Shown: one piece after another, positions 1 through 64,000 of the stretch
How positions within the stretch are numbered: the stretch's first letter is position 1
How the letters are laid out: the number at the start of each line of letters is the position of its first letter
Assembly (NCBI RefSeq): GCF_000786105.1
Contig: NZ_JTEV01000021.1
Coordinates: forward strand, 1-64,000
Direction: 5' to 3'
DNA length: 64,000 nucleotides
Source: Bdellovibrio sp. ArHS
Lineage (GTDB): Bacteria > Bdellovibrionota > Bdellovibrionia > Bdellovibrionales > Bdellovibrionaceae
Program-made: the position numbers and the translations under genes
Notes under the pieces: generated by a model
Databases searched by the model: none
What the model was told of the DNA's origin: nothing
Seen by the model: the letters and a program-made list of their open reading frames with translations, nothing else

Positions 1-334
1 TGGCTTCCGCAGTCCGCGCGACCGAGGTTCGCCATTTTTGACGGAACAAGAAAAGGACCGCAGAGATCAGCGTTCCGGCGTGACCAATACCGATCCAGAA
101 TACGAACGTAACGATCATCGTACCCCAGAACACCGGGCTGTTAACACCCAGCAAACCGATACCGATACCGACAACGCTCGCCAAAATAGCGATGTAAAAT
201 AATAACAACGTCTTCGCGCCCAGGAACATTCCCACCCAACCTTTGGATGGGAATCTTTCCACCGGTGCACAGATGTCGTCTGTAACGTCTTTTAAAGTCT
301 TATTGCCAAGGACTAATGGGCTACGCTTCATCAT
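1..334 (-). CDS. actC: Alternative complex III subunit ActC, NrfD-like (partial, N-terminal part only)
   Basis: The reading frame begins at an ATG at 334 and runs off the left edge, so only about 111 residues are visible. The start overlaps the actB stop as ATGA, which indicates translational coupling. The N-terminus has an opening VLGNKTL-like stretch and then two hydrophobic segments, as expected for an NrfD/PsrC-type polytopic quinol-oxidising subunit. In alternative complex III, ActC is an integral membrane subunit that binds quinol and passes electrons to the iron-sulfur protein ActB. The call rests on the short sequence plus position directly after actA and actB; the rest of the gene is outside the window. 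Confidence 0.85.
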   Translation of the reverse strand, partial: MMKRSPLVLGNKTLKDVTDDICAPVERFPSKGWVGMFLGAKTLLLFYIAILASVVGIGIGLLGVNSPVFWGTMIVTFVFWIGIGHAGTLISAVLFLFRQKWRTSVARTAEA

Positions 335-3300
335 GAGTGCTCACCTTGTTTTGCAGTACCGTGACCATTGTGGCCACCAGTTGATTCTTTATCATTGTTG
401 CGGATCTTAGAAAGGTAGCGCACTGCTGGTGCCGCATGCCATTCTTCAAGAAGAGCGTAAGCACGTTCTTCTGATTTAAAGATCTTCGCCACTTGCGAAT
501 TCGGATCATTCAAATCACCGAACACAATACCACCAGCAGGACATGCCGTCTGGCAGGCTACTTTGACGTCGCCATCTTTCAACGAGCGTTTTTCATTACG
601 AGCCACGGTCTTGGCATCCTGGATTCTTTGCACGCAGAACGTACATTTTTCCATCACCCCGCGAGTACGCACACCCACTGAAGGATTCAAAGCCATGTGA
701 AGAGGCTTTTCAATCAACTTCGCGTAGTTGAACCAGTTGAAACGACGTACTTTGTAAGGACAGTTATTCGCGCAATAACGAGTTCCCACGCAACGGTTGT
801 AAACCATGTCATTGAGACCTTCATCAGAGTGAACAGTCGCAAGAACCGGACACACTGTTTCGCAAGGAGCGTTGTCACAGTGTTGGCACATAACTGGTTG
901 GAAAACCGCTTCTGCATCCGCAGGATTGCCCGTGTAATAACGGTCAATACGGATCCAGTGCATTTCACGACCTTCAAGAACGTACTTCTTACCTACAACC
1001 GGAATGTTATTTTCGGACTGACAAGCAATCACGCATGAAGAACAACCTGTGCAAGAGTGAAGATCTACAGCCATGCCCCATTTGTGACCGCTGTATTCGT
1101 GGCCAGACCAAATAGACCAAGTGTGATGTCTATGGACACCCGCCGATTTATCTTTGGCGTAGTCTTTCAAAGTCGCTTCCGCAACGATGTTACGACCTTC
1201 CATCGAGTGGTGACCTTGCGTACAAGCAAGTTCATATTTTTTATTCAATTTAGAGAAAGTCGCCGCTTGGCCCGCGAAGATCATTTGACCCGCTTTGGCC
1301 GTTGCTAACTCAAACGCATTTTTACCAATGCCGTTACCAACTTTACCCGCGCGCGTACGACCGAAACCAACCGCTACAGCCAGCACGTCATCGTGCAGAC
1401 CTGGCTGGATGTGAGCCGGAAGCTCCATTTTCTTTCCGCCTACGGTCAACTCAACAACAGAGCCTTCTTTCAACCCGTGCTTCTCTGCCGTCGCAAGAGA
1501 CACCATCACGTAGTTATCCCACACGATTTTAGTCACTGGATCAGGAAGCTCGTGCAACCAAGAAACGTTATTCAAGGAACCGTCACCCATGTGCGGTGTC
1601 GAGTAAAGAACAAGTTCATAGCCCGATTGTGCGTTAGCTGGTTTGATTGCAGCGAAGGCATCTGTTTTAAAGGAACGAGCTGAAGAGCTTGAATTCACCT
1701 GACCGGCATAACCCTTTTGCAGAGTTTCTTGCCAGAAGTCCTCGAAATCACCCTTGCCTACTTTAGGCATGATGTCTGATTTCCAGAAAACGCGAAGATA
1801 GTCGTAGAACGTCTCGTAATCACGCAGACGAGCCGGACCTTGATTTGCAATGTAAGCCCAGGTCATCAAAGACAACTGGAAGGAGCGCGTGTCGTACATA
1901 GGACGAATCGCTGGTTGACAGATCGAGTACACACCCGCTGTCAATTCCATGTCGCTCCACGACTCTAACGCGTGATTGTCTGGAGTGATGTAATCCGCAA
2001 AAACACCTGTTTCGTCGATACGGTCACCTGTGTAGATCACCATCTCAACTTTTTTCACCGCATCCGCAAAGCCCAATTCAGCAGGCAGTACGAAGCCAGG
2101 GTTCACACCGTGGATGATCAAAGTTTTAACTTTGCCATCTTTCATGTCTTTAACAAGCGCTGAAAGATCCGCGTAAGAACCTTTCAAGGCAGGATTTCCA
2201 CCTTTGGCTTCAACAGTTTTACCGTCGTTACCCAAGGCAGAGTTCAAAAGGTTCACCGCGATTTGAAGTTCGCGAGATTTTTCAGTCCAAGTTTGGATAC
2301 CACCGGCAACCACCAAAGACTGACCTTGGTTCGCCAAAAGATCCGCAGCCACTTTCGCGAACAACTCTGGGTCAATTCCCAGTTTTTTCGCAGTGTCTGC
2401 AAATGGTGCAAGAGCTGATTTTACAGACGCATTGCCTGCATATCCCGTCGCACCTTTCTTCACGATGATTTCATGAAGAAGACCCATCACAACATCTAGC
2501 TGCTGCGAAGGTTTGATTTTGAAGCGAATGTCCGCATTGGCACCCGTCAATGAGTAGTTGGAGTCAAAAGACACCATACGGCTCATGTTCTTGATATCTT
2601 TACGACCGTTAACAAATTGATTTGTAAAGGCTGTTGGCGAGATCCAAGTTCCTAAGAAGTCGGCATCCACAGACACAATCATTTTTGCTTTATCAAAACG
2701 GAAAGCGGGAACTACGTCGTCACCGTAAGAGGCTTTTTGACCTTCACGGACTTCTTCGTTTGAGAAAGCTTCCCACACTACATGATTTGCTTTAAAGCCT
2801 TGCGCAAAATCGCCGATCACCGCACGGGTCGCTGGAGACGCAATCGCACCGGTCAGAATTGTGACGCCGCCTTTTTGCAACTGTTCAACAACTTTTTTAT
2901 CCAACTCTTCCCATTTGACGTCGATCAACTGGCTGTTGGATTTCTTTTCATTGAAAAGATTGCGTTGAGGACCTTTCAGTCTTTCAGGATCATAAAGTTT
3001 CAACAACGCTGCTTGTGAGCGAATGTTCAAACCACTTTGACTAAAAGGATGGCCTTCGATAGGTTCGATTTTGATAGGACGGCCTTCACGAGTTTTAACC
3101 AAAACTCCCAAAGCATCGTTGCCATCAAAGTATGCAGACGAATAGTAGTTTGCGATTCCTAAAGTTACATCTTCAGGTTGTTTATTATAAGGAACGATTT
3201 TTTGCACAGGACGACGGATACAACCCGCCGAAGCCATCGCAATCGAAGCACCCATCAATTTCAGGAATTCACGGCGTGCCCATCCGTCCTCGCCATCACC

Positions 3301-3462
3301 TTCACGAAGAGGTGAAGACATAAACTCAGTTTCAGCAGCTTTATTGAACTCCGGATCATTGCTCCATTGTTCAAGGCTTTGCCAATACTTATTGTCGCGC
3401 TCGATCTTTGGACGAAGCGCTTTTTTCATTTCTAATTCATTATCATGATGCATTTCAGACAT
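331..3462 (-). CDS. actB: Alternative complex III iron-sulfur subunit ActB (molybdopterin-oxidoreductase fold fused to ferredoxin domain)
   Basis: This 1043-residue protein has the two-part ActB architecture. A twin-arginine signal (RREFLKLMG) sits near residues 63-71 after an extended N-terminus and ends in a cysteine near residue 81. A large molybdopterin-oxidoreductase-like domain follows, and a C-terminal ferredoxin domain lies at about residues 800-1010. Four cysteine clusters are visible there (CTGCSSC, CQHCDNAPC, CVGTRYC and CTFC with a later CQTAC). Known ActB proteins carry three [4Fe-4S] and one [3Fe-4S] centre and pass electrons from quinol to the haems of ActA. Export by Tat is inferred from the RR motif. 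The gene starts 16 bases after actA and its stop overlaps the actC start. Confidence 0.95.
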   Translation of the reverse strand: MSEMHHDNELEMKKALRPKIERDNKYWQSLEQWSNDPEFNKAAETEFMSSPLREGDGEDGWARREFLKLMGASIAMASAGCIRRPVQKIVPYNKQPEDVTLGIANYYSSAYFDGNDALGVLVKTREGRPIKIEPIEGHPFSQSGLNIRSQAALLKLYDPERLKGPQRNLFNEKKSNSQLIDVKWEELDKKVVEQLQKGGVTILTGAIASPATRAVIGDFAQGFKANHVVWEAFSNEEVREGQKASYGDDVVPAFRFDKAKMIVSVDADFLGTWISPTAFTNQFVNGRKDIKNMSRMVSFDSNYSLTGANADIRFKIKPSQQLDVVMGLLHEIIVKKGATGYAGNASVKSALAPFADTAKKLGIDPELFAKVAADLLANQGQSLVVAGGIQTWTEKSRELQIAVNLLNSALGNDGKTVEAKGGNPALKGSYADLSALVKDMKDGKVKTLIIHGVNPGFVLPAELGFADAVKKVEMVIYTGDRIDETGVFADYITPDNHALESWSDMELTAGVYSICQPAIRPMYDTRSFQLSLMTWAYIANQGPARLRDYETFYDYLRVFWKSDIMPKVGKGDFEDFWQETLQKGYAGQVNSSSSARSFKTDAFAAIKPANAQSGYELVLYSTPHMGDGSLNNVSWLHELPDPVTKIVWDNYVMVSLATAEKHGLKEGSVVELTVGGKKMELPAHIQPGLHDDVLAVAVGFGRTRAGKVGNGIGKNAFELATAKAGQMIFAGQAATFSKLNKKYELACTQGHHSMEGRNIVAEATLKDYAKDKSAGVHRHHTWSIWSGHEYSGHKWGMAVDLHSCTGCSSCVIACQSENNIPVVGKKYVLEGREMHWIRIDRYYTGNPADAEAVFQPVMCQHCDNAPCETVCPVLATVHSDEGLNDMVYNRCVGTRYCANNCPYKVRRFNWFNYAKLIEKPLHMALNPSVGVRTRGVMEKCTFCVQRIQDAKTVARNEKRSLKDGDVKVACQTACPAGGIVFGDLNDPNSQVAKIFKSEERAYALLEEWHAAPAVRYLSKIRNNDKESTGGHNGHGTAKQGEHS

Positions 3463-3478
3463 GGTACCTTCCGAAACC

Positions 3479-4003
3479 TTAGTAGTGACAAGTTGAACAG
3501 TTGAGTGGCGCTTTGTTTTCAGGCTGACGGTGGCAGTTCACACACCATCCCATTGAGAGGTCAGAGAACTGTTCGACCTTCGTCATTGTCTCGATAGGAC
3601 CATGACATGTCTGACAGTTAACACCTTTAGCAATGTGCGCATTGTGATTGAAGTGAACAAAATCAGGAAGCATGTGAACGCGAACCCATTCAATAGATCC
3701 ACCACTATCATAGACTTCACGCAATTTTTGAATGTTCGGCTTGTCGGTTCCGACTTGCAGATGGCAATTCATACAAGTTGAAAGAGCAGGAATGTTCGCA
3801 TGCTTTGTTCTTTCCACTTGGTTATGACAGTACTGACATTGAATTTTATGAGTTCCCACGTGCAGTGAGTGATCAAAAGGAATCGGCTGTTCAGGAGCGT
3901 ATCCTTTATTGTACCCAAACCCAGGTTGAAATTTACAACCCGTGAGAAGTGTTGAAACCATGAGCGCGCTTAACAACGCGACTATATTGAAACCTCGATG
4001 CAT
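3479..4003 (-). CDS. actA: Alternative complex III pentahaem cytochrome c subunit ActA (lipoprotein)
   Basis: I place the start at the ATG at 4003, because AAGGA at 4013-4009 lies 5 bases upstream and the protein then opens with a lipoprotein signal ending in LLTGC (Cys23). An in-frame upstream extension to 4096 has no Shine-Dalgarno. The 174-residue product carries five CxxCH haem-binding motifs near residues 56, 77, 130, 154 and 169. That is the expected number for ActA, which takes electrons from ActB and delivers them to cytochrome c or a terminal oxidase. The haems must be attached outside the cytoplasm, which fits the two cytochrome c maturation genes immediately upstream. Confidence 0.93.
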   Translation of the reverse strand: MHRGFNIVALLSALMVSTLLTGCKFQPGFGYNKGYAPEQPIPFDHSLHVGTHKIQCQYCHNQVERTKHANIPALSTCMNCHLQVGTDKPNIQKLREVYDSGGSIEWVRVHMLPDFVHFNHNAHIAKGVNCQTCHGPIETMTKVEQFSDLSMGWCVNCHRQPENKAPLNCSTCHY

Positions 4004-4108
4004 AATCATCCTTCGCTTCTTGTTGCCAAAGACAAACGAATGCTGTCCTAATTTTAGTTTGCTCTTATTTAATGGTGGAAAAGTCCAGTTGTCCATATTC
4101 TTTTTGCA

Positions 4109-4136
4109 AGCATATTGAAAAAGAGGGAGACTTCAA
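4109..4136 (-). promoter_or_regulatory. Possible sigma70-type promoter of actA
   Basis: On the minus strand TTGAAG (4136-4131) and TATGCT (4114-4109) are separated by 16 bases; each hexamer matches the consensus at four positions. It would give a leader of about 100 bases before the actA ATG at 4003. A perfect 12-base palindrome CCGAAGCTTCGG lies just upstream at 4171-4182, in the roughly 190-base gap between ccsA and actA. The promoter is a pattern match only; read-through from ccsA is equally possible. Confidence 0.35.
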
Positions 4137-4193
4137 AACTTTCCGCTCAATCCTTAAGCACCCGCCTTCACCGAAGCTTCGGCGGTCACCAAC

Positions 4194-5831
4194 TTAGTTT
4201 GTTGTTTGTGTTGTCTGTTTTCCTCGACGTACGATGCCTACATAGACGACGAGGAGTAAGTGTGCTGCCACGAACGCCGATACATATTCGACTCCGCCCG
4301 CACCAAAGCCGTAGGAATGAAGCCCTGCGCCAAGCACAAAGTTCACCCCATACCAAGCCATGATCACGAGAGAGAATGTAATTACACCCGTTGCCACCAT
4401 ACCAAAATTTTTAATGAAACCCGCATAGCGTGCGTGCAAGACCGCTAGATAGCCTAGCAAGGCGATCAACGCCCACGTCTCTTTAGGGTCCCAACCCCAA
4501 AAGCGCCCCCAAGAGTAGTCCGCCCAGATACCACCAAGAATAATCCCCGGCGCCAAGAACGCGACACCGATTTGCATCGAGCGATAGATTCCGGAAACAA
4601 CCGCACGGATTTCTTTATGGAATTTTTGTTCACCACGAAGGTAGTAAATCAGACCAATGTCCGCCAAACCGAACGCCAAGAAGAACGCCGCGTAACTGAT
4701 AGTGATAGTCATCACGTGAATCGTCAGCCAGTAATTGCTGCGCAGAACTGGTTCTAAGGGCTGAAGCGATGGATCAAGTACAGCCGGAGCGAAATCCGCG
4801 ATCACCAATCCAAAAGTCGCGACCAAAGTTCCCGCCATTAAAATCAAACGGAATTTGTAAATGATTTCTAGTACCGCGGCGAAGAGCACCGTCCCCCATG
4901 CAACCCAGATCACCGTTTCATACATATTGGTCACGGGCGCGCGATCCATAATAAACATCCGCACACCAAAACCATAGGTATTTAAAATGAAGCCCAGAGC
5001 AAGACACACCCACACGGCCTTCATCAGCGATTCTTTCTTCAACGTCCACACTAAAAGCAAAAGAAGGAACGCCAGGAAATAGAAAATATAAGCCCAACGG
5101 AAAGGATGGAAATCGTTGTAATGAACTTCCGCCTTTAACTTCGCCGCATGATCATACAAGGCTGGATTGTTGACCTTCGCCACCTCTTCAAAGGAAACCA
5201 CCTTGGCATCCAACTCTTTCGCCGTCGCCGAAGTATCCGCACCGGTCGCAACAGCTCCGATGTGAGTGACAAAGGCTTTCGTCAACTCCATGAACTTTTC
5301 CTGCGCCGGCCCCTCAAGGTCCGCCACCGCAACCCAAGCCGTGCCTTCTTTAGGCGGAGCGACCTTTAACATTCTTCCTGCGGCGATTTCCTGAAAAACA
5401 AAGTACTGGTTTTCCAAACGCTGCAAAGCCTGGAAGTAAGGATTCAGTTTTTCTTTGGTTTCACGCTTAGATTGCAACTCTTGACGAAGCAGATTGAAGC
5501 GATCGCCGGCAAAAAGCTCTTCACCGGAAAAATAGCGCTGATCTTTGGGCAGATTCATCGCGGATAAAACCTGATGATTGCGCACTTCAAAGATTTTCTT
5601 ATCATTCCAGGCTTGCGGCGAAAGCATCCAGGTCATGACGATTTCTGTGGCGTCGCGACCTTCATACTTGCTTTTGCCATAGACGATTTCCAACATTTCG
5701 CGGGAAAAACTGTCGTAGGGTTTGATACGTCCGCCGTCTTGGACCGGCAGATATTTCAATGCCTCGCCATCTTTAGCAAAGGCTCCGACACTCAATAAAA
5801 GAGATATCGCAAAAAGAAAAATCCTGTTCAT
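4194..5831 (-). CDS. ccsA: Cytochrome c biogenesis protein CcsA/ResC (system II haem handling)
   Basis: A 545-residue protein with a signal-like N-terminus, a periplasmic segment of about 200 residues and a C-terminal block of membrane helices. The tryptophan-rich haem-handling motif WGRFWGWDPKE is at residues 441-451 and defines the CcsA/CcmC family. With CcsB (ResB) it exports haem and attaches it to CxxCH apocytochromes. The start at 5831 overlaps the ccsB stop by four bases (ATGA). The long soluble N-terminal region before the first core helix is larger than in minimal CcsA proteins and resembles versions found with respiratory operons; its role is not clear from sequence. Confidence 0.92.
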   Translation of the reverse strand: MNRIFLFAISLLLSVGAFAKDGEALKYLPVQDGGRIKPYDSFSREMLEIVYGKSKYEGRDATEIVMTWMLSPQAWNDKKIFEVRNHQVLSAMNLPKDQRYFSGEELFAGDRFNLLRQELQSKRETKEKLNPYFQALQRLENQYFVFQEIAAGRMLKVAPPKEGTAWVAVADLEGPAQEKFMELTKAFVTHIGAVATGADTSATAKELDAKVVSFEEVAKVNNPALYDHAAKLKAEVHYNDFHPFRWAYIFYFLAFLLLLLVWTLKKESLMKAVWVCLALGFILNTYGFGVRMFIMDRAPVTNMYETVIWVAWGTVLFAAVLEIIYKFRLILMAGTLVATFGLVIADFAPAVLDPSLQPLEPVLRSNYWLTIHVMTITISYAAFFLAFGLADIGLIYYLRGEQKFHKEIRAVVSGIYRSMQIGVAFLAPGIILGGIWADYSWGRFWGWDPKETWALIALLGYLAVLHARYAGFIKNFGMVATGVITFSLVIMAWYGVNFVLGAGLHSYGFGAGGVEYVSAFVAAHLLLVVYVGIVRRGKQTTQTTN

Positions 5832-7294
5832 GTATTCTCCCCATCGTTTCTTTGGGATTTTCGCGCAATTTTAAAATCAAGATGCTTAAACCACATCAAT
5901 AAGATCGTCCCCAAGCTCAGCACCAACGAACCCAGATATTTCAAAAAACGGCCCGGATCGTGATTCACTGAAAATATGGAAGCGACAGGCTGTCCATTCT
6001 CTTCCTGAAAACTGGCCTGGTAAATTGTCAGCCCTTTGTATTTTAAGGGCTCATTCATGGAAATCACCTGTTCGCCCAAATCGGGAACTTCGACCAAACT
6101 TTCATAGGCCATGGCACGCATGGTGCCCTGGTAATGACTGACCTGGAACTTTTTCAGTTTCACGGGGAAACCAATGTCGATACGGCGATTTCCGTAAGTC
6201 AGAAGATACACCGAGTTCGTGGTGAAAAGCTTCACCATATCATTAAGAAGAACCCAGTTTTCCTTACCTTCAAAAAGGATCTTGATGGCTGCGGTCGTTA
6301 ATGGCGTTGGCCGTTCCAAGGTTTGGATCTCCCAATCCTCTTTAGCATTCGGAAGAAAGCGCAGCACGCGGAAAGAAAGTGCCATCTTAAATCCGGGATC
6401 GAAGACGTCCCCTTCTTTCACGAAGCCCTTTTTCAACGGTTTGTCCGAATCCTTTTGAAAAACCACATAACGAAGCCCCCCTTTTTCCGGGGTCAAATAG
6501 ATCTCGTTGGCGCCACGGGGTTTTTCCGGCGCAGGACCCAAATGAATTTGCGCAGGCCCGAAATTGTGAGTCGCCAAATTCCCAGGCTTACGTTGCACTA
6601 ACCATTCAATGACATTCACATTGGGATTCTGCAGTTGGAAGCGCAGACCGGCGCCACTTTTTCCTTCTTCCCCTACGAGAACCTTCTTTGAAGGAATGAC
6701 GTATTTTTTGTAATCGACAATGCGAATTTCACCCTCGTAGGCCGGAATAATATAAGGGTGTTTTTCTGAAGGCGGGTTCTTAAAGAAATCAACTTCCTGT
6801 TCCAGGGTTTTCGAATAGCGATCGCCGTCGAAAGAAGTATAGACGACAAGGTCCGTTTCCGACGTCTGCACAAGATTGTTAGACTCCCCGATTCCCACGC
6901 GCATCGAACCGTCGAGGCCGAACTCCATAGTCAAATAAGCCCCGGCCAAAAGAATGATGATCCCGATATGCGCAAGAACGAAAGCCGCATGCCTTTTTTT
7001 CCAGGGAAGACGATCGACCATCACCGCCAACAGATTGATCACCAACATCGCCATGATGGTGTACATAAACCAGGTGTCATAGACGAGCTTGCGCGCGGCC
7101 TGGGCGTCGTATTTTGCTTCAACGAAAGTCCCCACCGCCGTAATCACAGCGATGGACAAAATAATAAAAACAGCCAACTTCAACGAAGCCAGAGGTTTGT
7201 TGAGTTTTTTCAGGAAAGAAAGTCGAGACCAAGCCGCTTTATTCAAAGAGCAAATCCTTATTGAAAGCCAATAGTATTTCTGTACTGCTATCAA
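5828..7294 (-). CDS. ccsB: Cytochrome c biogenesis protein CcsB/ResB (system II)
   Basis: ResB-like protein: membrane helices near residues 40-60, 80-95 and 105-125, a long extracytoplasmic domain, the typical LKYKGLTIYQASF block and a final helix. It partners CcsA in haem delivery. The frame is open to 7294, but a better start is the TTG at 7246. That codon has a strong TAAGGA 8 bases upstream (7260-7255) and would give 472 residues beginning just before the first membrane helix region. The gene follows the formylglutamate amidohydrolase-like gene with a gap of about 46 bases and leads the act operon. Confidence 0.9.
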   Translation of the reverse strand: MIAVQKYYWLSIRICSLNKAAWSRLSFLKKLNKPLASLKLAVFIILSIAVITAVGTFVEAKYDAQAARKLVYDTWFMYTIMAMLVINLLAVMVDRLPWKKRHAAFVLAHIGIIILLAGAYLTMEFGLDGSMRVGIGESNNLVQTSETDLVVYTSFDGDRYSKTLEQEVDFFKNPPSEKHPYIIPAYEGEIRIVDYKKYVIPSKKVLVGEEGKSGAGLRFQLQNPNVNVIEWLVQRKPGNLATHNFGPAQIHLGPAPEKPRGANEIYLTPEKGGLRYVVFQKDSDKPLKKGFVKEGDVFDPGFKMALSFRVLRFLPNAKEDWEIQTLERPTPLTTAAIKILFEGKENWVLLNDMVKLFTTNSVYLLTYGNRRIDIGFPVKLKKFQVSHYQGTMRAMAYESLVEVPDLGEQVISMNEPLKYKGLTIYQASFQEENGQPVASIFSVNHDPGRFLKYLGSLVLSLGTILLMWFKHLDFKIARKSQRNDGENT

Positions 7295-7340
7295 TAATTT
7301 AAGACGGCGGTGGTGACTACGCCTTTTTCCATTCGACGCT

Positions 7341-8153
7341 CTACATTATGTGCAGCAGATTGTTGCGGATATAGCTCAAAGCGAAGAAAACTTTCTCTTG
7401 CACTTTCTTCGCCTCTTCCGGCTTCAGCTTCTTGGTTTTTTCATCCATATACAAAGAGCGGTTCATCTCCACCTGAAGGGTATGCTGATCACGGCGCGGG
7501 TCCCCATACTGCTCTGTGACACGTCCACCGAAATAAGGCCAGTTGTAACCAACTTTAAAGCCCGCTGTGGCATAAGCCGCAATAACCAAATCCTTAAAAC
7601 GCGGATCGCAGCTTTTTCCCTTACTATCACTGACCACAATGTCAGCGCGCAATTCACCCGGATCGCGGTGCTCACTGGTGCCGACGGATGGCATGCTGTG
7701 CGCATCGATATGAAACGTCTTTTTAAACCCTTTCGCATGCAGATCTTGGTAAAGCTGGCGCACTCCCGCATGGAAAGGCTCATAGATCAACTTCACAAGC
7801 TCATTGTGCGTGTCGACGGTCATAGGCGCTTGCATGAGGGGATGTTTGTACGTCGTAATAACCCAGTGAAAACCGCGATTGTGCATTCCCGCAGGATTTA
7901 CATGTCCCAGCACGGAAGACGCGTCGACATCTTCAGGAATACGATTAAGATCCGCGGCATACCGATGCCATTCTGTTTTTACCAAAGGAAGACGCAATTT
8001 ATGCAAAGCCGGCTCATAAAGGAAATCGACATAGCGATCGACGTCGCACATCAGAATTTCTTCCGGCAAAGAGTTCAACCACGGTGTTTGCGACGGAATT
8101 TTTTCTCCCGAATGGGGAATTGTCACAATCAAAGGAACTTCATTTTCTGCCAT
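7341..8153 (-). CDS. N-formylglutamate amidohydrolase family protein
   Basis: Starts at the ATG at 8153, six bases after a clear AAGGAG; the longer frame to 8201 lacks a ribosome site. The 270-residue protein shows family features: an early IPHSG, a CDVDR segment, HIDAHSMP in the middle and a late histidine-rich block QHTLQVEMNRSLY. The family hydrolyses N-formyl-L-glutamate in histidine degradation or related N-acyl amino acids. No other histidine-utilisation gene is nearby, so the substrate is not fixed. It is divergent from the cobalamin adenosyltransferase gene, with 74 bases between them that may hold both promoters. Confidence 0.88.
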   Translation of the reverse strand: MAENEVPLIVTIPHSGEKIPSQTPWLNSLPEEILMCDVDRYVDFLYEPALHKLRLPLVKTEWHRYAADLNRIPEDVDASSVLGHVNPAGMHNRGFHWVITTYKHPLMQAPMTVDTHNELVKLIYEPFHAGVRQLYQDLHAKGFKKTFHIDAHSMPSVGTSEHRDPGELRADIVVSDSKGKSCDPRFKDLVIAAYATAGFKVGYNWPYFGGRVTEQYGDPRRDQHTLQVEMNRSLYMDEKTKKLKPEEAKKVQEKVFFALSYIRNNLLHIM

Positions 8154-8227
8154 GGTGGTCTCCTTGTGCTTCCATCTTGACCTCTTGCGGGGAAAAGGCA
8201 AAACTTTTAACTCTAGAGGACTTTATT

Positions 8228-8803
8228 ATGACGGACGCTCCGAAAGCAAAGATTTATACACGGACAGGTGACAAAGGAACGACAAGGCTGGTCGACGGCT
8301 CTTGCGTTGAAAAATTCAACCCGCGTGTCGAAGCTTATGGAACTGTGGATGAACTCAACAGCGTCCTTGGCGTGGTGCGCTCCTCCCTTGCTGCGGTGAC
8401 CGAGATCAAAGCTTTGGATGCCATTCTGGAAAAAGTCCAAAATGAGCTTTTCAATATAGGCAGTCTTTTGGCGACCGAAAAAGATGAAGTTTTTAAACTT
8501 CTTCCCGCGATCACTGACGAACAGATTCATTTTCTGGAAAAACAGATTGATCTGCTCACGGTCGAACTTCCAGAACTGCGCAACTTCATTCTGCCGGCAG
8601 GTCACCTGGTCGCCGCTCATTTGCATGTCGCCAGAACGAGCTGTCGTCGTGCGGAAAGGCGCTCCGCCGAAATCGCGGTGAAGGACGAACGTTACGCTCA
8701 AACACTGCAATATTTAAATCGCCTGAGCGACTATCTTTTCGTCGCGGCTCGCTGGGTAAATCTAAAAACCGGTCACCATGATGTGCTTTGGAAGAAGACT
8801 TAA
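8228..8803 (+). CDS. pduO: PduO-type ATP:cob(I)alamin adenosyltransferase
   Basis: A 191-residue protein starting at the ATG at 8228 with AGAGGA 7 bases upstream. It carries the PduO/MMAB signatures: TRTGDKGTTRL near the N-terminus (ATP binding), a central NFILPAG, RTSCRRAERR, and a C-terminal LNRLSDYLFVAARW. The enzyme transfers the adenosyl group of ATP to cob(I)alamin to make coenzyme B12. Its presence implies an adenosylcobalamin-dependent enzyme in the cell; none is encoded in this window. The stop overlaps the start of the next gene (TAATG), so the two are coupled. Confidence 0.94.
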   Translation: MTDAPKAKIYTRTGDKGTTRLVDGSCVEKFNPRVEAYGTVDELNSVLGVVRSSLAAVTEIKALDAILEKVQNELFNIGSLLATEKDEVFKLLPAITDEQIHFLEKQIDLLTVELPELRNFILPAGHLVAAHLHVARTSCRRAERRSAEIAVKDERYAQTLQYLNRLSDYLFVAARWVNLKTGHHDVLWKKT

Positions 8804-9930
8804 TGAAGTTAGAAATTGCCAAGCCCGAAGATGCCGCCGCTCTTGCCGAGTTTTATAAGTCCTTTCCCACTCGCGGCTTGCTAGAGATGAAGACGGACCG
8901 GGGGCATGATTTTTTTTCGCCCTACTCGATTCAGTCGGATCAATATCTGACGTATCAACTGAAAGATGAAGAAAAGATCGAGGGCATCGCAAGCTTCGTC
9001 GTCCGCGACGTGCTTTTAGACAACAAAGTGCTCCCCGTGGCATTTGGCCGAGATTTACGGATCTCTTCAAACCGTCGGGCGGTGCTAGAGTGGTCCCAAC
9101 ATTTTTTACCGGTGATGGAAGAGGTGTTTCACACCTTTGGCTGCAAACACCTTATTTCGGTATTAAGCATGAGTGACGTGCAGGCGATGAATGCCTTCGT
9201 TCGTCCGCGCACAATGAAACGCCCGCTGCCGCATTACTATCTCTATCGTCGTTTCAATATGGTCTCGGTCCACGGGAAACTGCCTTGGGCCTCGATTCCT
9301 CTTCCACACTTGCGCATTCGCAGGGGCAGTGCGAGCAACATTGACGCCCTTATTTATTATATCATTCAGAAGTCTCGACAACGAGATCTCAGCACCGTCT
9401 GGGATGCTCAAAGTTTTCACGAAAAGCTGGAACGCTGGCAAGGCCTGAAACTGGAAGATTTTCTTATCGCCTTTGATAAAGACGACAACATCGTCGGTTG
9501 CGCGGCCCCATGGTCAGCGGGAGGTCTGCAGGAATTTATTCCTATGTCTTACTCGTTACGCGCTCACAACTTCCGCCAGTTTTTGAAGTTTGGCAAAATG
9601 CTGGGTTGGACCCGAACCCTGACCAAGCCTTATTCTCGCCTGAAAGTGGAAGCGGGTTTGAACTTCAAATATTTGAATTTTCTTTTTGCCGACAACGGCG
9701 ATATTTTTGAAAGCCTTTTATGGCGAGCCTACGACGAAGCTCATGAAAATGAATTTATCGTTTATAACCAGGTTCGCTCTGAATTTATCTATCGACGTCC
9801 CCGCAACTGGATTTCCGCAAAAATTCCCTTTGGCGTGTACGTGCTTTTGATGCCGGATCAAGAACCACCCGACTTTTTGCATCCCAGCAACGAAAAGCCC
9901 ATTGAGATGGAACCCTTCTTTGCGCTTTAG
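8803..9930 (+). CDS. GNAT-like acetyltransferase-fold protein, possibly two-lobed
   Basis: Starts at the ATG at 8803, which shares a base with the pduO stop; GGAAGA lies just upstream. The 375-residue product begins like a GNAT domain (acidic LEIAKPEDAAALAEFY opening, then an IEGIASFVVRDVLLDN strand pair). A second half with IRRGSASNIDALIYY and a DNIVGCAAPW strand looks like another GNAT lobe. I recognise no catalytic signature that gives a substrate. Translational coupling to pduO may reflect shared expression only. The stop codon overlaps the stop of the convergent gene on the other strand by three or four bases. Confidence 0.7.
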   Translation: MKLEIAKPEDAAALAEFYKSFPTRGLLEMKTDRGHDFFSPYSIQSDQYLTYQLKDEEKIEGIASFVVRDVLLDNKVLPVAFGRDLRISSNRRAVLEWSQHFLPVMEEVFHTFGCKHLISVLSMSDVQAMNAFVRPRTMKRPLPHYYLYRRFNMVSVHGKLPWASIPLPHLRIRRGSASNIDALIYYIIQKSRQRDLSTVWDAQSFHEKLERWQGLKLEDFLIAFDKDDNIVGCAAPWSAGGLQEFIPMSYSLRAHNFRQFLKFGKMLGWTRTLTKPYSRLKVEAGLNFKYLNFLFADNGDIFESLLWRAYDEAHENEFIVYNQVRSEFIYRRPRNWISAKIPFGVYVLLMPDQEPPDFLHPSNEKPIEMEPFFAL

Positions 9931-10496
9931 GTATCATTTTGCAGAGCTTGTTTTTGTTCAAGATAGGTGCGCAGAAAATACACCTGGCCAAAATTAAAGA
10001 TGATCAGGGTGAACTTACACAAAAAAGAAAAAATCTGCTTAGAAATCGGAATATCCTGATAGTTCAAGAGTTCACTGCACGCCAGAATCAGCAAGCATCC
10101 GGCGAGGTTTGAAAAAACGACGGTGTGATCAATTTCCTCTAATAGAAAAAGGGGGAAAAGAACCACCAGAGTCAGAAAAATATTTATTTCTTTACCCAGC
10201 TCTGGAAAAAAGAACACCTGCGCGCAACACAATTGCGTGAAAACGCACAAAGTGGCCACGGCAACATAGTTTTTACTTTTCCAAAACAAAAAGGCCGCGC
10301 CCAACTGCCCTCCTGTGCACGTGGCAAAAGCAATGACCACTGCCAAAACACCGATTCCCATAGTCAGATAGTAGACGCAAAATACACTGGATACGATCCA
10401 CTGAACCAACGAAAAATAGAAACCTATTTTATTTTGCCCGATTGCAGACTCAGTCCGGGGGAAATTTTCGTTTTTACTTGAAGACATGGAATACAT
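9927..10496 (-). CDS. Small polytopic membrane protein of unknown function
   Basis: A protein of 186-189 residues; start at 10496 or at the in-frame ATG at 10487. After a hydrophilic N-terminus of about 25 residues it shows five or six hydrophobic segments and a short charged tail ending in QKQALQNDT. The general look is that of a bare membrane-sensor module without an output domain. Its TAA stop (9929-9927) overlaps the TAG stop of the convergent GNAT-like gene. No functional motif was seen. Confidence 0.6.
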   Translation of the reverse strand: MYSMSSSKNENFPRTESAIGQNKIGFYFSLVQWIVSSVFCVYYLTMGIGVLAVVIAFATCTGGQLGAAFLFWKSKNYVAVATLCVFTQLCCAQVFFFPELGKEINIFLTLVVLFPLFLLEEIDHTVVFSNLAGCLLILACSELLNYQDIPISKQIFSFLCKFTLIIFNFGQVYFLRTYLEQKQALQNDT

Positions 10497-10679
10497 AATC
10501 TGACTTAAGCCCCTTTAAAAAAACATCACTCAATGATAATTGCAAACCCTGTTCAAAAGTGTTTCGTTTGTGCAATCTTAAAGTGATGGCGTATTTTCGG
10601 CACTCTGTTTAAGGAATCTCGCCCTAATAAGCACTGAGCGCCGCTGAGGTCGGCCTCATGTTTGCTCTTTCTGAATGAT

Positions 10680-12170
10680 ATGTTTTCTTTTTCGGTAAGC
10701 CGTCTCATTTTGAAACACTTCGCCAGAGCCACTTTCTTGCTCTTGGGACTCTTTACAAACGTCGTCTTGGCGCAAGATCACGTGCCTCTTCACGATGGCA
10801 ATCAGAAAATTTCTTCTGCGGATCGTATTGCCTACATTCTTATTAACTCCCTTCCCGATTCCGGCGTCAAAAAGGGCCTGCAACGCTATTATGAAATCCT
10901 CAACCCGCGCGCCTATGAGGGTGACGCTGAAGTGGCCTACAACAACACAGGTTTAAGTCTTTACTTCGACCAACAATTTCGCCACAACGCCTGCTTTGCC
11001 GACAAAGCGTTGCGTTTTTATCACAACATTAAAACCACCACGAAAAGCACGCAGAAGACAAACCCCGAGGACCTGCGCCACAGCCGCACCTCTTTAGGTG
11101 ACACCGCCGGAAGCTCTCGTCCCGATTTGCCCGCCGGCTGGCTTTTCCAAAAAGCACTCACCTTCACAAAGGGCAATGCCAATGCGGCGCTCAGCCTGAT
11201 TGGACTTTGTGGGCACGATGACATTCGTCAGGGTTCCTATTTTAACGAAGAAGCCGAAGACAAATTGCTTAAAGAAGGCTTTACTTACGATGACCTTTAC
11301 AGAATACCGGAAGTTGCCGGCGAAGAAGAAACCTTTTGCCCGACTCGCGAAGCGGATTTCTATATCGCACGCTCACTGGCAAAAAAGGCCGACATCAGTG
11401 ACAGCTTAAAAAAACGTATTCTTGAAGTTCAGTATCCGGGAAAAAAAGCCGTGCAAATTGCCTCTAAAAACTATCATGTTTTAGGCGCCGCCTTCATGAC
11501 TTGCCAGATGATCGAAGCAGGCATGAATCCTTATCTTGCTATCCAGGTCGAAACAACCGCCGCCAATCTCTATCGTGGCATCCGTCTTTGTCAGAATATC
11601 GAAGAGCCAGCCCGCATGTTCTGGAAGCTGCAAAAGATGCCGGAAATTCTTCGTCGTCCCTTTGCTTACACATTTGAAGAGGCTGTCGTCAGAAAAACAT
11701 TAGATCGCGGTCTTAACAAAGAATGTACAATGAAGAAGATCGAAACGGATCCTCTTTGCGAATTGCTCTACAAAGTCGGTTCCGGGTTTGATTTGACCTC
11801 TCCCCGCGCGCAAGAACGCGCGAAAGCGGCCTTAGAGAAATACCTCGATATGATGATACCCAGCGGAGTTTACACCTCTTGGAACATCACAGGTCAGATC
11901 GCAGGTATCAGCATTCCTTGCACCCGCGACCAACTTTTCGGCCCCCATCCGTTCATGAAGTGGCTGGTATCGCAGGCCCATCTGCCTTTGAATATCTGCG
12001 GAAAGGGCCTGTCCTTGGAAAGTTGTCGCAAGGCCTTAAATACTTTACGAACATGGGAAGTGGATTTCGATTGGACCGTCTCGCAACATTTGGCTGGCGC
12101 TCAGTTCGCGGCCCGCGTATGCAAACCCCTGCCTGAAGGGCAGACGTCGTTCCAAGCTTTCTGCAACTAG
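10680..12170 (+). CDS. Exported cysteine-rich protein of unknown function
   Basis: I use the ATG at 10680; an in-frame TTG at 10662 is also possible and neither has a strong ribosome site. The product (496 residues) begins with a signal peptide ending VVLAQD, so it leaves the cytoplasm. I count about a dozen cysteines spread through the mature part, consistent with several disulfides. The sequence is mostly helical in character, and no enzyme motif is recognised. It lies one gene upstream of the T2SS operon on the same strand, so it could be a T2SS substrate, but that is only position-based. The stop abuts the stop of the convergent gene (TAG followed by CTA). Confidence 0.65.
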   Translation: MFSFSVSRLILKHFARATFLLLGLFTNVVLAQDHVPLHDGNQKISSADRIAYILINSLPDSGVKKGLQRYYEILNPRAYEGDAEVAYNNTGLSLYFDQQFRHNACFADKALRFYHNIKTTTKSTQKTNPEDLRHSRTSLGDTAGSSRPDLPAGWLFQKALTFTKGNANAALSLIGLCGHDDIRQGSYFNEEAEDKLLKEGFTYDDLYRIPEVAGEEETFCPTREADFYIARSLAKKADISDSLKKRILEVQYPGKKAVQIASKNYHVLGAAFMTCQMIEAGMNPYLAIQVETTAANLYRGIRLCQNIEEPARMFWKLQKMPEILRRPFAYTFEEAVVRKTLDRGLNKECTMKKIETDPLCELLYKVGSGFDLTSPRAQERAKAALEKYLDMMIPSGVYTSWNITGQIAGISIPCTRDQLFGPHPFMKWLVSQAHLPLNICGKGLSLESCRKALNTLRTWEVDFDWTVSQHLAGAQFAARVCKPLPEGQTSFQAFCN

Positions 12171-12740
12171 CTAAATCAAAGGCATTTCGTTATTGGCGAC
12201 AGCTTCGCGCACGTGCGGCCAAAACCAATCAAGCTGAGGGTCGGAAGCGATCACATCCTTGATAAGAACCTTCATATCACTTCGACTTGAGATTTCACGG
12301 CGCAACCAGATTTCAATCTCGTCATAGCCGGGACCGATGATCGTGATTTCGACATGACTTAAAAAATGGAAAAGATGCAAGTCCTCGGTGGCCACATCAT
12401 GGCTCTCCGACTTCGCACGAATGAAATTCAGAACTTCGGCTTTGATATCCGCAAAACTGCGATGATTGATACGACGAAGAATCAGATCAGCGCGATGATC
12501 GCGATTGATCCAGCGCTGATGCAGCCCCCGCTGTACTAGATTGATCAGATAGTTGCGCAATACTGAAGACACCTGACGAAATTCATCGTCCGGTAATCCC
12601 ATCACCTGCATCAAGTCTACGTAGCGCGCCTGTTCCTGGCCGCGACGAAGAGAGGTGAGGACTTCAGGTATTCTTAAAACCGAGTCGCGAATACTCTGAA
12701 GATCAATTCCTGCTCCATCCGTGAAGTAGAGAATTCTCAT
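12171..12740 (-). CDS. Conserved-looking hypothetical protein divergent from gspC
   Basis: The ATG at 12740 opens a compact 189-residue protein (MRILYFTDGAG...). The frame is open further upstream to 12923, but that part would cross the gspC leader. No signal peptide or membrane helix is seen. It is charged and mostly helical, with a long central section rich in Arg and Asp and a C-terminal LDWFWPHVREAV motif. I do not recognise the family. It is divergent from gspC with about 170 bases between the starts and converges on the cysteine-rich exported gene. Confidence 0.6.
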   Translation of the reverse strand: MRILYFTDGAGIDLQSIRDSVLRIPEVLTSLRRGQEQARYVDLMQVMGLPDDEFRQVSSVLRNYLINLVQRGLHQRWINRDHRADLILRRINHRSFADIKAEVLNFIRAKSESHDVATEDLHLFHFLSHVEITIIGPGYDEIEIWLRREISSRSDMKVLIKDVIASDPQLDWFWPHVREAVANNEMPLI

Positions 12741-12913
12741 ATCTCTATCATGACCTATCTTTACGAAATGTGTGTAGGATTTTAAACATTCACGACCATG
12801 GTCCAGCTTGTATTTTTTCGTGCAGACCCCCCGCCATTTTGATAGGATGGATCGAGGCCCAAGGACTAGGTCTCGGCAAAATATGCCGGTATAAAACAAA
12901 GGATTGTGCAACT

Positions 12914-13831
12914 GTGATTTCACGTAACCCGAAGAATCAACGCCCCCCTTTTGAAAGATTATATTCCTATATTCTTTTCGCGTTTGTCGGTTATTGCATT
13001 GCAGACTTGGCGATTCTTTCTTATCGCGACCGCATGTTGCCTCAGTCAGCGCCGGCCGCCCGGCCTAAACCACCGGCGATGGATAACTCTGTCAATCGTG
13101 GTGTTTACAATAGCATTACGACGCGCAACATTTTTGCGTCGAATGGCGAAATTCCCGATGCTTTGGTGGATAAATCCAAAGGTGCGGAAACACAAAAAGA
13201 AGCCGACCCAGTTCCGTCGCAGCTCCCTTTGACTTTGATTGGCACCTTGGTGCATTCAAATCCTGAAAAATCCTTGGCGGCTATTGATGTCCGCGGCAAA
13301 AACCAAGTTATCTCCTACAGCCCGGGAAAAGACATCGAAGGCATGGCCTCGATTATTCGTGTCGAGCGCCAAAAAGTTATTTTCCGCAATCTCAATTCCA
13401 ATCGTCTGGAATATATTGAGATGAAAAAAGATGGCGGCAAAGTGGCCTTCGGAGCCGGACGCCCTGCTGGCGTCAGCGGCGGCAAAGAAGTTCAGGCCGT
13501 GGGCAACAACAGCTTCGTGATCAAGCGGGCCGATTTATTGAAATACACGAATGATCTTTCCAGTATTTTGATGCAAGCTCGCGCAGTCCCTAATCGCGAG
13601 CCAGGCACGGGTGCGATTAATGGCTTTCGCCTTTTGGACATGCAACCGGGAAGCATCTATGAGCAATTGGGCTTGCAGCGCATGGACGTGATCAAGTCCG
13701 TCGATGGCACGCCGGTCGACAGCCCCGCCAAGGCGATGGAACTTTACAATACATTAAAAAATTCACCGAAAGTGTCTTTACAAATTGAGCGCAACGGTAA
13801 AACGGAGACGATGACTTACAATATTCAATAA
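12914..13831 (+). CDS. gspC: Type II secretion protein GspC
   Basis: I choose the GTG at 12914, with AAAGGA ten bases upstream; the frame is open to 12770 but without a start signal. The 305-residue protein has one membrane helix at about residues 19-38, a periplasmic homology-region domain (SITTRNIFAS to about residue 165) and a C-terminal PDZ-like domain (FRLLDMQPGSIYEQLGLQRMD onward). In T2SS, GspC links the inner-membrane platform to the secretin GspD and contributes to substrate choice. It is the first gene of the gsp operon; a small CGGCA/TGCCG hairpin lies just before its ribosome site. Confidence 0.9.
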   Translation: MISRNPKNQRPPFERLYSYILFAFVGYCIADLAILSYRDRMLPQSAPAARPKPPAMDNSVNRGVYNSITTRNIFASNGEIPDALVDKSKGAETQKEADPVPSQLPLTLIGTLVHSNPEKSLAAIDVRGKNQVISYSPGKDIEGMASIIRVERQKVIFRNLNSNRLEYIEMKKDGGKVAFGAGRPAGVSGGKEVQAVGNNSFVIKRADLLKYTNDLSSILMQARAVPNREPGTGAINGFRLLDMQPGSIYEQLGLQRMDVIKSVDGTPVDSPAKAMELYNTLKNSPKVSLQIERNGKTETMTYNIQ

Positions 13832-13887
13832 AATCTCCGTGGAAAGATTTATCAACTGGATTTTACAACTCCTCAAGGAGAGGATAC

Positions 13888-16218
13888 ATGAAAAAGACTG
13901 TCAGCATAGGACTTGCTTCACTGATGACCGCACAGCTCGTCGGCCCTGCCGCGAATGCGCAGTTTGAGGACTTCCCACCGCCTCCGCCACCACCCTCTTC
14001 GGATTTTGGTGACGACGGGGGATTTCCACCTCCACCAGCAAACAATGATGCTTTTTCGGCGCCCACTCTGCCAAGCAGCGGCCCTAGCGCGGGCGGCTCG
14101 CGAGGTGGCGGCAATGCCGCGGGCGGCATGGATGTTTTAAGCAAAAATGCTCGCGATAAATTCGCCAAAGCTCCCATCGAAGACATCAACAGTCAAAATT
14201 TCCCTGAGACCATTGAATCCTTCGACTTCCCAAATGTGGAAATCACGGATCTGATCAAAGCCATCGGCGAGCTGACGGGAAAAAACTTTATTATTGATCC
14301 CGGCGTGCGCGGTAAAATCACCATCACGGCGCCTAGTAAAATCACGGTGGCTGAAGCTTATAAAGCTTTCTTGTCAGCCTTGGCCATCAATGGTTTTACA
14401 GTGGTCCCTTCCGGTAGTTTCCTGAAGGTTAAGTCAGCGCGAAATGCCCAACGCGACAATATCGAGACCTTCTCTGGCGCTTACTATCCAAACAGCGATC
14501 AGATGATCACTCGTATCATCCACTTGAAGCACATCTCGGCAGCACAAGTGAATCGCGACCTACGCATCCTGCCCTCTAAAGATGGTGAGATGAATATTTA
14601 TGAGCCTACAAACTCTATTATCATCTCTGATTACGGTTCTAATATCGACCGTGTGATGAAAATCATCAGCCAGTTGGACGTTCCAGGCTTTGAAGAACAA
14701 CTTGAGGTTATTCCTATTAAGTATGCGAAAGCGAAAGACTTGGCGGACCTCGTCGACAAGATCGTAAATAAGGGCAATAAAACTCAAGGCTCTGCTCCAG
14801 GAACATTTTCCGCGGGCGTGCCTAGATTTTCTCGATCAGCAGGTGCATCCAGCCAGCAAGGCGCAAGCTTCTTCATGGCGATTCCTGATGACCGTACAAA
14901 TTCAATCATCGTTGTCGGAAACAAATCCGGCATCGTGCGTATTAAAAAATTGATCTCGCAACTTGATTTTAAAATTCGCCCCGAAGAGTCCGGCGGTGTT
15001 TACGTTTATCACGTGAAAAACGGAGATGCCGAAAAATTGGCTCAAACCCTTCAAGGTGTGACCAAGGATGCTTCACCAAAACCACAGACCGGCGGCAGCT
15101 TGCTGTCCCCGATCGGTGCGGGTGGGCAGATGCAAGCTCCTCAGGAAATCTTCGGCGGCGATGTTAAAATCGTCGGCGACAAAACCACGAACAGCCTTAT
15201 TATTACCGCCAGCAAACAAGACTACGAAGTGGTTTTAAGTCTGCTGAACAAGATCGACACTCCTCGTGATCAAGTCTTCGTTGAAGCGATCATCATGGAG
15301 ATGAGCGCCAACGACGGTAACACCTGGGGCGTCGGTTACTACAAATACGGCGACTCTGGTTATGGCAAAGTGGGATTCAACGGTGGCCTGGATATCAATA
15401 GCTTGTTAAGCCCGACTGGTGGCGCCGGAGCGGTCATTGGTTTTGGCCAGGGTGATGTCGTGGAAGTGACAGACCCTGTTTCTAAATCCACGATCAAGAT
15501 TCCAAATCTAGTCGGCTTTATCAATTTCCTTAAAACGACGAAGAAAGCCAACATCCTTTCGACTCCAACTTTGATGACGTTAGACAATCAAGAGGGTGAA
15601 TTGGAAGTCGGCGATAAAGTCGTGACAGGATCAACGACCACGACGCCCACCAACGGTTCACCGATCACCACCCCCACGTTTGAAGACGCGACGATTAAAT
15701 TGACGCTGAAGCCTTATATCAGCCCAGCGACAAATCAAATCCGCATGGAGATCAAACAACAAGTGTCTCAGCTTTCTACCGCCAGCACGCCGAAGGCCTT
15801 CCAAGATTCTACTCAGCCTTTAGCGAAGCGTTCGATTAAAACTGTGATCAACGTGAATAACGGCGACACGGCGATTCTGGGTGGCTTGATGAAAGAACAA
15901 GACATTGAATCGATCAGCAAAGTGCCTCTTCTTGGCGACATTCCTATTATTGGATGGCTTTTCAAGTCACGCACGATTTCGAAAGATAAAACGAATATGG
16001 TCGTGTTCTTGACGCCGAAAATTGTGAAAAACTCTGCAGATACGAATGCGATTACAAATAGGACGCTGGATGAACGTATTGATTTCATCAAAGCTCAGGG
16101 AGGAGTCGATCCCTATGGTAAAAAGATGGATGCGATTCACCAGAAGGCGCGTGCGGGCCTGAACGGCGGCAGCGCCGTGCCGCCTGAAACATCCCAACCT
16201 GTTATTGAAGAGGAATAA
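13888..16218 (+). CDS. gspD: Type II secretion outer-membrane secretin GspD
   Basis: AAGGAG precedes the ATG at 13888. The 776-residue protein has a signal peptide (cut near ANA-QF, about residue 24). An unusual proline-, glycine- and aspartate-rich stretch follows to about residue 80. Then come the periplasmic N domains (N0 begins near FPNVEITDLIKAIGELTG, N1-N3 follow) and the secretin barrel with the VPLLGDIPIIGWLF signature near the C-terminus. It forms the outer-membrane channel for folded exoproteins. No pilotin gene is seen nearby. The proline-rich segment before N0 is not typical of model secretins. Confidence 0.96.
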   Translation: MKKTVSIGLASLMTAQLVGPAANAQFEDFPPPPPPPSSDFGDDGGFPPPPANNDAFSAPTLPSSGPSAGGSRGGGNAAGGMDVLSKNARDKFAKAPIEDINSQNFPETIESFDFPNVEITDLIKAIGELTGKNFIIDPGVRGKITITAPSKITVAEAYKAFLSALAINGFTVVPSGSFLKVKSARNAQRDNIETFSGAYYPNSDQMITRIIHLKHISAAQVNRDLRILPSKDGEMNIYEPTNSIIISDYGSNIDRVMKIISQLDVPGFEEQLEVIPIKYAKAKDLADLVDKIVNKGNKTQGSAPGTFSAGVPRFSRSAGASSQQGASFFMAIPDDRTNSIIVVGNKSGIVRIKKLISQLDFKIRPEESGGVYVYHVKNGDAEKLAQTLQGVTKDASPKPQTGGSLLSPIGAGGQMQAPQEIFGGDVKIVGDKTTNSLIITASKQDYEVVLSLLNKIDTPRDQVFVEAIIMEMSANDGNTWGVGYYKYGDSGYGKVGFNGGLDINSLLSPTGGAGAVIGFGQGDVVEVTDPVSKSTIKIPNLVGFINFLKTTKKANILSTPTLMTLDNQEGELEVGDKVVTGSTTTTPTNGSPITTPTFEDATIKLTLKPYISPATNQIRMEIKQQVSQLSTASTPKAFQDSTQPLAKRSIKTVINVNNGDTAILGGLMKEQDIESISKVPLLGDIPIIGWLFKSRTISKDKTNMVVFLTPKIVKNSADTNAITNRTLDERIDFIKAQGGVDPYGKKMDAIHQKARAGLNGGSAVPPETSQPVIEEE

Positions 16219-16224
16219 GAAATC

Positions 16225-17916
16225 ATGGCCTCCGTGGATATTCAAACGATACTGTCTAAAGCGACCTCCCTATCACAGGACCAAATCCGTTCTGTGCTAA
16301 ACAACCCCTCGGTGGTGAGACCCGTCACCGTAGGGGAAGCTTTGGCGGCGAAAGAATTTTCCACGGCGGATGAAGTGGTCGCCGATCTGTGCAAAGAATT
16401 GGGCTTGGATTTCATCCGAGACATTCCTGTCAGTGATATCGCCGTCGACTTGATCCGAGATCTTCCGATCAACTATGCAAAACAACACAACGTTCTTCCC
16501 TACAAAGAAGAACCCGAGACCTTGATTGCCCTGACCAGCAATCCGGTCAATCTGAAAGTCCTGGATGATTTAAAAGTTCTTTTCGGAAAACGTGTTCGTC
16601 CCTTAGTGACAACCACCAGCCGCATCCAGGATGCGATCAATAAGGTTTACGAAAAAAGCACGGCCAATCTTTCCGGTCTCGATGAAATCGAAGAAGAAGA
16701 TTATGACCTCGATGACCCCATTGTCGACCTGCTGGAGGCTGGTGAAGACGATGCGCCGGTCATCAAGATGGTGAACAGTCTGTTGTTCCGAGCGGTGAAA
16801 GAAAAAGCCTCGGATATCCATATTGAGCCCTACGAAAAAGACATGGTCGTGCGTTTTCGTACGGACGGTATTTTGTTTGACGTTTTCAAACCACCCAAAA
16901 AACTACAAAATGCGATTACCTCCCGTATCAAAGTTATGGCGAATTTAAATATCGCGGAAAAACGTCTGCCCCAAGACGGTCGTATTCCTTTGAAAGTCGG
17001 TGGTAAAGACATTGATATCCGTCTGTCCACCGTCCCGACGGCGCACGGTGAACGACTGGTCATGCGTATTCAAGATAGATCCAGTATCGTTTTAGAACTG
17101 CAACAACTAGGCTTTTCAACCGAGAATCTGGATCGTTTGGATGATCTGCTGGCGCGCTCTTATGGGATCTTCCTGGTCACAGGCCCGACGGGTTCTGGTA
17201 AGTCGACCACTTTGTACGGAGCTCTTTCAAAACTGAATAAACCCGACGTAAATATTCTGACCGTGGAAGATCCGGTGGAACAACGTATCCACGGCATCGG
17301 CCAAGTCCAGGTGAACTCCAAAATCGGATTAACCTTTGCGGCGGGCTTAAGATCTTTCCTTCGTCAAGACCCTGACATCATCATGGTCGGTGAGATTCGT
17401 GACTTAGAAACCGCCGAACTTGCGATTCAAGCCTCTTTAACAGGTCACTTGGTTCTTTCAACCCTGCACACGAATGACTCGGCCGGGGCATTCCCCCGTC
17501 TGATCGATTTCGGTGTGGAACCTTTCCTGATCGCCACTTCGATTCAAGGTGTCGTCGCGCAACGTCTGGTGCGGGTCCTATGCCCTCATTGCAAAGCGCC
17601 TTATGAACCGACGGACTTTGAATTACAAACCATCGGCGTCACCCGCGAGGAAGCAAAAAATTCGCACATCTGCCGCGCGATGGGCTGCAATCATTGTGGG
17701 CAAAAAGGTTATTCTGGCCGTACGACGATCAGTGAGCTTTTGATTGTTACCGATGACATCCGTTCTTTGATCATGCAGCGAAAGGATGGTAACTCTATCA
17801 AGAAGCAGTCTGTTGCGAATGGCATGAAAACCTTCCGCGATCACGGTGTGCAAAAGGTTCTTGCGGGAATCACGACAATTGAAGAGTTGGCTTCAAATAC
17901 GCAGTTGGATATTTAG
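16225..17916 (+). CDS. gspE: Type II secretion ATPase GspE
   Basis: A 563-residue ATPase of the GspE/PilB family. It has an N-terminal N1E-like domain and Walker A GPTGSGKSTT near residue 320. The Asp box and Walker B region DPDIIMVGEIRD lie near residue 390, a histidine box (LSTLHTNDSA) follows, and a zinc-binding pair CPHC (about 452) and CNHC (about 490) closes the set. It powers pseudopilus assembly from the cytoplasmic face, docking through GspL. Six bases separate it from gspD. The tetracysteine site is intact. Confidence 0.96.
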   Translation: MASVDIQTILSKATSLSQDQIRSVLNNPSVVRPVTVGEALAAKEFSTADEVVADLCKELGLDFIRDIPVSDIAVDLIRDLPINYAKQHNVLPYKEEPETLIALTSNPVNLKVLDDLKVLFGKRVRPLVTTTSRIQDAINKVYEKSTANLSGLDEIEEEDYDLDDPIVDLLEAGEDDAPVIKMVNSLLFRAVKEKASDIHIEPYEKDMVVRFRTDGILFDVFKPPKKLQNAITSRIKVMANLNIAEKRLPQDGRIPLKVGGKDIDIRLSTVPTAHGERLVMRIQDRSSIVLELQQLGFSTENLDRLDDLLARSYGIFLVTGPTGSGKSTTLYGALSKLNKPDVNILTVEDPVEQRIHGIGQVQVNSKIGLTFAAGLRSFLRQDPDIIMVGEIRDLETAELAIQASLTGHLVLSTLHTNDSAGAFPRLIDFGVEPFLIATSIQGVVAQRLVRVLCPHCKAPYEPTDFELQTIGVTREEAKNSHICRAMGCNHCGQKGYSGRTTISELLIVTDDIRSLIMQRKDGNSIKKQSVANGMKTFRDHGVQKVLAGITTIEELASNTQLDI

Positions 17917-17966
17917 TCAACAGCCAGGGGGCGCGCAACTGAAGCCGCATTTTTTAGGACAAGCAA

Positions 17967-19184
17967 ATGCCTATTTTTGAGTACAAAGGTTTATCAAGAG
18001 ACGGAAAAAACGTAAAAGGCGTGGTCGACGCAGAAAATCTGCGCGCGGCCCGCGCTAAATTGAAAAAAGACAATATTTATGTCGTCGACATCCGTGATAA
18101 AAAGAAGCTAGATCCTAAAAAGAAAGCCGGCGTCCGTTCTACCGCGAAGGTGGGTGTCAAAGAGTTGGCCCTGATGACGCGACAATTAGCGACGCTGATC
18201 AAGGCAAATATTCCCCTGGTGGATGCTTTAACTGCCGTGTCTGAACAGGTTGAAAATGCGGCTTTATCTGAGGCCATTGCTGACTGTAAGAACATGGTGA
18301 ATGAGGGTTCTCCTTTTCACAAAGCCCTTTCCAAGTATCCCAATATCTTTACGAATATTTACATTTCAATGGTGGAAGCCGGTGAAATGTCAGGCAGTCT
18401 GGATGTGATCTTGATGCGTCTGGCAGAGTTCACCGAAGCGCAAGCGGACCTGCGCGCCAAGGTCAGCAGTGCCATGACCTACCCTATTATTATGATGGCT
18501 GTAACCTTGGGTCTTTTGGGATTCCTCTTTGTCTTCCTCATTCCTAAAATGGTGACCGTTTTTGAGTCCGCTCCGAATTTGCAGCTTCCCTGGTATACGG
18601 TGACTCTCATTGATGCCAGTCAGTTCGTCGTGAACTATTGGTATCTTTTGGTTGGTAGCGCCTTGATCATGTATCTTCTTTTCAAAAACTGGAAAAGCAC
18701 CCCTGCAGGTCGCAATCAGTGGGATGCGATCTCTTTGAAGCTTCCGATCGTAGGCCCCACGGTCCGCATGGTCGCGGTATCCCGCTTCACCAGAACCTTA
18801 GCCACGCTTCTGACCGGCGGCGTCCCTATGCTTGCCGCGTTGGATATCGTTCGTAACGTTGTGAACAATCATGTTTTGGCGCAAGCTATTGACGAAGCCC
18901 GTTCGAATATCTCAGAGGGTGAATCCATTGCCGGCCCCTTAAAAAAATCCGGTCAGTTCCCGCCGATCGTCATCCACATGGTCAACATTGGTGAAAAAAC
19001 CGGCGAACTGGAAAACATGCTTTCTCAGGTTTCTGACGCCTACGACTTTCAGGTGAAAACAAAGCTGGAAGGTCTGACCAGTCTGATGGGTCCCGTGGTC
19101 ATTGTCCTGATGGGTTTTGCGATCGGTATGATCGTGGTCGCCGTGATGGTGCCCATGTTTGAAATGGCAAACATCGCTGGTTAA
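17967..19184 (+). CDS. gspF: Type II secretion inner-membrane platform protein GspF
   Basis: A 405-residue protein with the duplicated T2SSF helical domain (LALMTRQLATLIKANIPLVDAL, and its repeat VSRFTRTLATLLTGGVPMLAAL). Three membrane helices lie near residues 170-192, 222-242 and 375-398. GspF is the polytopic core of the assembly platform and contacts GspE and GspL. It starts about 50 bases after gspE and is followed by a gap of about 160 bases before gspG, the only sizeable break within the first half of the operon. Confidence 0.95.
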   Translation: MPIFEYKGLSRDGKNVKGVVDAENLRAARAKLKKDNIYVVDIRDKKKLDPKKKAGVRSTAKVGVKELALMTRQLATLIKANIPLVDALTAVSEQVENAALSEAIADCKNMVNEGSPFHKALSKYPNIFTNIYISMVEAGEMSGSLDVILMRLAEFTEAQADLRAKVSSAMTYPIIMMAVTLGLLGFLFVFLIPKMVTVFESAPNLQLPWYTVTLIDASQFVVNYWYLLVGSALIMYLLFKNWKSTPAGRNQWDAISLKLPIVGPTVRMVAVSRFTRTLATLLTGGVPMLAALDIVRNVVNNHVLAQAIDEARSNISEGESIAGPLKKSGQFPPIVIHMVNIGEKTGELENMLSQVSDAYDFQVKTKLEGLTSLMGPVVIVLMGFAIGMIVVAVMVPMFEMANIAG

Positions 19185-19289
19185 TAGTTAAAGTGAAATA
19201 TCAACTTTAGTCTATATCCTCTCTAAAGTCGGGTTCAAAGTTTTTTGAAACTCTGGAAGTTCTCATTCGAGTCAAGGCCGTGACTGTGC

Positions 19290-19318
19290 TTTACCTGGAA
19301 TGGGACCTCTGCTATTCT
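19290..19318 (+). promoter_or_regulatory. Possible promoter upstream of gspG
   Basis: TTTACC (19290-19295) and TATTCT (19313-19318) are separated by exactly 17 bases, about 30 bases before the gspG start. Each hexamer matches the sigma70 consensus at four of six positions. The gap between gspF and gspG also contains an inverted repeat ACTTTAG/CTAAAGT near 19207-19232. An internal promoter would let the major pseudopilin, needed in excess, be expressed above the rest. This is inference from pattern and spacing. Confidence 0.45.
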
Positions 19319-19347
19319 CAACATCTGTTAAACATAAGGAGTAAGTA

Positions 19348-19758
19348 ATGTCTCTTCTCAAAAACCGCAAGGGTATGACGTTGATCGAAATCATGATCGT
19401 CCTTGCGATCATCGGTAGTATCGCAGCTCTTCTTCTTCCCAACATCACTGGACAGTTGGATAAGTCCAAAGTGAAAGAAGCTAAAATTCAGCTGACTCAA
19501 GTTGTAAACGCTCTTTCTATGTACTACACCGATTGCGGCCACTACCCTCAATCTTTGGAAGGTTTGACGAAAGCGGATGCGGATTGTTCCAACTGGGGTC
19601 CTGAACCTTACTATAAAAAAGATCTTAAAGATCCATTTGGCAATGAACTTGTTTATGAACGCGAAGGCTCTGAATACACGTTGAAGTCTTTGGGTAAGGA
19701 CCGCCGTGAAGGTGGCTCTGGAAACGATAAAGATATCACTCTCGACGACATTCAGTAA
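19348..19758 (+). CDS. gspG: Type II secretion major pseudopilin GspG
   Basis: AAGGAG lies 6 bases before the ATG at 19348. The 136-residue protein has a short basic leader cut after glycine (KG-MTLIEIMIVLAIIG), with Glu at position +5 of the mature protein, followed by the hydrophobic helix and the conserved GspG body (YYTDCGHYPQSLEGL, DPFGNELVYE). A C-terminal acidic tail could bind calcium as in other GspG proteins. It polymerises into the pseudopilus that pushes substrates through GspD. Processing needs a prepilin peptidase, which is not in this window. Confidence 0.96.
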   Translation: MSLLKNRKGMTLIEIMIVLAIIGSIAALLLPNITGQLDKSKVKEAKIQLTQVVNALSMYYTDCGHYPQSLEGLTKADADCSNWGPEPYYKKDLKDPFGNELVYEREGSEYTLKSLGKDRREGGSGNDKDITLDDIQ

Positions 19759-19762
19759 GTTC

Positions 19763-20353
19763 ATGCGTTCACAAAAGGGCTTCACGCTAATTGAAATCAT
19801 GATCGTGCTGGCAATTCTCGGCGCGGTCGTGGCGTTGGTAGCCCCTCGCTTCGTCAAAAGAGAAGGCAACATCAAAGCGGTTGCGCGAAACTTCATTGTT
19901 CTGAGCAAGGAAATCCGCAACAAAGCCCGTCTGACCAATTCCACCTACCGCTTGGTGATCAACATGGATGCCCAGGATGAAGCCTATTGGGTCGAAAGAG
20001 CCAATGGGCCTCAGCCCGTCGATCCGAAGATGTACGAAGAGGCTTTAAAGAAAGACTCGGAAAAAGAAGAGGATGCACCCCCACCCCTTTTCCAGATCGA
20101 CAAGTCCCTCACAAAAGGCGAAAAAAAACTTCCGAGCGGACTGCGCTTTGGCTCTGTCGAAACCATCAATATGAAGTCCCCTATTACGTCGGGCATGGCC
20201 TATATTCATTTTTTCCCCGAAGGCTTCGTGGAAGCGGCCGCCGTGCAAATTACGAACGGAAATAATTTAACTTGGACTCTTGTTTTTAATCCTTTAACGG
20301 GTCAAGCTGATATTATAGAAAAAGCTTCTTCGTTAAAGGATGTCCAACGGTGA
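19763..20353 (+). CDS. gspH: Type II secretion minor pseudopilin GspH
   Basis: Starts at the ATG at 19763, four bases after the gspG stop; the upstream extension of the frame only overlaps gspG. The product of 196 residues has a type IV prepilin leader (QKG-FTLIEIMIVLAILG) and a globular C-terminal part with an acidic insert. Identity as GspH follows from order (G-H-I-J-K) and size. Its stop overlaps the gspI start as GTGA. Confidence 0.88.
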   Translation: MRSQKGFTLIEIMIVLAILGAVVALVAPRFVKREGNIKAVARNFIVLSKEIRNKARLTNSTYRLVINMDAQDEAYWVERANGPQPVDPKMYEEALKKDSEKEEDAPPPLFQIDKSLTKGEKKLPSGLRFGSVETINMKSPITSGMAYIHFFPEGFVEAAAVQITNGNNLTWTLVFNPLTGQADIIEKASSLKDVQR

Positions 20354-20859
20354 GGAATAGAAAAGGTTTTACGCTGATAGAAACGGTGATGGCTTTGGTC
20401 ATCCTGTCTTCGGGTTTGCTATTATTGGCAAATTCCTGGAGCGGTAGTTTCATGCGTGTGCGTAAAACCCAGCTTTCCACCGAAGTTGCCGCCCTCTTAG
20501 AACGCAAAATGGTTGAAGTCGAAATGGAGTATCAGGGAAAACCCCTCGACTCTATCCCTGAAGAAAAGGAAGACGACTTCGGTTCTGAATATCCTCAGTA
20601 TTCCTGGCGTATGACCTCTAAGGAATTTGAAGTTCCCGATTTTTCGGCGACTTTAACCGCGCAAGCCGGTGGCGCCGACGAACTGACTTTAACCATTATG
20701 AAAACCCTGGCAGAACACCTGGGGAAATCCATCAAAGAAGTGAAGGTCACGGTTATCTACAAGGGCGCCAAAAAACCTTTGGAGTTTTCCGCGACTCAGT
20801 ATTTTGTGGATTACGACAAACAATTACCACTTCCTTCCATCCCTGGTGCGGGAGGCTGA
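20350..20859 (+). CDS. gspI: Type II secretion minor pseudopilin GspI
   Basis: Begins with GTG at 20350 overlapping the gspH stop. The 169-residue product has a prepilin leader (RKG-FTLIETVMALVILSSG) with Glu+5. GspI forms the core of the pseudopilus tip with GspJ and GspK. The typical ALLERKMVEVE segment follows the helix. Only two bases separate its stop from the gspJ start. Confidence 0.9.
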   Translation: MRNRKGFTLIETVMALVILSSGLLLLANSWSGSFMRVRKTQLSTEVAALLERKMVEVEMEYQGKPLDSIPEEKEDDFGSEYPQYSWRMTSKEFEVPDFSATLTAQAGGADELTLTIMKTLAEHLGKSIKEVKVTVIYKGAKKPLEFSATQYFVDYDKQLPLPSIPGAGG

Positions 20860-20861
20860 TC

Positions 20862-21704
20862 ATGAGAAACAGAAAAGGTTTCACCATGATCGAGCTGATG
20901 ATCACAATTGCGATCTTAGCCACTCTCACCGTTTTAACAGCTCAATCCATCACTCAAGCGATCAAAGCCAAAGGAAAGCTTCAGGATCAGATCGATGATG
21001 TTTCACGTATGCGCGATGCCATGCGTTTGGTGGAACGAGATATCAATCTTGCCTATCACTACCGCGATCTTGAAAAGGAAATGGAGCAAATCTTAAAAAA
21101 GAAAAACTCCACCAACAACGGAAACCCCGCAACCCCTGGAATTATTCCGGACCCCAACCAAGACCCCAACAATCGCCGCGAGGTTCCCCGTCGCGATCCT
21201 GAAACACACTTCGTCGGCACCGGTGAAAGCCTGAACTTGGTGACGATGAACAACGCCCGCACGACGCGCAACACGGCCCAGGCGGACTTTATTGAAGTGG
21301 GTTACGCGGTGAAAGATTGTAAAAATCTTCGCAATGAATCCGCCTCGTCGAAGTGTCTTTGGCGACGAAGCACCCCCTATGTGGATTTGGATGTCACCAA
21401 AGGCGGTGACGAAGTGGTTCTTCTGGAAAATGTTTCGGAGTTCAAGCTGCGCTATATGGGAAAAGGCAAACAAGACTGGGTGACCGATTGGCGCACTGAC
21501 GCCCAAGGTGATGGTGCGACCAAAGGAAAATTCCCGCAGGCCGTGGAAGTCTCTTTGACGGTTGAGAAAAAAGAAAAAGGCAAATCGAAAAAATACTCGA
21601 TGCAAGCCATCGTCCCCATCCACTTCCCTAACAATCCTGAGGAGGCAGCAAATGCGCAAGGAAATCAAAGTTCTTGGCCGCAACCTAGCGGTCCCACTCA
21701 GTAA
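20862..21704 (+). CDS. gspJ: Type II secretion minor pseudopilin GspJ
   Basis: A 280-residue pseudopilin with leader RKG-FTMIELMITIAILAT and the GspJ-type region RMRDAMRLVERDINLAYHYRD after the helix. It contains a low-complexity, proline- and asparagine-rich insert around residues 80-110 (PATPGIIPDPNQDPNNRRE), and its C-terminus is rich in Pro, Gln and Asn. It belongs to the I-J-K tip complex. Its end overlaps the beginning of gspK by 53 bases. Confidence 0.92.
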   Translation: MRNRKGFTMIELMITIAILATLTVLTAQSITQAIKAKGKLQDQIDDVSRMRDAMRLVERDINLAYHYRDLEKEMEQILKKKNSTNNGNPATPGIIPDPNQDPNNRREVPRRDPETHFVGTGESLNLVTMNNARTTRNTAQADFIEVGYAVKDCKNLRNESASSKCLWRRSTPYVDLDVTKGGDEVVLLENVSEFKLRYMGKGKQDWVTDWRTDAQGDGATKGKFPQAVEVSLTVEKKEKGKSKKYSMQAIVPIHFPNNPEEAANAQGNQSSWPQPSGPTQ

Positions 21705-22926
21705 TCAACGGGGCGTGGCCATGATGGTGGCCGTCGCCTGCATTATGCTGATTATGTATTTTGCAATGGAAGTGTCCTACGACTCCAACGTGGAATATTT
21801 GGTAAATTCGCAAAGTCTGAATCGAGTGAAGGCTTATTACGCCGCGAAGTCGGGCATGCAGCTTAGTCTTTTGCGGATTAAAATTTACCAACAAGCACAA
21901 AGTAAATTTGGTGCCCAATTAGGCAATAGCCCCATGCTGGATCAAATTTGGAAATTCCCTTTCGCCTGGCCTTTGCCGATTCCGGACGAACTGAGTGCGG
22001 TCGACAAAGATAATTTCAAAAAAATCTTCAAGGAATCCTCGATGGATTCCAGCTACCTGGTCACGATCGAAGATGAAGGCTCGAAGATTGACTTGAATGA
22101 CCTGAACTCGCCGTCAAAAACCTTGCAGGACATGACCAAAAGGCAGCTTCTGAATATCTTTGAACAAAAGAAACAGGAAGACGAAAATTTCGCGCGTGAA
22201 TATGGAAATATTCGCTTTGAGGAATTGATTAACAACATCGCCGACTGGATGAGTCCGAAATCGCAATCTTTAAACGGCGGCGATAAAAGATCAAACTACG
22301 CGGAACTAAACCAATTGTCCCAGACGGACTATTACCCGCCCAATCGCGCCTTCCGCACTCTTGCAGAACTGCACATGGTGCCGGGAATGACCGACACTTT
22401 TTTTGAGCTTCTTCAGCCACGAGTCACCATCTACGGCATGAAAGGCATCAATCCTAATCTGGCCACGAAGGACGTTTTAAAATCTCTTGATCCCGCGATG
22501 ACTGACGAAGTCGTCGCAGAAATCATCAAACGGCGAGACAGCGAAGAAGAAGGCGGTCCCTTTAAGTGCGACCAAGGCGGCGGCAGCCAAGACTTCTGGG
22601 GCTTCGTCCAACAAAAAGGCGTGCGCATTATGGGAAATCCCGAGGACATCCCTATGACCTGTGACACCGTCATGAACTTCAAAATCAGAAGCACGGGTGA
22701 ATTTGCCGGAGCCACTCGCGAGATCACGGCCATTGTCATGGATTTGAATCGTGCCGCGACCAAAATCAAATCCTTCGTGGATAAAGAAAAACAAGATCCC
22801 AACAATCCAGAAGATCCCAATAAACCAAAAAATCCAGGCAGCGGCAGTGGTGGCAACGCCAATAACAACCAAGCCAATCAAGTCCCCAAGGGCCCGCCAA
22901 GAATCGTCTTCTGGCAAGAACGCTAG
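21652..22926 (+). CDS. gspK: Type II secretion tip pseudopilin GspK
   Basis: I choose the ATG at 21652 because GGAGG lies 6 bases upstream; the frame is open further back inside gspJ. The 424-residue product has a leader (NQRG-VAMMVAVACIM) without Glu+5, as expected for GspK. The SAM-like GspK domain follows (KAYYAAKSGMQL, GSKIDLNDLN, FRTLAELHMVPGMT). The C-terminus is a Pro/Asn/Gly-rich tail that could be flexible. GspK caps the pseudopilus. Confidence 0.93.
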   Translation: MRKEIKVLGRNLAVPLSNQRGVAMMVAVACIMLIMYFAMEVSYDSNVEYLVNSQSLNRVKAYYAAKSGMQLSLLRIKIYQQAQSKFGAQLGNSPMLDQIWKFPFAWPLPIPDELSAVDKDNFKKIFKESSMDSSYLVTIEDEGSKIDLNDLNSPSKTLQDMTKRQLLNIFEQKKQEDENFAREYGNIRFEELINNIADWMSPKSQSLNGGDKRSNYAELNQLSQTDYYPPNRAFRTLAELHMVPGMTDTFFELLQPRVTIYGMKGINPNLATKDVLKSLDPAMTDEVVAEIIKRRDSEEEGGPFKCDQGGGSQDFWGFVQQKGVRIMGNPEDIPMTCDTVMNFKIRSTGEFAGATREITAIVMDLNRAATKIKSFVDKEKQDPNNPEDPNKPKNPGSGSGGNANNNQANQVPKGPPRIVFWQER

Positions 22927-23054
22927 TGCCTAGACAATAGTCCATCTTTACACAGCACCGACAGAGCCCGGAAGGCGTGCCGCTAACTTAAAATGCTATA
23001 CACCACGCCGAACCTCGCATAAACTTAGGTCAAGGATTCATGGAGGAATTCACG

Positions 23055-24725
23055 GTGAAGTCAGTAGGCATAGACATAGGTTCTAGCAGTATCAAAATTG
23101 TGGAGATGACTAGCTCGTCCAAAGGCTTTCAAGTCACGCAGTTCATCGAACACGCCTTGAATATTGCTCCCGGCGCGGACCAAGAACTTGAAGTCATCGA
23201 GTTTTTAAGAAACTTCACCGCCACCTACGATCCGAATCAGACAAAATTCATTCTTGCCCTTCGCCAAGACCGTGTCGCGATTCGCAATAAATTCTTTCCT
23301 TTCAATGATCGCATCAAAATCTCTAAGAGCTTAGCGTTTGAGTTGGAAGAGGATATTCCTTTTTCCTCTGACAATGCCGTCTTTGACGCGAAAATCGTTC
23401 GCACTGTGGGCGGCGGTGCTGAAGTTCTTGCCTGTGCTGCGCCAAAAATCCACGTGCAAAATTGCATTCAGCGTAGTCAAGACGCCGGCATTGATCCTGC
23501 AATTATTTCGGCCGAAGGCACAGCGCTGGCCAATGTATTTGAGCGCTGGAATGAGGCGCCTCCAGCCCTGCTGCCACCAAGCATTGCTTTGAACGACGAA
23601 GAGAACAGACCTGTTCGACATGTGAATTTGATATTGAACATCGGGCACACTCGCACTTTAGTGAGTGCCTTTGAAGGCAACTCTTTGATTGCTGTTCGTT
23701 CTGTTCTCTGGGGCGGAAAAAATATCGCCGAAGCGATTGCGAAGAAATATGAAATCCCGTTCTTGGAAGCGATCAAAGAACTGCAAACCAAAGCGTTCAT
23801 CCTGACCAACAAACAGGGCGCCACTTTCGATCAGGTGACCTTCTCTGACACTATTGCCAAGAGCGTGCGCGAATTGGCTCGCGATCTTCAGTTGTCGATC
23901 CTAGAGTTGAAAAGCGAATTTAACGCGCAAATAGATTCCATCGGCCTGACCGGAGGAGTTTCGCAAATTCAGAATGTCGGTCCCTTCCTGACACAAATTT
24001 TGGAAGTTCCGGTCAACCGCACTTCCACTTTGGATCTGATTCCCAACGTTCTTTTCGAGCGTTCTGCTTACAATGGCGCCAAAGCCGGTGTGGCTTTGGG
24101 TTTGGCCATCGAGGGATTTAAAAAACCTCGCAACCCTCCGGTGAATTTCCTGCGCGGAGAATTCGCAAAAGAAAATCACCAGATGAAAATGTTCTGGGAA
24201 AAATGGGGACATACCGCGAAGGTCGCCACCGCTGCCGTTCTGGTTCTTTTCGTTTACACGTCACTGCGCGAAAGCTTTTCGGTCAGTCTGGCGGACCGAA
24301 CCCAAGAGGTTCTGAAGGATCAGGCAAAAACCGTCGCGGGCTTACGCGGCCGCAATGCCTCTGAAAATGGAATTCGCAAGTACATTCGTGACAACAAAAA
24401 GCGCGCCGCGGATTTAAAAACTTTGGCCAGCGTGGCGAATATGAACTCAGCGCTGGATGTGATCAAAAAAGTGAATGATGCGACCCCGGCTAAGACGGCA
24501 CTGACATTGGATGTGCAACAGCTTGCGGTGACAGATGCTTCCGTGCAAATACAGGGCTACGTCAACACCGCCCAGGAAGCTTCTTTGTTACAGCAGTCTT
24601 TAAAGAATATCACAGCGGATGGCCAAGTCAGAACGCAAAGATCCACGCTTAAACCTCTGCAAGGCCGTACCGCCTTTTCATTCAGCTTTAGCGTCGATCG
24701 TGGCATTCAAAAGGTGACAAGATGA
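23055..24725 (+). CDS. gspL: Type II secretion protein GspL (PilM-like actin fold plus periplasmic domain)
   Basis: The GTG at 23055 has GGAGGA 7 bases upstream, stronger than the in-frame ATG at 23040. The 556-residue protein opens with an actin/FtsA-like phosphate loop GIDIGSSSIKIVEM typical of PilM. The cytoplasmic domain runs to about residue 375, a membrane helix sits at about 384-402, and a periplasmic PilN/GspL-like domain follows. It recruits GspE to the membrane platform. A gap of about 130 bases separates it from gspK. The strong PilM resemblance of the first half suggests a PilM-PilN-like fused arrangement. Confidence 0.88.
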   Translation: MKSVGIDIGSSSIKIVEMTSSSKGFQVTQFIEHALNIAPGADQELEVIEFLRNFTATYDPNQTKFILALRQDRVAIRNKFFPFNDRIKISKSLAFELEEDIPFSSDNAVFDAKIVRTVGGGAEVLACAAPKIHVQNCIQRSQDAGIDPAIISAEGTALANVFERWNEAPPALLPPSIALNDEENRPVRHVNLILNIGHTRTLVSAFEGNSLIAVRSVLWGGKNIAEAIAKKYEIPFLEAIKELQTKAFILTNKQGATFDQVTFSDTIAKSVRELARDLQLSILELKSEFNAQIDSIGLTGGVSQIQNVGPFLTQILEVPVNRTSTLDLIPNVLFERSAYNGAKAGVALGLAIEGFKKPRNPPVNFLRGEFAKENHQMKMFWEKWGHTAKVATAAVLVLFVYTSLRESFSVSLADRTQEVLKDQAKTVAGLRGRNASENGIRKYIRDNKKRAADLKTLASVANMNSALDVIKKVNDATPAKTALTLDVQQLAVTDASVQIQGYVNTAQEASLLQQSLKNITADGQVRTQRSTLKPLQGRTAFSFSFSVDRGIQKVTR

Positions 24726-25411
24726 ATTTAGACGACTTGAAGGACCGATTTGTCAGTGATGCCCGCGTGACCTGGGAACGCATCCAGGATAGCGGAGTTT
24801 ACAATCAATTGCGCGACCGTTACGAAAACATGACGCCTGTGATGCAAAAGGTGACAGTCGTTGGTGTCGCCGCTTTGATCGCGTTTATGATTCTGAGTGT
24901 CCCGTATGGGGCCTTTAATCAATCCCAAACTTATGTGGAAGAGTTCGAAAGCAAGCGCATGACGATTCGTGAGCTTCTTAAGGTCAGTCGCGAATCTGCG
25001 GATGTTCCGCAGATTCCTCAGGCCCCCAGTCTGGAGATCGTCCGTAACAGCGTTCAAAACCAATTGACGGCCGCCAACCTGTTACCCGAACAAATAAAAG
25101 GGACTGAGGTTTTAACGAATGATTCCAAAATCGTTCCTCAGAATTTGACGGAAGGTATGTTGCAAGTCAGTCTGGCTAAGCTCAACATCCGTCAGGCCTT
25201 GGATTTGGGACATCAGTTTCAAAGTATCAACGCCAGCGTCAAACTTAAAGACATGGCCATGACAGCCAATGCGGAAGACCCTCGCTATTTCGACGTCACC
25301 TACAAGCTGATTGCGCTGGCGGTGCCAGCGGCTCCAGAGCCGCCGCCTGAAGCTCCGACTCGTCCAGGCTCTCGCAACCGCAACACACCACCCCCTCCTG
25401 GAGACGAATAG
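24722..25411 (+). CDS. gspM: Type II secretion protein GspM
   Basis: Starts with ATGA overlapping the gspL stop. The 229-residue protein has a basic N-terminus, one membrane helix at about residues 44-62, a periplasmic ferredoxin-like domain, and a proline-rich tail (PEPPPEAPTRPG). Position after gspL and the single-helix layout identify it as GspM, which pairs with GspL in the inner-membrane platform. Primary sequence conservation of this family is low, so part of the confidence comes from context. Confidence 0.82.
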   Translation: MNLDDLKDRFVSDARVTWERIQDSGVYNQLRDRYENMTPVMQKVTVVGVAALIAFMILSVPYGAFNQSQTYVEEFESKRMTIRELLKVSRESADVPQIPQAPSLEIVRNSVQNQLTAANLLPEQIKGTEVLTNDSKIVPQNLTEGMLQVSLAKLNIRQALDLGHQFQSINASVKLKDMAMTANAEDPRYFDVTYKLIALAVPAAPEPPPEAPTRPGSRNRNTPPPPGDE

Positions 25412-25413
25412 CG

Positions 25414-26379
25414 ATGGAACAACTTCGTCAACTGCTTAAACTGATCCGTGAAAGCAAAGGTAAAATCGCCGTGATGGTTGTATCTGCCTTTGTTTTTCTG
25501 TTCCTTCTTTTTCCTTTTGACGATCTGAGCGATCTTATTTCATCGCAGGTTTCCCGCCTGACAAACAACTCGGTTTATCTGCAATTTGAACGTCTGAAAA
25601 TGAGTGTGTTTCCTCAGCCTGGCGTGCAAATGGATCAAGTGTATATTGAATCCCTGCGCACCCCGGCCCTCTCGGCACAAGAATTGGTGATCACTCCGTC
25701 TATTTCCGGATTGATTGCGCAGAAACCTTATGGGCATGTTTCAGCAAAAGGTCTTTTAAAAGGTGACGTGGATCTGGTCGTCGGCAAGGGCGCTAAATCC
25801 GACAACGGCATCGAAAGACAGAAGATCGAAATCAAAGCCCAAAAAGTCGCTTTGCATGACGTCAGAGAGCTTGCGAACCTTCCCGTGCTTTTAAAGGGAC
25901 AGATTAATCTGGAAACAACGGCATTGGCGGATTTGACTTTTCAAGAGCAGCCGGATGTTGAAATGGATTTAACCGTGAACCAGTTCGAACTGCCACCGTC
26001 CACGGTGAACACCTTCATGGGTCCTCTGACATTGCCTGACTTAAAATTGGCTTCGGTTGAGCTTAAGGGTCGTTTGGCGGCGGGACGTTTTGTGATTGAA
26101 ACCGGAACCATTGGCAAGCCGGGCGATGAAATTTATGGCACGGTTAAAGGAAATATCGGCATCAATATCGTCAATCGCGGTGGCAGTTTCAGCCCGCAGT
26201 TTGGCGCGTATTCTTTTGATATTGATCTGAAGATCAAACCGAGTTTTCAGGCTCGCGCTTCGACCTTCATTGGCCTTTTAGATGCTTACAAAACACCGGC
26301 GACGGACGGAGCGCAGTTTAAGCTGCGAGTTTCCGCCACCAATCCAGCCCTTCCACCCAGCATTAACAAGATGCGTTAG
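25414..26379 (+). CDS. gspN: Type II secretion protein GspN
   Basis: A 321-residue protein with one N-terminal membrane helix (about residues 16-34) and a long beta-rich periplasmic part (VYLQFERLKMSVFPQPGVQMD, then repeated beta strands). This AsmA-like layout is that of GspN proteins encoded at the end of many delta-proteobacterial gsp operons. It starts two bases after gspM. GspN is dispensable in some T2SS; its role is not well settled. It is the last gene of the operon. Confidence 0.82.
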   Translation: MEQLRQLLKLIRESKGKIAVMVVSAFVFLFLLFPFDDLSDLISSQVSRLTNNSVYLQFERLKMSVFPQPGVQMDQVYIESLRTPALSAQELVITPSISGLIAQKPYGHVSAKGLLKGDVDLVVGKGAKSDNGIERQKIEIKAQKVALHDVRELANLPVLLKGQINLETTALADLTFQEQPDVEMDLTVNQFELPPSTVNTFMGPLTLPDLKLASVELKGRLAAGRFVIETGTIGKPGDEIYGTVKGNIGINIVNRGGSFSPQFGAYSFDIDLKIKPSFQARASTFIGLLDAYKTPATDGAQFKLRVSATNPALPPSINKMR

Positions 26380-26536
26380 TCGAAATCCGATCCCCTCGAG
26401 CGCCCCTGCTATATTGGTCCTGAGGTAAGGGGTTGCCTAAGATTTGCTCACACTCCACAGCAAATATAAGGGAGCTGAAGTCCTTATTGACTTCACTCTT
26501 AATCTGACAAAAAACCAAGTGGTCATTGGAGGGAAA

Positions 26537-26977
26537 ATGTCTGGAGTAAATAAAGTTATTCTTGTAGGTCGTTTAGGTGCTGATCCAGAAGTGAAAGCAA
26601 TCGGTAGCGGGAGCACTGTAGCTCGCCTGAATATCGCGACAAGCGAATCTTGGGTGAAAGACGGTCAAAGACAAGAGCGTACAGAGTGGCACCGTGTAAC
26701 AGTATGGGGCAAACTTGCAGAAATCTGCGGCAAGCATCTTTCTAAAGGTCGCCAAGTCTACGTTGAAGGAAAACTGCAAACGCGTCAGTGGGAAGACCAA
26801 CAAGGTCAAAAACGCTACACGACTGAAATCGTTGCTAGCACAGTTCAATTCTTGGGCTCTGCCGGTGCTGAAGCGGGATCTAGCCGTTCTTCTTCATCTT
26901 CAGGCGGTGATGATTATAATTTCCAAGATTTCGGACCAGAACCAAGTTTTGATTCGAATGACGAAATTCCATTCTAG
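26537..26977 (+). CDS. ssb: Single-stranded DNA-binding protein
   Basis: The ATG at 26537 follows GGAGGG; the upstream part of the frame is not SSB-like. The 146-residue protein has the OB fold ([46 protein letters not shown]), a serine- and glycine-rich linker, and the acidic C-terminal tip DEIPF used to recruit replication and repair proteins. The gap of about 160 bases from gspN probably carries its own promoter, and a strong terminator follows. Confidence 0.97.
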
Positions 26978-27010
26978 GGAAAATTACTGACGATTCATTA
27001 GTCACCAGTC

Positions 27011-27040
27011 AAAAGCCCCGATCTTGCATCGGGGCTTTTT
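27011..27040 (+). terminator. Rho-independent terminator after ssb
   Basis: A perfect 12-base-pair stem, AAAAGCCCCGAT (27011-27022) with ATCGGGGCTTTT (27028-27039), around a 5-base loop, running into a T tract. It closes the ssb transcript 33 bases after the stop. Confidence 0.95.
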
Positions 27041-27073
27041 ATTTGGTCTAGCCTCCCCTATAATTAGAGACCT

Positions 27074-27466
27074 ATGAAGTGTGCTTTGTTTTCTGTATTC
27101 ATGGTTCTCTTTTTAAGCGGCTGTACGATCTATCGTTCAGAGGGCCGCAAACAATTTGAATCCGAAGCCCCCGGCAAAGTTTCTGCCACAGCCAATTTCG
27201 AACTGAAGAGCTGCAAAAAAGAAAATCGTTTCGAAACCTGGTTTCATGAAGAATTTCCGTCTTCGCACTACGAAATGGTGGTGATGGGAAATGATCTTGA
27301 AGTCTGGCGCACTCATCGCGGCGTCAAGGTGGAAGTCAAAGCCATCCAAAAATCCGACAGCGCTGTCCACTCCTGCATTTATGAATTCGCCAATGACATC
27401 GTTTGGAATCTTTATAAAGAATCCTTTATTCGCGAGCTTGAAGACAACGTGATGACACTTGAATAG
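27074..27466 (+). CDS. Small lipoprotein of unknown function
   Basis: A 130-residue protein with a lipoprotein signal and lipobox LSGC (Cys17). The mature part is charged and has two more cysteines (SCKKEN and HSCIYEF) that could form a disulfide. No family is recognised. It is ten bases upstream of the outer-membrane barrel gene, so the two are probably co-transcribed and act in the envelope. Confidence 0.75.
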   Translation: MKCALFSVFMVLFLSGCTIYRSEGRKQFESEAPGKVSATANFELKSCKKENRFETWFHEEFPSSHYEMVVMGNDLEVWRTHRGVKVEVKAIQKSDSAVHSCIYEFANDIVWNLYKESFIRELEDNVMTLE

Positions 27467-27475
27467 GAAGCACTG

Positions 27476-28384
27476 ATGTTAAGAACGAAAATCTGGATTC
27501 TGCTAGCTATCTTGGTGAGTGGCCCCACTTCTTGGTCTGCCACGATTTCTGCAGTCAAAGGACAAAAGGTTCTTATCAATCTGGACGGCGATAGCGTCCT
27601 TGAAGGCGACGAATTCTTTCTGATCAATCCCGCCACCGGCAAACGTTCTGCCATTATTCGCGTGAAACAAGTTAAAGGCGGCAAGGCGTTGGGCGAAGTT
27701 CTAAGAGGACGTCCCGGCAGTGGTTATACACTTCAAGCCAAAGCACCATCCAAAATGAGTGCCGAGGTGGCCGCTAATGAAACTCAAGACGACAGTGCTC
27801 CCCGTCCCACGAATACAAACCTTTCCCGGGTCCTCAAAGATTCTTATGGAATCGTCGGAGGCTATCTGATGAACTCGATGGACGCGGATGTCAGCTATAA
27901 AGACGGTTTCGGTATAACGCAAAAAGCTTCGGTTAAAATGAGCGGTTCTGGATTCGGCGTCGGCGGCTTTTATGACTATGTGTTCAGCCCCTCGTTGGTG
28001 GGACGAGGCTTTGCCGCTATAGAGCAATTCAATGTTTCAGGATCCGCTTCTTCGGCGGCCTGCTCTGGGTCGACAAGCTGTGATGCCAAGATCAACTATC
28101 TTTCGATGTACGGCATGGCCAAGTGGTATCCTTACATCGGCAAGTACCGTCCCTGGTTGGGCGGCGGCATGGGTTATCTTTTAGCTGTATCAAAATCAAG
28201 TACAGCCCTTAACGAATCGCAAATTTCCACAAATTCAGTGTTCACTTTTGCATTTGGAACAGACGTTCAGCTAAGCCGTAAGAACTATGTTCCGGTGAGC
28301 TTGGAATACAATATGTTTCCGGCCTCCAGCACCGTCAAAGCCAGTCAGATTTTATTAAAAGCGGGCTGGGCCTGGAATCTCTAG
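27476..28384 (+). CDS. Outer-membrane beta-barrel-like protein
   Basis: A 302-residue protein with a signal peptide (LVSGPTSWSA). A first domain of about 80 residues follows (ISAVKGQKVLINLDGD, resembling a small beta-barrel or SH3-like module). The rest has alternating hydrophobic strands, aromatic girdles and a C-terminal LLKAGWAWNL, typical of an outer-membrane barrel. AGGAAG precedes the ATG. The stop overlaps the stop of the convergent histidine kinase gene by four bases, leaving no room for a terminator between them. Confidence 0.75.
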   Translation: MLRTKIWILLAILVSGPTSWSATISAVKGQKVLINLDGDSVLEGDEFFLINPATGKRSAIIRVKQVKGGKALGEVLRGRPGSGYTLQAKAPSKMSAEVAANETQDDSAPRPTNTNLSRVLKDSYGIVGGYLMNSMDADVSYKDGFGITQKASVKMSGSGFGVGGFYDYVFSPSLVGRGFAAIEQFNVSGSASSAACSGSTSCDAKINYLSMYGMAKWYPYIGKYRPWLGGGMGYLLAVSKSSTALNESQISTNSVFTFAFGTDVQLSRKNYVPVSLEYNMFPASSTVKASQILLKAGWAWNL

Positions 28385-30993
28385 GACGGCTCTTGGGGAA
28401 GCCAAATCACAAATCGGGTGCGCGTCGAATTATCGTCTAAATAAAATCGTCCCCCATGCGCCTGGACAATGGCTTGCGAGATGCTAAGTCCCAGTCCCAC
28501 ACCCTTACCGACTTCTTTGGTCGTAAAGAAGGGTTCCATGATTTTTGTGCGCAGATGATAGGGCACGCCAGGGCCGGTATCAGAGACGCTGATTTCAACG
28601 CCACCATTGCGAATGACAGCTTCCAGAAAAACTTTTTTTACAGGACTGACCATGACCGCATCCAAAGCATTATTCAAGAGATTCAATAACACCTGTGAAA
28701 TTTGATAAGGCCGGCCGCGCACCTTCAGCTTCGGTTGAATCTGCGACGTCAGTTCCACGTCCTCTGTTTTAAATTTTTCATGACAAAATGCCAAGGTCTC
28801 GTCCACCAGGACTTCGACGGCAATCACTTCCTCATTCGTCATGTCGGTTTCATGCACATAGCTGCGCATGCCCCGAATGATTTTTGCAATTCTTTGGATG
28901 ACGGATTCAATCGCATCTAATTTCTTTGCGATATCCCCGTCTTGCGCGAGGCCCTTTTGTCCCAAGACCCTGCGAAGAACGCTGACATGGCCATTAATAA
29001 TAGTTAAGGGATTGTTAATTTCATGGGCAATTCCCGCAGCCATCTCACCCAGGGATGCCAAACGAGAAGACGCCAGGATTTTTTCTTCCTGCTCTTTCAA
29101 CAATCTTTCTTTTTCCCGCAGCTCCGTGACGTCTTCTAAAATTCCCAGATAACCGCCAATGTCTCCGTTATCTTCAAAAATTTTACTGATTGATAGCACC
29201 ATCGAATACTTCTTGCCGGTTTTTGAAATGATCGTCCATTCCGTTGCACGATGATATCCGAAGCGAAACATCATCTCGAAGTAATCCACGCCGAACTCGA
29301 CGCGACGACCGGTTTGCGAAAGCATTTTGTCTTGAAGAACGTCAATTTCATTCTGATCATGAAAAAGGGCCGGTGTGACTTTCCCTTTAAGTTCTTCTGT
29401 CGAATATTCCAAAAGCCGCTCGGCTGTGGAATTCATTTCGCGGATCAGACCTTTGTTGTCTACAGACACCATTAAAAGCGGCACACTGTTCATGCTGGCC
29501 TGTTTCCACTCAAAGGCTTCTTTGGCGGATTTTTCTGAGTCCCGGGCCCGGGTAAAAAAGCTTAAAGAAATTCCGAGCAGAACGGAAATGCTGACACCGA
29601 AAAAAAGTACCAGATTGGGCAAAGAGGAGGTGTTTTCCCGAATCACTTCTGGAAAAGGAATCAATAAAATTTCCCAATCCGCCCCCAGATAGCGGTAACG
29701 GGATTTGCTTCTCCAGTCGCGCGCAAAGACGGTGTCCGCTTTGCCACTGGAGTAAACTTCCTTCCCGTCTTCATAAATGGAAAGATGATAACCTTTGATA
29801 TCAATGACCTTCTCAAAAACCGGTTTCGCCAAAAAAGCCCCGCGAATGGTTCCTTTGAACTGACCCTTGGCAAAGATAGGGGCAAACATCACAAAACCCT
29901 TGCCGCCGGTTTTTAGTTCTATGAATTTCGAAAGATAAGCCCGGTATTCGTTTTCGGCGCTTTTCATTCTTTCAACGACTTGGGCGTCTTCTGAAATAGG
30001 GGCTTTTAATAACTTCGCGCCCCCACGATCGAGCGGGTACACCCATTGAATGATGTGCTGATTGTCGGCCCAAAGAAGACGGCGCAGACCTTCGAATTCG
30101 GTGAAATAACTTTCCGCATCGGCGTACCAAAGCTTTTCGTTGTTATACGCACCATCCGCAAACCGCCGAGCCATGTGCCGCAAAGCTTTTTCAAGGGGGG
30201 CAAATACGTTCGTGATATTGGCTTTTATACTTTCCGCCTGAATCTGCACGACACGACGATTGCGATCCTGATCGCGCAAGATTAATAAATGCCAAATCAA
30301 AATGGAGGTCAAAATCCCAACGATCAAAACATAAGACGGTACCAAGGTGCGGCGGCGCGCGCCGGAAGATTCTTTGTTTTCCACTCGCAGTTGCCAAAGC
30401 ATGGCGAAAGAAAGAAGAACGTCCCCCACGGAAGTGTGAATCGCCATGCGTGAAAAGCTGCCCCAGCCGTACTCGGAGTTGAAACCCAATACGTAGCCGA
30501 AGATTCCAATTAAAGAAAACCCGATCACCAACGAGGCCACCGTGACCGTGATAATATGCGAAGAAAAATCACGGCGGCGATAGAAGCGGGACAATGAGAG
30601 GATCAAAAAGCAAATCGCCGTGCTGATCGCCATCCGTCCTGACGCCGCTAGGCCCTCTTTCATAAACGGTTCGACAAAAAATTTATCGATGCTTACATTT
30701 ATCCCTGTCAGATATTGAAACAGTGTCAGACCAGATATTAAAAAAACCAACGCCGAGCAGATCTTGGAAATCTTTTGATCTTTTCTTTCAGAAAAAAGAA
30801 ACCCCAAAGAAAAAATCGCAAAACACAGGGCGGTGTTAAAGACCATCGGGGCAAAATCTTGATGCAGCTTCACGATGGTGTCATTCTTCGTCCACCACCC
30901 GATCATGACAGAAACGCCCAGAAGCAATGTCAGAGAGGCGAAAATAAAATGCAGACGATCTGAAATTTTATTGGATGACACGGGTGACACCAA
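28381..30993 (-). CDS. Membrane sensor histidine kinase with CHASE and PAS domains
   Basis: An 870-residue sensor. Several N-terminal membrane helices (about residues 14-235) are followed by a CHASE-like extracytoplasmic region (about 245-440), another helix near 455-475 and a PAS domain (about 495-630). The HisKA phosphoacceptor block SLGEMAAGIAHEINNP has its His at 657. The ATP-binding domain shows NLLNNALDAV, DTGPGVP and GKGVGLGLSIS. No receiver domain or partner regulator is adjacent. The start is TTG at 30993 or GTG at 30990, inside the 3' end of rsh, with AAAGG just upstream. Overlap with rsh suggests co-transcription and coupling. Confidence 0.92.
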   Translation of the reverse strand: MVSPVSSNKISDRLHFIFASLTLLLGVSVMIGWWTKNDTIVKLHQDFAPMVFNTALCFAIFSLGFLFSERKDQKISKICSALVFLISGLTLFQYLTGINVSIDKFFVEPFMKEGLAASGRMAISTAICFLILSLSRFYRRRDFSSHIITVTVASLVIGFSLIGIFGYVLGFNSEYGWGSFSRMAIHTSVGDVLLSFAMLWQLRVENKESSGARRRTLVPSYVLIVGILTSILIWHLLILRDQDRNRRVVQIQAESIKANITNVFAPLEKALRHMARRFADGAYNNEKLWYADAESYFTEFEGLRRLLWADNQHIIQWVYPLDRGGAKLLKAPISEDAQVVERMKSAENEYRAYLSKFIELKTGGKGFVMFAPIFAKGQFKGTIRGAFLAKPVFEKVIDIKGYHLSIYEDGKEVYSSGKADTVFARDWRSKSRYRYLGADWEILLIPFPEVIRENTSSLPNLVLFFGVSISVLLGISLSFFTRARDSEKSAKEAFEWKQASMNSVPLLMVSVDNKGLIREMNSTAERLLEYSTEELKGKVTPALFHDQNEIDVLQDKMLSQTGRRVEFGVDYFEMMFRFGYHRATEWTIISKTGKKYSMVLSISKIFEDNGDIGGYLGILEDVTELREKERLLKEQEEKILASSRLASLGEMAAGIAHEINNPLTIINGHVSVLRRVLGQKGLAQDGDIAKKLDAIESVIQRIAKIIRGMRSYVHETDMTNEEVIAVEVLVDETLAFCHEKFKTEDVELTSQIQPKLKVRGRPYQISQVLLNLLNNALDAVMVSPVKKVFLEAVIRNGGVEISVSDTGPGVPYHLRTKIMEPFFTTKEVGKGVGLGLSISQAIVQAHGGRFYLDDNSTRTRFVIWLPQEPS

Positions 30994-33184
30994 TAATACC
31001 TTTGATCTTTTGGATCTCGTAGATAGCTTGGTTAACCTGGCTGGCGTCTTTCACGCTGACTTCAAAGTGACACACGGCCTTTTTGTCTTTTGTCGTGCGA
31101 ATTTGCGCAGACTGAATATTAATACCCTGTTGCGCGAAAGCTTCAGACATCAGTTTCAATAAGCCGGGCGTATCCTGAGAAATAATCTTCAAGCGTACAA
31201 CGCGCTCTTGACCTTCACCAGCTTGTTTCACATTCCACGTCACATCGACTTTACGAAGCTGGTCGAATTCGAAAGCTTTGCGACAGTCACTGCGGTGAAT
31301 TGTGATACCGCGACCGCGAGAGATAAAACCCACAATCGGATCGCCAGGGATCGGGTGGCAACATTTGGCGTAGTGAACCAGGACATCGTCCATGCCATCC
31401 ACACTGATCAGGGAGTTCGTCTTGCGCGTTTTTTGTGTGGCAGCACGCATGACCCGTTCCATGAAGGTCGTATTTTCAGTTTTCGCAGATTCTTTGGCGA
31501 TGTTGTCCGGGGACAGTCTGTCCACCAAAATGCGCGTTTCCAACTTACCGTACCCGACTGTCACATAAAGCTCGTCGAGGTCGGCGATACCATGATCCTT
31601 CAGGTATTGTTCGAAGACCGGGCCTTTCAGATATTTTGCCGCAGCCATGCCGAACTTACGGAACTCTTTTTCCAAAAGTTCTTTACCCAGCATGATGGCG
31701 CGACGACGCTGCTCTTCTTTAACAAAGGCGCGGATCTTGGACTTGGCTTTGTTCGTAACTGCAAACTTCAGCCAATCCTTAGACGGCATCTGGGTTTTCG
31801 ACGTCACGATTTCCACAGTATCCCCGTTTTGCAGCTGATACTTTAAGGGAACCATTTTGCCATTCACACGAGCGCCAACACATTGATTGCCCAGTTCGGT
31901 GTGAACCGCGTAAGCAAAGTCAATCGGCGTCGCCCCTTCCGGAAATTCCCGAACGTCCCCGTTGGGGGTAAAAACATAGATCTCTGTTTCAAAAAGATCG
32001 GTCTTCACCGTATCCAGAAATTCATCAGAACTGCGCACCTGCTGATGCCAAGTGACCAAATCACGCAGCCAATCCGCCTGCTGCACATCGGAATCATCAA
32101 TCATTTTGCCGCGCTCTTTGTATTTCCAGTGCGCGGCGATCCCTCGTTCGGCGACCAAGTGCATTTCCTGAGTACGAATTTGAATTTCAATGCGCTCACC
32201 ACCCGGCCCGACCACTGTGGTGTGCAGGGACTGATAATTATTGGCCTTCGGCATCGCAATGAAGTCTTTGAAACGACCGGGAATGGGTTTCCAAAGGGAA
32301 TGCACTAATCCCAAAGCGGCATAACATTCTGCCACGCTGTCAACGATCACACGGAAAGCCAGAATATCATAAACCTGATCGTAATCGATGCTGCGAGATT
32401 GCATCTTGCGATAGATAGACCACAAGTGCTTCGAACGTCCATAGACTTCAAATTTGAAGCCCGCTTTATTCAGCTCTTTTGAGATCAGGCTTTTCACGTC
32501 CTCGATGTAGCGATTCTGCTCGGCCTCGCTCTTTTTGATTTGTTGAACGAGCTGATAATACATGTCCGGTCGATAGTAGCGGAAGCACAGGTCTTCAAGC
32601 TCTGTTTTCAAAGAACTGATACCCATCCGCCCCGCTAGAGGACAGTAAATTTCCAAGGTTTCAAGAGCGATACGCTCTTGCTTTTCAAAAGGCATGAAGT
32701 TGAGCGTTCGCATATTGTGCAAACGATCGGCAAGCTTCACTAAAACGACGCGCACATCTTTTCCCATGGCGACAATCATCTTGCGAATATTCTCGCCTTG
32801 CTTTTCGTGGCTGTTTTTAAACTTCATCTGGCCGATTTTGGTAACACCATCCACAAGGTGCGCGATCACATCGCCAAATTCACGACGGATGTCTTCCAAG
32901 GTGGCATGAGTGTCCTCCACCGTATCGTGCAAAAGCCCGGTGGCAATGGTATCTAAATCAAGATGAAGATCGGCCAGGATGGCTGCTACAGACAAGGGAT
33001 GGGAAATATAAGGTTCACCGCTGCGGCGGATCTGCCCTTCGTGGGCCTTTTCTGAAAAAGAGTATGCCTTTTCAATCACTTTTAAATCGGCATTGGGATA
33101 GAAATTCCGAATACGACCTAAAAGATCATCTAAGGTTTTAACGGGTTTTTGGCTGACGCCGGTCTCTTTCAGGGTCTCAAACAT
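30968..33184 (-). CDS. rsh: RelA/SpoT homologue, bifunctional (p)ppGpp synthetase/hydrolase
   Basis: A 738-residue Rsh protein. The hydrolase HD domain is intact (SHPLSVAAIL near 61-70, HDTVED at 86-91). The synthetase domain has GRFKDFIAMPKANNYQSLHTT near 297-317, where the RFKD form is that of bifunctional enzymes. TGS, a zinc-finger-like/helical region (CCHPIPGDPIVG) and a C-terminal ACT domain follow. It makes and degrades the stringent-response alarmone. It lies downstream of rpoZ with a terminator between them. A palindrome CTTGTACAAG is at 33186-33195, just before the start. Confidence 0.96.
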   Translation of the reverse strand: MFETLKETGVSQKPVKTLDDLLGRIRNFYPNADLKVIEKAYSFSEKAHEGQIRRSGEPYISHPLSVAAILADLHLDLDTIATGLLHDTVEDTHATLEDIRREFGDVIAHLVDGVTKIGQMKFKNSHEKQGENIRKMIVAMGKDVRVVLVKLADRLHNMRTLNFMPFEKQERIALETLEIYCPLAGRMGISSLKTELEDLCFRYYRPDMYYQLVQQIKKSEAEQNRYIEDVKSLISKELNKAGFKFEVYGRSKHLWSIYRKMQSRSIDYDQVYDILAFRVIVDSVAECYAALGLVHSLWKPIPGRFKDFIAMPKANNYQSLHTTVVGPGGERIEIQIRTQEMHLVAERGIAAHWKYKERGKMIDDSDVQQADWLRDLVTWHQQVRSSDEFLDTVKTDLFETEIYVFTPNGDVREFPEGATPIDFAYAVHTELGNQCVGARVNGKMVPLKYQLQNGDTVEIVTSKTQMPSKDWLKFAVTNKAKSKIRAFVKEEQRRRAIMLGKELLEKEFRKFGMAAAKYLKGPVFEQYLKDHGIADLDELYVTVGYGKLETRILVDRLSPDNIAKESAKTENTTFMERVMRAATQKTRKTNSLISVDGMDDVLVHYAKCCHPIPGDPIVGFISRGRGITIHRSDCRKAFEFDQLRKVDVTWNVKQAGEGQERVVRLKIISQDTPGLLKLMSEAFAQQGINIQSAQIRTTKDKKAVCHFEVSVKDASQVNQAIYEIQKIKGIIGVTRVIQ

Positions 33185-33275
33185 ACTTGTACAAGCTTAC
33201 CTGAGTTGCGATACGACTTCCAACTACCTTTTAAATAAGGTCTTGGATTTATTAGGTTTTGAGAGGCCTTAAACG

Positions 33276-33303
33276 AAAAAAGGAGGCCCCTGCCTCCTTT
33301 TTT
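33276..33303 (-). terminator. Rho-independent terminator between rpoZ and rsh
   Basis: A 12-base-pair stem AAAAAAGGAGGC/GCCTCCTTTTTT with a 4-base loop. The A and T tracts make it work in both directions. On the minus strand it ends the mutL-to-rpoZ transcript and separates it from rsh. Confidence 0.9.
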
Positions 33304-33325
33304 AACTTCCCTGCGTACAAGGTTC

Positions 33326-33565
33326 TTATTTATTAAGATCCTTTTCGATTTGACGGATAGCCTCTGTGTTCTCCATCGCCTCTGTGTACCCTACGTTTCC
33401 GATGGCCACTTCACGAAGCGCGCTCACAATATATTTATTGCTACGAGTAGATACAGTCGCTTCTGCACCTTTAAGAAGTTGCTTTGCTCTTTTCGCAACC
33501 ATAAGAACGAGAGCAAATCGGTTAGGGACTTTTTCCAAGCAATCTTCAACGGTTACGCGAGCCAT
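33326..33565 (-). CDS. rpoZ: RNA polymerase omega subunit
   Basis: A 79-residue protein with the omega pattern [29 protein letters not shown] and a late ALREVAIG. Omega binds the beta-prime subunit and helps assemble RNA polymerase; in many bacteria it also forms a ppGpp site. A TGGAGG ribosome site precedes the ATG. The gmk-rpoZ-rsh order is common. Confidence 0.96.
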
Positions 33566-33615
33566 TCTGCCTCCAGGGACGATAAATCGAAAATACTGAT
33601 CCGGCCAAATTACCG

Positions 33616-34173
33616 CTAAGCTAGTAATTCTTCAACGATTTTTTTGAATTGAGCGTAGGAATGTTCAAAGACGTCGTTCACGATCTGATAATCGAATTTA
33701 GAGGCCTCTCGCAGCTCTTTTTCCGCGTTGGCCATTCTCACTTCGATATCAGCGGGCATCCCACCGTCCCTTTTTGCGATTCTACGACGCAACTCATCAA
33801 TAGAGGGCGGTAGGATAAAGACGGTCTTGGCATCCGGGAACTTGGCCTTGAAGGTCGCAACGCCCTGAATGTCGATATCCATAATGGCGCACTTCCCCTG
33901 CTGCCAAGAGCTCTCGATGCTCTCGTAAGAGGTGCCATAAAAGTTCGTGTGAACTTTCGCCCACTCGACAAAAAAGCCTTGCTCAATTTTCTTCTGGAAA
34001 TCCTCGGAACCGATAAAGTGATAAGGATGGCCTTCACTTTCGCCCTTGCGCATGGCTCTTGTCGTGAAAGTAATAATGTCGACCAAGCGAGGATCTTCCT
34101 GGCTGATCTTTTCGACAAAACTACTTTTTCCAGCACCGCTTGGCGCGGCGACAATAATAAGACGCGTCTTCAT
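33616..34173 (-). CDS. gmk: Guanylate kinase
   Basis: A 185-residue kinase with the P-loop APSGAGKS at residues 10-17, the GMP-binding [18 protein letters not shown] block, and the typical [10 protein letters not shown] segment. It converts GMP to GDP. It overlaps the yicC stop by four bases (ATGA) and is followed by rpoZ after about 50 bases. Confidence 0.97.
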
Positions 34174-35048
34174 TGGACGTTTTGCACCTGTTCTCTAAGT
34201 CTTTCAATAAGGGTTTTTGCTTCTACCACGGCTTGAGTGATCTTGGCTACCTGAGACTTGGATCCAATCGTATTCACCTCGCGGAGCAGCTCTTGGGTGT
34301 AAAAATCCAACTTCTTACCTTCCGCCTGCTGAGATCCGACGAGTTGACGATAATTTTTAATGTGCTCACTTAAACGCGTGAGTTCCTCATTAATATCGGC
34401 CTTTTCCAACTGGATGACGATTTCTTGAGATAAGCGAGTGGGATCGATGTCATTTCCTTTAAGACGAGCACGAATTTTTTGTTCGAATTTTTCTTGAAGC
34501 TGATTGTTCGCTTCCTCACGCAACTCACTGATAACTTTGACTTGTTTCTCTAAAGATAGAAGCAACTTTTCCAAATCACGGCGAAGTGCTTTTCCTTCGC
34601 GAGCTCTTTCCGCGTTACAAGCTTTGCAGGCTGCCGTGAAAGCTTTTTTAAGTATTTTATCCTCGCCAGCGAACATTTCATAAGACTCTTCCACTTTAAT
34701 AATCTCGGGAAGTCGCGCCAAGGCCTCAAGATGAACTTGAAAAGGAACGCCTAACTCTTTGGAAAGATGTTTATAGGCCGTCATGTATCGTTTTGCCAAA
34801 GCGTCGTTCACCGTCATTTGCGCCTTCGCCGCCGTGTTGCGAACACGACGAGACACGAAGATATCAATCGTGCCGCGCAAAAGGGTCTGACTTAGGATTT
34901 TCTTCAGTTCGGACTCTTGCGCGACAAATTCACGCGGGAGGTGAAACCTCGGCTCCAAGAAGCGTCCATTCACCGCACGAATGCTCACTTCCACAGTGAC
35001 GTCTTTTGTTTGAACTCTGGCGGTGCCGTAACCTGTCATGCTTTTCAT
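34170..35048 (-). CDS. yicC: YicC family endoribonuclease
   Basis: I use the ATG at 35048, which opens the family signature MKSMTGYGTARV; GAGGG lies just upstream. The 292-residue protein has the YicC N-domain and the C-terminal DUF1732-type end (ELLREVNTIGSKSQ, AKTLIERLREQVQNV). Members of this family are RNA-cleaving enzymes that act on small RNAs in E. coli. Pairing with gmk is common in bacteria. Confidence 0.93.
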   Translation of the reverse strand: MKSMTGYGTARVQTKDVTVEVSIRAVNGRFLEPRFHLPREFVAQESELKKILSQTLLRGTIDIFVSRRVRNTAAKAQMTVNDALAKRYMTAYKHLSKELGVPFQVHLEALARLPEIIKVEESYEMFAGEDKILKKAFTAACKACNAERAREGKALRRDLEKLLLSLEKQVKVISELREEANNQLQEKFEQKIRARLKGNDIDPTRLSQEIVIQLEKADINEELTRLSEHIKNYRQLVGSQQAEGKKLDFYTQELLREVNTIGSKSQVAKITQAVVEAKTLIERLREQVQNVQ

Positions 35049-35055
35049 AATACCC

Positions 35056-36015
35056 TCATTCTCCAGCTTTCCCTTTCTTGGGGTCAAAAGGAATCAGGAA
35101 TTCCTCGACCACGCTTCTTGCCTGGGAAAAACCGTCTTTTCCATCGTACCATTGGATCTCTTTGTCGCGCTGAAACCACGTTCTTTGTCGTTTCGCGAGT
35201 TGCCTTGTGTTGGTCGCGATGGACTCAAACAATTGCTCTTTACTAACTTCTTTTTTGAGAAAGACGATCGTTTCTTTATACCCTACGCTGCTTAAAGGAG
35301 CCCACGCCTCTAGACCTTCATCGAGAAGCCCTTGAACTTCGTCGATCAACCCCGCCTCTAACATTCTCTTGGTGCGCAGATCGATACGCTCTTTAAGGGC
35401 CTCACGATCCCAGGAGGGACCCATCTTTAAAAGAGGGTAAGGAAATTCAGATCGGGACTCAGCAAACTCTTTTTGGATCTGAGTGACACTCTTACCCTGA
35501 CTGCGAATCAATTCGATAGCTCGCCCCAAGCGATAATGATCAGAAAGATGAATTTTTGCGCCATAAAGGGGATCTTTTTCCAAAAGCTCCTGATGAAGTT
35601 TTTGAACTCCCAGCTCAGTTTGCAGTTCCGCAGCCACTTCTTTTTGAATATCCTCAGGCACGGCCAAGACGGGATACATGCCCTTTTCAATAGCCATGAA
35701 ATAAAACCCCGTGCCGCCCACCACAAAGATGGGAGTCTGTTCTGGAATAGACTCTAAAGTTGCAAAGAAATCGCGGCTGTATTGTCCCGCAGTCATCTCC
35801 TGCGGGGGGTTGACGTAATCTAAAAGAAAGTGCGGCACCAATGCCTGTTCTGCCTTTGAAGGTTTTGCAGCACCAATATCCACCTTCTTATAGACCTGCA
35901 CAGAGTCACAATTCACGATGACGCCGTGAAACTCTTGCGCAAGTCGAAGAGCCCACTCGGACTTCCCGGAGGCCGTGGAACCGACGACAAAAATAACGGG
36001 CTTGTTCTTTTTCAT
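35056..36015 (-). CDS. miaA: tRNA dimethylallyltransferase
   Basis: A 319-residue protein with P-loop GSTASGKS at residues 12-19, the early NCDSVQVYK, GGTGFYF and the late RQLAKRQRTWFQRD motif. It adds the isopentenyl group to A37 of tRNAs reading UNN codons. The start shares one base with the mutL stop (TGATG). Confidence 0.96.
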   Translation of the reverse strand: MKKNKPVIFVVGSTASGKSEWALRLAQEFHGVIVNCDSVQVYKKVDIGAAKPSKAEQALVPHFLLDYVNPPQEMTAGQYSRDFFATLESIPEQTPIFVVGGTGFYFMAIEKGMYPVLAVPEDIQKEVAAELQTELGVQKLHQELLEKDPLYGAKIHLSDHYRLGRAIELIRSQGKSVTQIQKEFAESRSEFPYPLLKMGPSWDREALKERIDLRTKRMLEAGLIDEVQGLLDEGLEAWAPLSSVGYKETIVFLKKEVSKEQLFESIATNTRQLAKRQRTWFQRDKEIQWYDGKDGFSQARSVVEEFLIPFDPKKGKAGE

Positions 36016-37883
36016 CAGACGATGCGACCAAAATCTTTTTCAAGCTTATAAAAAGGATACTCCACACTGACCGGCCGACCATGAGGACAGAAGCTCGATA
36101 GAGGGAATTGATCCATATCACGCAGCAGGCTTTTCATCTGCTCCATGCCCAAAGCTTGACCGGCGCGCACCACCGAGTGACATGCCATCGTGGCGCAGAT
36201 GTCTCCAACCACTCGTTCCAGTGAATAACTACCACCTTGATCCACGATTTCAGTGGCCATTTTATCCAACACATTGCTAAGAATAGATTCTTTAATCATC
36301 AAAGGGGCCGCCTTCACACCCACAGTGCCAGGCCCCAGGGATTCGATGTAAACACCCAAGCGCTCAATCTCTTTTGTCAACGTCAACAAGGCTTCCACTT
36401 TTTCGGGCGACATATCAATTGCGAGCGGAAACAAGAAGTCTTGAACATCGACTTTTCCACCCTTCCAGGCATTCATCAGTTTTTCGTAGACCACCCGTTC
36501 ATGGGCCGCATGCTGATCCACGAAAACAATTTTGTCGCGCGCTTGAGTGACGATGTAAGTGAGGTTGGCTTGCCCCAAAACCTCTAACGAAGACCAATAA
36601 CCGCGCGGAGCTTCGGGTTCGGTCAGCGCTGCGGGACCACTGTTTTCCCTGCCAGCGGCGGCATCCAGCAAAGTTTGATAGGTGACTTTCGGCTCACTCA
36701 CCGAAGATCCTGGGAAACTAAAATCCTTTTTCTGAAAACTTGTCGCCTGCAAAGAAGAATCCTTAAAGGAAAGATTTTCCTTCGGCATTTCGCCCATCCC
36801 CGGCGCCGACGTTGCGAAATTGGGAAGACCCTGGGTCTTTGCATAGTCGGAAGCTGTCACATCCGAAAGGGGCGGCACTGGCTGAGGACGCTGTTGGGCG
36901 GGCAACCAAGGCGCCTGTTCTAAAGTTCCTCGCAAAGCTGCGGCCACGGCTCGGAAAGCCAATGAGGGCTCTTGAAATTTCACCTGAGATTTTGTCGGAT
37001 GAATATTGACGTCGACACAGTCGGGATCTGTTTCAACCCAAACCACGGCAATCGGATACTCCCCATGCATCAGCAAACTGCGATACGCTTCATTCACGGC
37101 CGCTTGCAAACTGCGATCCTGAATCCAGCGATTCTGCGCAAACAGCCAGATATTTTTCGCGGTCTTAGCAACATTGTGCGGATCCGCGAAGACCGCATAG
37201 GCTCTGACATTTTCGCGAGAAGCTTCACCGACATAAAGCGGTTTGATTTCCAAAATTTGTTCAACCCGATCTTTGCGATTTTTACAGGCCGGCCAGAAAC
37301 TGACCAACTTGCCGTTTTCCTGAATACGAAACTCGACATCATGATGCGAAAGGGCCATGGCTTTTAAAGTCGTCTTAATCGCCGTGTTTTCCGCAGCGTC
37401 GGATTTAAGAAATTTCAGACGAGCCGGCGTGTTGTCGAAAAGATTTTCAATCAAAATCGTTGTTCCTTGCGAACCGCCGACTTTGTCGATGTCTTTTTTA
37501 CGACCATACTCGGAAATCAACTGATGCGCCTGCTCGTCATCAGGACGACGCGACGTCAGGGTCAACTTGCTAACAGCCGAGATACTGGCCAAAGCTTCAC
37601 CGCGAAACCCAAAAGTTTTCAACCGCCACAAATCATCTGTTTGTGAAATTTTACTTGTCGCAAAACGCTCTAACGCTTTCGGCAGATCTTCCGGCGCCAT
37701 GCCTTTTCCGTTGTCGATGACTTTGACAATACGACCGCCATCAAAGAACTCCACGTGCACACGCGTGGCACCCGCGTCGATGCTGTTTTCAACCAGCTCT
37801 TTGACTAAATGAGCGGGACGTTCCACCACTTCGCCAGCGGCAATTTGGTCGACTACTTCAGGAGGTAAAACTTGAATGGACAT
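36015..37883 (-). CDS. mutL: DNA mismatch repair protein MutL (with endonuclease motif)
   Basis: A 622-residue MutL. The GHKL ATPase motifs are present (NSIDAGATRV, IDNGKGM, RFATSKI, TFGFRGEAL). A variable proline-rich linker spans about residues 335-430. The C-terminal domain contains DQHAAHERVVYE near residue 453 (the DQHA(x)2E(x)4E metal site), an ACHSVVRAGQ segment and CPHGRP near the end. These mark the nicking-endonuclease type of MutL used by bacteria without MutH. It heads the mutL-miaA-yicC-gmk-rpoZ string. Confidence 0.96.
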   Translation of the reverse strand: MSIQVLPPEVVDQIAAGEVVERPAHLVKELVENSIDAGATRVHVEFFDGGRIVKVIDNGKGMAPEDLPKALERFATSKISQTDDLWRLKTFGFRGEALASISAVSKLTLTSRRPDDEQAHQLISEYGRKKDIDKVGGSQGTTILIENLFDNTPARLKFLKSDAAENTAIKTTLKAMALSHHDVEFRIQENGKLVSFWPACKNRKDRVEQILEIKPLYVGEASRENVRAYAVFADPHNVAKTAKNIWLFAQNRWIQDRSLQAAVNEAYRSLLMHGEYPIAVVWVETDPDCVDVNIHPTKSQVKFQEPSLAFRAVAAALRGTLEQAPWLPAQQRPQPVPPLSDVTASDYAKTQGLPNFATSAPGMGEMPKENLSFKDSSLQATSFQKKDFSFPGSSVSEPKVTYQTLLDAAAGRENSGPAALTEPEAPRGYWSSLEVLGQANLTYIVTQARDKIVFVDQHAAHERVVYEKLMNAWKGGKVDVQDFLFPLAIDMSPEKVEALLTLTKEIERLGVYIESLGPGTVGVKAAPLMIKESILSNVLDKMATEIVDQGGSYSLERVVGDICATMACHSVVRAGQALGMEQMKSLLRDMDQFPLSSFCPHGRPVSVEYPFYKLEKDFGRIV

Positions 37884-37953
37884 AGGGAGAGAATGTGCAT
37901 GAGGAGGCCGCTCAAGTCCACCCTGCCGCAGTGCGCATTAGTAAAAAAACCGT

Positions 37954-38529
37954 TTATTGGGGGCGCTGACATTCTCCCCAGGCCTGGCATTTAAGAAGCT
38001 GCATACGAAGCTGTTTTAGCTCGGATAAAGAAAGCTCTAGCTCCGCATCAAAACCTTTTTCAAGTCCACCCATCTGAGACAGGGAGCGGTACGCTGTCGC
38101 GGCATCGAACTGTGATACTTTCAGCTGTAGATCTTCCGAGGGGGCAAATTGCATTTGCCGAGGATGTTTCTCTAGATTCCATAAAAACCGCTGGCGTTGA
38201 GACTTGGCTTTATCCAAAGCCTGCTCCACATTTTTCCAGCATTTCACTTCGCTGACCAAGACGACTTTTTCAGTTGCGCGGTCAATCACCAGAATATCGA
38301 GTTCCCCGAGGGTTTGCCCACCAGTGCTATATTCAACACCCGTTGTGATTAAGAACTGCGCTTCGGGGTATTCTGCGCGATAACGAAGCTTCGCGACCTG
38401 CTCACAGATCGCGCCGTCGGGTTCATAGTTCACACCTGATTGTTTTAAGAGTTCGAAATAGGGCTCAAGCTCTGCGGCACCCGAATTGATGACAAAAAGA
38501 AATAACACCAGAAACAAGATGGAACGCAC
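37954..38529 (-). CDS. Exported PD-(D/E)XK nuclease-like protein
   Basis: Starts at a GTG at 38529 with GAGGGG upstream. The 191-residue product has a signal peptide (to about residue 18, NSGAAE). It also has a core that matches a PD-(D/E)XK nuclease: a helix with Glu43, then GELDILV (Glu76, Asp78), then VSEVKC (Glu94, Lys96), then a helix with QRQR. Four cysteines could form disulfides, consistent with export. NERD-like and restriction-type nucleases share this pattern. An exported DNase would fit a prey-digesting lifestyle, but activity is inference from motif spacing. Confidence 0.6.
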   Translation of the reverse strand: MRSILFLVLFLFVINSGAAELEPYFELLKQSGVNYEPDGAICEQVAKLRYRAEYPEAQFLITTGVEYSTGGQTLGELDILVIDRATEKVVLVSEVKCWKNVEQALDKAKSQRQRFLWNLEKHPRQMQFAPSEDLQLKVSQFDAATAYRSLSQMGGLEKGFDAELELSLSELKQLRMQLLKCQAWGECQRPQ

Positions 38530-38620
38530 TGAAGACCCCTCGTGATGAGATCTCGATTTAACATTCCCGGGATCGACTGCCAGTAAATTTGCAATGCGTT
38601 AGCGAAGAACTTTTAAGCGG

Positions 38621-39469
38621 CTAAAATTCCCAGCCCAAATTCAAACCGAATCCATAGTACTTGGTCCGTTCCCAATAATATTTGGCATCGGTTCGCACCG
38701 AGTAACGTCCGAAGCGCCAGGAAAGTCCCAAATCAAAAACCGCCCCCAGAGTCATGTCGTCGGCGGAATAACTGAGGGTTTTGGTTCCGTTGGGAACTTC
38801 CAAGGTGAAATGCGAATACCTAAACATCGGTCCAAAACCGTAAAAGAAAATTCCGTTTTTCCCCTGGGGCAACACGGTTTGAAAAAGAAAATCCGCAAGG
38901 AAAATAAAACCGTCGCCACCTTTGCCCGTCACCTCGGAATAATATTTGGGAGCGCCGAGATGAAACAAGATGTTTCCTTCGGTATAGATTTCGCCTGTAA
39001 AAATCGTATTGAATCCGTTGAATTTCACGCCGTAAAAAGGCAAAAATTCCGAACGTTCCTGACCTAAGGTGTCTTCGGTGAAGTTAATAAAATCCAAAGC
39101 GGGACCACGATAACGAGTGGCAAAGAAAGGCTTTCTTTTTTCTTCTTTTTCCTCAACTCGTTTTTTTTCTTCCTTCGGTGCCGCCAATTTATAAACGCCG
39201 GGCTTGACGTCCGTGTCAGAGATCCAACCGACCGAGCCGGGCTTAAGACGAATTTTGAAAAACGGACCTTTCTTTCCTGTGGAGATACTATGGACCGCGC
39301 CTCTTTTCAAAGTCGCAATCACGGGCGCATCGAAGTCGGCATCTTGATACACCAAGGCTCCGTCTAAAAGGACTGTCGCCTGTTGCGCCTGGCCCCAGGA
39401 AATCAAGGGAAGAAAAAATAAAAAAATAAAAGCCCAAGGACTTTTATTTAAAGCGCATAAGCCAAACAC
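38621..39469 (-). CDS. Envelope protein with SH3-like domain and outer-membrane barrel
   Basis: The best start is the GTG at 39469, inside the end of the glycosyltransferase gene, with GAGG 9 bases upstream. The 282-residue product has a signal peptide (ISWGQA). A bacterial SH3-like segment follows (ALVYQDADFDAPVIATLKRGA to VGWISDTDV), then a short Glu/Lys-rich linker (EEKKRVEEKEEKRK). The C-terminal part of about 160 residues has alternating strands and ends in aromatic GFGLNLGWEF, as in outer-membrane barrels. It may tie the outer membrane to peptidoglycan; this is inference. Confidence 0.68.
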   Translation of the reverse strand: MFGLCALNKSPWAFIFLFFLPLISWGQAQQATVLLDGALVYQDADFDAPVIATLKRGAVHSISTGKKGPFFKIRLKPGSVGWISDTDVKPGVYKLAAPKEEKKRVEEKEEKRKPFFATRYRGPALDFINFTEDTLGQERSEFLPFYGVKFNGFNTIFTGEIYTEGNILFHLGAPKYYSEVTGKGGDGFIFLADFLFQTVLPQGKNGIFFYGFGPMFRYSHFTLEVPNGTKTLSYSADDMTLGAVFDLGLSWRFGRYSVRTDAKYYWERTKYYGFGLNLGWEF

Positions 39470-40139
39470 GATAGAAGGCCTCAATCACTATTTTCATAGA
39501 CATTTTACTTTGCCCGACACGGCGGTCTTCAAAAACGATCGGAGATTCAGCACCTTTAAAGCCTTTTTTCAAAGCTTTGTACTTCAATTCAATTTGAAAA
39601 CTGTAACCATTGGATTCAACGGTGGAAAGGTCAATCGCGTGCAAGACTTCCTTTTTCCACGCATTGAAGCCGCCCGTCCAATCGTTCAAAGGAAATCCAA
39701 GGATCAAACGCGCGTAAATGCCACCGCCTCGGGAAATGATTTTACGGATAAGGCCCCAGTTGACCGTGCGTCCACCCTCGACATAGCGAGAACCTACAGC
39801 AAAATCGTGGGTTTCAAGTTTCTTCAATAGCGGGCCTAAGTCTTCGGGTCGGTGTGAAAAGTCAGCATCCATTTCCGTGATGGCTTCGAAACCATGATCC
39901 ATGCCCCAGCGGAAACCGGCAATATAGGCCTTCCCTAACCCCTGTTTTCCCGGACGCGACAGCAAGTGAAGTTGCGGAATATTTTTTTGCATTTCACGAA
40001 CAATGGCACCGGTTCCATCAGGTGAGTTGTCATCGACGACCAGGATCTCAACGCCTAAATTTTGCGCAAGAACCGCCGGAACGATGGCTTGGATGTTTTC
40101 TTTTTCATTGTACGTGGGAATAACAATCAGTGTTTTCAT
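39444..40139 (-). CDS. Polyprenyl-phosphate mannosyltransferase-like glycosyltransferase (GT2, DPM1-like)
   Basis: A 231-residue GT2 enzyme. It shows VIPTYNEKENI, VVDDNSPDGTG, the catalytic-type EMDADFSHRPED and YVEGGRTVNWG and WTGGFNAWKK segments of dolichol-phosphate/polyprenyl-phosphate mannose synthases. No C-terminal membrane helices are present, so it is the soluble DPM1-type form. It would transfer a sugar from a nucleotide donor to a lipid phosphate. The end overlaps the start of the SH3-barrel gene. Confidence 0.88.
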   Translation of the reverse strand: MKTLIVIPTYNEKENIQAIVPAVLAQNLGVEILVVDDNSPDGTGAIVREMQKNIPQLHLLSRPGKQGLGKAYIAGFRWGMDHGFEAITEMDADFSHRPEDLGPLLKKLETHDFAVGSRYVEGGRTVNWGLIRKIISRGGGIYARLILGFPLNDWTGGFNAWKKEVLHAIDLSTVESNGYSFQIELKYKALKKGFKGAESPIVFEDRRVGQSKMSMKIVIEAFYRVWLMRFK

Positions 40140-40184
40140 GCCTCTTTAAACTGGCACAAACGCGCCACCAAGGCAATCTTTAGA

Positions 40185-40625
40185 TCAAATGGACCGAGAG
40201 ACCAAGCGCCCTTTGCCCTTTTCTTGTAGGGCTTTTGCTTTCTCTGCGGGAATTGCGGGCAGATTTAAAGGTCTCGCCAAAAGATACTTAGGATCCTGCT
40301 TGCGAATATCCAGTTGGTTGCGCACCTTTTCCGCTGCCGAGGCAGGGTCTTTGGTGTATATCACCGGATCAAATCCACAAGCGCGGCACACCACTGAAAG
40401 ACGCCAACGAATTTTCACGAAGATCTCTGAAAACGCCAAACAGACAACAAAGGCAATCATCACGCGCGGATCATACTGCTGCCAGATCGCGAACATGATC
40501 ACCACCGACGCCAAAGCACTTCCCAAAATATTGATCAAGGAAATGCTTTTCTTGCGATAAATGCGCCGAGGCGTTTTGCAGAAAGCGCAGTAGCAATTGT
40601 GATGTTGGCGAAAGCTTGGAAACAT
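40185..40625 (-). CDS. Small membrane protein with zinc-ribbon-like cysteines
   Basis: A 146-residue protein. A CYCAFC motif near the N-terminus and a VVCRACG motif near residue 80 could together bind zinc. Two hydrophobic segments lie between them (about residues 30-48 and 55-70). A basic tail ends the protein. No family is recognised and no clear ribosome site was found for the ATG at 40625. Confidence 0.55.
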   Translation of the reverse strand: MFPSFRQHHNCYCAFCKTPRRIYRKKSISLINILGSALASVVIMFAIWQQYDPRVMIAFVVCLAFSEIFVKIRWRLSVVCRACGFDPVIYTKDPASAAEKVRNQLDIRKQDPKYLLARPLNLPAIPAEKAKALQEKGKGRLVSRSI

Positions 40626-40704
40626 ATATCTAGTTTGCCAATAAAGAGGTCCAGAACGAAAGATGATTTTATGAAAAATGACAAAGCCTTGCTAGAATCA
40701 AGGA

Positions 40705-41364
40705 ATGCAAATATCTAAAGCACTCCAATTCGTTTTGATCGCTTTTTCCATCTTTTCAACTGCCACTTTAGTCCAGGCCGCCCCCGGCTCGTCCGACTAT
40801 GAAGAGGTCAGCTACGACCAACTTTTGGATGAACTTAGCGCGAAAAAGAATGTCATGGCCGCTAAACAGACCAGTTCGTTTGATGAAGTGCGCCTGCATG
40901 CCGGTATCGGATACGTGAACACCTTCACGAACATTGCCACACAAAATAAAAACTTCAATCGCCACGCCAGCGGCATTCAACTTTCAATGGGAATGGATTT
41001 GTTCTCGCCAAACTGGTACTCCGAAGGGGTGTTTAGAAACTATGGTGTCACCTCTTCTGGCGCCGAAGAACTTTCCCTGAAAGAGTTCGACCTCAAACTT
41101 GGTTACACGAATAAGCTTGAGAGCATCTGGAACTATTCTTTGAGTGCAGGTCTTTCCAATCGCTTTCTACGCTTCACCGATGCGACTCGCAATATCGATG
41201 TTGATGACACCACTCCTTCATTGGTTATCTCTTCCGGTTTTGCGGCGCAAGTTCACAGAAATCTTTCCCTGGGAGCCGAAATCAGCGCCCGCTCTGCCGT
41301 TGTGAATCGTACGGCTGATAAAAACTCCTTTGACTTTGCCTTTCGCCTGACGACGTCCCTATAA
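40705..41364 (+). CDS. Outer-membrane beta-barrel-like protein
   Basis: A 219-residue protein with a signal peptide (ATLVQAAPG), a short helical linker (YDQLLDELSAKK) and about eight alternating strands (HAGIGYVNTF, SGIQLSMGMDLF, YSLSAGLSN, DFAFRLTTSL at the end). This is the layout of a small outer-membrane barrel. The start is six bases after a TGCTAGAAT element that resembles an extended -10 box, so the message could be leaderless; a more distal ribosome site was not found. Confidence 0.7.
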   Translation: MQISKALQFVLIAFSIFSTATLVQAAPGSSDYEEVSYDQLLDELSAKKNVMAAKQTSSFDEVRLHAGIGYVNTFTNIATQNKNFNRHASGIQLSMGMDLFSPNWYSEGVFRNYGVTSSGAEELSLKEFDLKLGYTNKLESIWNYSLSAGLSNRFLRFTDATRNIDVDDTTPSLVISSGFAAQVHRNLSLGAEISARSAVVNRTADKNSFDFAFRLTTSL

Positions 41365-41371
41365 TGGGGAC

Positions 41372-42040
41372 GTGGATGTTTTAGTTTTTTCATTAAGTCT
41401 TTTAGTTTTCATTTTGGGGCTCGCGATTTTTGCAAATCGTGCCCGCGCCCGCCAGGAACTTCCTTTCGAACTGCAACCCAACTGTCTTTTAACCCGCTGG
41501 CCTTTGCTTTTTGTGACAGGCCCTCGCTCGTTGTTTTACTTTAGCAAGTATTGGAATATCTATACCGTGTTCCTGGCCGAACATGGTTACGAAGTATTCA
41601 CTCTGCATCTTCCCTGGAAAAACACCGAACAGCGCCAAGAACGTTTTCGTCATTTTCTAGAACAACAAGAAAAAAGCCAACGTCGCTTCCACTTGGTGGT
41701 TGACGCCCCCACCATGGCGGAGTTTTCAGACCTCTTAGCTTCACGCCGCTCCCCCAGCGTGATCAGCATTACCGAGCTTGCCGATCTTGGGGTTGAGGAC
41801 CCGCGCGTTCTGTCCTTAAAGGCGTATCCCATTCCTAAAGAAGTGCTTGAGTTTCCACATCGCCCGGCTACACCGTTGTTAGAGCTTTCCTATTCTTTGC
41901 ATCGCCAATCCGCCAAAAATAAGAAACTGCCTTCGTTAAACGTGCTGGGTGCCAACACCAAAACGGCCCTTGAAAACAGCCAGCGTTTGTTGACCCGTGC
42001 ACAGACATTGGCGGAAATGGACCTCAGGGACTCGCTGTAA
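41372..42040 (+). CDS. Membrane-anchored protein of unknown function
   Basis: GTG start at 41372, seven bases after the barrel gene. The 222-residue protein has an N-terminal membrane helix (about residues 4-21) and a soluble domain with GPRSLFYFSKYWNIYTVFLAEHGYEVFTLHLPW, which resembles the first strands of an alpha/beta-hydrolase. There is no GxSxG nucleophile, so I do not call it a hydrolase. Co-transcription with the barrel gene is likely. Confidence 0.55.
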   Translation: MDVLVFSLSLLVFILGLAIFANRARARQELPFELQPNCLLTRWPLLFVTGPRSLFYFSKYWNIYTVFLAEHGYEVFTLHLPWKNTEQRQERFRHFLEQQEKSQRRFHLVVDAPTMAEFSDLLASRRSPSVISITELADLGVEDPRVLSLKAYPIPKEVLEFPHRPATPLLELSYSLHRQSAKNKKLPSLNVLGANTKTALENSQRLLTRAQTLAEMDLRDSL

Positions 42041-42081
42041 ATCCCCTTGCTAAAGACCCCAGCTAGTGATGCAATATCGTT

Positions 42082-42651
42082 ATGACAGACTACAGAGACG
42101 TTACACCCGGTGCTCACTCCGACAATGCCAAAGAAGTGCTTCGCTACATCGTGAACTATCTTCGTCACCCGATTGAAAAAATCAAGACATTGCCGGATTG
42201 GAATTGGGCGACATTGCTTGTCACCCTGGTGGCTCTGTCGATGGCTTCGGGTGTTTTGACCGGGCTTGTGCCTCCGAACTTCTTTCGCTTGATGGGCGGA
42301 TTCATTATTTCTCCCCTCGTCGGTGTCACGACAACTTTTATCGGGGCTCTTTTTATTTATTACTATTTCCAAGTCTATGAAAAGCGCACCTGCTCTTTAC
42401 GCAAGATCTTCACCTTGATTCTTTTTGCCAACATTCCCTTCTTTGTTTTTCAGGTTGGTTCCGAAGTCATCCCTCCCATCACTTTGGTGGGCTTTGCCTT
42501 CACCGCTCTTTTAATGGCGGTCGGTCTGACTGAAAACTTTCAGATGGATAAGCGCCGCGCCCTTCGCTTAGTCACGATTCTTTTTGCCATTGTTTTTATC
42601 ATCTGGCTTTGGAATCGCATCGATATTTCACGTTTGGAAAGACTCGGATAA
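42082..42651 (+). CDS. YIP1-like polytopic membrane protein
   Basis: A 189-residue protein with a hydrophilic N-terminus and five hydrophobic segments spaced as in Yip1-domain proteins (a central VGVTTTFIGALFIYYYF and a late RRALRLVTILFAIVFIIWLW). Yip1-like bacterial proteins have no settled function. It starts about 40 bases after the membrane-anchored gene and is followed by a 172-base gap with the promoter-like region of the next operon. Confidence 0.65.
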   Translation: MTDYRDVTPGAHSDNAKEVLRYIVNYLRHPIEKIKTLPDWNWATLLVTLVALSMASGVLTGLVPPNFFRLMGGFIISPLVGVTTTFIGALFIYYYFQVYEKRTCSLRKIFTLILFANIPFFVFQVGSEVIPPITLVGFAFTALLMAVGLTENFQMDKRRALRLVTILFAIVFIIWLWNRIDISRLERLG

Positions 42652-42746
42652 GTTTCCCAAATATCCTAAATTTGAATACAGCCTTGGCGTCTCAATCTTA
42701 GATGTAAGCAAGCTAGACCTTTGTCGGTAATTCTTCCCACTCTCTA

Positions 42747-42805
42747 TTGGTCGAGACCAAACCTGACGATATAGGTCCAGGAAAGCAATTTGTTTAACTC
42801 CTGGA
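42747..42805 (+). promoter_or_regulatory. Promoter-like site with inverted repeats before the formyltransferase gene
   Basis: TTGGTC (42747-42752) and TATAGG (42770-42775) are spaced by 17 bases. The -35 hexamer is one arm of an inverted repeat TTGGTC-GA-GACCAA (42747-42760), placed as an operator would be. Just after the -10, TCCAGGA (42776-42782) and TCCTGGA (42799-42805) form a perfect 7-base-pair inverted repeat with a 16-base loop in the leader, close before the ribosome site. Function is inference. Confidence 0.45.
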
Positions 42806-42823
42806 ATGCATCGAGGTAGCTGC

Positions 42824-43564
42824 ATGAAGACCCTAGTTATCACCTCGGCCGTTACATTCGTGCCGGATAACTATGATGATTTAACTTTCGGCCTGGCCGA
42901 CAACCCGTTTGTACAAGGGTTGGTGGTCATTGATAACCGCAGCGCCGATATTTACCTGAAAGCCCTTTTATTAATGCTTTCGGGGGCCGGTCCCCTGATG
43001 GGCTGGCATCTTCTTAAAAACAGCCTGGATAACTCTTTAAGCCGCAAACAGCAGCGTTATGAATCCGTCGGCAAGAAAGTCTGGGTGCTTAAAGACGTGA
43101 ACTCTGAAGAGTCTTTGAACTTTCTGGCCTCTTTAGAACCCGATGTGATTTTAAATGCGCGCACCCGCTCTTTTTTTAAAAAGCGGCTCTTAGCCATTCC
43201 CAAAATCGGCTGCATCAACATTCATCATGGTCTTTTACCACACCAGCGCGGCTTGATGTGTGACTTCTGGGCCCATCTGCAAGGAACTTCCTTCGGCTTT
43301 TCGCTGCACGAAATGACGTCGAAGCTGGATGATGGCGCGTTACTTAAAGTCGTCGAAGTCCCGACGGATAAAAAGAACTATCTGGAGTCTCTGAAACACG
43401 CCGCGCGCCTTGAAACCACCGCAGCCAACGAGGTGCTGGCTGAAATCGCCCGCACGCAAAAGATTCAAGGAATTGAAAATACAAAAACAGAGCAAACTGT
43501 CTATCGCACCAATCCCCGTCTTATTGATTTTTACAAGCTTCGTTTGCAAGGAATAAAAATATGA
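42824..43564 (+). CDS. Formyltransferase-fold enzyme (GART family)
   Basis: The ATG at 42824 follows GAGGTAGCTGC; the frame is open further back without need. The 246-residue protein shows a divergent N-terminal nucleotide-like half and a clear formyltransferase core: INIHHGLLPHQRG (the catalytic Asn and His) and HEMTSKLDDGALL (the catalytic Asp). Enzymes of this fold use 10-formyltetrahydrofolate to formylate amino groups (purine precursor, Met-tRNA, amino sugars). It lacks the long C-terminal domain of Fmt, so it is not the initiator-tRNA enzyme. The stop overlaps the next start as ATGA. Confidence 0.8.
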   Translation: MKTLVITSAVTFVPDNYDDLTFGLADNPFVQGLVVIDNRSADIYLKALLLMLSGAGPLMGWHLLKNSLDNSLSRKQQRYESVGKKVWVLKDVNSEESLNFLASLEPDVILNARTRSFFKKRLLAIPKIGCINIHHGLLPHQRGLMCDFWAHLQGTSFGFSLHEMTSKLDDGALLKVVEVPTDKKNYLESLKHAARLETTAANEVLAEIARTQKIQGIENTKTEQTVYRTNPRLIDFYKLRLQGIKI

Positions 43565-45969
43565 AAACCATCATTGCATTGCATGGCAACCCCGGTCACC
43601 CGGAAGATTGGACTCTTCTGCAAGAGGCCGTTCAGCCCTTGGGTTACACTCTTCACGCGGTCAAAGCCGACAGCGACGAATGGCTGAGTCTTTTAACTCG
43701 CGATTCCTCGAAAAAAATTCTTTTGGGACATTCCTGGGGTGGATACCGTATTTTGAAAACACTTCCGGCCTACGAAAAATATGTCGAGCAAGTGATCCTG
43801 GTGACTCCCTATCTAAAACCCGAGCGGGAAATTTCTGGCGTCGCCGGAGCTTTACTGAAGCTGCCGATTTTAGGTGATGCCTTGATAAAATCCAACTTTG
43901 CAAAATCGAAAGACGCCTTCTTGCAGGATCTATTTCATCCGTGGTCACTGGCTGACCATCCCTATTTGCAAAAAATCACCGCACGCTTTGATTGGCGTCT
44001 GTGGCAGGAAACGGCCTTCAACAAATTGAAAATGCAAAACAATCCTTGGACCCCTCAGGATGTCGTCAAAACACCGGTCACCGTCGTCTATGGCAGTGAA
44101 GACAAAATCACCGATGAGTCCATTCAGAATCAGATCGTCACTCAGTATCCGGCGCACAAAATTATCAAAACCGCCAAGGCAGGACACAGTCTTCTTTGGT
44201 CTCACATTCAAAACATCTTAGAAATTTTGCAGGAGAAATCAGGTATGTCCCACCCTTCTGAAAAAATTGGTTATTATCCCGGCGCGGATGAACGCAACAA
44301 CGTGATCAGCTATATGGAAAAACATCTGCGCGAATTTCCAGAGCGCGTCGCCCTGTCCTGGGTTTCCCGCGAGGCTTTGGCGAAATGGGATGGGAATCCG
44401 CACACTCGCCTGCCTCATGATCAAATCACCTACAAACATTTCGCTGCGCGAATTAATTCCTTTGCCAGAGGACTTTTGGATATCGGTATTCAAAAGGGAG
44501 ATCGGGTCATCATCTTCCTGCCGATGAGCCTAGACATGTACACGGCCATGTTCGCCGTGCAAAGAATCGGAGCCATCGCCGTCTTCCTGGATTCCTGGGC
44601 ACGTAGCCATCACCTAGGTGCTTCGGCAGAATGCGTCGGCCCCAAAGCGATGATCAGCTTTAATATGGCTTTTGAGCTGGTGAATCAGGTTCCAGAATTT
44701 CAATCCATGCCGATTCGAATCATGTACGGTCCGGGAGATAAATGCACGCACCGCTTTGAAGAGCTTCTGAAGAAAGATCCGTCGCCGATTGCGGCGGTGG
44801 AAAGTGAGTTCACCGCGTTGATTACTTTCACAACGGGCTCGACCGGAAAACCCAAAGGGGCCAACCGCACACATCGTTTTCTTTCGGCCCAGCACCATGC
44901 CCTTTCGCACGTGATTCCGTACACAGAAAAAGACAAGGACATGCCCGCGTTCCCGATCTTTAGTTTGAACAATTTGGCTTCGGGTGTGACCACGGTCTTG
45001 CCGGCGTTGGATTTGGCAGCCCCTTCCGAACGAGATTCTGCAATTCTGGCGTGTCAGATATTAAATGAAAATATTAACTGCACGACTCTTTCGCCGAGTA
45101 TGCTTGTTGGTTTAGCTCGCTACTGCAAGGAAAAGAATTTGATTTTAAAAGGTCTTCGCCGTGTCGTCACGGGAGGCGCTCCGATTTCTAAAGATGACGT
45201 CAAAGCCTTCTACGAAATCGCGCCACAAACTGAGCTCTGGATTTTATACGGCTCTACCGAGGCCGAACCCATGGCGCATATCGAGGGTCGCGACATGCTG
45301 AAAGAAAGCAAGATCACGGACCCTGAAATCATCGAAGAAGGCGTCAACGTGGGTCATATCAGCGAAGACATCGACTTCAAGTTCATCCGTATCAAAGACG
45401 GTCCTGTCGAACTGAAGAATTCCTCGTGGCAAGAAATCGAAGTTCCGACGGGTGAAATCGGCGAGTTTATCTGCACGGGCGACCATGTCTGCCGCGACTA
45501 CTACAACAATCCCGACGCCTTTAAAACCACGAAGATTCTGGATAACAAAGACCGCGTCTGGCATCGCACCGGCGATCTGGCTTACATCGATGGCGATAGA
45601 AATCTTTGGATTGTCGGCCGCGTGAATAATGCCATCGAAAGGGCCGGAAAATATTATTTCCCGGTACGCTCGGAAGTTCTTTTGAAACGTTTTGATTTTA
45701 CCTATCGCTGTGCTTTCTTAGGCGTTCCTGACGCAACACTGGGTCAGGCGACCTATGCCGTGGTGGAACTAAAGCAGGACATTGACGCCAAGTCATTTGA
45801 CTTTGAGTCGGCGAAAAAGGATATCCGCCGGGTTTTTGAAAAAAATAAAATTCCCGTGGACCAAATCAAATTCGTCAAAAAAATTCCTATGGACCCACGC
45901 CATCATTCCAAAGTGGAGTACAAAGTTCTGCGTGATCAACTCAACGATCCCGAGGTGATCATTGCTTAA
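43561..45969 (+). CDS. Fusion of alpha/beta-hydrolase and AMP-dependent acyl ligase (OleB-OleC-like order)
   Basis: An 802-residue two-domain protein. Residues 1-225 are an alpha/beta-hydrolase with nucleophile GHSWGG (Ser58), acid GSEDKI (Asp181) and AGHSLL (His209). Residues 240-802 are an ANL-superfamily ligase with TTGSTGKPKG (424-433), ILYGSTEAE, HRTGDLAYIDGD and a C-terminal SKVEYK lysine region. This order is that of OleB-OleC fusions, where OleC makes a beta-lactone and OleB decarboxylates it. OleA and OleD are not in the window, so the olefin pathway is not shown. A simple acyl-CoA or acyl-AMP ligase with a proofreading hydrolase is the alternative. Coupled at both ends. Confidence 0.85.
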   Translation: MKTIIALHGNPGHPEDWTLLQEAVQPLGYTLHAVKADSDEWLSLLTRDSSKKILLGHSWGGYRILKTLPAYEKYVEQVILVTPYLKPEREISGVAGALLKLPILGDALIKSNFAKSKDAFLQDLFHPWSLADHPYLQKITARFDWRLWQETAFNKLKMQNNPWTPQDVVKTPVTVVYGSEDKITDESIQNQIVTQYPAHKIIKTAKAGHSLLWSHIQNILEILQEKSGMSHPSEKIGYYPGADERNNVISYMEKHLREFPERVALSWVSREALAKWDGNPHTRLPHDQITYKHFAARINSFARGLLDIGIQKGDRVIIFLPMSLDMYTAMFAVQRIGAIAVFLDSWARSHHLGASAECVGPKAMISFNMAFELVNQVPEFQSMPIRIMYGPGDKCTHRFEELLKKDPSPIAAVESEFTALITFTTGSTGKPKGANRTHRFLSAQHHALSHVIPYTEKDKDMPAFPIFSLNNLASGVTTVLPALDLAAPSERDSAILACQILNENINCTTLSPSMLVGLARYCKEKNLILKGLRRVVTGGAPISKDDVKAFYEIAPQTELWILYGSTEAEPMAHIEGRDMLKESKITDPEIIEEGVNVGHISEDIDFKFIRIKDGPVELKNSSWQEIEVPTGEIGEFICTGDHVCRDYYNNPDAFKTTKILDNKDRVWHRTGDLAYIDGDRNLWIVGRVNNAIERAGKYYFPVRSEVLLKRFDFTYRCAFLGVPDATLGQATYAVVELKQDIDAKSFDFESAKKDIRRVFEKNKIPVDQIKFVKKIPMDPRHHSKVEYKVLRDQLNDPEVIIA

Positions 45970-46825
45970 CTGGTGGATTCTTATTAAAGAACGCTTCAGT
46001 CCGGCTTCTTATGTGCCCATGATCTTTTTATTCACAGGGGCCAACGGACTCTTTTTTGCCTCGGCGCAGGGACAGCCGTGGAATTGGGGACGCTTTGTCC
46101 TGGTTTTTCTTTTGCTGCTGTCCTTCTTTTTCCGCATGCGCCTTTTTGATGAAATCAAGGACTATGAGGTCGACGTTAAGGTCAACCCCACACGTCCCTT
46201 GGCTCGGGGAATTCTGACAGTGTCCCAAGTCAAGGTGGCATTGTTGGTTCTGATTGTCTTCGAAGTGGTCCTTGCCAGTTCGTTAGGACTTTTCTGCCTT
46301 CTTATTCATGCCGCCGCCATGGGTTACAGCCTTTTGATGTATGAAGAGTTTTTTGTCGGCGATGTCCTGCGCCCGCATCTGACAACCTATGCAGTGACCC
46401 ACACATTTGTCAGCGTACTTCTGGGTCTTTCTAGCGGCGTGGCCATGACGAATATGAATCCGCAAGAACTCTCGCCGAAACTTTTGCTATTTGTCTTTAT
46501 GAACTGGGCGTTTTTTAATCTTTTTGAGTTTGCGAGAAAAACTTTCGCCTCTGCCGAGGAAAGACCGCACGTCCCTTCCTATTCAAATATTTTTTCCGAC
46601 AAAGGAGCTTGGGCTCTTTCCCTGAGTCAGGCGATCTTGGGCGTGGGGGTTGTTTACTATCTTCTTCCGCACTGGATCTGGCCCGCGTCTTTGACCGCTT
46701 ACATTGTTTTAAGTTCAGTTTATATTATTAAAAAAACCACCCCTGCTGCGCAATTCTTCCGTGCGATATCCGGGGTTTATTTGCTGTTTCACTATGCCCT
46801 AGTGATCTATATGTGGAGATCCTAA
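45962..46825 (+). CDS. UbiA-family membrane prenyltransferase
   Basis: TTG start at 45962, inside the end of the fusion gene, with GAGG 6 bases upstream. The 287-residue protein has about eight membrane helices. The first aspartate-rich motif is present: FDEIKDYEVD with Asp63, Asp67 and Asp71, then NPTRPLARG. The usual second DxxxD motif is not visible; its place is taken by EFARKTFASAEERP. The family transfers prenyl or polyprenyl chains from diphosphates to aromatic or sugar acceptors. The acceptor is unknown. Confidence 0.82.
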   Translation: MLNWWILIKERFSPASYVPMIFLFTGANGLFFASAQGQPWNWGRFVLVFLLLLSFFFRMRLFDEIKDYEVDVKVNPTRPLARGILTVSQVKVALLVLIVFEVVLASSLGLFCLLIHAAAMGYSLLMYEEFFVGDVLRPHLTTYAVTHTFVSVLLGLSSGVAMTNMNPQELSPKLLLFVFMNWAFFNLFEFARKTFASAEERPHVPSYSNIFSDKGAWALSLSQAILGVGVVYYLLPHWIWPASLTAYIVLSSVYIIKKTTPAAQFFRAISGVYLLFHYALVIYMWRS

Positions 46826-46827
46826 TT

Positions 46828-49506
46828 ATGCTGGTCACGCCAAAATCAACGCTGTTCTTTGCAAAAAATGAAGCCGGTGGAAAAGGCTTTAATCTGTATT
46901 TGATGTCGCAGGCGGGACTGCCCATTCCTGAATGGGTGGTGTTCGGCAAAAAGTACTTCCAGGAATTCCTGGATTCTCCGTCGGTGAAGACAACATTGTC
47001 GTTAATCATGCAAAGGCTGTTCAGCAAAGAAATTACTCCGTTGCAGGCCGAGGCCGAAGTTCGCGACCTGTTTGAAAAAACCGGGCTTTCTCAAAATCTT
47101 GCAGACTCTTTAGACAAAGCCCTGAAGGACTTAGGGGCCAACAATGTGTTTTCTGTGCGCTCGTCAGCAGCCGATGAAGACAGTCTGTCGCATTCGTTTG
47201 CAGGCCAGCTTTCAAGCTTTCTTTATGTATCTGGAAAAGAGGATATTCTTAAGTACATCCGTCAGTGCTGGATTTCTGCATTTTCCGAAAGAAGTCTGGT
47301 TTACCGTTTGGAAAACGGCATCGACCTTCAGAAAATTTCAGTGTCCGTGGTGTTACAGCGGATGATTGACCCAGATAAGTCCGGCGTTCTTTTCACCTGT
47401 GACCCCGTCGAAAAGAAAATCGATCGTTATGTCGTTTCCTCGGTCTATGGCGTCGGCGAAGGCTTGGTTTCAGGAACGCTGGATGCGGACTCGTTCTGGC
47501 TTGAGGCTCACTCAGGCAAACTGCTGAAAGAAGAAGTCGTCGAGAAAAAAGAGATGATGAAGAAATCTTCTTCCGGGCATTGCTCGACTTTACCTGTGCC
47601 CGCCCCGTTAGTGAATACGGCCTCGTTAACCCACGAGGAACTTTCCAAACTGTACCGCTTGGGTCACAAGATTCAAGAGCAGTATCACCGCCCCCAAGAT
47701 ATCGAGTGGGCTATTGAAGGTGGAAAAATCTATATTTTACAGACCCGCCCGGTCACAACTCTGCAGGCGGATCTTATCGGCTATCCAAATCTTTGGGACA
47801 ATTCTAACATCATTGAATCCTACGGCGGTTTGACGTCTCCGTTAAGCTTCAGCTTTGCTCTTCGCAATTACAAGGCCGTCTATGTGCAATTCTGCGAGGT
47901 TCTGGGAGTTCCGAACGAGATCATCAAAGACATGGATTCGTATTTGGGTTATATGCTCGGTTCATTGAATGGCCGTGTGTACTACAACCTCTTTAATTGG
48001 TACAAGCTGGTCGGAGTCCTGCCAGGATTTAAACAAAATCGTGAATTCATGGAAACCATGATGGGAGTCTCGGAAGCCTTAAGCGAGGAGATCGCAGATC
48101 GCATCAAACCGCATCCTTCCTGGGACACGTTAAGTGGGCGCATTCGCAAGGCGATCACCGGTTTTAATTTTATTAAATATCATTTCACCATTCAAAGCAC
48201 GGTGGATGATTTCCTCAAGACCTTCCATCGCGACTATGACAAGTATCGCAGTCTGCCTTTGAAGCGCATGCGCGGCGACCAGTTGATTCGCATCTACATG
48301 GAGCTGGAAAGAAACATGTTAGGTCGCTGGAAAGCTCCGATCATCAATGATTTTCTTTGCATGGTGCACTTCGGTCTTTTACGCAAACTCACCACGACAT
48401 GGCTTAAGGATTTGGATTCCACAATCCAAAACGACCTTCTTGCTGGTGAAGGCGGCTTGGAAAGTGCGGAACCCACCAAAGCTCTTTTACGTCTGGCCAA
48501 CAAAGCCGCACAAAACGCGGAGCTTCGTAAACTTATTGAAACTGTGGACCCCGCCGAGGGGCTAGAGGCTTTGAATCAATCTCCTTACCAAGAATTTTAT
48601 AAGTCCGTGCTCGATTATCTCGACAAATATGGCTTCCGTTGTATGAGCGAAATGAAATTGGAAGAAATCGATCTTTTAACGGACCCGAGCTATTTATTCG
48701 TCTGCTTGAAAAACTATTTGAAGTCCGGTCAGACCGAGATTCACGATGACTCTCACGAAAAGTCCTTGCGTGCGCAAGCTGAAAGCAAAGTCGCGTCGCA
48801 TTTGACGGGATTTAAGAAGACTTTTTATTTCTGGGTTCTTAAACATGCCCGTAAGGCCGTGAAGAATCGCGAGAACACACGTTTTGCGCGGACCCGGATT
48901 TACGGTATCGCCCGAACAATCTTCCAAACCATCGGCGAAGATCTGGCGACCATGGGCGCTTTGGAACAACCGCGGGATATTTTCTGGCTGACCATCGAAG
49001 AGGTGTTTGGCATCTATAACGGCACTTTGCCTTCTTTCAATTTAAAATCCTTCGTAGAGCTACGTAAAAAAGACTACGAAAAATTTAGCGAAGAAACAGA
49101 TCCTCGCGTGATGACTCGTGGTGCAGTTTATTGGGACAATACTTTTATCAAAGAAGAAATCCCTCAAGTCGCAGAATCCGGCGATTATGATTTGAAAGGT
49201 CTTCCTTGCTGCCCTGGGGTGCTTGAGGGCGTCGTCAAAGTCATCTTAAATCCAAGTGACAACTTAGAACTCAACGGAGAAATCCTGGTCACCGCGCGCA
49301 CCGATCCAGGCTGGGTCCCCTTGTATCCGGCAATCTCGGGTCTTTTGGTCGAACGAGGAAGTCTGTTATCCCACTCGGCCATCGTCGCTCGTGAAATGGG
49401 AATTCCCGCGATCGTCAGCATTCCAGGACTGACCAAAAGAATCAAATCAGGAATGCGTGTTCGCATTGACGCCAAGGCCGGAACCATTAAAATCCTTGAG
49501 GAATAA
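46828..49506 (+). CDS. PEP-synthase/rifampin-phosphotransferase-like enzyme
   Basis: I use the ATG at 46828, three bases after the UbiA stop, with GGAG inside the end of that gene; a GTG at 46813 is also in frame. The 892-residue protein has the three-part layout of the PEP synthase superfamily. An N-terminal ATP-grasp-like domain (GGKGFNLYLM, VRSSAADEDS, DIEWAIEGGKIYILQTRPV) is followed by a central domain of about 420 residues. The C-terminal swivelling phosphohistidine domain (RGSLLSHSAIVAREMGIPA) has His849. Layout and length fit rifampin-phosphotransferase-like enzymes, which phosphorylate a hydroxyl group, better than PEP synthase. The substrate is unknown. Confidence 0.85.
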   Translation: MLVTPKSTLFFAKNEAGGKGFNLYLMSQAGLPIPEWVVFGKKYFQEFLDSPSVKTTLSLIMQRLFSKEITPLQAEAEVRDLFEKTGLSQNLADSLDKALKDLGANNVFSVRSSAADEDSLSHSFAGQLSSFLYVSGKEDILKYIRQCWISAFSERSLVYRLENGIDLQKISVSVVLQRMIDPDKSGVLFTCDPVEKKIDRYVVSSVYGVGEGLVSGTLDADSFWLEAHSGKLLKEEVVEKKEMMKKSSSGHCSTLPVPAPLVNTASLTHEELSKLYRLGHKIQEQYHRPQDIEWAIEGGKIYILQTRPVTTLQADLIGYPNLWDNSNIIESYGGLTSPLSFSFALRNYKAVYVQFCEVLGVPNEIIKDMDSYLGYMLGSLNGRVYYNLFNWYKLVGVLPGFKQNREFMETMMGVSEALSEEIADRIKPHPSWDTLSGRIRKAITGFNFIKYHFTIQSTVDDFLKTFHRDYDKYRSLPLKRMRGDQLIRIYMELERNMLGRWKAPIINDFLCMVHFGLLRKLTTTWLKDLDSTIQNDLLAGEGGLESAEPTKALLRLANKAAQNAELRKLIETVDPAEGLEALNQSPYQEFYKSVLDYLDKYGFRCMSEMKLEEIDLLTDPSYLFVCLKNYLKSGQTEIHDDSHEKSLRAQAESKVASHLTGFKKTFYFWVLKHARKAVKNRENTRFARTRIYGIARTIFQTIGEDLATMGALEQPRDIFWLTIEEVFGIYNGTLPSFNLKSFVELRKKDYEKFSEETDPRVMTRGAVYWDNTFIKEEIPQVAESGDYDLKGLPCCPGVLEGVVKVILNPSDNLELNGEILVTARTDPGWVPLYPAISGLLVERGSLLSHSAIVAREMGIPAIVSIPGLTKRIKSGMRVRIDAKAGTIKILEE

Positions 49507-49509
49507 AAT

Positions 49510-49536
49510 GAGGGCGGGACTTCCCGTCCTCTCTTA
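49510..49536 (+). terminator. Possible terminator after the four-gene cluster
   Basis: GAGGGCGGG (49510-49518) pairs with CCCGTCCTC (49523-49531) around a 4-base loop with one G-T pair, followed by TCTTACT. The U tract is weak, but the position directly after the last stop fits an operon end. Confidence 0.5.
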
Positions 49537-49592
49537 CTCGCATCGGCGCCACCCGACTTGCTTTCTGATGGGTCCTTATCTATTGTAAAAAT

Positions 49593-50366
49593 ATGAAATT
49601 GATCACCTGGAATGTGAACGGCCTGCGCTCTGTACAACGTAAAAACTTTCGCGACTGGTTCGAAAACGAAAAGGCCGACATTGTCTGCCTTCAAGAAATA
49701 AAAATTTCTGAAGACGCGCTGAAAGAAGATGAAACCCTTTACCACCCCGCTCGCTATCATTCGGTCTGGAATTTCGCCGAAAAGCCGGGCTATTCGGGAT
49801 TAGCTCTTTATTCAAAAAAAGAACCCGAAGCCGTGCGCCGCGGTTTAGGCATTGAAAAGTTTGATCGTGAGGGCCGCTGGTTGGAAGCCGACTTCGGACC
49901 TAAGACCATCATCAATAGCTATTGGCCCAACAGTCAACGCGATCACGCACGTTTACCGTTTAAATTGGAATTTTGCGCGGCTGCGGAAAAACGACTGCAG
50001 GCTCTGCGCAAAAAAGGCCGCGAAGTCATCATCTGCGGTGACTTTAATATCGCCCACAAGGAAATCGACCTCAAGAATCCGAAAACCAATGTCAAAAATG
50101 CGGGCTTCCTTCCGGAAGAGCGCGCGTGGATGACCCACTTTTTAGAAAACTTAGAATGGGTCGACAGCTTCCGCAAATTTGAACAAGGCGGAAACCACTA
50201 CACCTGGTGGAGCTATCGTCCCGGAGTCCGCGAAAGAAACGTGGGATGGCGCCTGGATTACTTCCTGGTCAACAAAGAGGCCTCGGATCGCCTTAAAGCC
50301 GTCAGCCATTTGCCTGAGGTGATGGGCTCTGACCACTGCCCAGTCCGACTGACCTTGAAGAAGTAA
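49593..50366 (+). CDS. xth: Exodeoxyribonuclease III
   Basis: A 257-residue AP endonuclease/exonuclease of the ExoIII family: MKLITWNVNGLRSV, CLQEIKI (metal Glu), ICGDFNIAHKEIDL (catalytic Asp and Asn), WRLDYFLVN and a terminal GSDHCPV (catalytic Asp and His). It cuts abasic sites and removes 3' blocks during base excision repair. It stands alone after the terminator-like hairpin. Confidence 0.95.
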   Translation: MKLITWNVNGLRSVQRKNFRDWFENEKADIVCLQEIKISEDALKEDETLYHPARYHSVWNFAEKPGYSGLALYSKKEPEAVRRGLGIEKFDREGRWLEADFGPKTIINSYWPNSQRDHARLPFKLEFCAAAEKRLQALRKKGREVIICGDFNIAHKEIDLKNPKTNVKNAGFLPEERAWMTHFLENLEWVDSFRKFEQGGNHYTWWSYRPGVRERNVGWRLDYFLVNKEASDRLKAVSHLPEVMGSDHCPVRLTLKK

Positions 50367-50412
50367 TAAAGACTTAATTTGAGTTTCGCTAAAGTTTAGG
50401 GTACGAAAAAGT

Positions 50413-51282
50413 ATGACATATTTAGCCCTAAAAATTTCCGCGATTCTTATGATCCTCGCCTCTTCTTTGACTGTGCATGCCAAGGAACTGATGCCACCGA
50501 CGTTAATACGTCAGAGCTATAGCTACGACACCGAGATCAAAAACGCTGATGATCTTTACAATATCACCGTGACCAACAAGCTGGCCATCAGCACAGACTG
50601 GGACGATGATACGGTCTTGGAAATGAAGTTCGATGGCTCTTCCACTGTGGTAAAGATCACAGGCCAGCAAGGAAAAGACGGAGCTCTTGAATTCAAGGCG
50701 ACTGTCGATAAAAACTACCCCGCAAATTTACAAAAACCTGATCTTCAATTTGAGAACTATGATCTAAATATCTCTCTACCTGGCTGGCATGCCCTTAAAA
50801 ACGGCGTGGCGAAAACACAATATCGCTATGTCAATAATGGTGACGCGACGGCCTGGATGTCTTTTGCCTCCGCGCTGGAACCTTTTATTATCCACCAAGA
50901 TGAACTCAAATTTGCGAGTCTCGTCGGCACGCCTAAAAACAAATCCCTGACGAACTGGGTGGACCTGTTTTTATCAAAAATCATTTTATCAAATTACAAC
51001 CTGACTTACTCTTTGCGGGTTTCGTATGAATATCCGTTAGAACCGGCTTCCCCGAACACAGAGTGGGTCGTGCTTCCTGTTTTATTGCTTGCGCCAAACA
51101 GCTACGACAAAACGGATGCAGGACAAATAGCTAAGGCTATCGAGTCCTATATCAATGCCGAGCGCCCTGAGGCCGACGGCGCGCAGCTCGTCTTTTCCAT
51201 CGACGTCTATCGAAGCAATCAAACCCCTCTACTGCAAGTGCAAGAGGCTGAGTTACCCCTAACCTCCATCACCTGGAAATAG
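50413..51282 (+). CDS. Exported protein of unknown function
   Basis: A 289-residue protein with a signal peptide (SSLTVHAKE). The mature part is beta-rich and polar (SYSYDTEIKNADDLYN, NYDLNISLPGWHALKN), with no membrane helix, lipobox or recognised motif. It begins about 45 bases after xth and is followed by a perfect small hairpin, CGGGCC/GGCCCG, at 51292-51308. Confidence 0.6.
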   Translation: MTYLALKISAILMILASSLTVHAKELMPPTLIRQSYSYDTEIKNADDLYNITVTNKLAISTDWDDDTVLEMKFDGSSTVVKITGQQGKDGALEFKATVDKNYPANLQKPDLQFENYDLNISLPGWHALKNGVAKTQYRYVNNGDATAWMSFASALEPFIIHQDELKFASLVGTPKNKSLTNWVDLFLSKIILSNYNLTYSLRVSYEYPLEPASPNTEWVVLPVLLLAPNSYDKTDAGQIAKAIESYINAERPEADGAQLVFSIDVYRSNQTPLLQVQEAELPLTSITWK

Positions 51283-51291
51283 CAGCGCACT

Positions 51292-51308
51292 CGGGCCGAA
51301 AAGGCCCG
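51292..51308 (+). terminator. GC-rich hairpin after the exported protein gene
   Basis: CGGGCC and GGCCCG form a 6-base-pair stem around GAAAA, ten bases after the stop. No U tract follows, so it may protect the 3' end or act as a weak terminator. Confidence 0.35.
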
Positions 51309-51333
51309 CATGTCGTTTCAAATTCGGCGAATT

Positions 51334-51392
51334 ATTCTTCTTAAATAACTCATCGGCTGAAAAAATGAGTTCACCTTCCGATAAAGAAGAAT
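51334..51392 (+). repeat. Nested inverted repeats in the leader of the metalloprotease gene
   Basis: An outer perfect pair ATTCTTCTT (51334-51342) / AAGAAGAAT (51384-51392) encloses a second perfect pair AACTCAT (51347-51353) / ATGAGTT (51365-51371). The element ends about 23 bases before the ATG at 51416 and runs into TCTTTTCC. It could be a terminator for the upstream gene or a regulatory leader for the downstream one. Confidence 0.5.
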
Positions 51393-51415
51393 TCTTTTCC
51401 TGCAAATGAGGCGAC

Positions 51416-52207
51416 ATGCGACGCTATCTAGTGTGTTTATTTCTTATTTTTATATCGAAAATTTCTGCAGCCCAGTCGTCTAAAAACACTACTTTCATCT
51501 TAGAAACAGTCAATAATCTGAATCAGCCCCCCGGCAACAATCGCTGTGATGATTTCATGGACTCCAGAGCAAAAGCAGAAATCATGGATTGGACCGATGC
51601 CGGATTCAAAAATCCAGAAATTCATTCTATAAATCTTGCTCGGGACAACGCTCAGAGAAGTCGATTCACTCATGAGTTCAGGCTATCAGCTGTGATGTTC
51701 AGAAATACCGGATGGAGTCCTGAAGTCCTCCGCAGTTCCCTTCTAAGAGTGGCAGAAATATACAGTCAATGCGGAATAAAATTGGCAGATGCGAAGCTGA
51801 TTGTCGTCGATGCCCCCAACGACTGGCTGGATATCGATCATAATCGGTATGCTCAGATCGCCCAAATGATTCCGCAAAGTGCTGCGCGACCGATTTTAGC
51901 ATTTGTTCGGGCAGACGGCAGACATGGAGACACAGGCTACGCCTACCGCCGAGGACGATTCGGACAAGCTGCCACCGTCGACACCGGATGGATCACGAAC
52001 GAAGTGAACAGCGACACCTATAAAAAAATCCGGACATCAGGTTACAGTCCCTTGGCCCATGAACTAGCCCACATCCTAGGCAACTCAGGACATGTGATCG
52101 GCGACGAAAAAAACCTTCTGGGAAACTCTCCCGTCACCGTGAACAATCACATCACCAAAGAACAATGCGAAACCTTTAAAAGACACCCCTCAATAACGCC
52201 TCTATAG
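51416..52207 (+). CDS. Exported zinc metalloprotease-like protein (HExxHxxGxxGH)
   Basis: The ATG at 51416 follows GAGG. The 263-residue protein has a signal peptide (FISKISAAQSS) and the extended metzincin-type zinc motif HELAHILGNSGH at residues 215-226, which supplies three histidine ligands and the catalytic Glu. An upstream domain of about 190 residues has no recognised signature. No Met-turn can be assigned with certainty. A secreted protease would suit predation, but activity is not proven. Base use looks more A/T-rich at the 5' end than in neighbours. Confidence 0.72.
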   Translation: MRRYLVCLFLIFISKISAAQSSKNTTFILETVNNLNQPPGNNRCDDFMDSRAKAEIMDWTDAGFKNPEIHSINLARDNAQRSRFTHEFRLSAVMFRNTGWSPEVLRSSLLRVAEIYSQCGIKLADAKLIVVDAPNDWLDIDHNRYAQIAQMIPQSAARPILAFVRADGRHGDTGYAYRRGRFGQAATVDTGWITNEVNSDTYKKIRTSGYSPLAHELAHILGNSGHVIGDEKNLLGNSPVTVNNHITKEQCETFKRHPSITPL

Positions 52208-52217
52208 CCTCACAAAA

Positions 52218-52247
52218 GGCACCCAAACAGGGATCGAACCTTGTGCC
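52218..52247 (-). other. tRNA-like 3' fragment (T-loop plus acceptor-like arm)
   Basis: On the minus strand this reads GGCAC...GGTTCGATCCC...GTGCC: a T-loop consensus (GGTTCGATCCC) enclosed by a 5-base-pair GGCAC/GTGCC pair. The T stem itself pairs poorly, and no anticodon arm or D arm precedes it. It looks like the relic of a tRNA 3' end, as left by an integration event. It lies about 160 bases beyond tRNA-Ala. Confidence 0.4.
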
Positions 52248-52355
52248 CGCACTAAAATGCGCCGAGTGGGCGCGTTTTAGTGCGGAGCATGGAGCAAGAC
52301 AATTCGCGAAGGCGGATTGTCTTGCGACGTCGTCGGGCTCGCATCCCGATCGCAA
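52247..52355. repeat. Array of three hairpins beside tRNA-Ala
   Basis: Hairpin A: 52247-52263 with 52269-52285, 17 base pairs with one mismatch and a GAGTG loop. Hairpin B: 52294-52307 with 52312-52325, 14 base pairs with one mismatch and a GAAG loop. Hairpin C: TTGCGA (52322-52327) with TCGCAA (52350-52355), enclosing TCGGG/CCCGA. B and C share a few bases, so they may be alternatives. The compactness resembles REP/BIME-type elements or a structured RNA. The frame that crosses it has no protein character. Confidence 0.6.
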
Positions 52356-52406
52356 AGTCTCAGCAAAAAAACCACCAACCAATAATTTAAGGAAAGAAAA
52401 AGAAAA

Positions 52407-52482
52407 TGGTGGAGACGATCGGGATCGAACCGACGACCTCAACACTGCCAGCGTTGCGCTCTCCCAGCTGAGCTACGTCCCC
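52407..52482 (-). tRNA. tRNA-Ala (anticodon GGC)
   Basis: A full 76-base cloverleaf on the minus strand with encoded CCA (52409-52407). The acceptor stem is GGGGACG/CGTCTCC, the D arm GCTCAGCTGGGAGAGC, the anticodon loop CTGGCAG (anticodon GGC, reading GCC/GCU) and the T loop GGTTCGATCCC. It begins 16 bases after the dut stop, so it may be processed from the same transcript. Confidence 0.95.
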
Positions 52483-52498
52483 ACTTCAGAATAAAAAA

Positions 52499-52948
52499 CT
52501 ATGCACGCCCCGTTGAACCGAATCCACCAGCACCACGCTCTGTAGATCCTAGTTCGTCAACAACCTGAAACTGCGCCTGAAGCACGGGCGCAATCACCAA
52601 CTGAGCACAACGTTCTTGATCATTAATCACAACAGATTCGTTGCCCAGATTGATCACGATGATTTTCACTTCACCGCGATAGTCAGCATCAATAGTGCCC
52701 GGAGTATTTAATACGGTCAAACCACTTTTTGCCGCCCAACCGCTGCGGGGGCGGGCCTGAATCTCATAGCCCAGTGGAATTTCAAAAGACAAACCCGTTG
52801 GAATCAAAGCTCTTTCGCCAGGATTTAACGTCACCGGTCCTGCCAATTGCGCACGAATATCAAAGCCACTGGCACCCAAGGATTGGTACTGCGGAAGTTC
52901 ACCGTGAAAATTTTCAAGTTTTTTTACTTTAACCGTGAGCTTTTGCAT
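52499..52948 (-). CDS. dut: dUTP diphosphatase
   Basis: A 149-residue dUTPase with the five family motifs, including ASGFDIRA, PRSGWAAKSGL, NTPGTIDADYRGEV and the C-terminal ERGAGGFGSTG that closes the trimer active site. It removes dUTP and supplies dUMP for thymidylate. It starts 12 bases after the M16 peptidase gene and precedes tRNA-Ala. Confidence 0.97.
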   Translation of the reverse strand: MQKLTVKVKKLENFHGELPQYQSLGASGFDIRAQLAGPVTLNPGERALIPTGLSFEIPLGYEIQARPRSGWAAKSGLTVLNTPGTIDADYRGEVKIIVINLGNESVVINDQERCAQLVIAPVLQAQFQVVDELGSTERGAGGFGSTGRA

Positions 52949-52960
52949 GCCGATCCCCTT

Positions 52961-54229
52961 TTATAATGTCAATTCTTCGAACCAAGATTTCAACTCAGTT
53001 ACGCCCGGTCCTAATAAAACCCCGGATGCGGCGTTTAAATCAAGCTCTTCGCGAATATATTCATTCACCGAGTCGACAGTGACGGCTTTGATTTCTTCGA
53101 TCACCGACTCCACAGAACGGAAGCTGCCGAAGACAATTTCATTCACCGCTAAAGAGGTCATACGATTTTCAATATCATCAGAGCTCAGCAAAATACTGCC
53201 GATCACCTGAGTTTTAAACATCTCCACATCGGCTTTCGAAACACCTTGCTTGCGGATCTTTTGCAATTCCCTGGAAATCAGGTCGCCGACCTTTTTAACA
53301 TTCTTCGCCTCAGTCCCCGCATAAATCGTCAGCATGCCCGAATCTATATGAGTGTTCAGGCTGGAATGAATGGTATAAACCAAACCCTTTTTTTCCCGAA
53401 CACTTTGATACAGCTTGGAGGTCATTCCTCCTCCTAGCAAAGTATTCGTGATGACAGCCTCAAAGCGTCTTTTGTCTTTAAAGCTCGCCGTCGGGAATCC
53501 CATCAGCATATGAACTTGTTCCGCCTGTTTTTCAACGACGTGACGTCTTTTCAACCAACGCGGGAATTTACGAGCGCTCTTCAGGACAGATTCTTTTTTC
53601 TTTCCTAAACGCTTTTCAATTCCAGCCATCAGTTCGGCATGATCCAAGCACCCCGCAGCACTGACGATGATGTTTCTTCCGGTGTAGTTCTTTTTATAGT
53701 AATCCATCACTTGATTTTGCTTCATCGTCGCGATGGATTTTGGTGTCCCTAAAATAGGACGAGCCAATGGATTTTTGCCATAAACCTGCTCATAGAAGAC
53801 GTCATAAATAACCTCTTCGTGGCTGTCCTCAGACATCGCGATCTCTTGCAGGATGACACCCTTTTCCAGGTCGAACTCTTTTTTGTTCAGATGCATGTTT
53901 GAAACCAGATCCGACAACACATCCAGAGCTGTCTCCCAATGGTCTTTTAAAACCAAAGCGTGATAGCAGGTGTATTCCCGAGTGGTGTAGGCATTGAGAT
54001 CGCCGCCCAGAGCTTCTAAAGACTTTGCAATTTGATAGGCAGAGCGGGTTTTCGTTCCCTTAAACACCAGGTGTTCAAGCAAATGCGAGATCCCCGCATT
54101 CTCTGGCGACTCATCCCGAGTGCCCGTCAAAACCCAAATACTGATAGAAACGGCACGGGACCCTGGATGAAGTTCACTCACCACTCGGATCCCGTTAGAA
54201 AGTTCAGATTTTTTGAACTTTGTGTTCAT
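52961..54229 (-). CDS. M16 family zinc peptidase (processing-peptidase-like)
   Basis: A 422-residue protein with the inverted zinc motif HLLEH at residues 49-53 and the distal Glu region (VILQEIAMSED) used by M16 peptidases. The C-terminal lobe (GMTSKLYQSVREKKGLVYTIHS) is the partner half. Such genes follow pnp in many proteobacteria and their physiological substrates are not settled. It begins two bases after pnp. Confidence 0.93.
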   Translation of the reverse strand: MNTKFKKSELSNGIRVVSELHPGSRAVSISIWVLTGTRDESPENAGISHLLEHLVFKGTKTRSAYQIAKSLEALGGDLNAYTTREYTCYHALVLKDHWETALDVLSDLVSNMHLNKKEFDLEKGVILQEIAMSEDSHEEVIYDVFYEQVYGKNPLARPILGTPKSIATMKQNQVMDYYKKNYTGRNIIVSAAGCLDHAELMAGIEKRLGKKKESVLKSARKFPRWLKRRHVVEKQAEQVHMLMGFPTASFKDKRRFEAVITNTLLGGGMTSKLYQSVREKKGLVYTIHSSLNTHIDSGMLTIYAGTEAKNVKKVGDLISRELQKIRKQGVSKADVEMFKTQVIGSILLSSDDIENRMTSLAVNEIVFGSFRSVESVIEEIKAVTVDSVNEYIREELDLNAASGVLLGPGVTELKSWFEELTL

Positions 54230-54231
54230 TC

Positions 54232-56325
54232 TTACTGTAGTAAAGCTTTTCTAGAAAGTTTGATTCTTCCAGCGCGATCCACTTCAAGAACTTTCACATC
54301 AATCACTTCGCCCTCTTTAAGAACGTCAGTCACAGCGCGAACGCGTTCGTTGGCGATCTCAGAGATGTGCAATAGACCTTGAGTATTCGGCAAGATTTCA
54401 ACGAAAGCACCGAATTCAGCAATCTTCACAACACGACCTTTATAAGTCTTACCTACTTCTGCTTCAGCAATGATGTCGTTGATCATAGCGATCGCCTTTT
54501 TCGTTGCTTCAGGATCAGCAGATGCGATGTGGATTGTACCGTCGTCTTCGATTTCAATCTTAACGCCAGTTGCTTCGGTAATACCACGGATCACTTTACC
54601 GCCAGAACCGATCACTTCACGGATCTTATCTGGTTTAATCTTGATTGTTTCAATACGAGGAGCAAATTCAGAGATTTGACCACGAGCTACTTTGATCACC
54701 TTTTCCATCTCGTTCAAGATGTGAGCGCGACCTTCTTTAGCTTGAGCCAAAGCTTGCTCCATAACTTCGAAAGAAACAGAGTCAATTTTGATATCCATTT
54801 GGAGAGCTGTAATACCCGTTGGTGTTCCAGCCACTTTGAAGTCCATGTCACCCAAGTGATCTTCATCACCTAGGATGTCAGTCAGAACCGCAACGCGGTC
54901 GCCTTCTTTGATAAGGCCCATGGCCACACCAGCCACGTTTCCTTTGATAGGAACACCGGCATCAAGCATCGCCAAAGTACCCGCACAAACAGAACCCATG
55001 GAAGAAGAACCGTTAGACTCTAGAACTTCGGAAACGATACGGATTGTGTAAGGGAATTTTTCGTGCTCGGGAAGAACGGCTTTCAAAGCGCGTTCCGCCA
55101 AGTTACCGTGACCGATTTCACGACGGCCTTGACCACTAAAACGACCCACCTCACCTACTGAGTATGGAGGGAAGTTGTAATGAAGCATGAACTTGCGTTT
55201 TTGCGTTCCCAAAAGCGCATCGACCATTTGCTCGTCATCACCCGTTCCCAAAGTCACTGTGCCCAAACATTGAGTTTCACCACGAGTGAATAGACCGGAA
55301 CCGTGTGCGCGAGGAAGAAGACCTACTTCGTTGGCGATAGGACGAACTGTTTTCGTGTCACGTCCGTCAATACGCACTTTACGATCCAAGATCATTGAAC
55401 GTGCTTCATGATATTTAAGGTCTTCAACAATCGCACTGATTTCTTTCTTACGTTGTTTTGCAAGATCTTTGTCAGTGATGGAAGCCAAGAATTGTACTTC
55501 CGCTTCAGCCTGAGCTGCCGCTGCTGCTGCATAACGCTCTTGTTTGATTTTCATCGAAAGCGCCGCCGCGATTTTCGGCTTCAAGAAAGCCTCAACCTGA
55601 CCTTTGAAGTCGGCGTCGATTGTCGCTGGTGTGAAGTTGCGTTTCGCTGTCGAACCTGTTTTTTCACGCAATTCATCTTGCGCATTCAAAAGAGGCATCA
55701 TGGATTGGTGACCAAACTTCAAAGCCGCCAATACGTCAGCTTCAGAAATAAACTTCGTTTCACCTTCCACCATCAATAGACCGTTGCGAGTTCCCGCCAC
55801 GATCAAGTCGATGTCAGATTTTTCCATTTGTTGCGGCGTTGGATTTGCAACGAATTGACCATCAACACGACCTACTTGAATCGCCGCTGTTGGACCGTTG
55901 AATGGAATGTCAGAAAGATGAAGAGCTGTAGAAGCGCCCAAGCTTGAAAGGATCTCAAGAGGGAACGCACCGTCTGCAGAAAGAACTGTCGCCACAACTT
56001 GAGTTTCGTATCTGTAACCCTCAGGGAATACAGGACGGATCGGACGGTCAATCAAACGCGCGATCAAAACGGCGTCTGTCGTCGGTTTACCTTCACGCTT
56101 GAAGTAGCCACCTGGAATTTTACCAGTCGCGTAGAATTTTTCGATATATTCCACAGTCAGTGGAAAGAAATCTAGTTCAGAGGCTTTTTTGCTAGATACT
56201 GCCGTAACAAGAACCATGTTGTTACCGCAAGAGACTAGAACAGATCCATCTGCTTGTTTTGCCAAACGGCCTGTTTCGATGGTGATTTGTTTTCCGCCCA
56301 CCGATGTAGTTACAGTCGTTTTCAT
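54232..56325 (-). CDS. pnp: Polyribonucleotide nucleotidyltransferase (PNPase)
   Basis: A 697-residue PNPase. Two RNase PH domains flank a helical linker; the second has DILGDEDHLGDMDFKVAGT with the catalytic Asp residues. A KH domain (IREVIGSGGKVIRGITEATG) and an S1 domain (GRVVKIAEFGAFVEILP) finish it. It degrades RNA 3' to 5' phosphorolytically and can add tails. Upstream lies a 100-base leader with two hairpins. Confidence 0.97.
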   Translation of the reverse strand: MKTTVTTSVGGKQITIETGRLAKQADGSVLVSCGNNMVLVTAVSSKKASELDFFPLTVEYIEKFYATGKIPGGYFKREGKPTTDAVLIARLIDRPIRPVFPEGYRYETQVVATVLSADGAFPLEILSSLGASTALHLSDIPFNGPTAAIQVGRVDGQFVANPTPQQMEKSDIDLIVAGTRNGLLMVEGETKFISEADVLAALKFGHQSMMPLLNAQDELREKTGSTAKRNFTPATIDADFKGQVEAFLKPKIAAALSMKIKQERYAAAAAAQAEAEVQFLASITDKDLAKQRKKEISAIVEDLKYHEARSMILDRKVRIDGRDTKTVRPIANEVGLLPRAHGSGLFTRGETQCLGTVTLGTGDDEQMVDALLGTQKRKFMLHYNFPPYSVGEVGRFSGQGRREIGHGNLAERALKAVLPEHEKFPYTIRIVSEVLESNGSSSMGSVCAGTLAMLDAGVPIKGNVAGVAMGLIKEGDRVAVLTDILGDEDHLGDMDFKVAGTPTGITALQMDIKIDSVSFEVMEQALAQAKEGRAHILNEMEKVIKVARGQISEFAPRIETIKIKPDKIREVIGSGGKVIRGITEATGVKIEIEDDGTIHIASADPEATKKAIAMINDIIAEAEVGKTYKGRVVKIAEFGAFVEILPNTQGLLHISEIANERVRAVTDVLKEGEVIDVKVLEVDRAGRIKLSRKALLQ

Positions 56326-56346
56326 TAAATCTCCTTGAATTGATGA

Positions 56347-56363
56347 CAGAGCCTTATGCTCTG
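56347..56363 (-). promoter_or_regulatory. Hairpin in the pnp leader
   Basis: CAGAGC and GCTCTG form a 6-base-pair stem with a CTTAT loop about 20 bases before the pnp start. In E. coli a pnp leader stem cut by RNase III is the target of PNPase autoregulation; the position is similar here, but this stem is much shorter, so the same mechanism is only a suggestion. Confidence 0.35.
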
Positions 56364-56395
56364 AGTGTACGAGAATTTCCTGTCTAGGAAAAGAG

Positions 56396-56418
56396 TGAAG
56401 GGGCTCTTCGCCCCTTCA
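56396..56418 (-). terminator. Terminator-like hairpin after rpsO
   Basis: A perfect 9-base-pair stem TGAAGGGGC/GCCCCTTCA with a 5-base loop, 12 bases after the rpsO stop, followed on the minus strand by ACTCTTTTCC. It could attenuate read-through into pnp, as between rpsO and pnp in other bacteria. Confidence 0.7.
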
Positions 56419-56429
56419 GGAATGTCAGA

Positions 56430-56699
56430 TTACTTACGGATATCAAGAGCCTTAATAAGGTCTTGGTAGCGTTTCACATCTTTGCGATGTAGGTAGTCCA
56501 AAAGTTTTCTTCTTTTGTTAACCAAAGTCACAAGACCGCGACGGCCATGGTGATCTTTTTTGTGAGTGCCGAAGTGCACTGTCAAATCGTTGATTTTTGC
56601 AGTCAAAAGCGCCACTTGCACTTCTGGAGATCCAGTATCTAGATCTTTTGTTTGGAATTTTTTAACGATTTGGTTTTTTGTATCTTTAGTGACTGCCAT
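56430..56699 (-). CDS. rpsO: 30S ribosomal protein S15
   Basis: An 89-residue S15, standard length, with the family segments [44 protein letters not shown] and a basic tail. It binds the 16S rRNA central domain. It lies between truB and pnp in the usual order. Confidence 0.98.
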
Positions 56700-56844
56700 T
56701 AAAGTCTCCTGTTCTGTTTTTAAATTGCTTAAGTTTCAAACAAACCCCGCAGTCGTCATGGCTGTCGAGCTGTAGAGTGTTGTTTATAAGTTTTAAGGTT
56801 CTACCCCGCATCCCCACCCCGGTCAAGGCAAAGAGGACAGCGGT

Positions 56845-57774
56845 CTAATATTTAAAGACCCTTTTTAGGACAAATCCGCGTCCTTCTTCGAGCCCCACCA
56901 GGGCCATTAAATTCCCCGTATCTTGAGCCAAAATTTGCACGTATTGGTCCTCGGCCGGCCGAAAAGCTGTGATGAGCTGCGAACGCAGATCATGGCTGAT
57001 CTGACCATTCCCCAAAAGCACCTTGTCCTGCCCCTTTACGCGAATACGTTTGATCTGAGGCAAGGCATGTTCCATTCCCACAAAAGCCGATCCCCAAGGG
57101 GGAACTCCCGTGTAGGCCTGTTCGATCTGCTCTAAGGTTTGCGCCTGGGGCAAATGATAGGGTGCGGACCAGGTCCGACGCAGGGAGCTCATCGCCGCCC
57201 CACATCCCAAAGCCTTCCCCAAAAGGTCAACCCAGGTGCGGATATAGCTGCCCTTGCTGCATTTAATATCAAATTCAGCCCAGTCCGGCCCGATCTCCAC
57301 GGCCTCGATATCCCAAAAATTCATCATCTTTTTAGGGATGACGACTTCTTCTTCCTGACCTTGGCGGGCATATTCATAAAGTTTTTTGCCCTGCACTTTG
57401 ATGGCAGAGTAGATGGGAACTTCCAGCTCCATTTCGCCTTGAAGTTTAAAGGCCTCGGCCAAAATGCGCTCTTTAGGAAAGTCGACCGTAACTTGTTCTA
57501 AAATCTCTCCGGTTGTATCCAAGGTGTCCGTGCGTACGCCTAATTGTGCGCGAACACGATACCCCTTATCCCCTTCCAGAATATACTGGCTGAGCTTCGT
57601 CCCTTCGTTAACAAGACACACCATCAGCCCCGATGCCATCGGGTCTAAAGTTCCCGAATGACCCACTGCTTTGGTTTTTAGGATACGTCGAAGCCTCGCC
57701 ACGACATCATGACTGGAAATCCCTGAAGGTTTATCCACCAACAGAAGACCATTAAATATTTGATTATTCGTCAT
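56845..57774 (-). CDS. truB: tRNA pseudouridine-55 synthase
   Basis: I use the ATG at 57774, which overlaps the rbfA end; the longer frame would extend through rbfA. The 309-residue protein carries GLLLVDKPSGISSHDVV and the catalytic GHSGTLDPMASGLM (Asp), then KGSYIRTWVDLLGKALG. It makes pseudouridine 55 in tRNA. A gap of about 145 bases follows before rpsO. Confidence 0.96.
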   Translation of the reverse strand: MTNNQIFNGLLLVDKPSGISSHDVVARLRRILKTKAVGHSGTLDPMASGLMVCLVNEGTKLSQYILEGDKGYRVRAQLGVRTDTLDTTGEILEQVTVDFPKERILAEAFKLQGEMELEVPIYSAIKVQGKKLYEYARQGQEEEVVIPKKMMNFWDIEAVEIGPDWAEFDIKCSKGSYIRTWVDLLGKALGCGAAMSSLRRTWSAPYHLPQAQTLEQIEQAYTGVPPWGSAFVGMEHALPQIKRIRVKGQDKVLLGNGQISHDLRSQLITAFRPAEDQYVQILAQDTGNLMALVGLEEGRGFVLKRVFKY

Positions 57775-58195
57775 CAGACTCTTCTGTTTCAGCTCCGCGA
57801 TCCTCGGATCGCTCTGCACTGTCGGCCCCGGCCGCTTTTCTTTCTAGCTCTAGTTCGTGAAGGATTTTTTCAACCTTCAGAACCTGGTCTGTCGCGTGAT
57901 CCGCGTAGAAAGTCAGCTTCGGGCAATAGCGCATTTTAAGTTCTTTGCCGATAAAGTTCTGAATTTCAAAGGCTCGGTCTTGAAGAATTTCCAATGCTTC
58001 ATTCTTCTGAGCGTCGGAACCCAGCACGCTGATATAGACTTTCGCTGCGCGAAGGTCGGCCGGCATCTTCACGGAGGCCACCGTCACCAAACCTGGCAAC
58101 GGTGATTTAAAACCGCGAAGCAAAAACTGAGCGATAGTAGCTTGAATTTCTCGTTCTACGCGAGCGACCCGGCGCCCATCACCCATGTTTTTCAT
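57764..58195 (-). CDS. rbfA: Ribosome-binding factor A
   Basis: A 143-residue RbfA with the KH-like fold (RRVARVEREIQATIAQFLLRG, LRAAKVYISVLG, LKMRYCPKLTFYAD). The C-terminal tail is very acidic (SAERSEDRGAETEESDDE). It acts in late maturation of the 30S subunit. The start shares one base with the infB stop (TAATG). Confidence 0.95.
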   Translation of the reverse strand: MKNMGDGRRVARVEREIQATIAQFLLRGFKSPLPGLVTVASVKMPADLRAAKVYISVLGSDAQKNEALEILQDRAFEIQNFIGKELKMRYCPKLTFYADHATDQVLKVEKILHELELERKAAGADSAERSEDRGAETEESDDE

Positions 58196-61107
58196 TACTG
58201 CAATCTCCCGTCCAATTCACGAGCGACTTCTTTTTTCACGTAGGCTTCCATCATATCGCCGACTTTAACGTCGTTGTAGTTTTCAATGCCGATACCGCAC
58301 TCGTAGCCTTGAGCCACTTCTTTGGCGTCGTCTTTGAAACGCTTAAGGGAAGCGATCTTACCTTCGTAAACGATTTTATTTTCACGAAGAAGACGGATCA
58401 TATTGTTACGTTGGATCTTACCGTCGATCACGAAGCAACCTGCAATCGTGCCCACTTTAGGAACGTTGAAGGTATTACGAACTTCCACACGACCCATAAC
58501 TTCTTCAACCACATCCGGAGTCAATAGACCCGCCATAGCTGCTTTCATTTGGTCGATCAATTCGTACACGATCGAGTAAGTTCTGATATCCACACCCATT
58601 TGTTTCGCCTTGGATTGCGCGCCTAAGTCAGGACGTACGTTGAAACCAAGAACGATACCTTTTGCGGTGTGAGCTAGAACAACGTCACCTTCATTGATAC
58701 CACCCACTGCAGAGTGGATGACTTTCGCCTTCACCTCTGGAGTCGACAATTTCGAAAGCATGCCGTTGATAGCTTCCAAAGAACCGTGAACGTCCGCTTT
58801 TAGAACGATCGCCAGTTCCTTCACATCTCCGGACTTCACTTTCGCGAAGATATCTTCCAAAGACATTTTCGACGCTGGAGTCGCCGCGGCTTTTTCAGCC
58901 TGTTCTTTTCTTAGAGTTGAAACTTCGTTCGCTGTCGCTTCATCTTTGACGACGTCAAATTTGTCGCCCGCAGCGGGAACCGCTTCAAGACCCAAAACTT
59001 CCGCTGGCAAACCAGGTCCTACGGATTCAATTCTTTCACCACGATCGTTCACCAAAGAACGAACACGGCCTTTCATTGTACCCGCAACGATGTATTGACC
59101 TACAGACACAGTTCCGTCTTTCACAAGAAGAGTCGCAACCGGTCCTTTGCCTTTTTCCATTTTCGCTTCGATCACGATACCCGTGCCCGAACGTTTTGGA
59201 TTGGCTTTAAGTTCGGCAACTTCGGCAAGAAGTTTTACTTGCTCCAGAAGCTCTTTAATACCTGTTTTCTTCAAAGCGGAAACTTCACAGAAGATCGTGT
59301 TTCCACCCCATTCTTCCGGAACAATCTGAAGCTCTGTTAATTGTTGTTTAATACGGTCTGGATTTGCACCGGGCTTATCCATTTTGTTCACTGCTACGAT
59401 CATCGGCACACCCGCCGCTTTGGCGTGGTTAATCGCCTCTTGCGTTTGCGGCATCATACCGTCGTCTGCCGCCACCACGATGATCGCGATGTCTGTCGCA
59501 TTCGCACCGCGCGCACGCATGGCCGTGAAGGCTTCGTGGCCCGGAGTATCCAGGAATGTTATCAAAGAACCGTCTTCGATTTTAACACTGTAAGCACCGA
59601 TGTGCTGAGTGATACCGCCGGCCTCACCTGCTGCCACATCCGCATTGCGAATAGCATCCAGCAAAGATGTTTTACCGTGGTCGACGTGACCCATAACGGT
59701 CACAACCGGAGGACGAATCACTGCTTCCGCACTTAAGTCACCGAAGGCCGTTTCTTCCGCCACCGCATCAGCAGTCTTAAATACGTTTTGTGCTTCCCAA
59801 CCAAACTCCGGAACAATCAAAGCGATCGTATCGAAATCAAGGTCGGTGTTCATGTTCGCCATCACACCATTTTGCATAAGAACCTTCACCAATTGAGGGG
59901 CTTTCAAACCCATCTCCATGGCAAGGTCGCTCAGTTTCATTGTGTTGTTAACTTTAACAACACGTTTATGCGCGGAAGGTGTTGTGATCTGAGTTTTCTG
60001 AGCCTCGCGGTCCAAAAGACCTTTTTTCTTCTTCGGCTGGAAAACCATCTCACGCTTACGGAATTCAACCGCGTTGAAGACCGCTACTTCTTCTTCCTTC
60101 TCTTTTTCTTTCTCGCGCGCTGTTGCGGAACCGGTACCGACTCCGCCTACTTTTTTACGGCGATCGAAATCATTTTTCTTAAAGTCATTTGCGTCCGGCA
60201 TTGGCTCGGGCGTCTGATTAGCCGCGACAAAGCCTGTACGGATATTGCGTGTCGGCGCTCCACCTGAAGGGCGATTGAAACCGCCCGGACGAGGTTGATA
60301 GCCGCCCGTACCTTGCGGACGATCCCCCGGAGCACGAGGCTGATAACCACCTTGTGGTCGGTCACCTTGACGATGCGGAGTCTGCGGTTGCACACGGGAA
60401 AGGTCCATGCGACCGATGATATTTCTTTTCACAGTTGTTGCTGGAGTTGAAGAACTGGAGACACCACTTGTGCCCACAACCACCTCTTTTTTTCGGGCCG
60501 CTGGAGCAGGCGCCGCCGGTTCTGGCACTGGAGGAGCTGCCGGAGTTTCTTTTGCCACCACAGGTTCAGGTTTCACCTTCACCTCAGGAGTTGGAGCTTC
60601 CTCTTTTGCGACGACTTTTGCTGCCGGCGCAGGCTTTTCCACAACCGGAGTTGGGACGGGCGCGACTTCCTCAACAGGAGCCTCTTCAGCTTCCGCTTTT
60701 GGCGCTGCTGTTTTCTTCACCACCACACGAGTTGTCTTCGCCGATGCTGATTCTTCAGCTTCAGCCTCGTCAGCTTTTGCGACGATTTTCGCTTTCGGAG
60801 CCTCGTCTTCTTTTTTACGACGAATAACAGGGGTTTTTGCAGGCGCTGCTGTGGCCGACGTTTCCCCTTCTGAAGCAGCTGCGGCCTTTTTCGGTGCCGC
60901 TTTACGAGTTGCTGCTTTTTTCGGTTTAGTCTCTTCAGCAGGTTTATCCCCACCTGAGAGTTTAATTTTAATTTGCTCTAGAACTTTCGGATCCAGCTCT
61001 GCCATGTGACTTTTCACAGGCAAATTCCACTCGCGGATTTTATCCATGAGGGCTAGCGGGGTCATCCCGATCTCTTTGGCAAACTCAAAAACCTTTGGAT
61101 TACTCAC
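58195..61107 (-). CDS. infB: Translation initiation factor IF-2
   Basis: A 970-residue IF-2, of the long type. An IF2N domain ([18 protein letters not shown]) is followed by an Ala/Lys/Pro/Glu-rich section of about 150 residues and a Gly/Arg/Pro-rich stretch ([28 protein letters not shown]). A second IF2N-like motif precedes the G domain ([15 protein letters not shown] near 472, [12 protein letters not shown]) and the C-terminal domains. It brings initiator tRNA to the 30S subunit. The gap to nusA is about 108 bases and contains no ylxR gene. Confidence 0.97.
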
Positions 61108-61215
61108 TCAGTCTCCCTGTTTTCTTTTAATCCAATTCAATGTTGCTACTGCTTTGGTGCCGACGACCAAGCCGCCTTCACCCTGCCGATGTTCACCGGC
61201 GTCAGGCCTTCCGGC

Positions 61216-62613
61216 CTATTCCTCATCCGCTTCTTGAGCGTCAAGTTTTTGCAATTCTTGCTTAAGAAGTGCGTCCGCTTGGGCTTTGGCAGAAACGTTT
61301 GATTTGTTGTCCTTGGCTGCTGTTGGAGCTGTTGGAACTGGAACACCGTCAGCTTCGTATTTCGCAACCAATGTTTTTGCTTCTTTCGACAATTTTTCAG
61401 CTTTATCTGGATCGTCATAACCAGGAATCGTCATCAACTCTTCAACCCCCGCCGCAGCGACAGCTTGGAATGACCCGAAGCCAGATTGGAAGATGTTTTG
61501 CGCCATGGTTTCACTCATACCTGGAATCAACATCAAGTTGAAGATCGATTCTGCAGTACGAGAAGCGGCTGAAGATTCAGAAATGATATCCAATTTCCAA
61601 CCCGTCAACTTCGCTGCCAAGCGCACGTTTTGACCACGTTTACCGATAGCCAAAGACAATTGAGAATCTGGAACAACGATTTCCATCTCTTTATTGGCAT
61701 CATCTAGGAACACGCGAGAGATTTCCGCCGGAGCCAAGGCATTGCACGCAAAACGAGTGATATCTTCGTCCCAAGGAACGATATCGATCTTTTCGCCGCG
61801 AAGTTCTTGGACGATATTTTGTACACGAGAACCCTTCATACCCACGCAAGCGCCCACTGGATCTACAGAGTTGTCTTTAGAGCGAACCGCGATTTTTGCA
61901 CGCTGACCCGGCTCACGAGCCGCCGCCATGATCTCAACCACGCCATCGTAGATTTCTGGAACTTCCATTTCAAAAAGTTTCATCAAATAGCGCTCATCTG
62001 CGCGCGACATGATGATTTGGGGACCGCGTGTTGTTTGACGGACCTCTGACAAGTAACCTTGAATACGGTCGCCAGGCTTGTATTGTTCGCCAGGGATTTG
62101 TTCACGTGGTGGGATGTACGCTTCCGTACGACCCAAGTCGACAACGATGGCGCCTTTTTCCACACGACGAGCAATACCAGAAGCGATTTCACCTTTACGC
62201 TCTTCAAACTCATTGAAGATGATAGAGCGTTCCGCATCACGCACTTTCTGCATGATGATTTGCTTCGCGGTTTGTGCAGCGATACGGCCCAAATCAGAAG
62301 CTTCCAACTTAATACCGATAGAGTCGTCTAGCTGAACATTCGGATCCAACTTTTGCGCTTCGTCGTAAGGAATTTCCACTTCTTCATCGATGAATTTTTC
62401 GCGAGGAACAACTTCTTTGAACTCAAAAAGCTCAACTTCACCAGTGTCTTCATTATAAGCGGCTTCAATTTCACGGTAAGTACCGTACTTCTTACGAGCA
62501 GCTACCAACATACCTTGAGTGATTGCATCGATAACAACTTGCTTGTCGATACCTTTGTCTTTTCCGACTTGATCAATCACTTTAGAAAGATCTGAAAACA
62601 TATTTTCAGCCAT
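61216..62613 (-). CDS. nusA: Transcription termination/antitermination factor NusA
   Basis: A 465-residue NusA: N-terminal RNA-polymerase-binding domain, S1 domain (IARRVEKGAIVVDLGRTEAY), KH1 and KH2 (PVGACVGMKGSRVQNIVQEL, SLAIGKRGQNVRLAAKLTGW) and a helix-hairpin-helix C-terminal section (LIPGMSETMAQNIF, GYDDPDKAEKL). It pauses RNA polymerase and supports termination and antitermination. It is preceded by rimP and followed by infB. Confidence 0.97.
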   Translation of the reverse strand: MAENMFSDLSKVIDQVGKDKGIDKQVVIDAITQGMLVAARKKYGTYREIEAAYNEDTGEVELFEFKEVVPREKFIDEEVEIPYDEAQKLDPNVQLDDSIGIKLEASDLGRIAAQTAKQIIMQKVRDAERSIIFNEFEERKGEIASGIARRVEKGAIVVDLGRTEAYIPPREQIPGEQYKPGDRIQGYLSEVRQTTRGPQIIMSRADERYLMKLFEMEVPEIYDGVVEIMAAAREPGQRAKIAVRSKDNSVDPVGACVGMKGSRVQNIVQELRGEKIDIVPWDEDITRFACNALAPAEISRVFLDDANKEMEIVVPDSQLSLAIGKRGQNVRLAAKLTGWKLDIISESSAASRTAESIFNLMLIPGMSETMAQNIFQSGFGSFQAVAAAGVEELMTIPGYDDPDKAEKLSKEAKTLVAKYEADGVPVPTAPTAAKDNKSNVSAKAQADALLKQELQKLDAQEADEE

Positions 62614-62628
62614 GACTTTCCTCTCTCG

Positions 62629-63150
62629 TTACTTTTTTTGACCTTTAGTAAATTCAAATACCAATTTTGCTTTGTCGATCAGAGCGTAAGGAATTTTAAT
62701 CTCGACGCTATCCACGACAAATCGAACACCTTCGTTATCCGCAGACTCTAAAACCTGTTCGACAGTTTTAGTCGCCTTCCACTTCTTATCTGTGACACCA
62801 ACACTCTCCAAAGCTTTGGAGGTTTTGATGTACACTTTTTTACCTACGACTTTTTGGAAATGCCAAGGTTTGTTCAAATGACGATCCAAGCCTGGAGTGG
62901 AAACCTCTAAGTGATAGGCTTCACCAGGAATAATATCTTCATCAGCATCTAAAACGACGTTCAGACCTTTAGAAACATTGGAACAATCATCCAGCGAAAC
63001 GCTTCCATCTTCTTTATCGATGAAAACGCGCAATGTTCTGCCCTTACCCACGCCAACGAATTCGATATCATAAAGCAGGCAACCTTCACGGTTTGCCACA
63101 TCGTTGGCAATCTTTTCTACTCTGTCCATCCACGAGGGGGTTTGTGACAT
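62629..63150 (-). CDS. rimP: Ribosome maturation factor RimP
   Basis: A 173-residue RimP with the two-domain pattern (GCLLYDIEFVGVGKGRTLRVFIDKEDGSVSLDDC, then YHLEVSTPGLDRHLNKP). It assists 30S assembly. It leads the nusA operon; AAGGA lies 9 bases before the ATG and a TATAGA box precedes that. About 140 bases separate it from the terminator of the next operon. Confidence 0.95.
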   Translation of the reverse strand: MSQTPSWMDRVEKIANDVANREGCLLYDIEFVGVGKGRTLRVFIDKEDGSVSLDDCSNVSKGLNVVLDADEDIIPGEAYHLEVSTPGLDRHLNKPWHFQKVVGKKVYIKTSKALESVGVTDKKWKATKTVEQVLESADNEGVRFVVDSVEIKIPYALIDKAKLVFEFTKGQKK

Positions 63151-63293
63151 TTACAGCAATCCTTCTATAGCACACTTACTTCAGCGCGCACGAGTCCAGT
63201 TCACGGCAGCGCACGCGAGCAAAAAATCCAACTGTCAGAGGGAATTGCTTTGGTCGATCATCCGTCGATGTTTCAACCCGCCGCCGCCGCGGC

Positions 63294-63320
63294 AAAAAAA
63301 AATGGGCCTGCTGGGCCCAT
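63294..63320 (-). terminator. Rho-independent terminator after rimI
   Basis: ATGGGCC and GGCCCAT form a 7-base-pair stem with a 5-base loop; on the minus strand it is followed by a run of nine T. It lies about 80 bases after the rimI stop. Confidence 0.92.
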
Positions 63321-63400
63321 GAGAACGACTCTGAAACTAGCAAGAAAATCCAGATAATGCAAGGGTTTATCTGACCTTCCCCGGGCCGAGATGAAGGAAC

Positions 63401-63838
63401 TCACTCAAGCGTGTACAAAATGGCTGTGCCACTGTCAGCATAATACCTTGGGCGCCGACGAACCTCCTTAAACCCTAGTTTTTCATAGAGTTTTTGTGCC
63501 GACAGGTTTTCCTCATGAACCTCTAGCCATAGCTGCCTTTCCTGACCCTTTGCAGCAATGACATACGTAAACAGTCTTTCCATATAGCCCTGTCGTCGAA
63601 AGCGAGGGTGACTGGCGACCAAGGAAATCTCCCAGGCGTCTGGCAGTTCCCGATACAAAATAAAACCCGCCAAAGCCTCACCTTCGAAAACGCCCACGGC
63701 TTCCGCCGTCGCCAGTTCTGCCCCCAAAAGATCTGGCGGCCAATAAAACTGCGCCAGCAACCCTTGCTGAGTGTGAACAGCCTCGACCAACGCGCGCATT
63801 GCGGGCTTATCAGAACTGTGAAGAGAACGAATGTTCAT
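63401..63838 (-). CDS. rimI: Ribosomal-protein-alanine N-acetyltransferase-like (GNAT)
   Basis: A 145-residue GNAT protein. The acetyl-CoA site is the VASHPRFRRQGYMERLF block, and the C-terminus has the RimI-type LWLEVHEENLSAQKLYEKLGF, RRPRYYADSGTAILY. RimI acetylates the N-terminal alanine of ribosomal protein S18. A broader N-terminal acetylase role is possible. The start is 2 bases after the stop of the gene upstream. Confidence 0.88.
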   Translation of the reverse strand: MNIRSLHSSDKPAMRALVEAVHTQQGLLAQFYWPPDLLGAELATAEAVGVFEGEALAGFILYRELPDAWEISLVASHPRFRRQGYMERLFTYVIAAKGQERQLWLEVHEENLSAQKLYEKLGFKEVRRRPRYYADSGTAILYTLE

Positions 63839-63840
63839 AA

Positions 63841-64000
63841 TTATTCCGAATGAAAGGTTCGCACTTTGTATTTGCGTTTAATCACTTCAAACCACGAGCG
63901 AATGCGCTCTTCCAACTGTTGTTGTGCCAGGAACGATTTGATGTTGTCTTTAAATGATGAAAAAGGATGACTGCCAAATTTCACCCGATTCTTTTCGTAA
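63841..64000 (-). CDS. C-terminal end of a possible SurA-like protein (partial)
   Basis: Fifty-two codons to the TAA at 63843-63841 are visible; the rest is off the right edge. The visible end (FKDNIKSFLAQQQLEERIRSW, then FEVIKRKYKVRTFHSE) resembles the closing helix and strand of parvulin-type peptidyl-prolyl isomerases such as SurA. The identification is tentative because the catalytic part is not in the window. Confidence 0.4.
   Translation of the reverse strand, partial: YEKNRVKFGSHPFSSFKDNIKSFLAQQQLEERIRSWFEVIKRKYKVRTFHSE

Follow-up and report, generated by a model that had tools for sequence, protein, structure and literature searches.

Several described systems contain proteins related to those of the locus reported here. 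In olefin biosynthesis, an alpha/beta-hydrolase (OleB) and an OleC-type ligase may be fused, and the OleB nucleophile is an Asp residue. Rifampin phosphotransferase (Rph) consists of an ATP-grasp domain, a central acceptor domain and a His swivel domain (PMC4844700). In betaine lipid biosynthesis, the BtaA protein of R. sphaeroides matches the Pfam family DUF3419, which predicts the lipid DGTS (PMC6642084).

We analyzed a window of 64,000 nucleotides from Bdellovibrio sp. ArHS (contig NZ_JTEV01000021.1, positions 1 to 64,000), in which four ORFs on the same strand, each with its family domains intact, encode a formyltransferase (FT), a hydrolase/acyl-adenylating fusion, a UbiA-type transferase and a PEP-synthase-like (PPS) phosphotransferase. 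These four genes make up one half of a system of about twelve genes, which occurs across many unrelated bacterial groups and is probably responsible for making and exporting an unusual membrane lipid. The features of the four-gene unit are:

42824..43564, forward strand: FT-family enzyme, 246 aa, start corrected from 42806 (Pfam Formyl_trans_N, 2.4e-12)
43561..44265, forward strand: N-terminal alpha/beta-hydrolase domain of the fusion, motif G-H-S-W-G, Ser58 (Pfam Hydrolase_4/Abhydrolase_6)
44266..45969, forward strand: C-terminal acyl-adenylating (AMP-binding) domain of the fusion, PRK09274/OleC-like (Pfam AMP-binding, 2.1e-46)
45962..46825, forward strand: UbiA-superfamily membrane transferase, TTG start (Pfam UbiA, 8e-13)
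46828..49506, forward strand: PPS-like phosphotransferase/ligase with ATP-grasp, central and His swivel domains (PPDK_N, 9.7e-75; PEP-utilizers, 1.8e-22)
49510..49531, forward strand: hairpin downstream of the PPS gene, with a weak T run (fragment 49500-49545, -18 kcal/mol, z -3.4)

An earlier, sequence-based description of this stretch (the original prediction) had placed the start of the cluster at 42747. The first gene instead begins with the ATG at 42824, where all relatives begin, and not at 42747 or 42806. The predicted gene order and overlaps were borne out: the ATGA overlap at 43561, the TTG start of UbiA at 45962 inside the preceding gene and the ATG of PPS at 46828 recur in all 13 loci compared (the window and 12 relatives), showing that the junctions are conserved and not due to chance. 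The proposal that the unit has its own promoter was not confirmed, because a search upstream of the first gene revealed no sigma-70-like site between 42651 and 42824; in most relatives, the unit overlaps the upstream fadD gene, leaving no gap for a promoter. The terminator-like hairpin is real as a fold, although with a weak T run, and is missing from the output of a terminator scan.

FT passes the Pfam PF00551 gathering score (47.4 vs 26.1 bits), and its nearest solved relatives are sugar N-formyltransferases. The N-x-H...D catalytic triad (N138, H140 and D175, numbered from 42806) is invariant in 33 of 33 sequences, as is phospho-histidine H849 of PPS in 84 of 84, in agreement with the catalytic motifs noted originally. 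The hydrolase domain of the fusion is kept across the genus, is a separate small gene in a Fibrobacter locus (L064), and gave no match in some Verrucomicrobia clusters. For the ligase domain, the best NCBIfam model is PRK09274 (363 bits, under the cut-off of 478). Against the OleC beta-lactone synthetase equivalogs it scored 208.6 and 214.4 bits (cut-offs 850-900), and membership in the OleBC family was rejected because these cut-offs were missed.

The UbiA-type protein also passes its Pfam gathering score (48.7 vs 34.2 bits), and its best PDB relative is digeranylgeranylglyceryl phosphate (DGGGP) synthase (6m31). The first Asp-rich motif, R60xxD63E64xK66D67xxxD71, is invariant in 68 of 68 sequences. 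The second, DxxxD, is absent, and E189xxR192K193 stands in its place, likewise in 68 of 68. The product had been predicted to be prenylated; the UbiA family assignment was confirmed, but prenylation is uncertain because of this replacement. The cluster protein is best called UbiA-like, with prenyl transfer not assured.

The PPS protein ends after the His domain, and only PPDK_N and PEP-utilizers were matched in Pfam, with no C-terminal PEP/pyruvate-binding domain (barrel). It exceeds the equivalog cut-off of NCBIfam NF004881, named phosphoenolpyruvate synthase (1327.5 vs 883 bits), a name that is an annotation and not a test of function. Scores against the equivalogs for the prodiginine ligases PigC and RedH (374.5 and 388.2 bits) did not reach the cut-offs of 1300 and 1350, and that against Rph (359 bits) did not reach 999. 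Solved relatives include 5fbs. Memberships in the PEP synthase, Rph and prodiginine enzyme families were thus rejected for want of the score or the domains. Because PPS is about as close to PigC and RedH as to Rph, the phosphorylated product of the original prediction is one possibility only. An apparent in-frame stop in the PPS gene of several relatives was on checking the true stop codon.

The four genes are linked as predicted, but a single pathway consisting of them alone is incomplete, as a second block that co-occurs with the core also belongs to it. This block encodes DUF3419 (BtaA-family) and, in Bdellovibrionota, also an acyl-thioester reductase (x712) with an SDR, a lipid kinase of the YegS type, and LolA-like and LolCE-like (ABC exporter) proteins. 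The window genome keeps it on another contig (C10), where PF11899 (DUF3419) was found over its cut-off. Among 192 genomes of the phylum, PPS is present in 64, DUF3419 in 69 and both in 62 (Fisher 1e-39, a descriptive value that ignores relatedness); of 40 relatives, the same 17 carry UbiA and DUF3419. No BtaB N-methyltransferase was recognised within 20 kb around DUF3419. The predicted model of DUF3419 has a class-I SAM fold (Foldseek, VIA-align), matching many methyltransferases and, lower down, nicotianamine synthase; such searches do not separate aminocarboxypropyl transferases from methyltransferases. Structurally, x712 is an acyl-ACP reductase (Foldseek 9.6e-21 to 6jzu), with C640 invariant in 13 of 13 sequences and matched by eye, from the motif, to the active-site Cys294 of acyl-ACP reductase (AAR).

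FT and the intact four-gene unit, with its order kept, are present in 14 of 24 Bdellovibrio genomes. The genomic setting varies: in most genomes the unit lies behind fadD, and in the window lineage it sits at a Yip1/xth junction, which is missing from other genomes. Beyond Bdellovibrio, the ligase-UbiA-PPS core is found in Oligoflexia, Verrucomicrobiota, Planctomycetota, Fibrobacterota, Gemmatimonadota, Bacteroidota and others (80 loci from many phyla, with many distant loci being metagenome bins of uncertain name). The expectation that the genes are conserved together therefore held both within the genus and in distant phyla.

The core has two forms, type A with FT, as in the window, and type B with GNAT, which occur together in 0 of 92 loci. 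By locus partner counts, FT is present in 35, GNAT in 41 and both in none; on the PPS tree, this exclusivity comes down to roughly two events and not to a large number. The two types of core look exchangeable, because two genomes of the same genus (G020 and G012) carry a type B core with the same DUF3419 block, and type B relics lie beside fadD in the window genome and in G001. Other phyla lack the reductase/kinase set and have in its place a homologue of HMG-CoA reductase (HMGR) and a second membrane protein of kinase-like type. The partner counts are 22 for x712, 17 for HMGR and none for both, and the x712/HMGR label requires 7 changes on the PPS tree.

We propose, with a probability of about 0.5 and on the basis of sequence comparison, that the four genes form the type A core, exchangeable with type B, of a pathway for a polar lipid, more precisely an aminolipid, exported towards the outer membrane. 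The acyl ligase would activate a carboxylic acid, and x712 with the SDR (or the HMGR homologue) would reduce the thioester to an alcohol. The lipid kinase and/or the PPS-like enzyme (from ATP via phospho-His to the acceptor) would activate this alcohol, which UbiA would couple to an acceptor. DUF3419 would attach the 3-amino-3-carboxypropyl group of SAM, leaving its amine free because no BtaB stands beside it; FT (type A) would cap the amine with a formyl group and GNAT (type B) with an acyl group, and the LolA/ABC proteins would export the product. We infer the substrates, step order and product, including the capping of a DUF3419-introduced amine, from the protein families.

A more specific proposal, which we regard as doubtful, is a new cross-phylum class of exported lipid, in which a UbiA-like enzyme, its active site changed and its donor possibly an alkyl and not an isoprenoid compound, may couple an alcohol from thioester reduction, and the head group may be an N-formylated or N-acylated aminocarboxypropyl group, the type A set giving the formyl version and the type B set the acyl version.

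The resemblance of PPS and the reductase to prodiginine enzymes makes a secreted small molecule possible. Here, the reductase would produce an aldehyde, which the PPS-like enzyme would condense with a partner using ATP, as do PigE and PigC. The PPS scores of 374-388 bits against PigC/RedH and the match of x712 to the N-terminal half of PigE (7e-51; PDB 4ppm, 8e-28) are consistent with this, as are the frequent P450 in type B clusters and the MFS transporter in that of G020. However, the PPS scores lie far under the PigC/RedH cut-offs, the aminotransferase half of PigE is missing, and the partners (a lipid kinase, a BtaA-family enzyme, and LolA-like and LolCE-like exporters) point to a lipid, making this explanation unlikely.

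We consider it more unlikely still that the product is an isoprenoid ether lipid, in which UbiA attaches a genuine prenyl group to a hydroxyl of the glycerol type, and HMGR and the prenol-kinase-like protein supply isoprenoids in the distant phyla. The Pfam match of UbiA, its retained first aspartate motif and its archaeal best solved relative, DGGGP synthase, argue for such a lipid, as does the joint presence of HMGR and the VTE5-like protein in 13 clusters. Pointing the same way, among 11 distant genomes tested, 4 have no DXR match, and 3 of these 4 have HMG-CoA synthase. The other 7 have DXR and no HMG-CoA synthase match, which weakens the case for isoprenoid supply via the linked HMGR, and 6 of these 7 carry HMGR beside the cluster. 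Further, the second UbiA motif is invariably ExxRK and not DxxxD, and no locus contains both HMGR and the acyl-ACP-reductase-type enzyme, which seemingly takes the place of HMGR.

That four unlinked housekeeping enzymes (PEP synthase, formyltransferase, fatty-acid ligase, quinone prenyltransferase) are neighbors by chance, the alternative to linkage named in the original prediction, is very improbable and largely refuted by conservation as a set: the NCBI equivalog model does assign the name PEP synthase to the product of the last gene (1327 bits, cut-off 883), but the C-terminal PEP/pyruvate-binding domain is lacking, the set is present or absent together within one genus, and its order is kept across phyla.

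In the open literature searched, including that on DUF3419 with UbiA and on Bdellovibrio lipids and clusters, we found no description of the gene set as a pathway, in line with the original prediction, in which no described pathway with this set was known. Conservation of such a system in predatory bacteria, with the model B. bacteriovorus HD100 (a culturable laboratory strain) probably among them, and in other phyla would mean a further class of lipids or natural products. Proteins that carry the annotations PEP synthase and DUF3419 would gain actual functions, and the UbiA members form a subfamily whose active site is altered.

Comparison with the known systems shows a likeness and a difference in each case. 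The fusion resembles OleB-OleC in joining an alpha/beta-hydrolase to a PRK09274/OleC-type ligase, but its ligase scores far under the OleC cut-offs and its hydrolase has the Ser motif GHSWG. DGGGP synthase, the closest solved UbiA relative, has the first aspartate motif in common with the cluster protein, which differs in the second (ExxRK vs DxxxD). PPS shares with Rph the ATP-grasp, central acceptor and His swivel domains and the absence of a PEP barrel, and differs in its score (359 vs 999) and in a central domain with its own strongly conserved motifs. With PigC/RedH it shares the ATP-grasp and His domain architecture, but scores far under the cut-offs of these families. The C-terminal domain of x712 resembles cyanobacterial AAR (TM ~0.8 on target), and differs in carrying a fused extra N-terminal domain; compared with PigE, it resembles the reductase half and lacks the aminotransferase half. 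The DUF3419 protein belongs to the BtaA family, with the invariant residues Y11, E16, D17, G39, D57 and Q62 in common. The BtaA sharing these residues has BtaB beside it, whereas the cluster protein (17% identity to true BtaA over the alignment) has no adjacent BtaB, and co-occurs instead with the acyl ligase, UbiA, the PPS-like enzyme, FT or GNAT, the reductase and the kinase.

The original prediction of a coupled cluster was borne out in that four genes of one unit, all on the same strand, are present in the window, set between a Yip1-like gene and xth:

42082-42651, Yip1-like gene, flanking
42824-43564, formyltransferase-family enzyme (FT)
43561-45969, alpha/beta-hydrolase fused to an acyl-adenylating enzyme (ligase)
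45962-46825, UbiA-superfamily protein (UbiA), TTG start
46828-49506, PEP-synthase-like protein (PPS)
49593-50366, xth, flanking

The FT start was moved to 42824, since this is the Met from which every relative starts. The junctions on which the prediction relied are common to the window and 12 relatives: the overlapping ATGA, the TTG that opens UbiA and the ATG with which PPS begins. A residue conservation check showed that active-site residues of the unit proteins are conserved. A promoter of its own had also been proposed, but the gap 5′ of FT yielded no promoter-like site. Of the proposed terminator, the hairpin is present 3′ of PPS, but its T run is weak.

Within the genus, FT was found in 14 of 24 genomes (window counted), and UbiA in the same 14, together with two variant copies. 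The four-gene order is kept at every genus locus examined, the unit of G013 being divided between two draft contigs. In most species an upstream fadD and the unit overlap directly. In the window lineage (G000, G001, G018) the unit sits between the Yip1-like gene and xth. In the other Bdellovibrio genomes tested, these two genes are separated by 134 kb or more or lie on different contigs; the site in the window is a rearrangement junction private to this lineage. Since the unit is found in differing genomic settings, its linkage has outlived relocation.

A PPS-alignment scan of 84,980 species genomes yielded 80 loci. The ligase-UbiA-PPS core, traced by tblastn mapping and ORF clustering, occurs in Bdellovibrionota, Verrucomicrobiota, Planctomycetota, Fibrobacterota, Gemmatimonadota, Bacteroidota and one Chloroflexota bin, with the names of some genome bins doubtful (the 'Euryarchaeota' locus L111 is near-identical to a Gemmatimonadota locus). 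Two types of core were distinguished: type A carries FT, whereas type B carries GNAT, often with a P450, and has diverged ligase, UbiA and PPS. FT is present in 35 of 92 loci and GNAT in 41, with no locus containing both. The FT/GNAT state changes about 2 times on the PPS tree, and the split therefore reflects two old lineages. A Bacteriovorax bin (L057) contains a hybrid cluster, in which a type-A PPS adjoins inverted type-B ligase, UbiA and GNAT genes.

In two Bdellovibrio genomes (G020, G012), type B adjoins fadD, a site holding type A in most species of the genus. Beside fadD, the window genome (L127:16673-17086, contig C10) retains the C-terminal part of a type-B UbiA as a relic; G001 (L131:554-2155) retains this relic together with an MFS gene that is intact and shares 68% identity with the type-B MFS. 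Both genomes hold type A at another place. These relics are traces of a lost type-B cluster. Taken with the type B clusters beside fadD, they suggest that the two cores have replaced one another, seemingly with the remaining system unchanged.

Part of that system is a second block, located in the window genome on contig C10 (L127) and encoding an OM-type protein, ABC ATPase, LolCE-like permease, YegS-type kinase, SDR, x712, LolA-like protein, porin-like protein and DUF3419 protein. DUF3419 and UbiA are found in the identical 17 of 40 relatives. Across 192 genomes of the phylum, counted without regard to relatedness, PPS occurs in 64, DUF3419 in 69 and both in 62, and a UbiA search agrees. Both sequence (PigE N-terminal half, 7e-51; PDB 4ppm and AAR) and predicted structure identify the C-terminal half of x712, a protein with an invariant Cys, as an acyl-thioester reductase. 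Residues 1 to about 310 of x712 (L127:5440-7596) could be assigned to no known family; the top matches, by sequence and by structure, fell on the reductase half. The predicted fold of DUF3419 is class-I SAM, which does not discriminate as to chemistry; the protein has residues in common with a BtaA that has BtaB adjoining. BtaA adds an aminocarboxypropyl group from SAM (PMC10685587, PMC6642084).

In other phyla, x712, SDR and the YegS-type kinase are absent, and an HMG-CoA-reductase (HMGR) homologue is found instead, usually with a membrane protein that, read by motif and without a Pfam match, may be a VTE5/dolichol-kinase relative. This membrane protein, of 220-470 aa and with phytol/dolichol-kinase-like motifs, adjoins DUF3419 at several loci (L062, L064, L068, L108, L112, L113 and others) and represents an unrecognised family. 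x712 occurs at 22 loci, HMGR at 17 and both at none, with 7 changes on the PPS tree. The HMGR homologue retains the ENxxG, GDA, DKK and terminal His motifs. Among 11 distant genomes tested, 4 lack DXR, 3 of them having HMG-CoA synthase; the other 7 contain DXR and gave no HMG-CoA synthase match, and in 6 of these HMGR adjoins the cluster. A role for HMGR in supplying isoprenoid synthesis is unlikely, at least in those six. The Bdellovibrio genomes G000, G006 and G020 gave no match to either DXR (PF02670) or HMG-CoA synthase (PF01154), so these two models point to no obvious source of isoprenoid precursors there. The simplest reading is that the x712 and HMGR sets perform the same step, from thioester to alcohol.

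Alongside the observed gene content, order, co-occurrence, swaps and active-site conservation, we infer a chemistry in which the ligase would activate an acid and the reductase module would yield an alcohol. The alcohol could be activated by the kinase and/or the PPS-like enzyme, with transfer from ATP via His849 to the acceptor by analogy with Rph (PMC4844700), and then coupled by UbiA. DUF3419 would attach aminocarboxypropyl from SAM, as BtaA does, the amine would be capped by FT or GNAT, and the product would be exported by LolA/ABC. Of these steps, the one assigned to DUF3419 is the weakest link. UbiA has ExxRK as its second motif, and its donor and acceptor may thus differ from those of known prenyltransferases.

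This gene combination was not found among 5.4 million open-access papers, the part of the literature that was searched. The unit proteins all belong to known superfamilies but score under the cut-offs set for enzymes of named pathways (PigC, RedH, Rph and OleC), and the PPS-like protein differs from PEP synthase in lacking the PEP-binding domain. The system is probably a form of bacterial polar-lipid pathway, and there is a fair chance that it is more than that.
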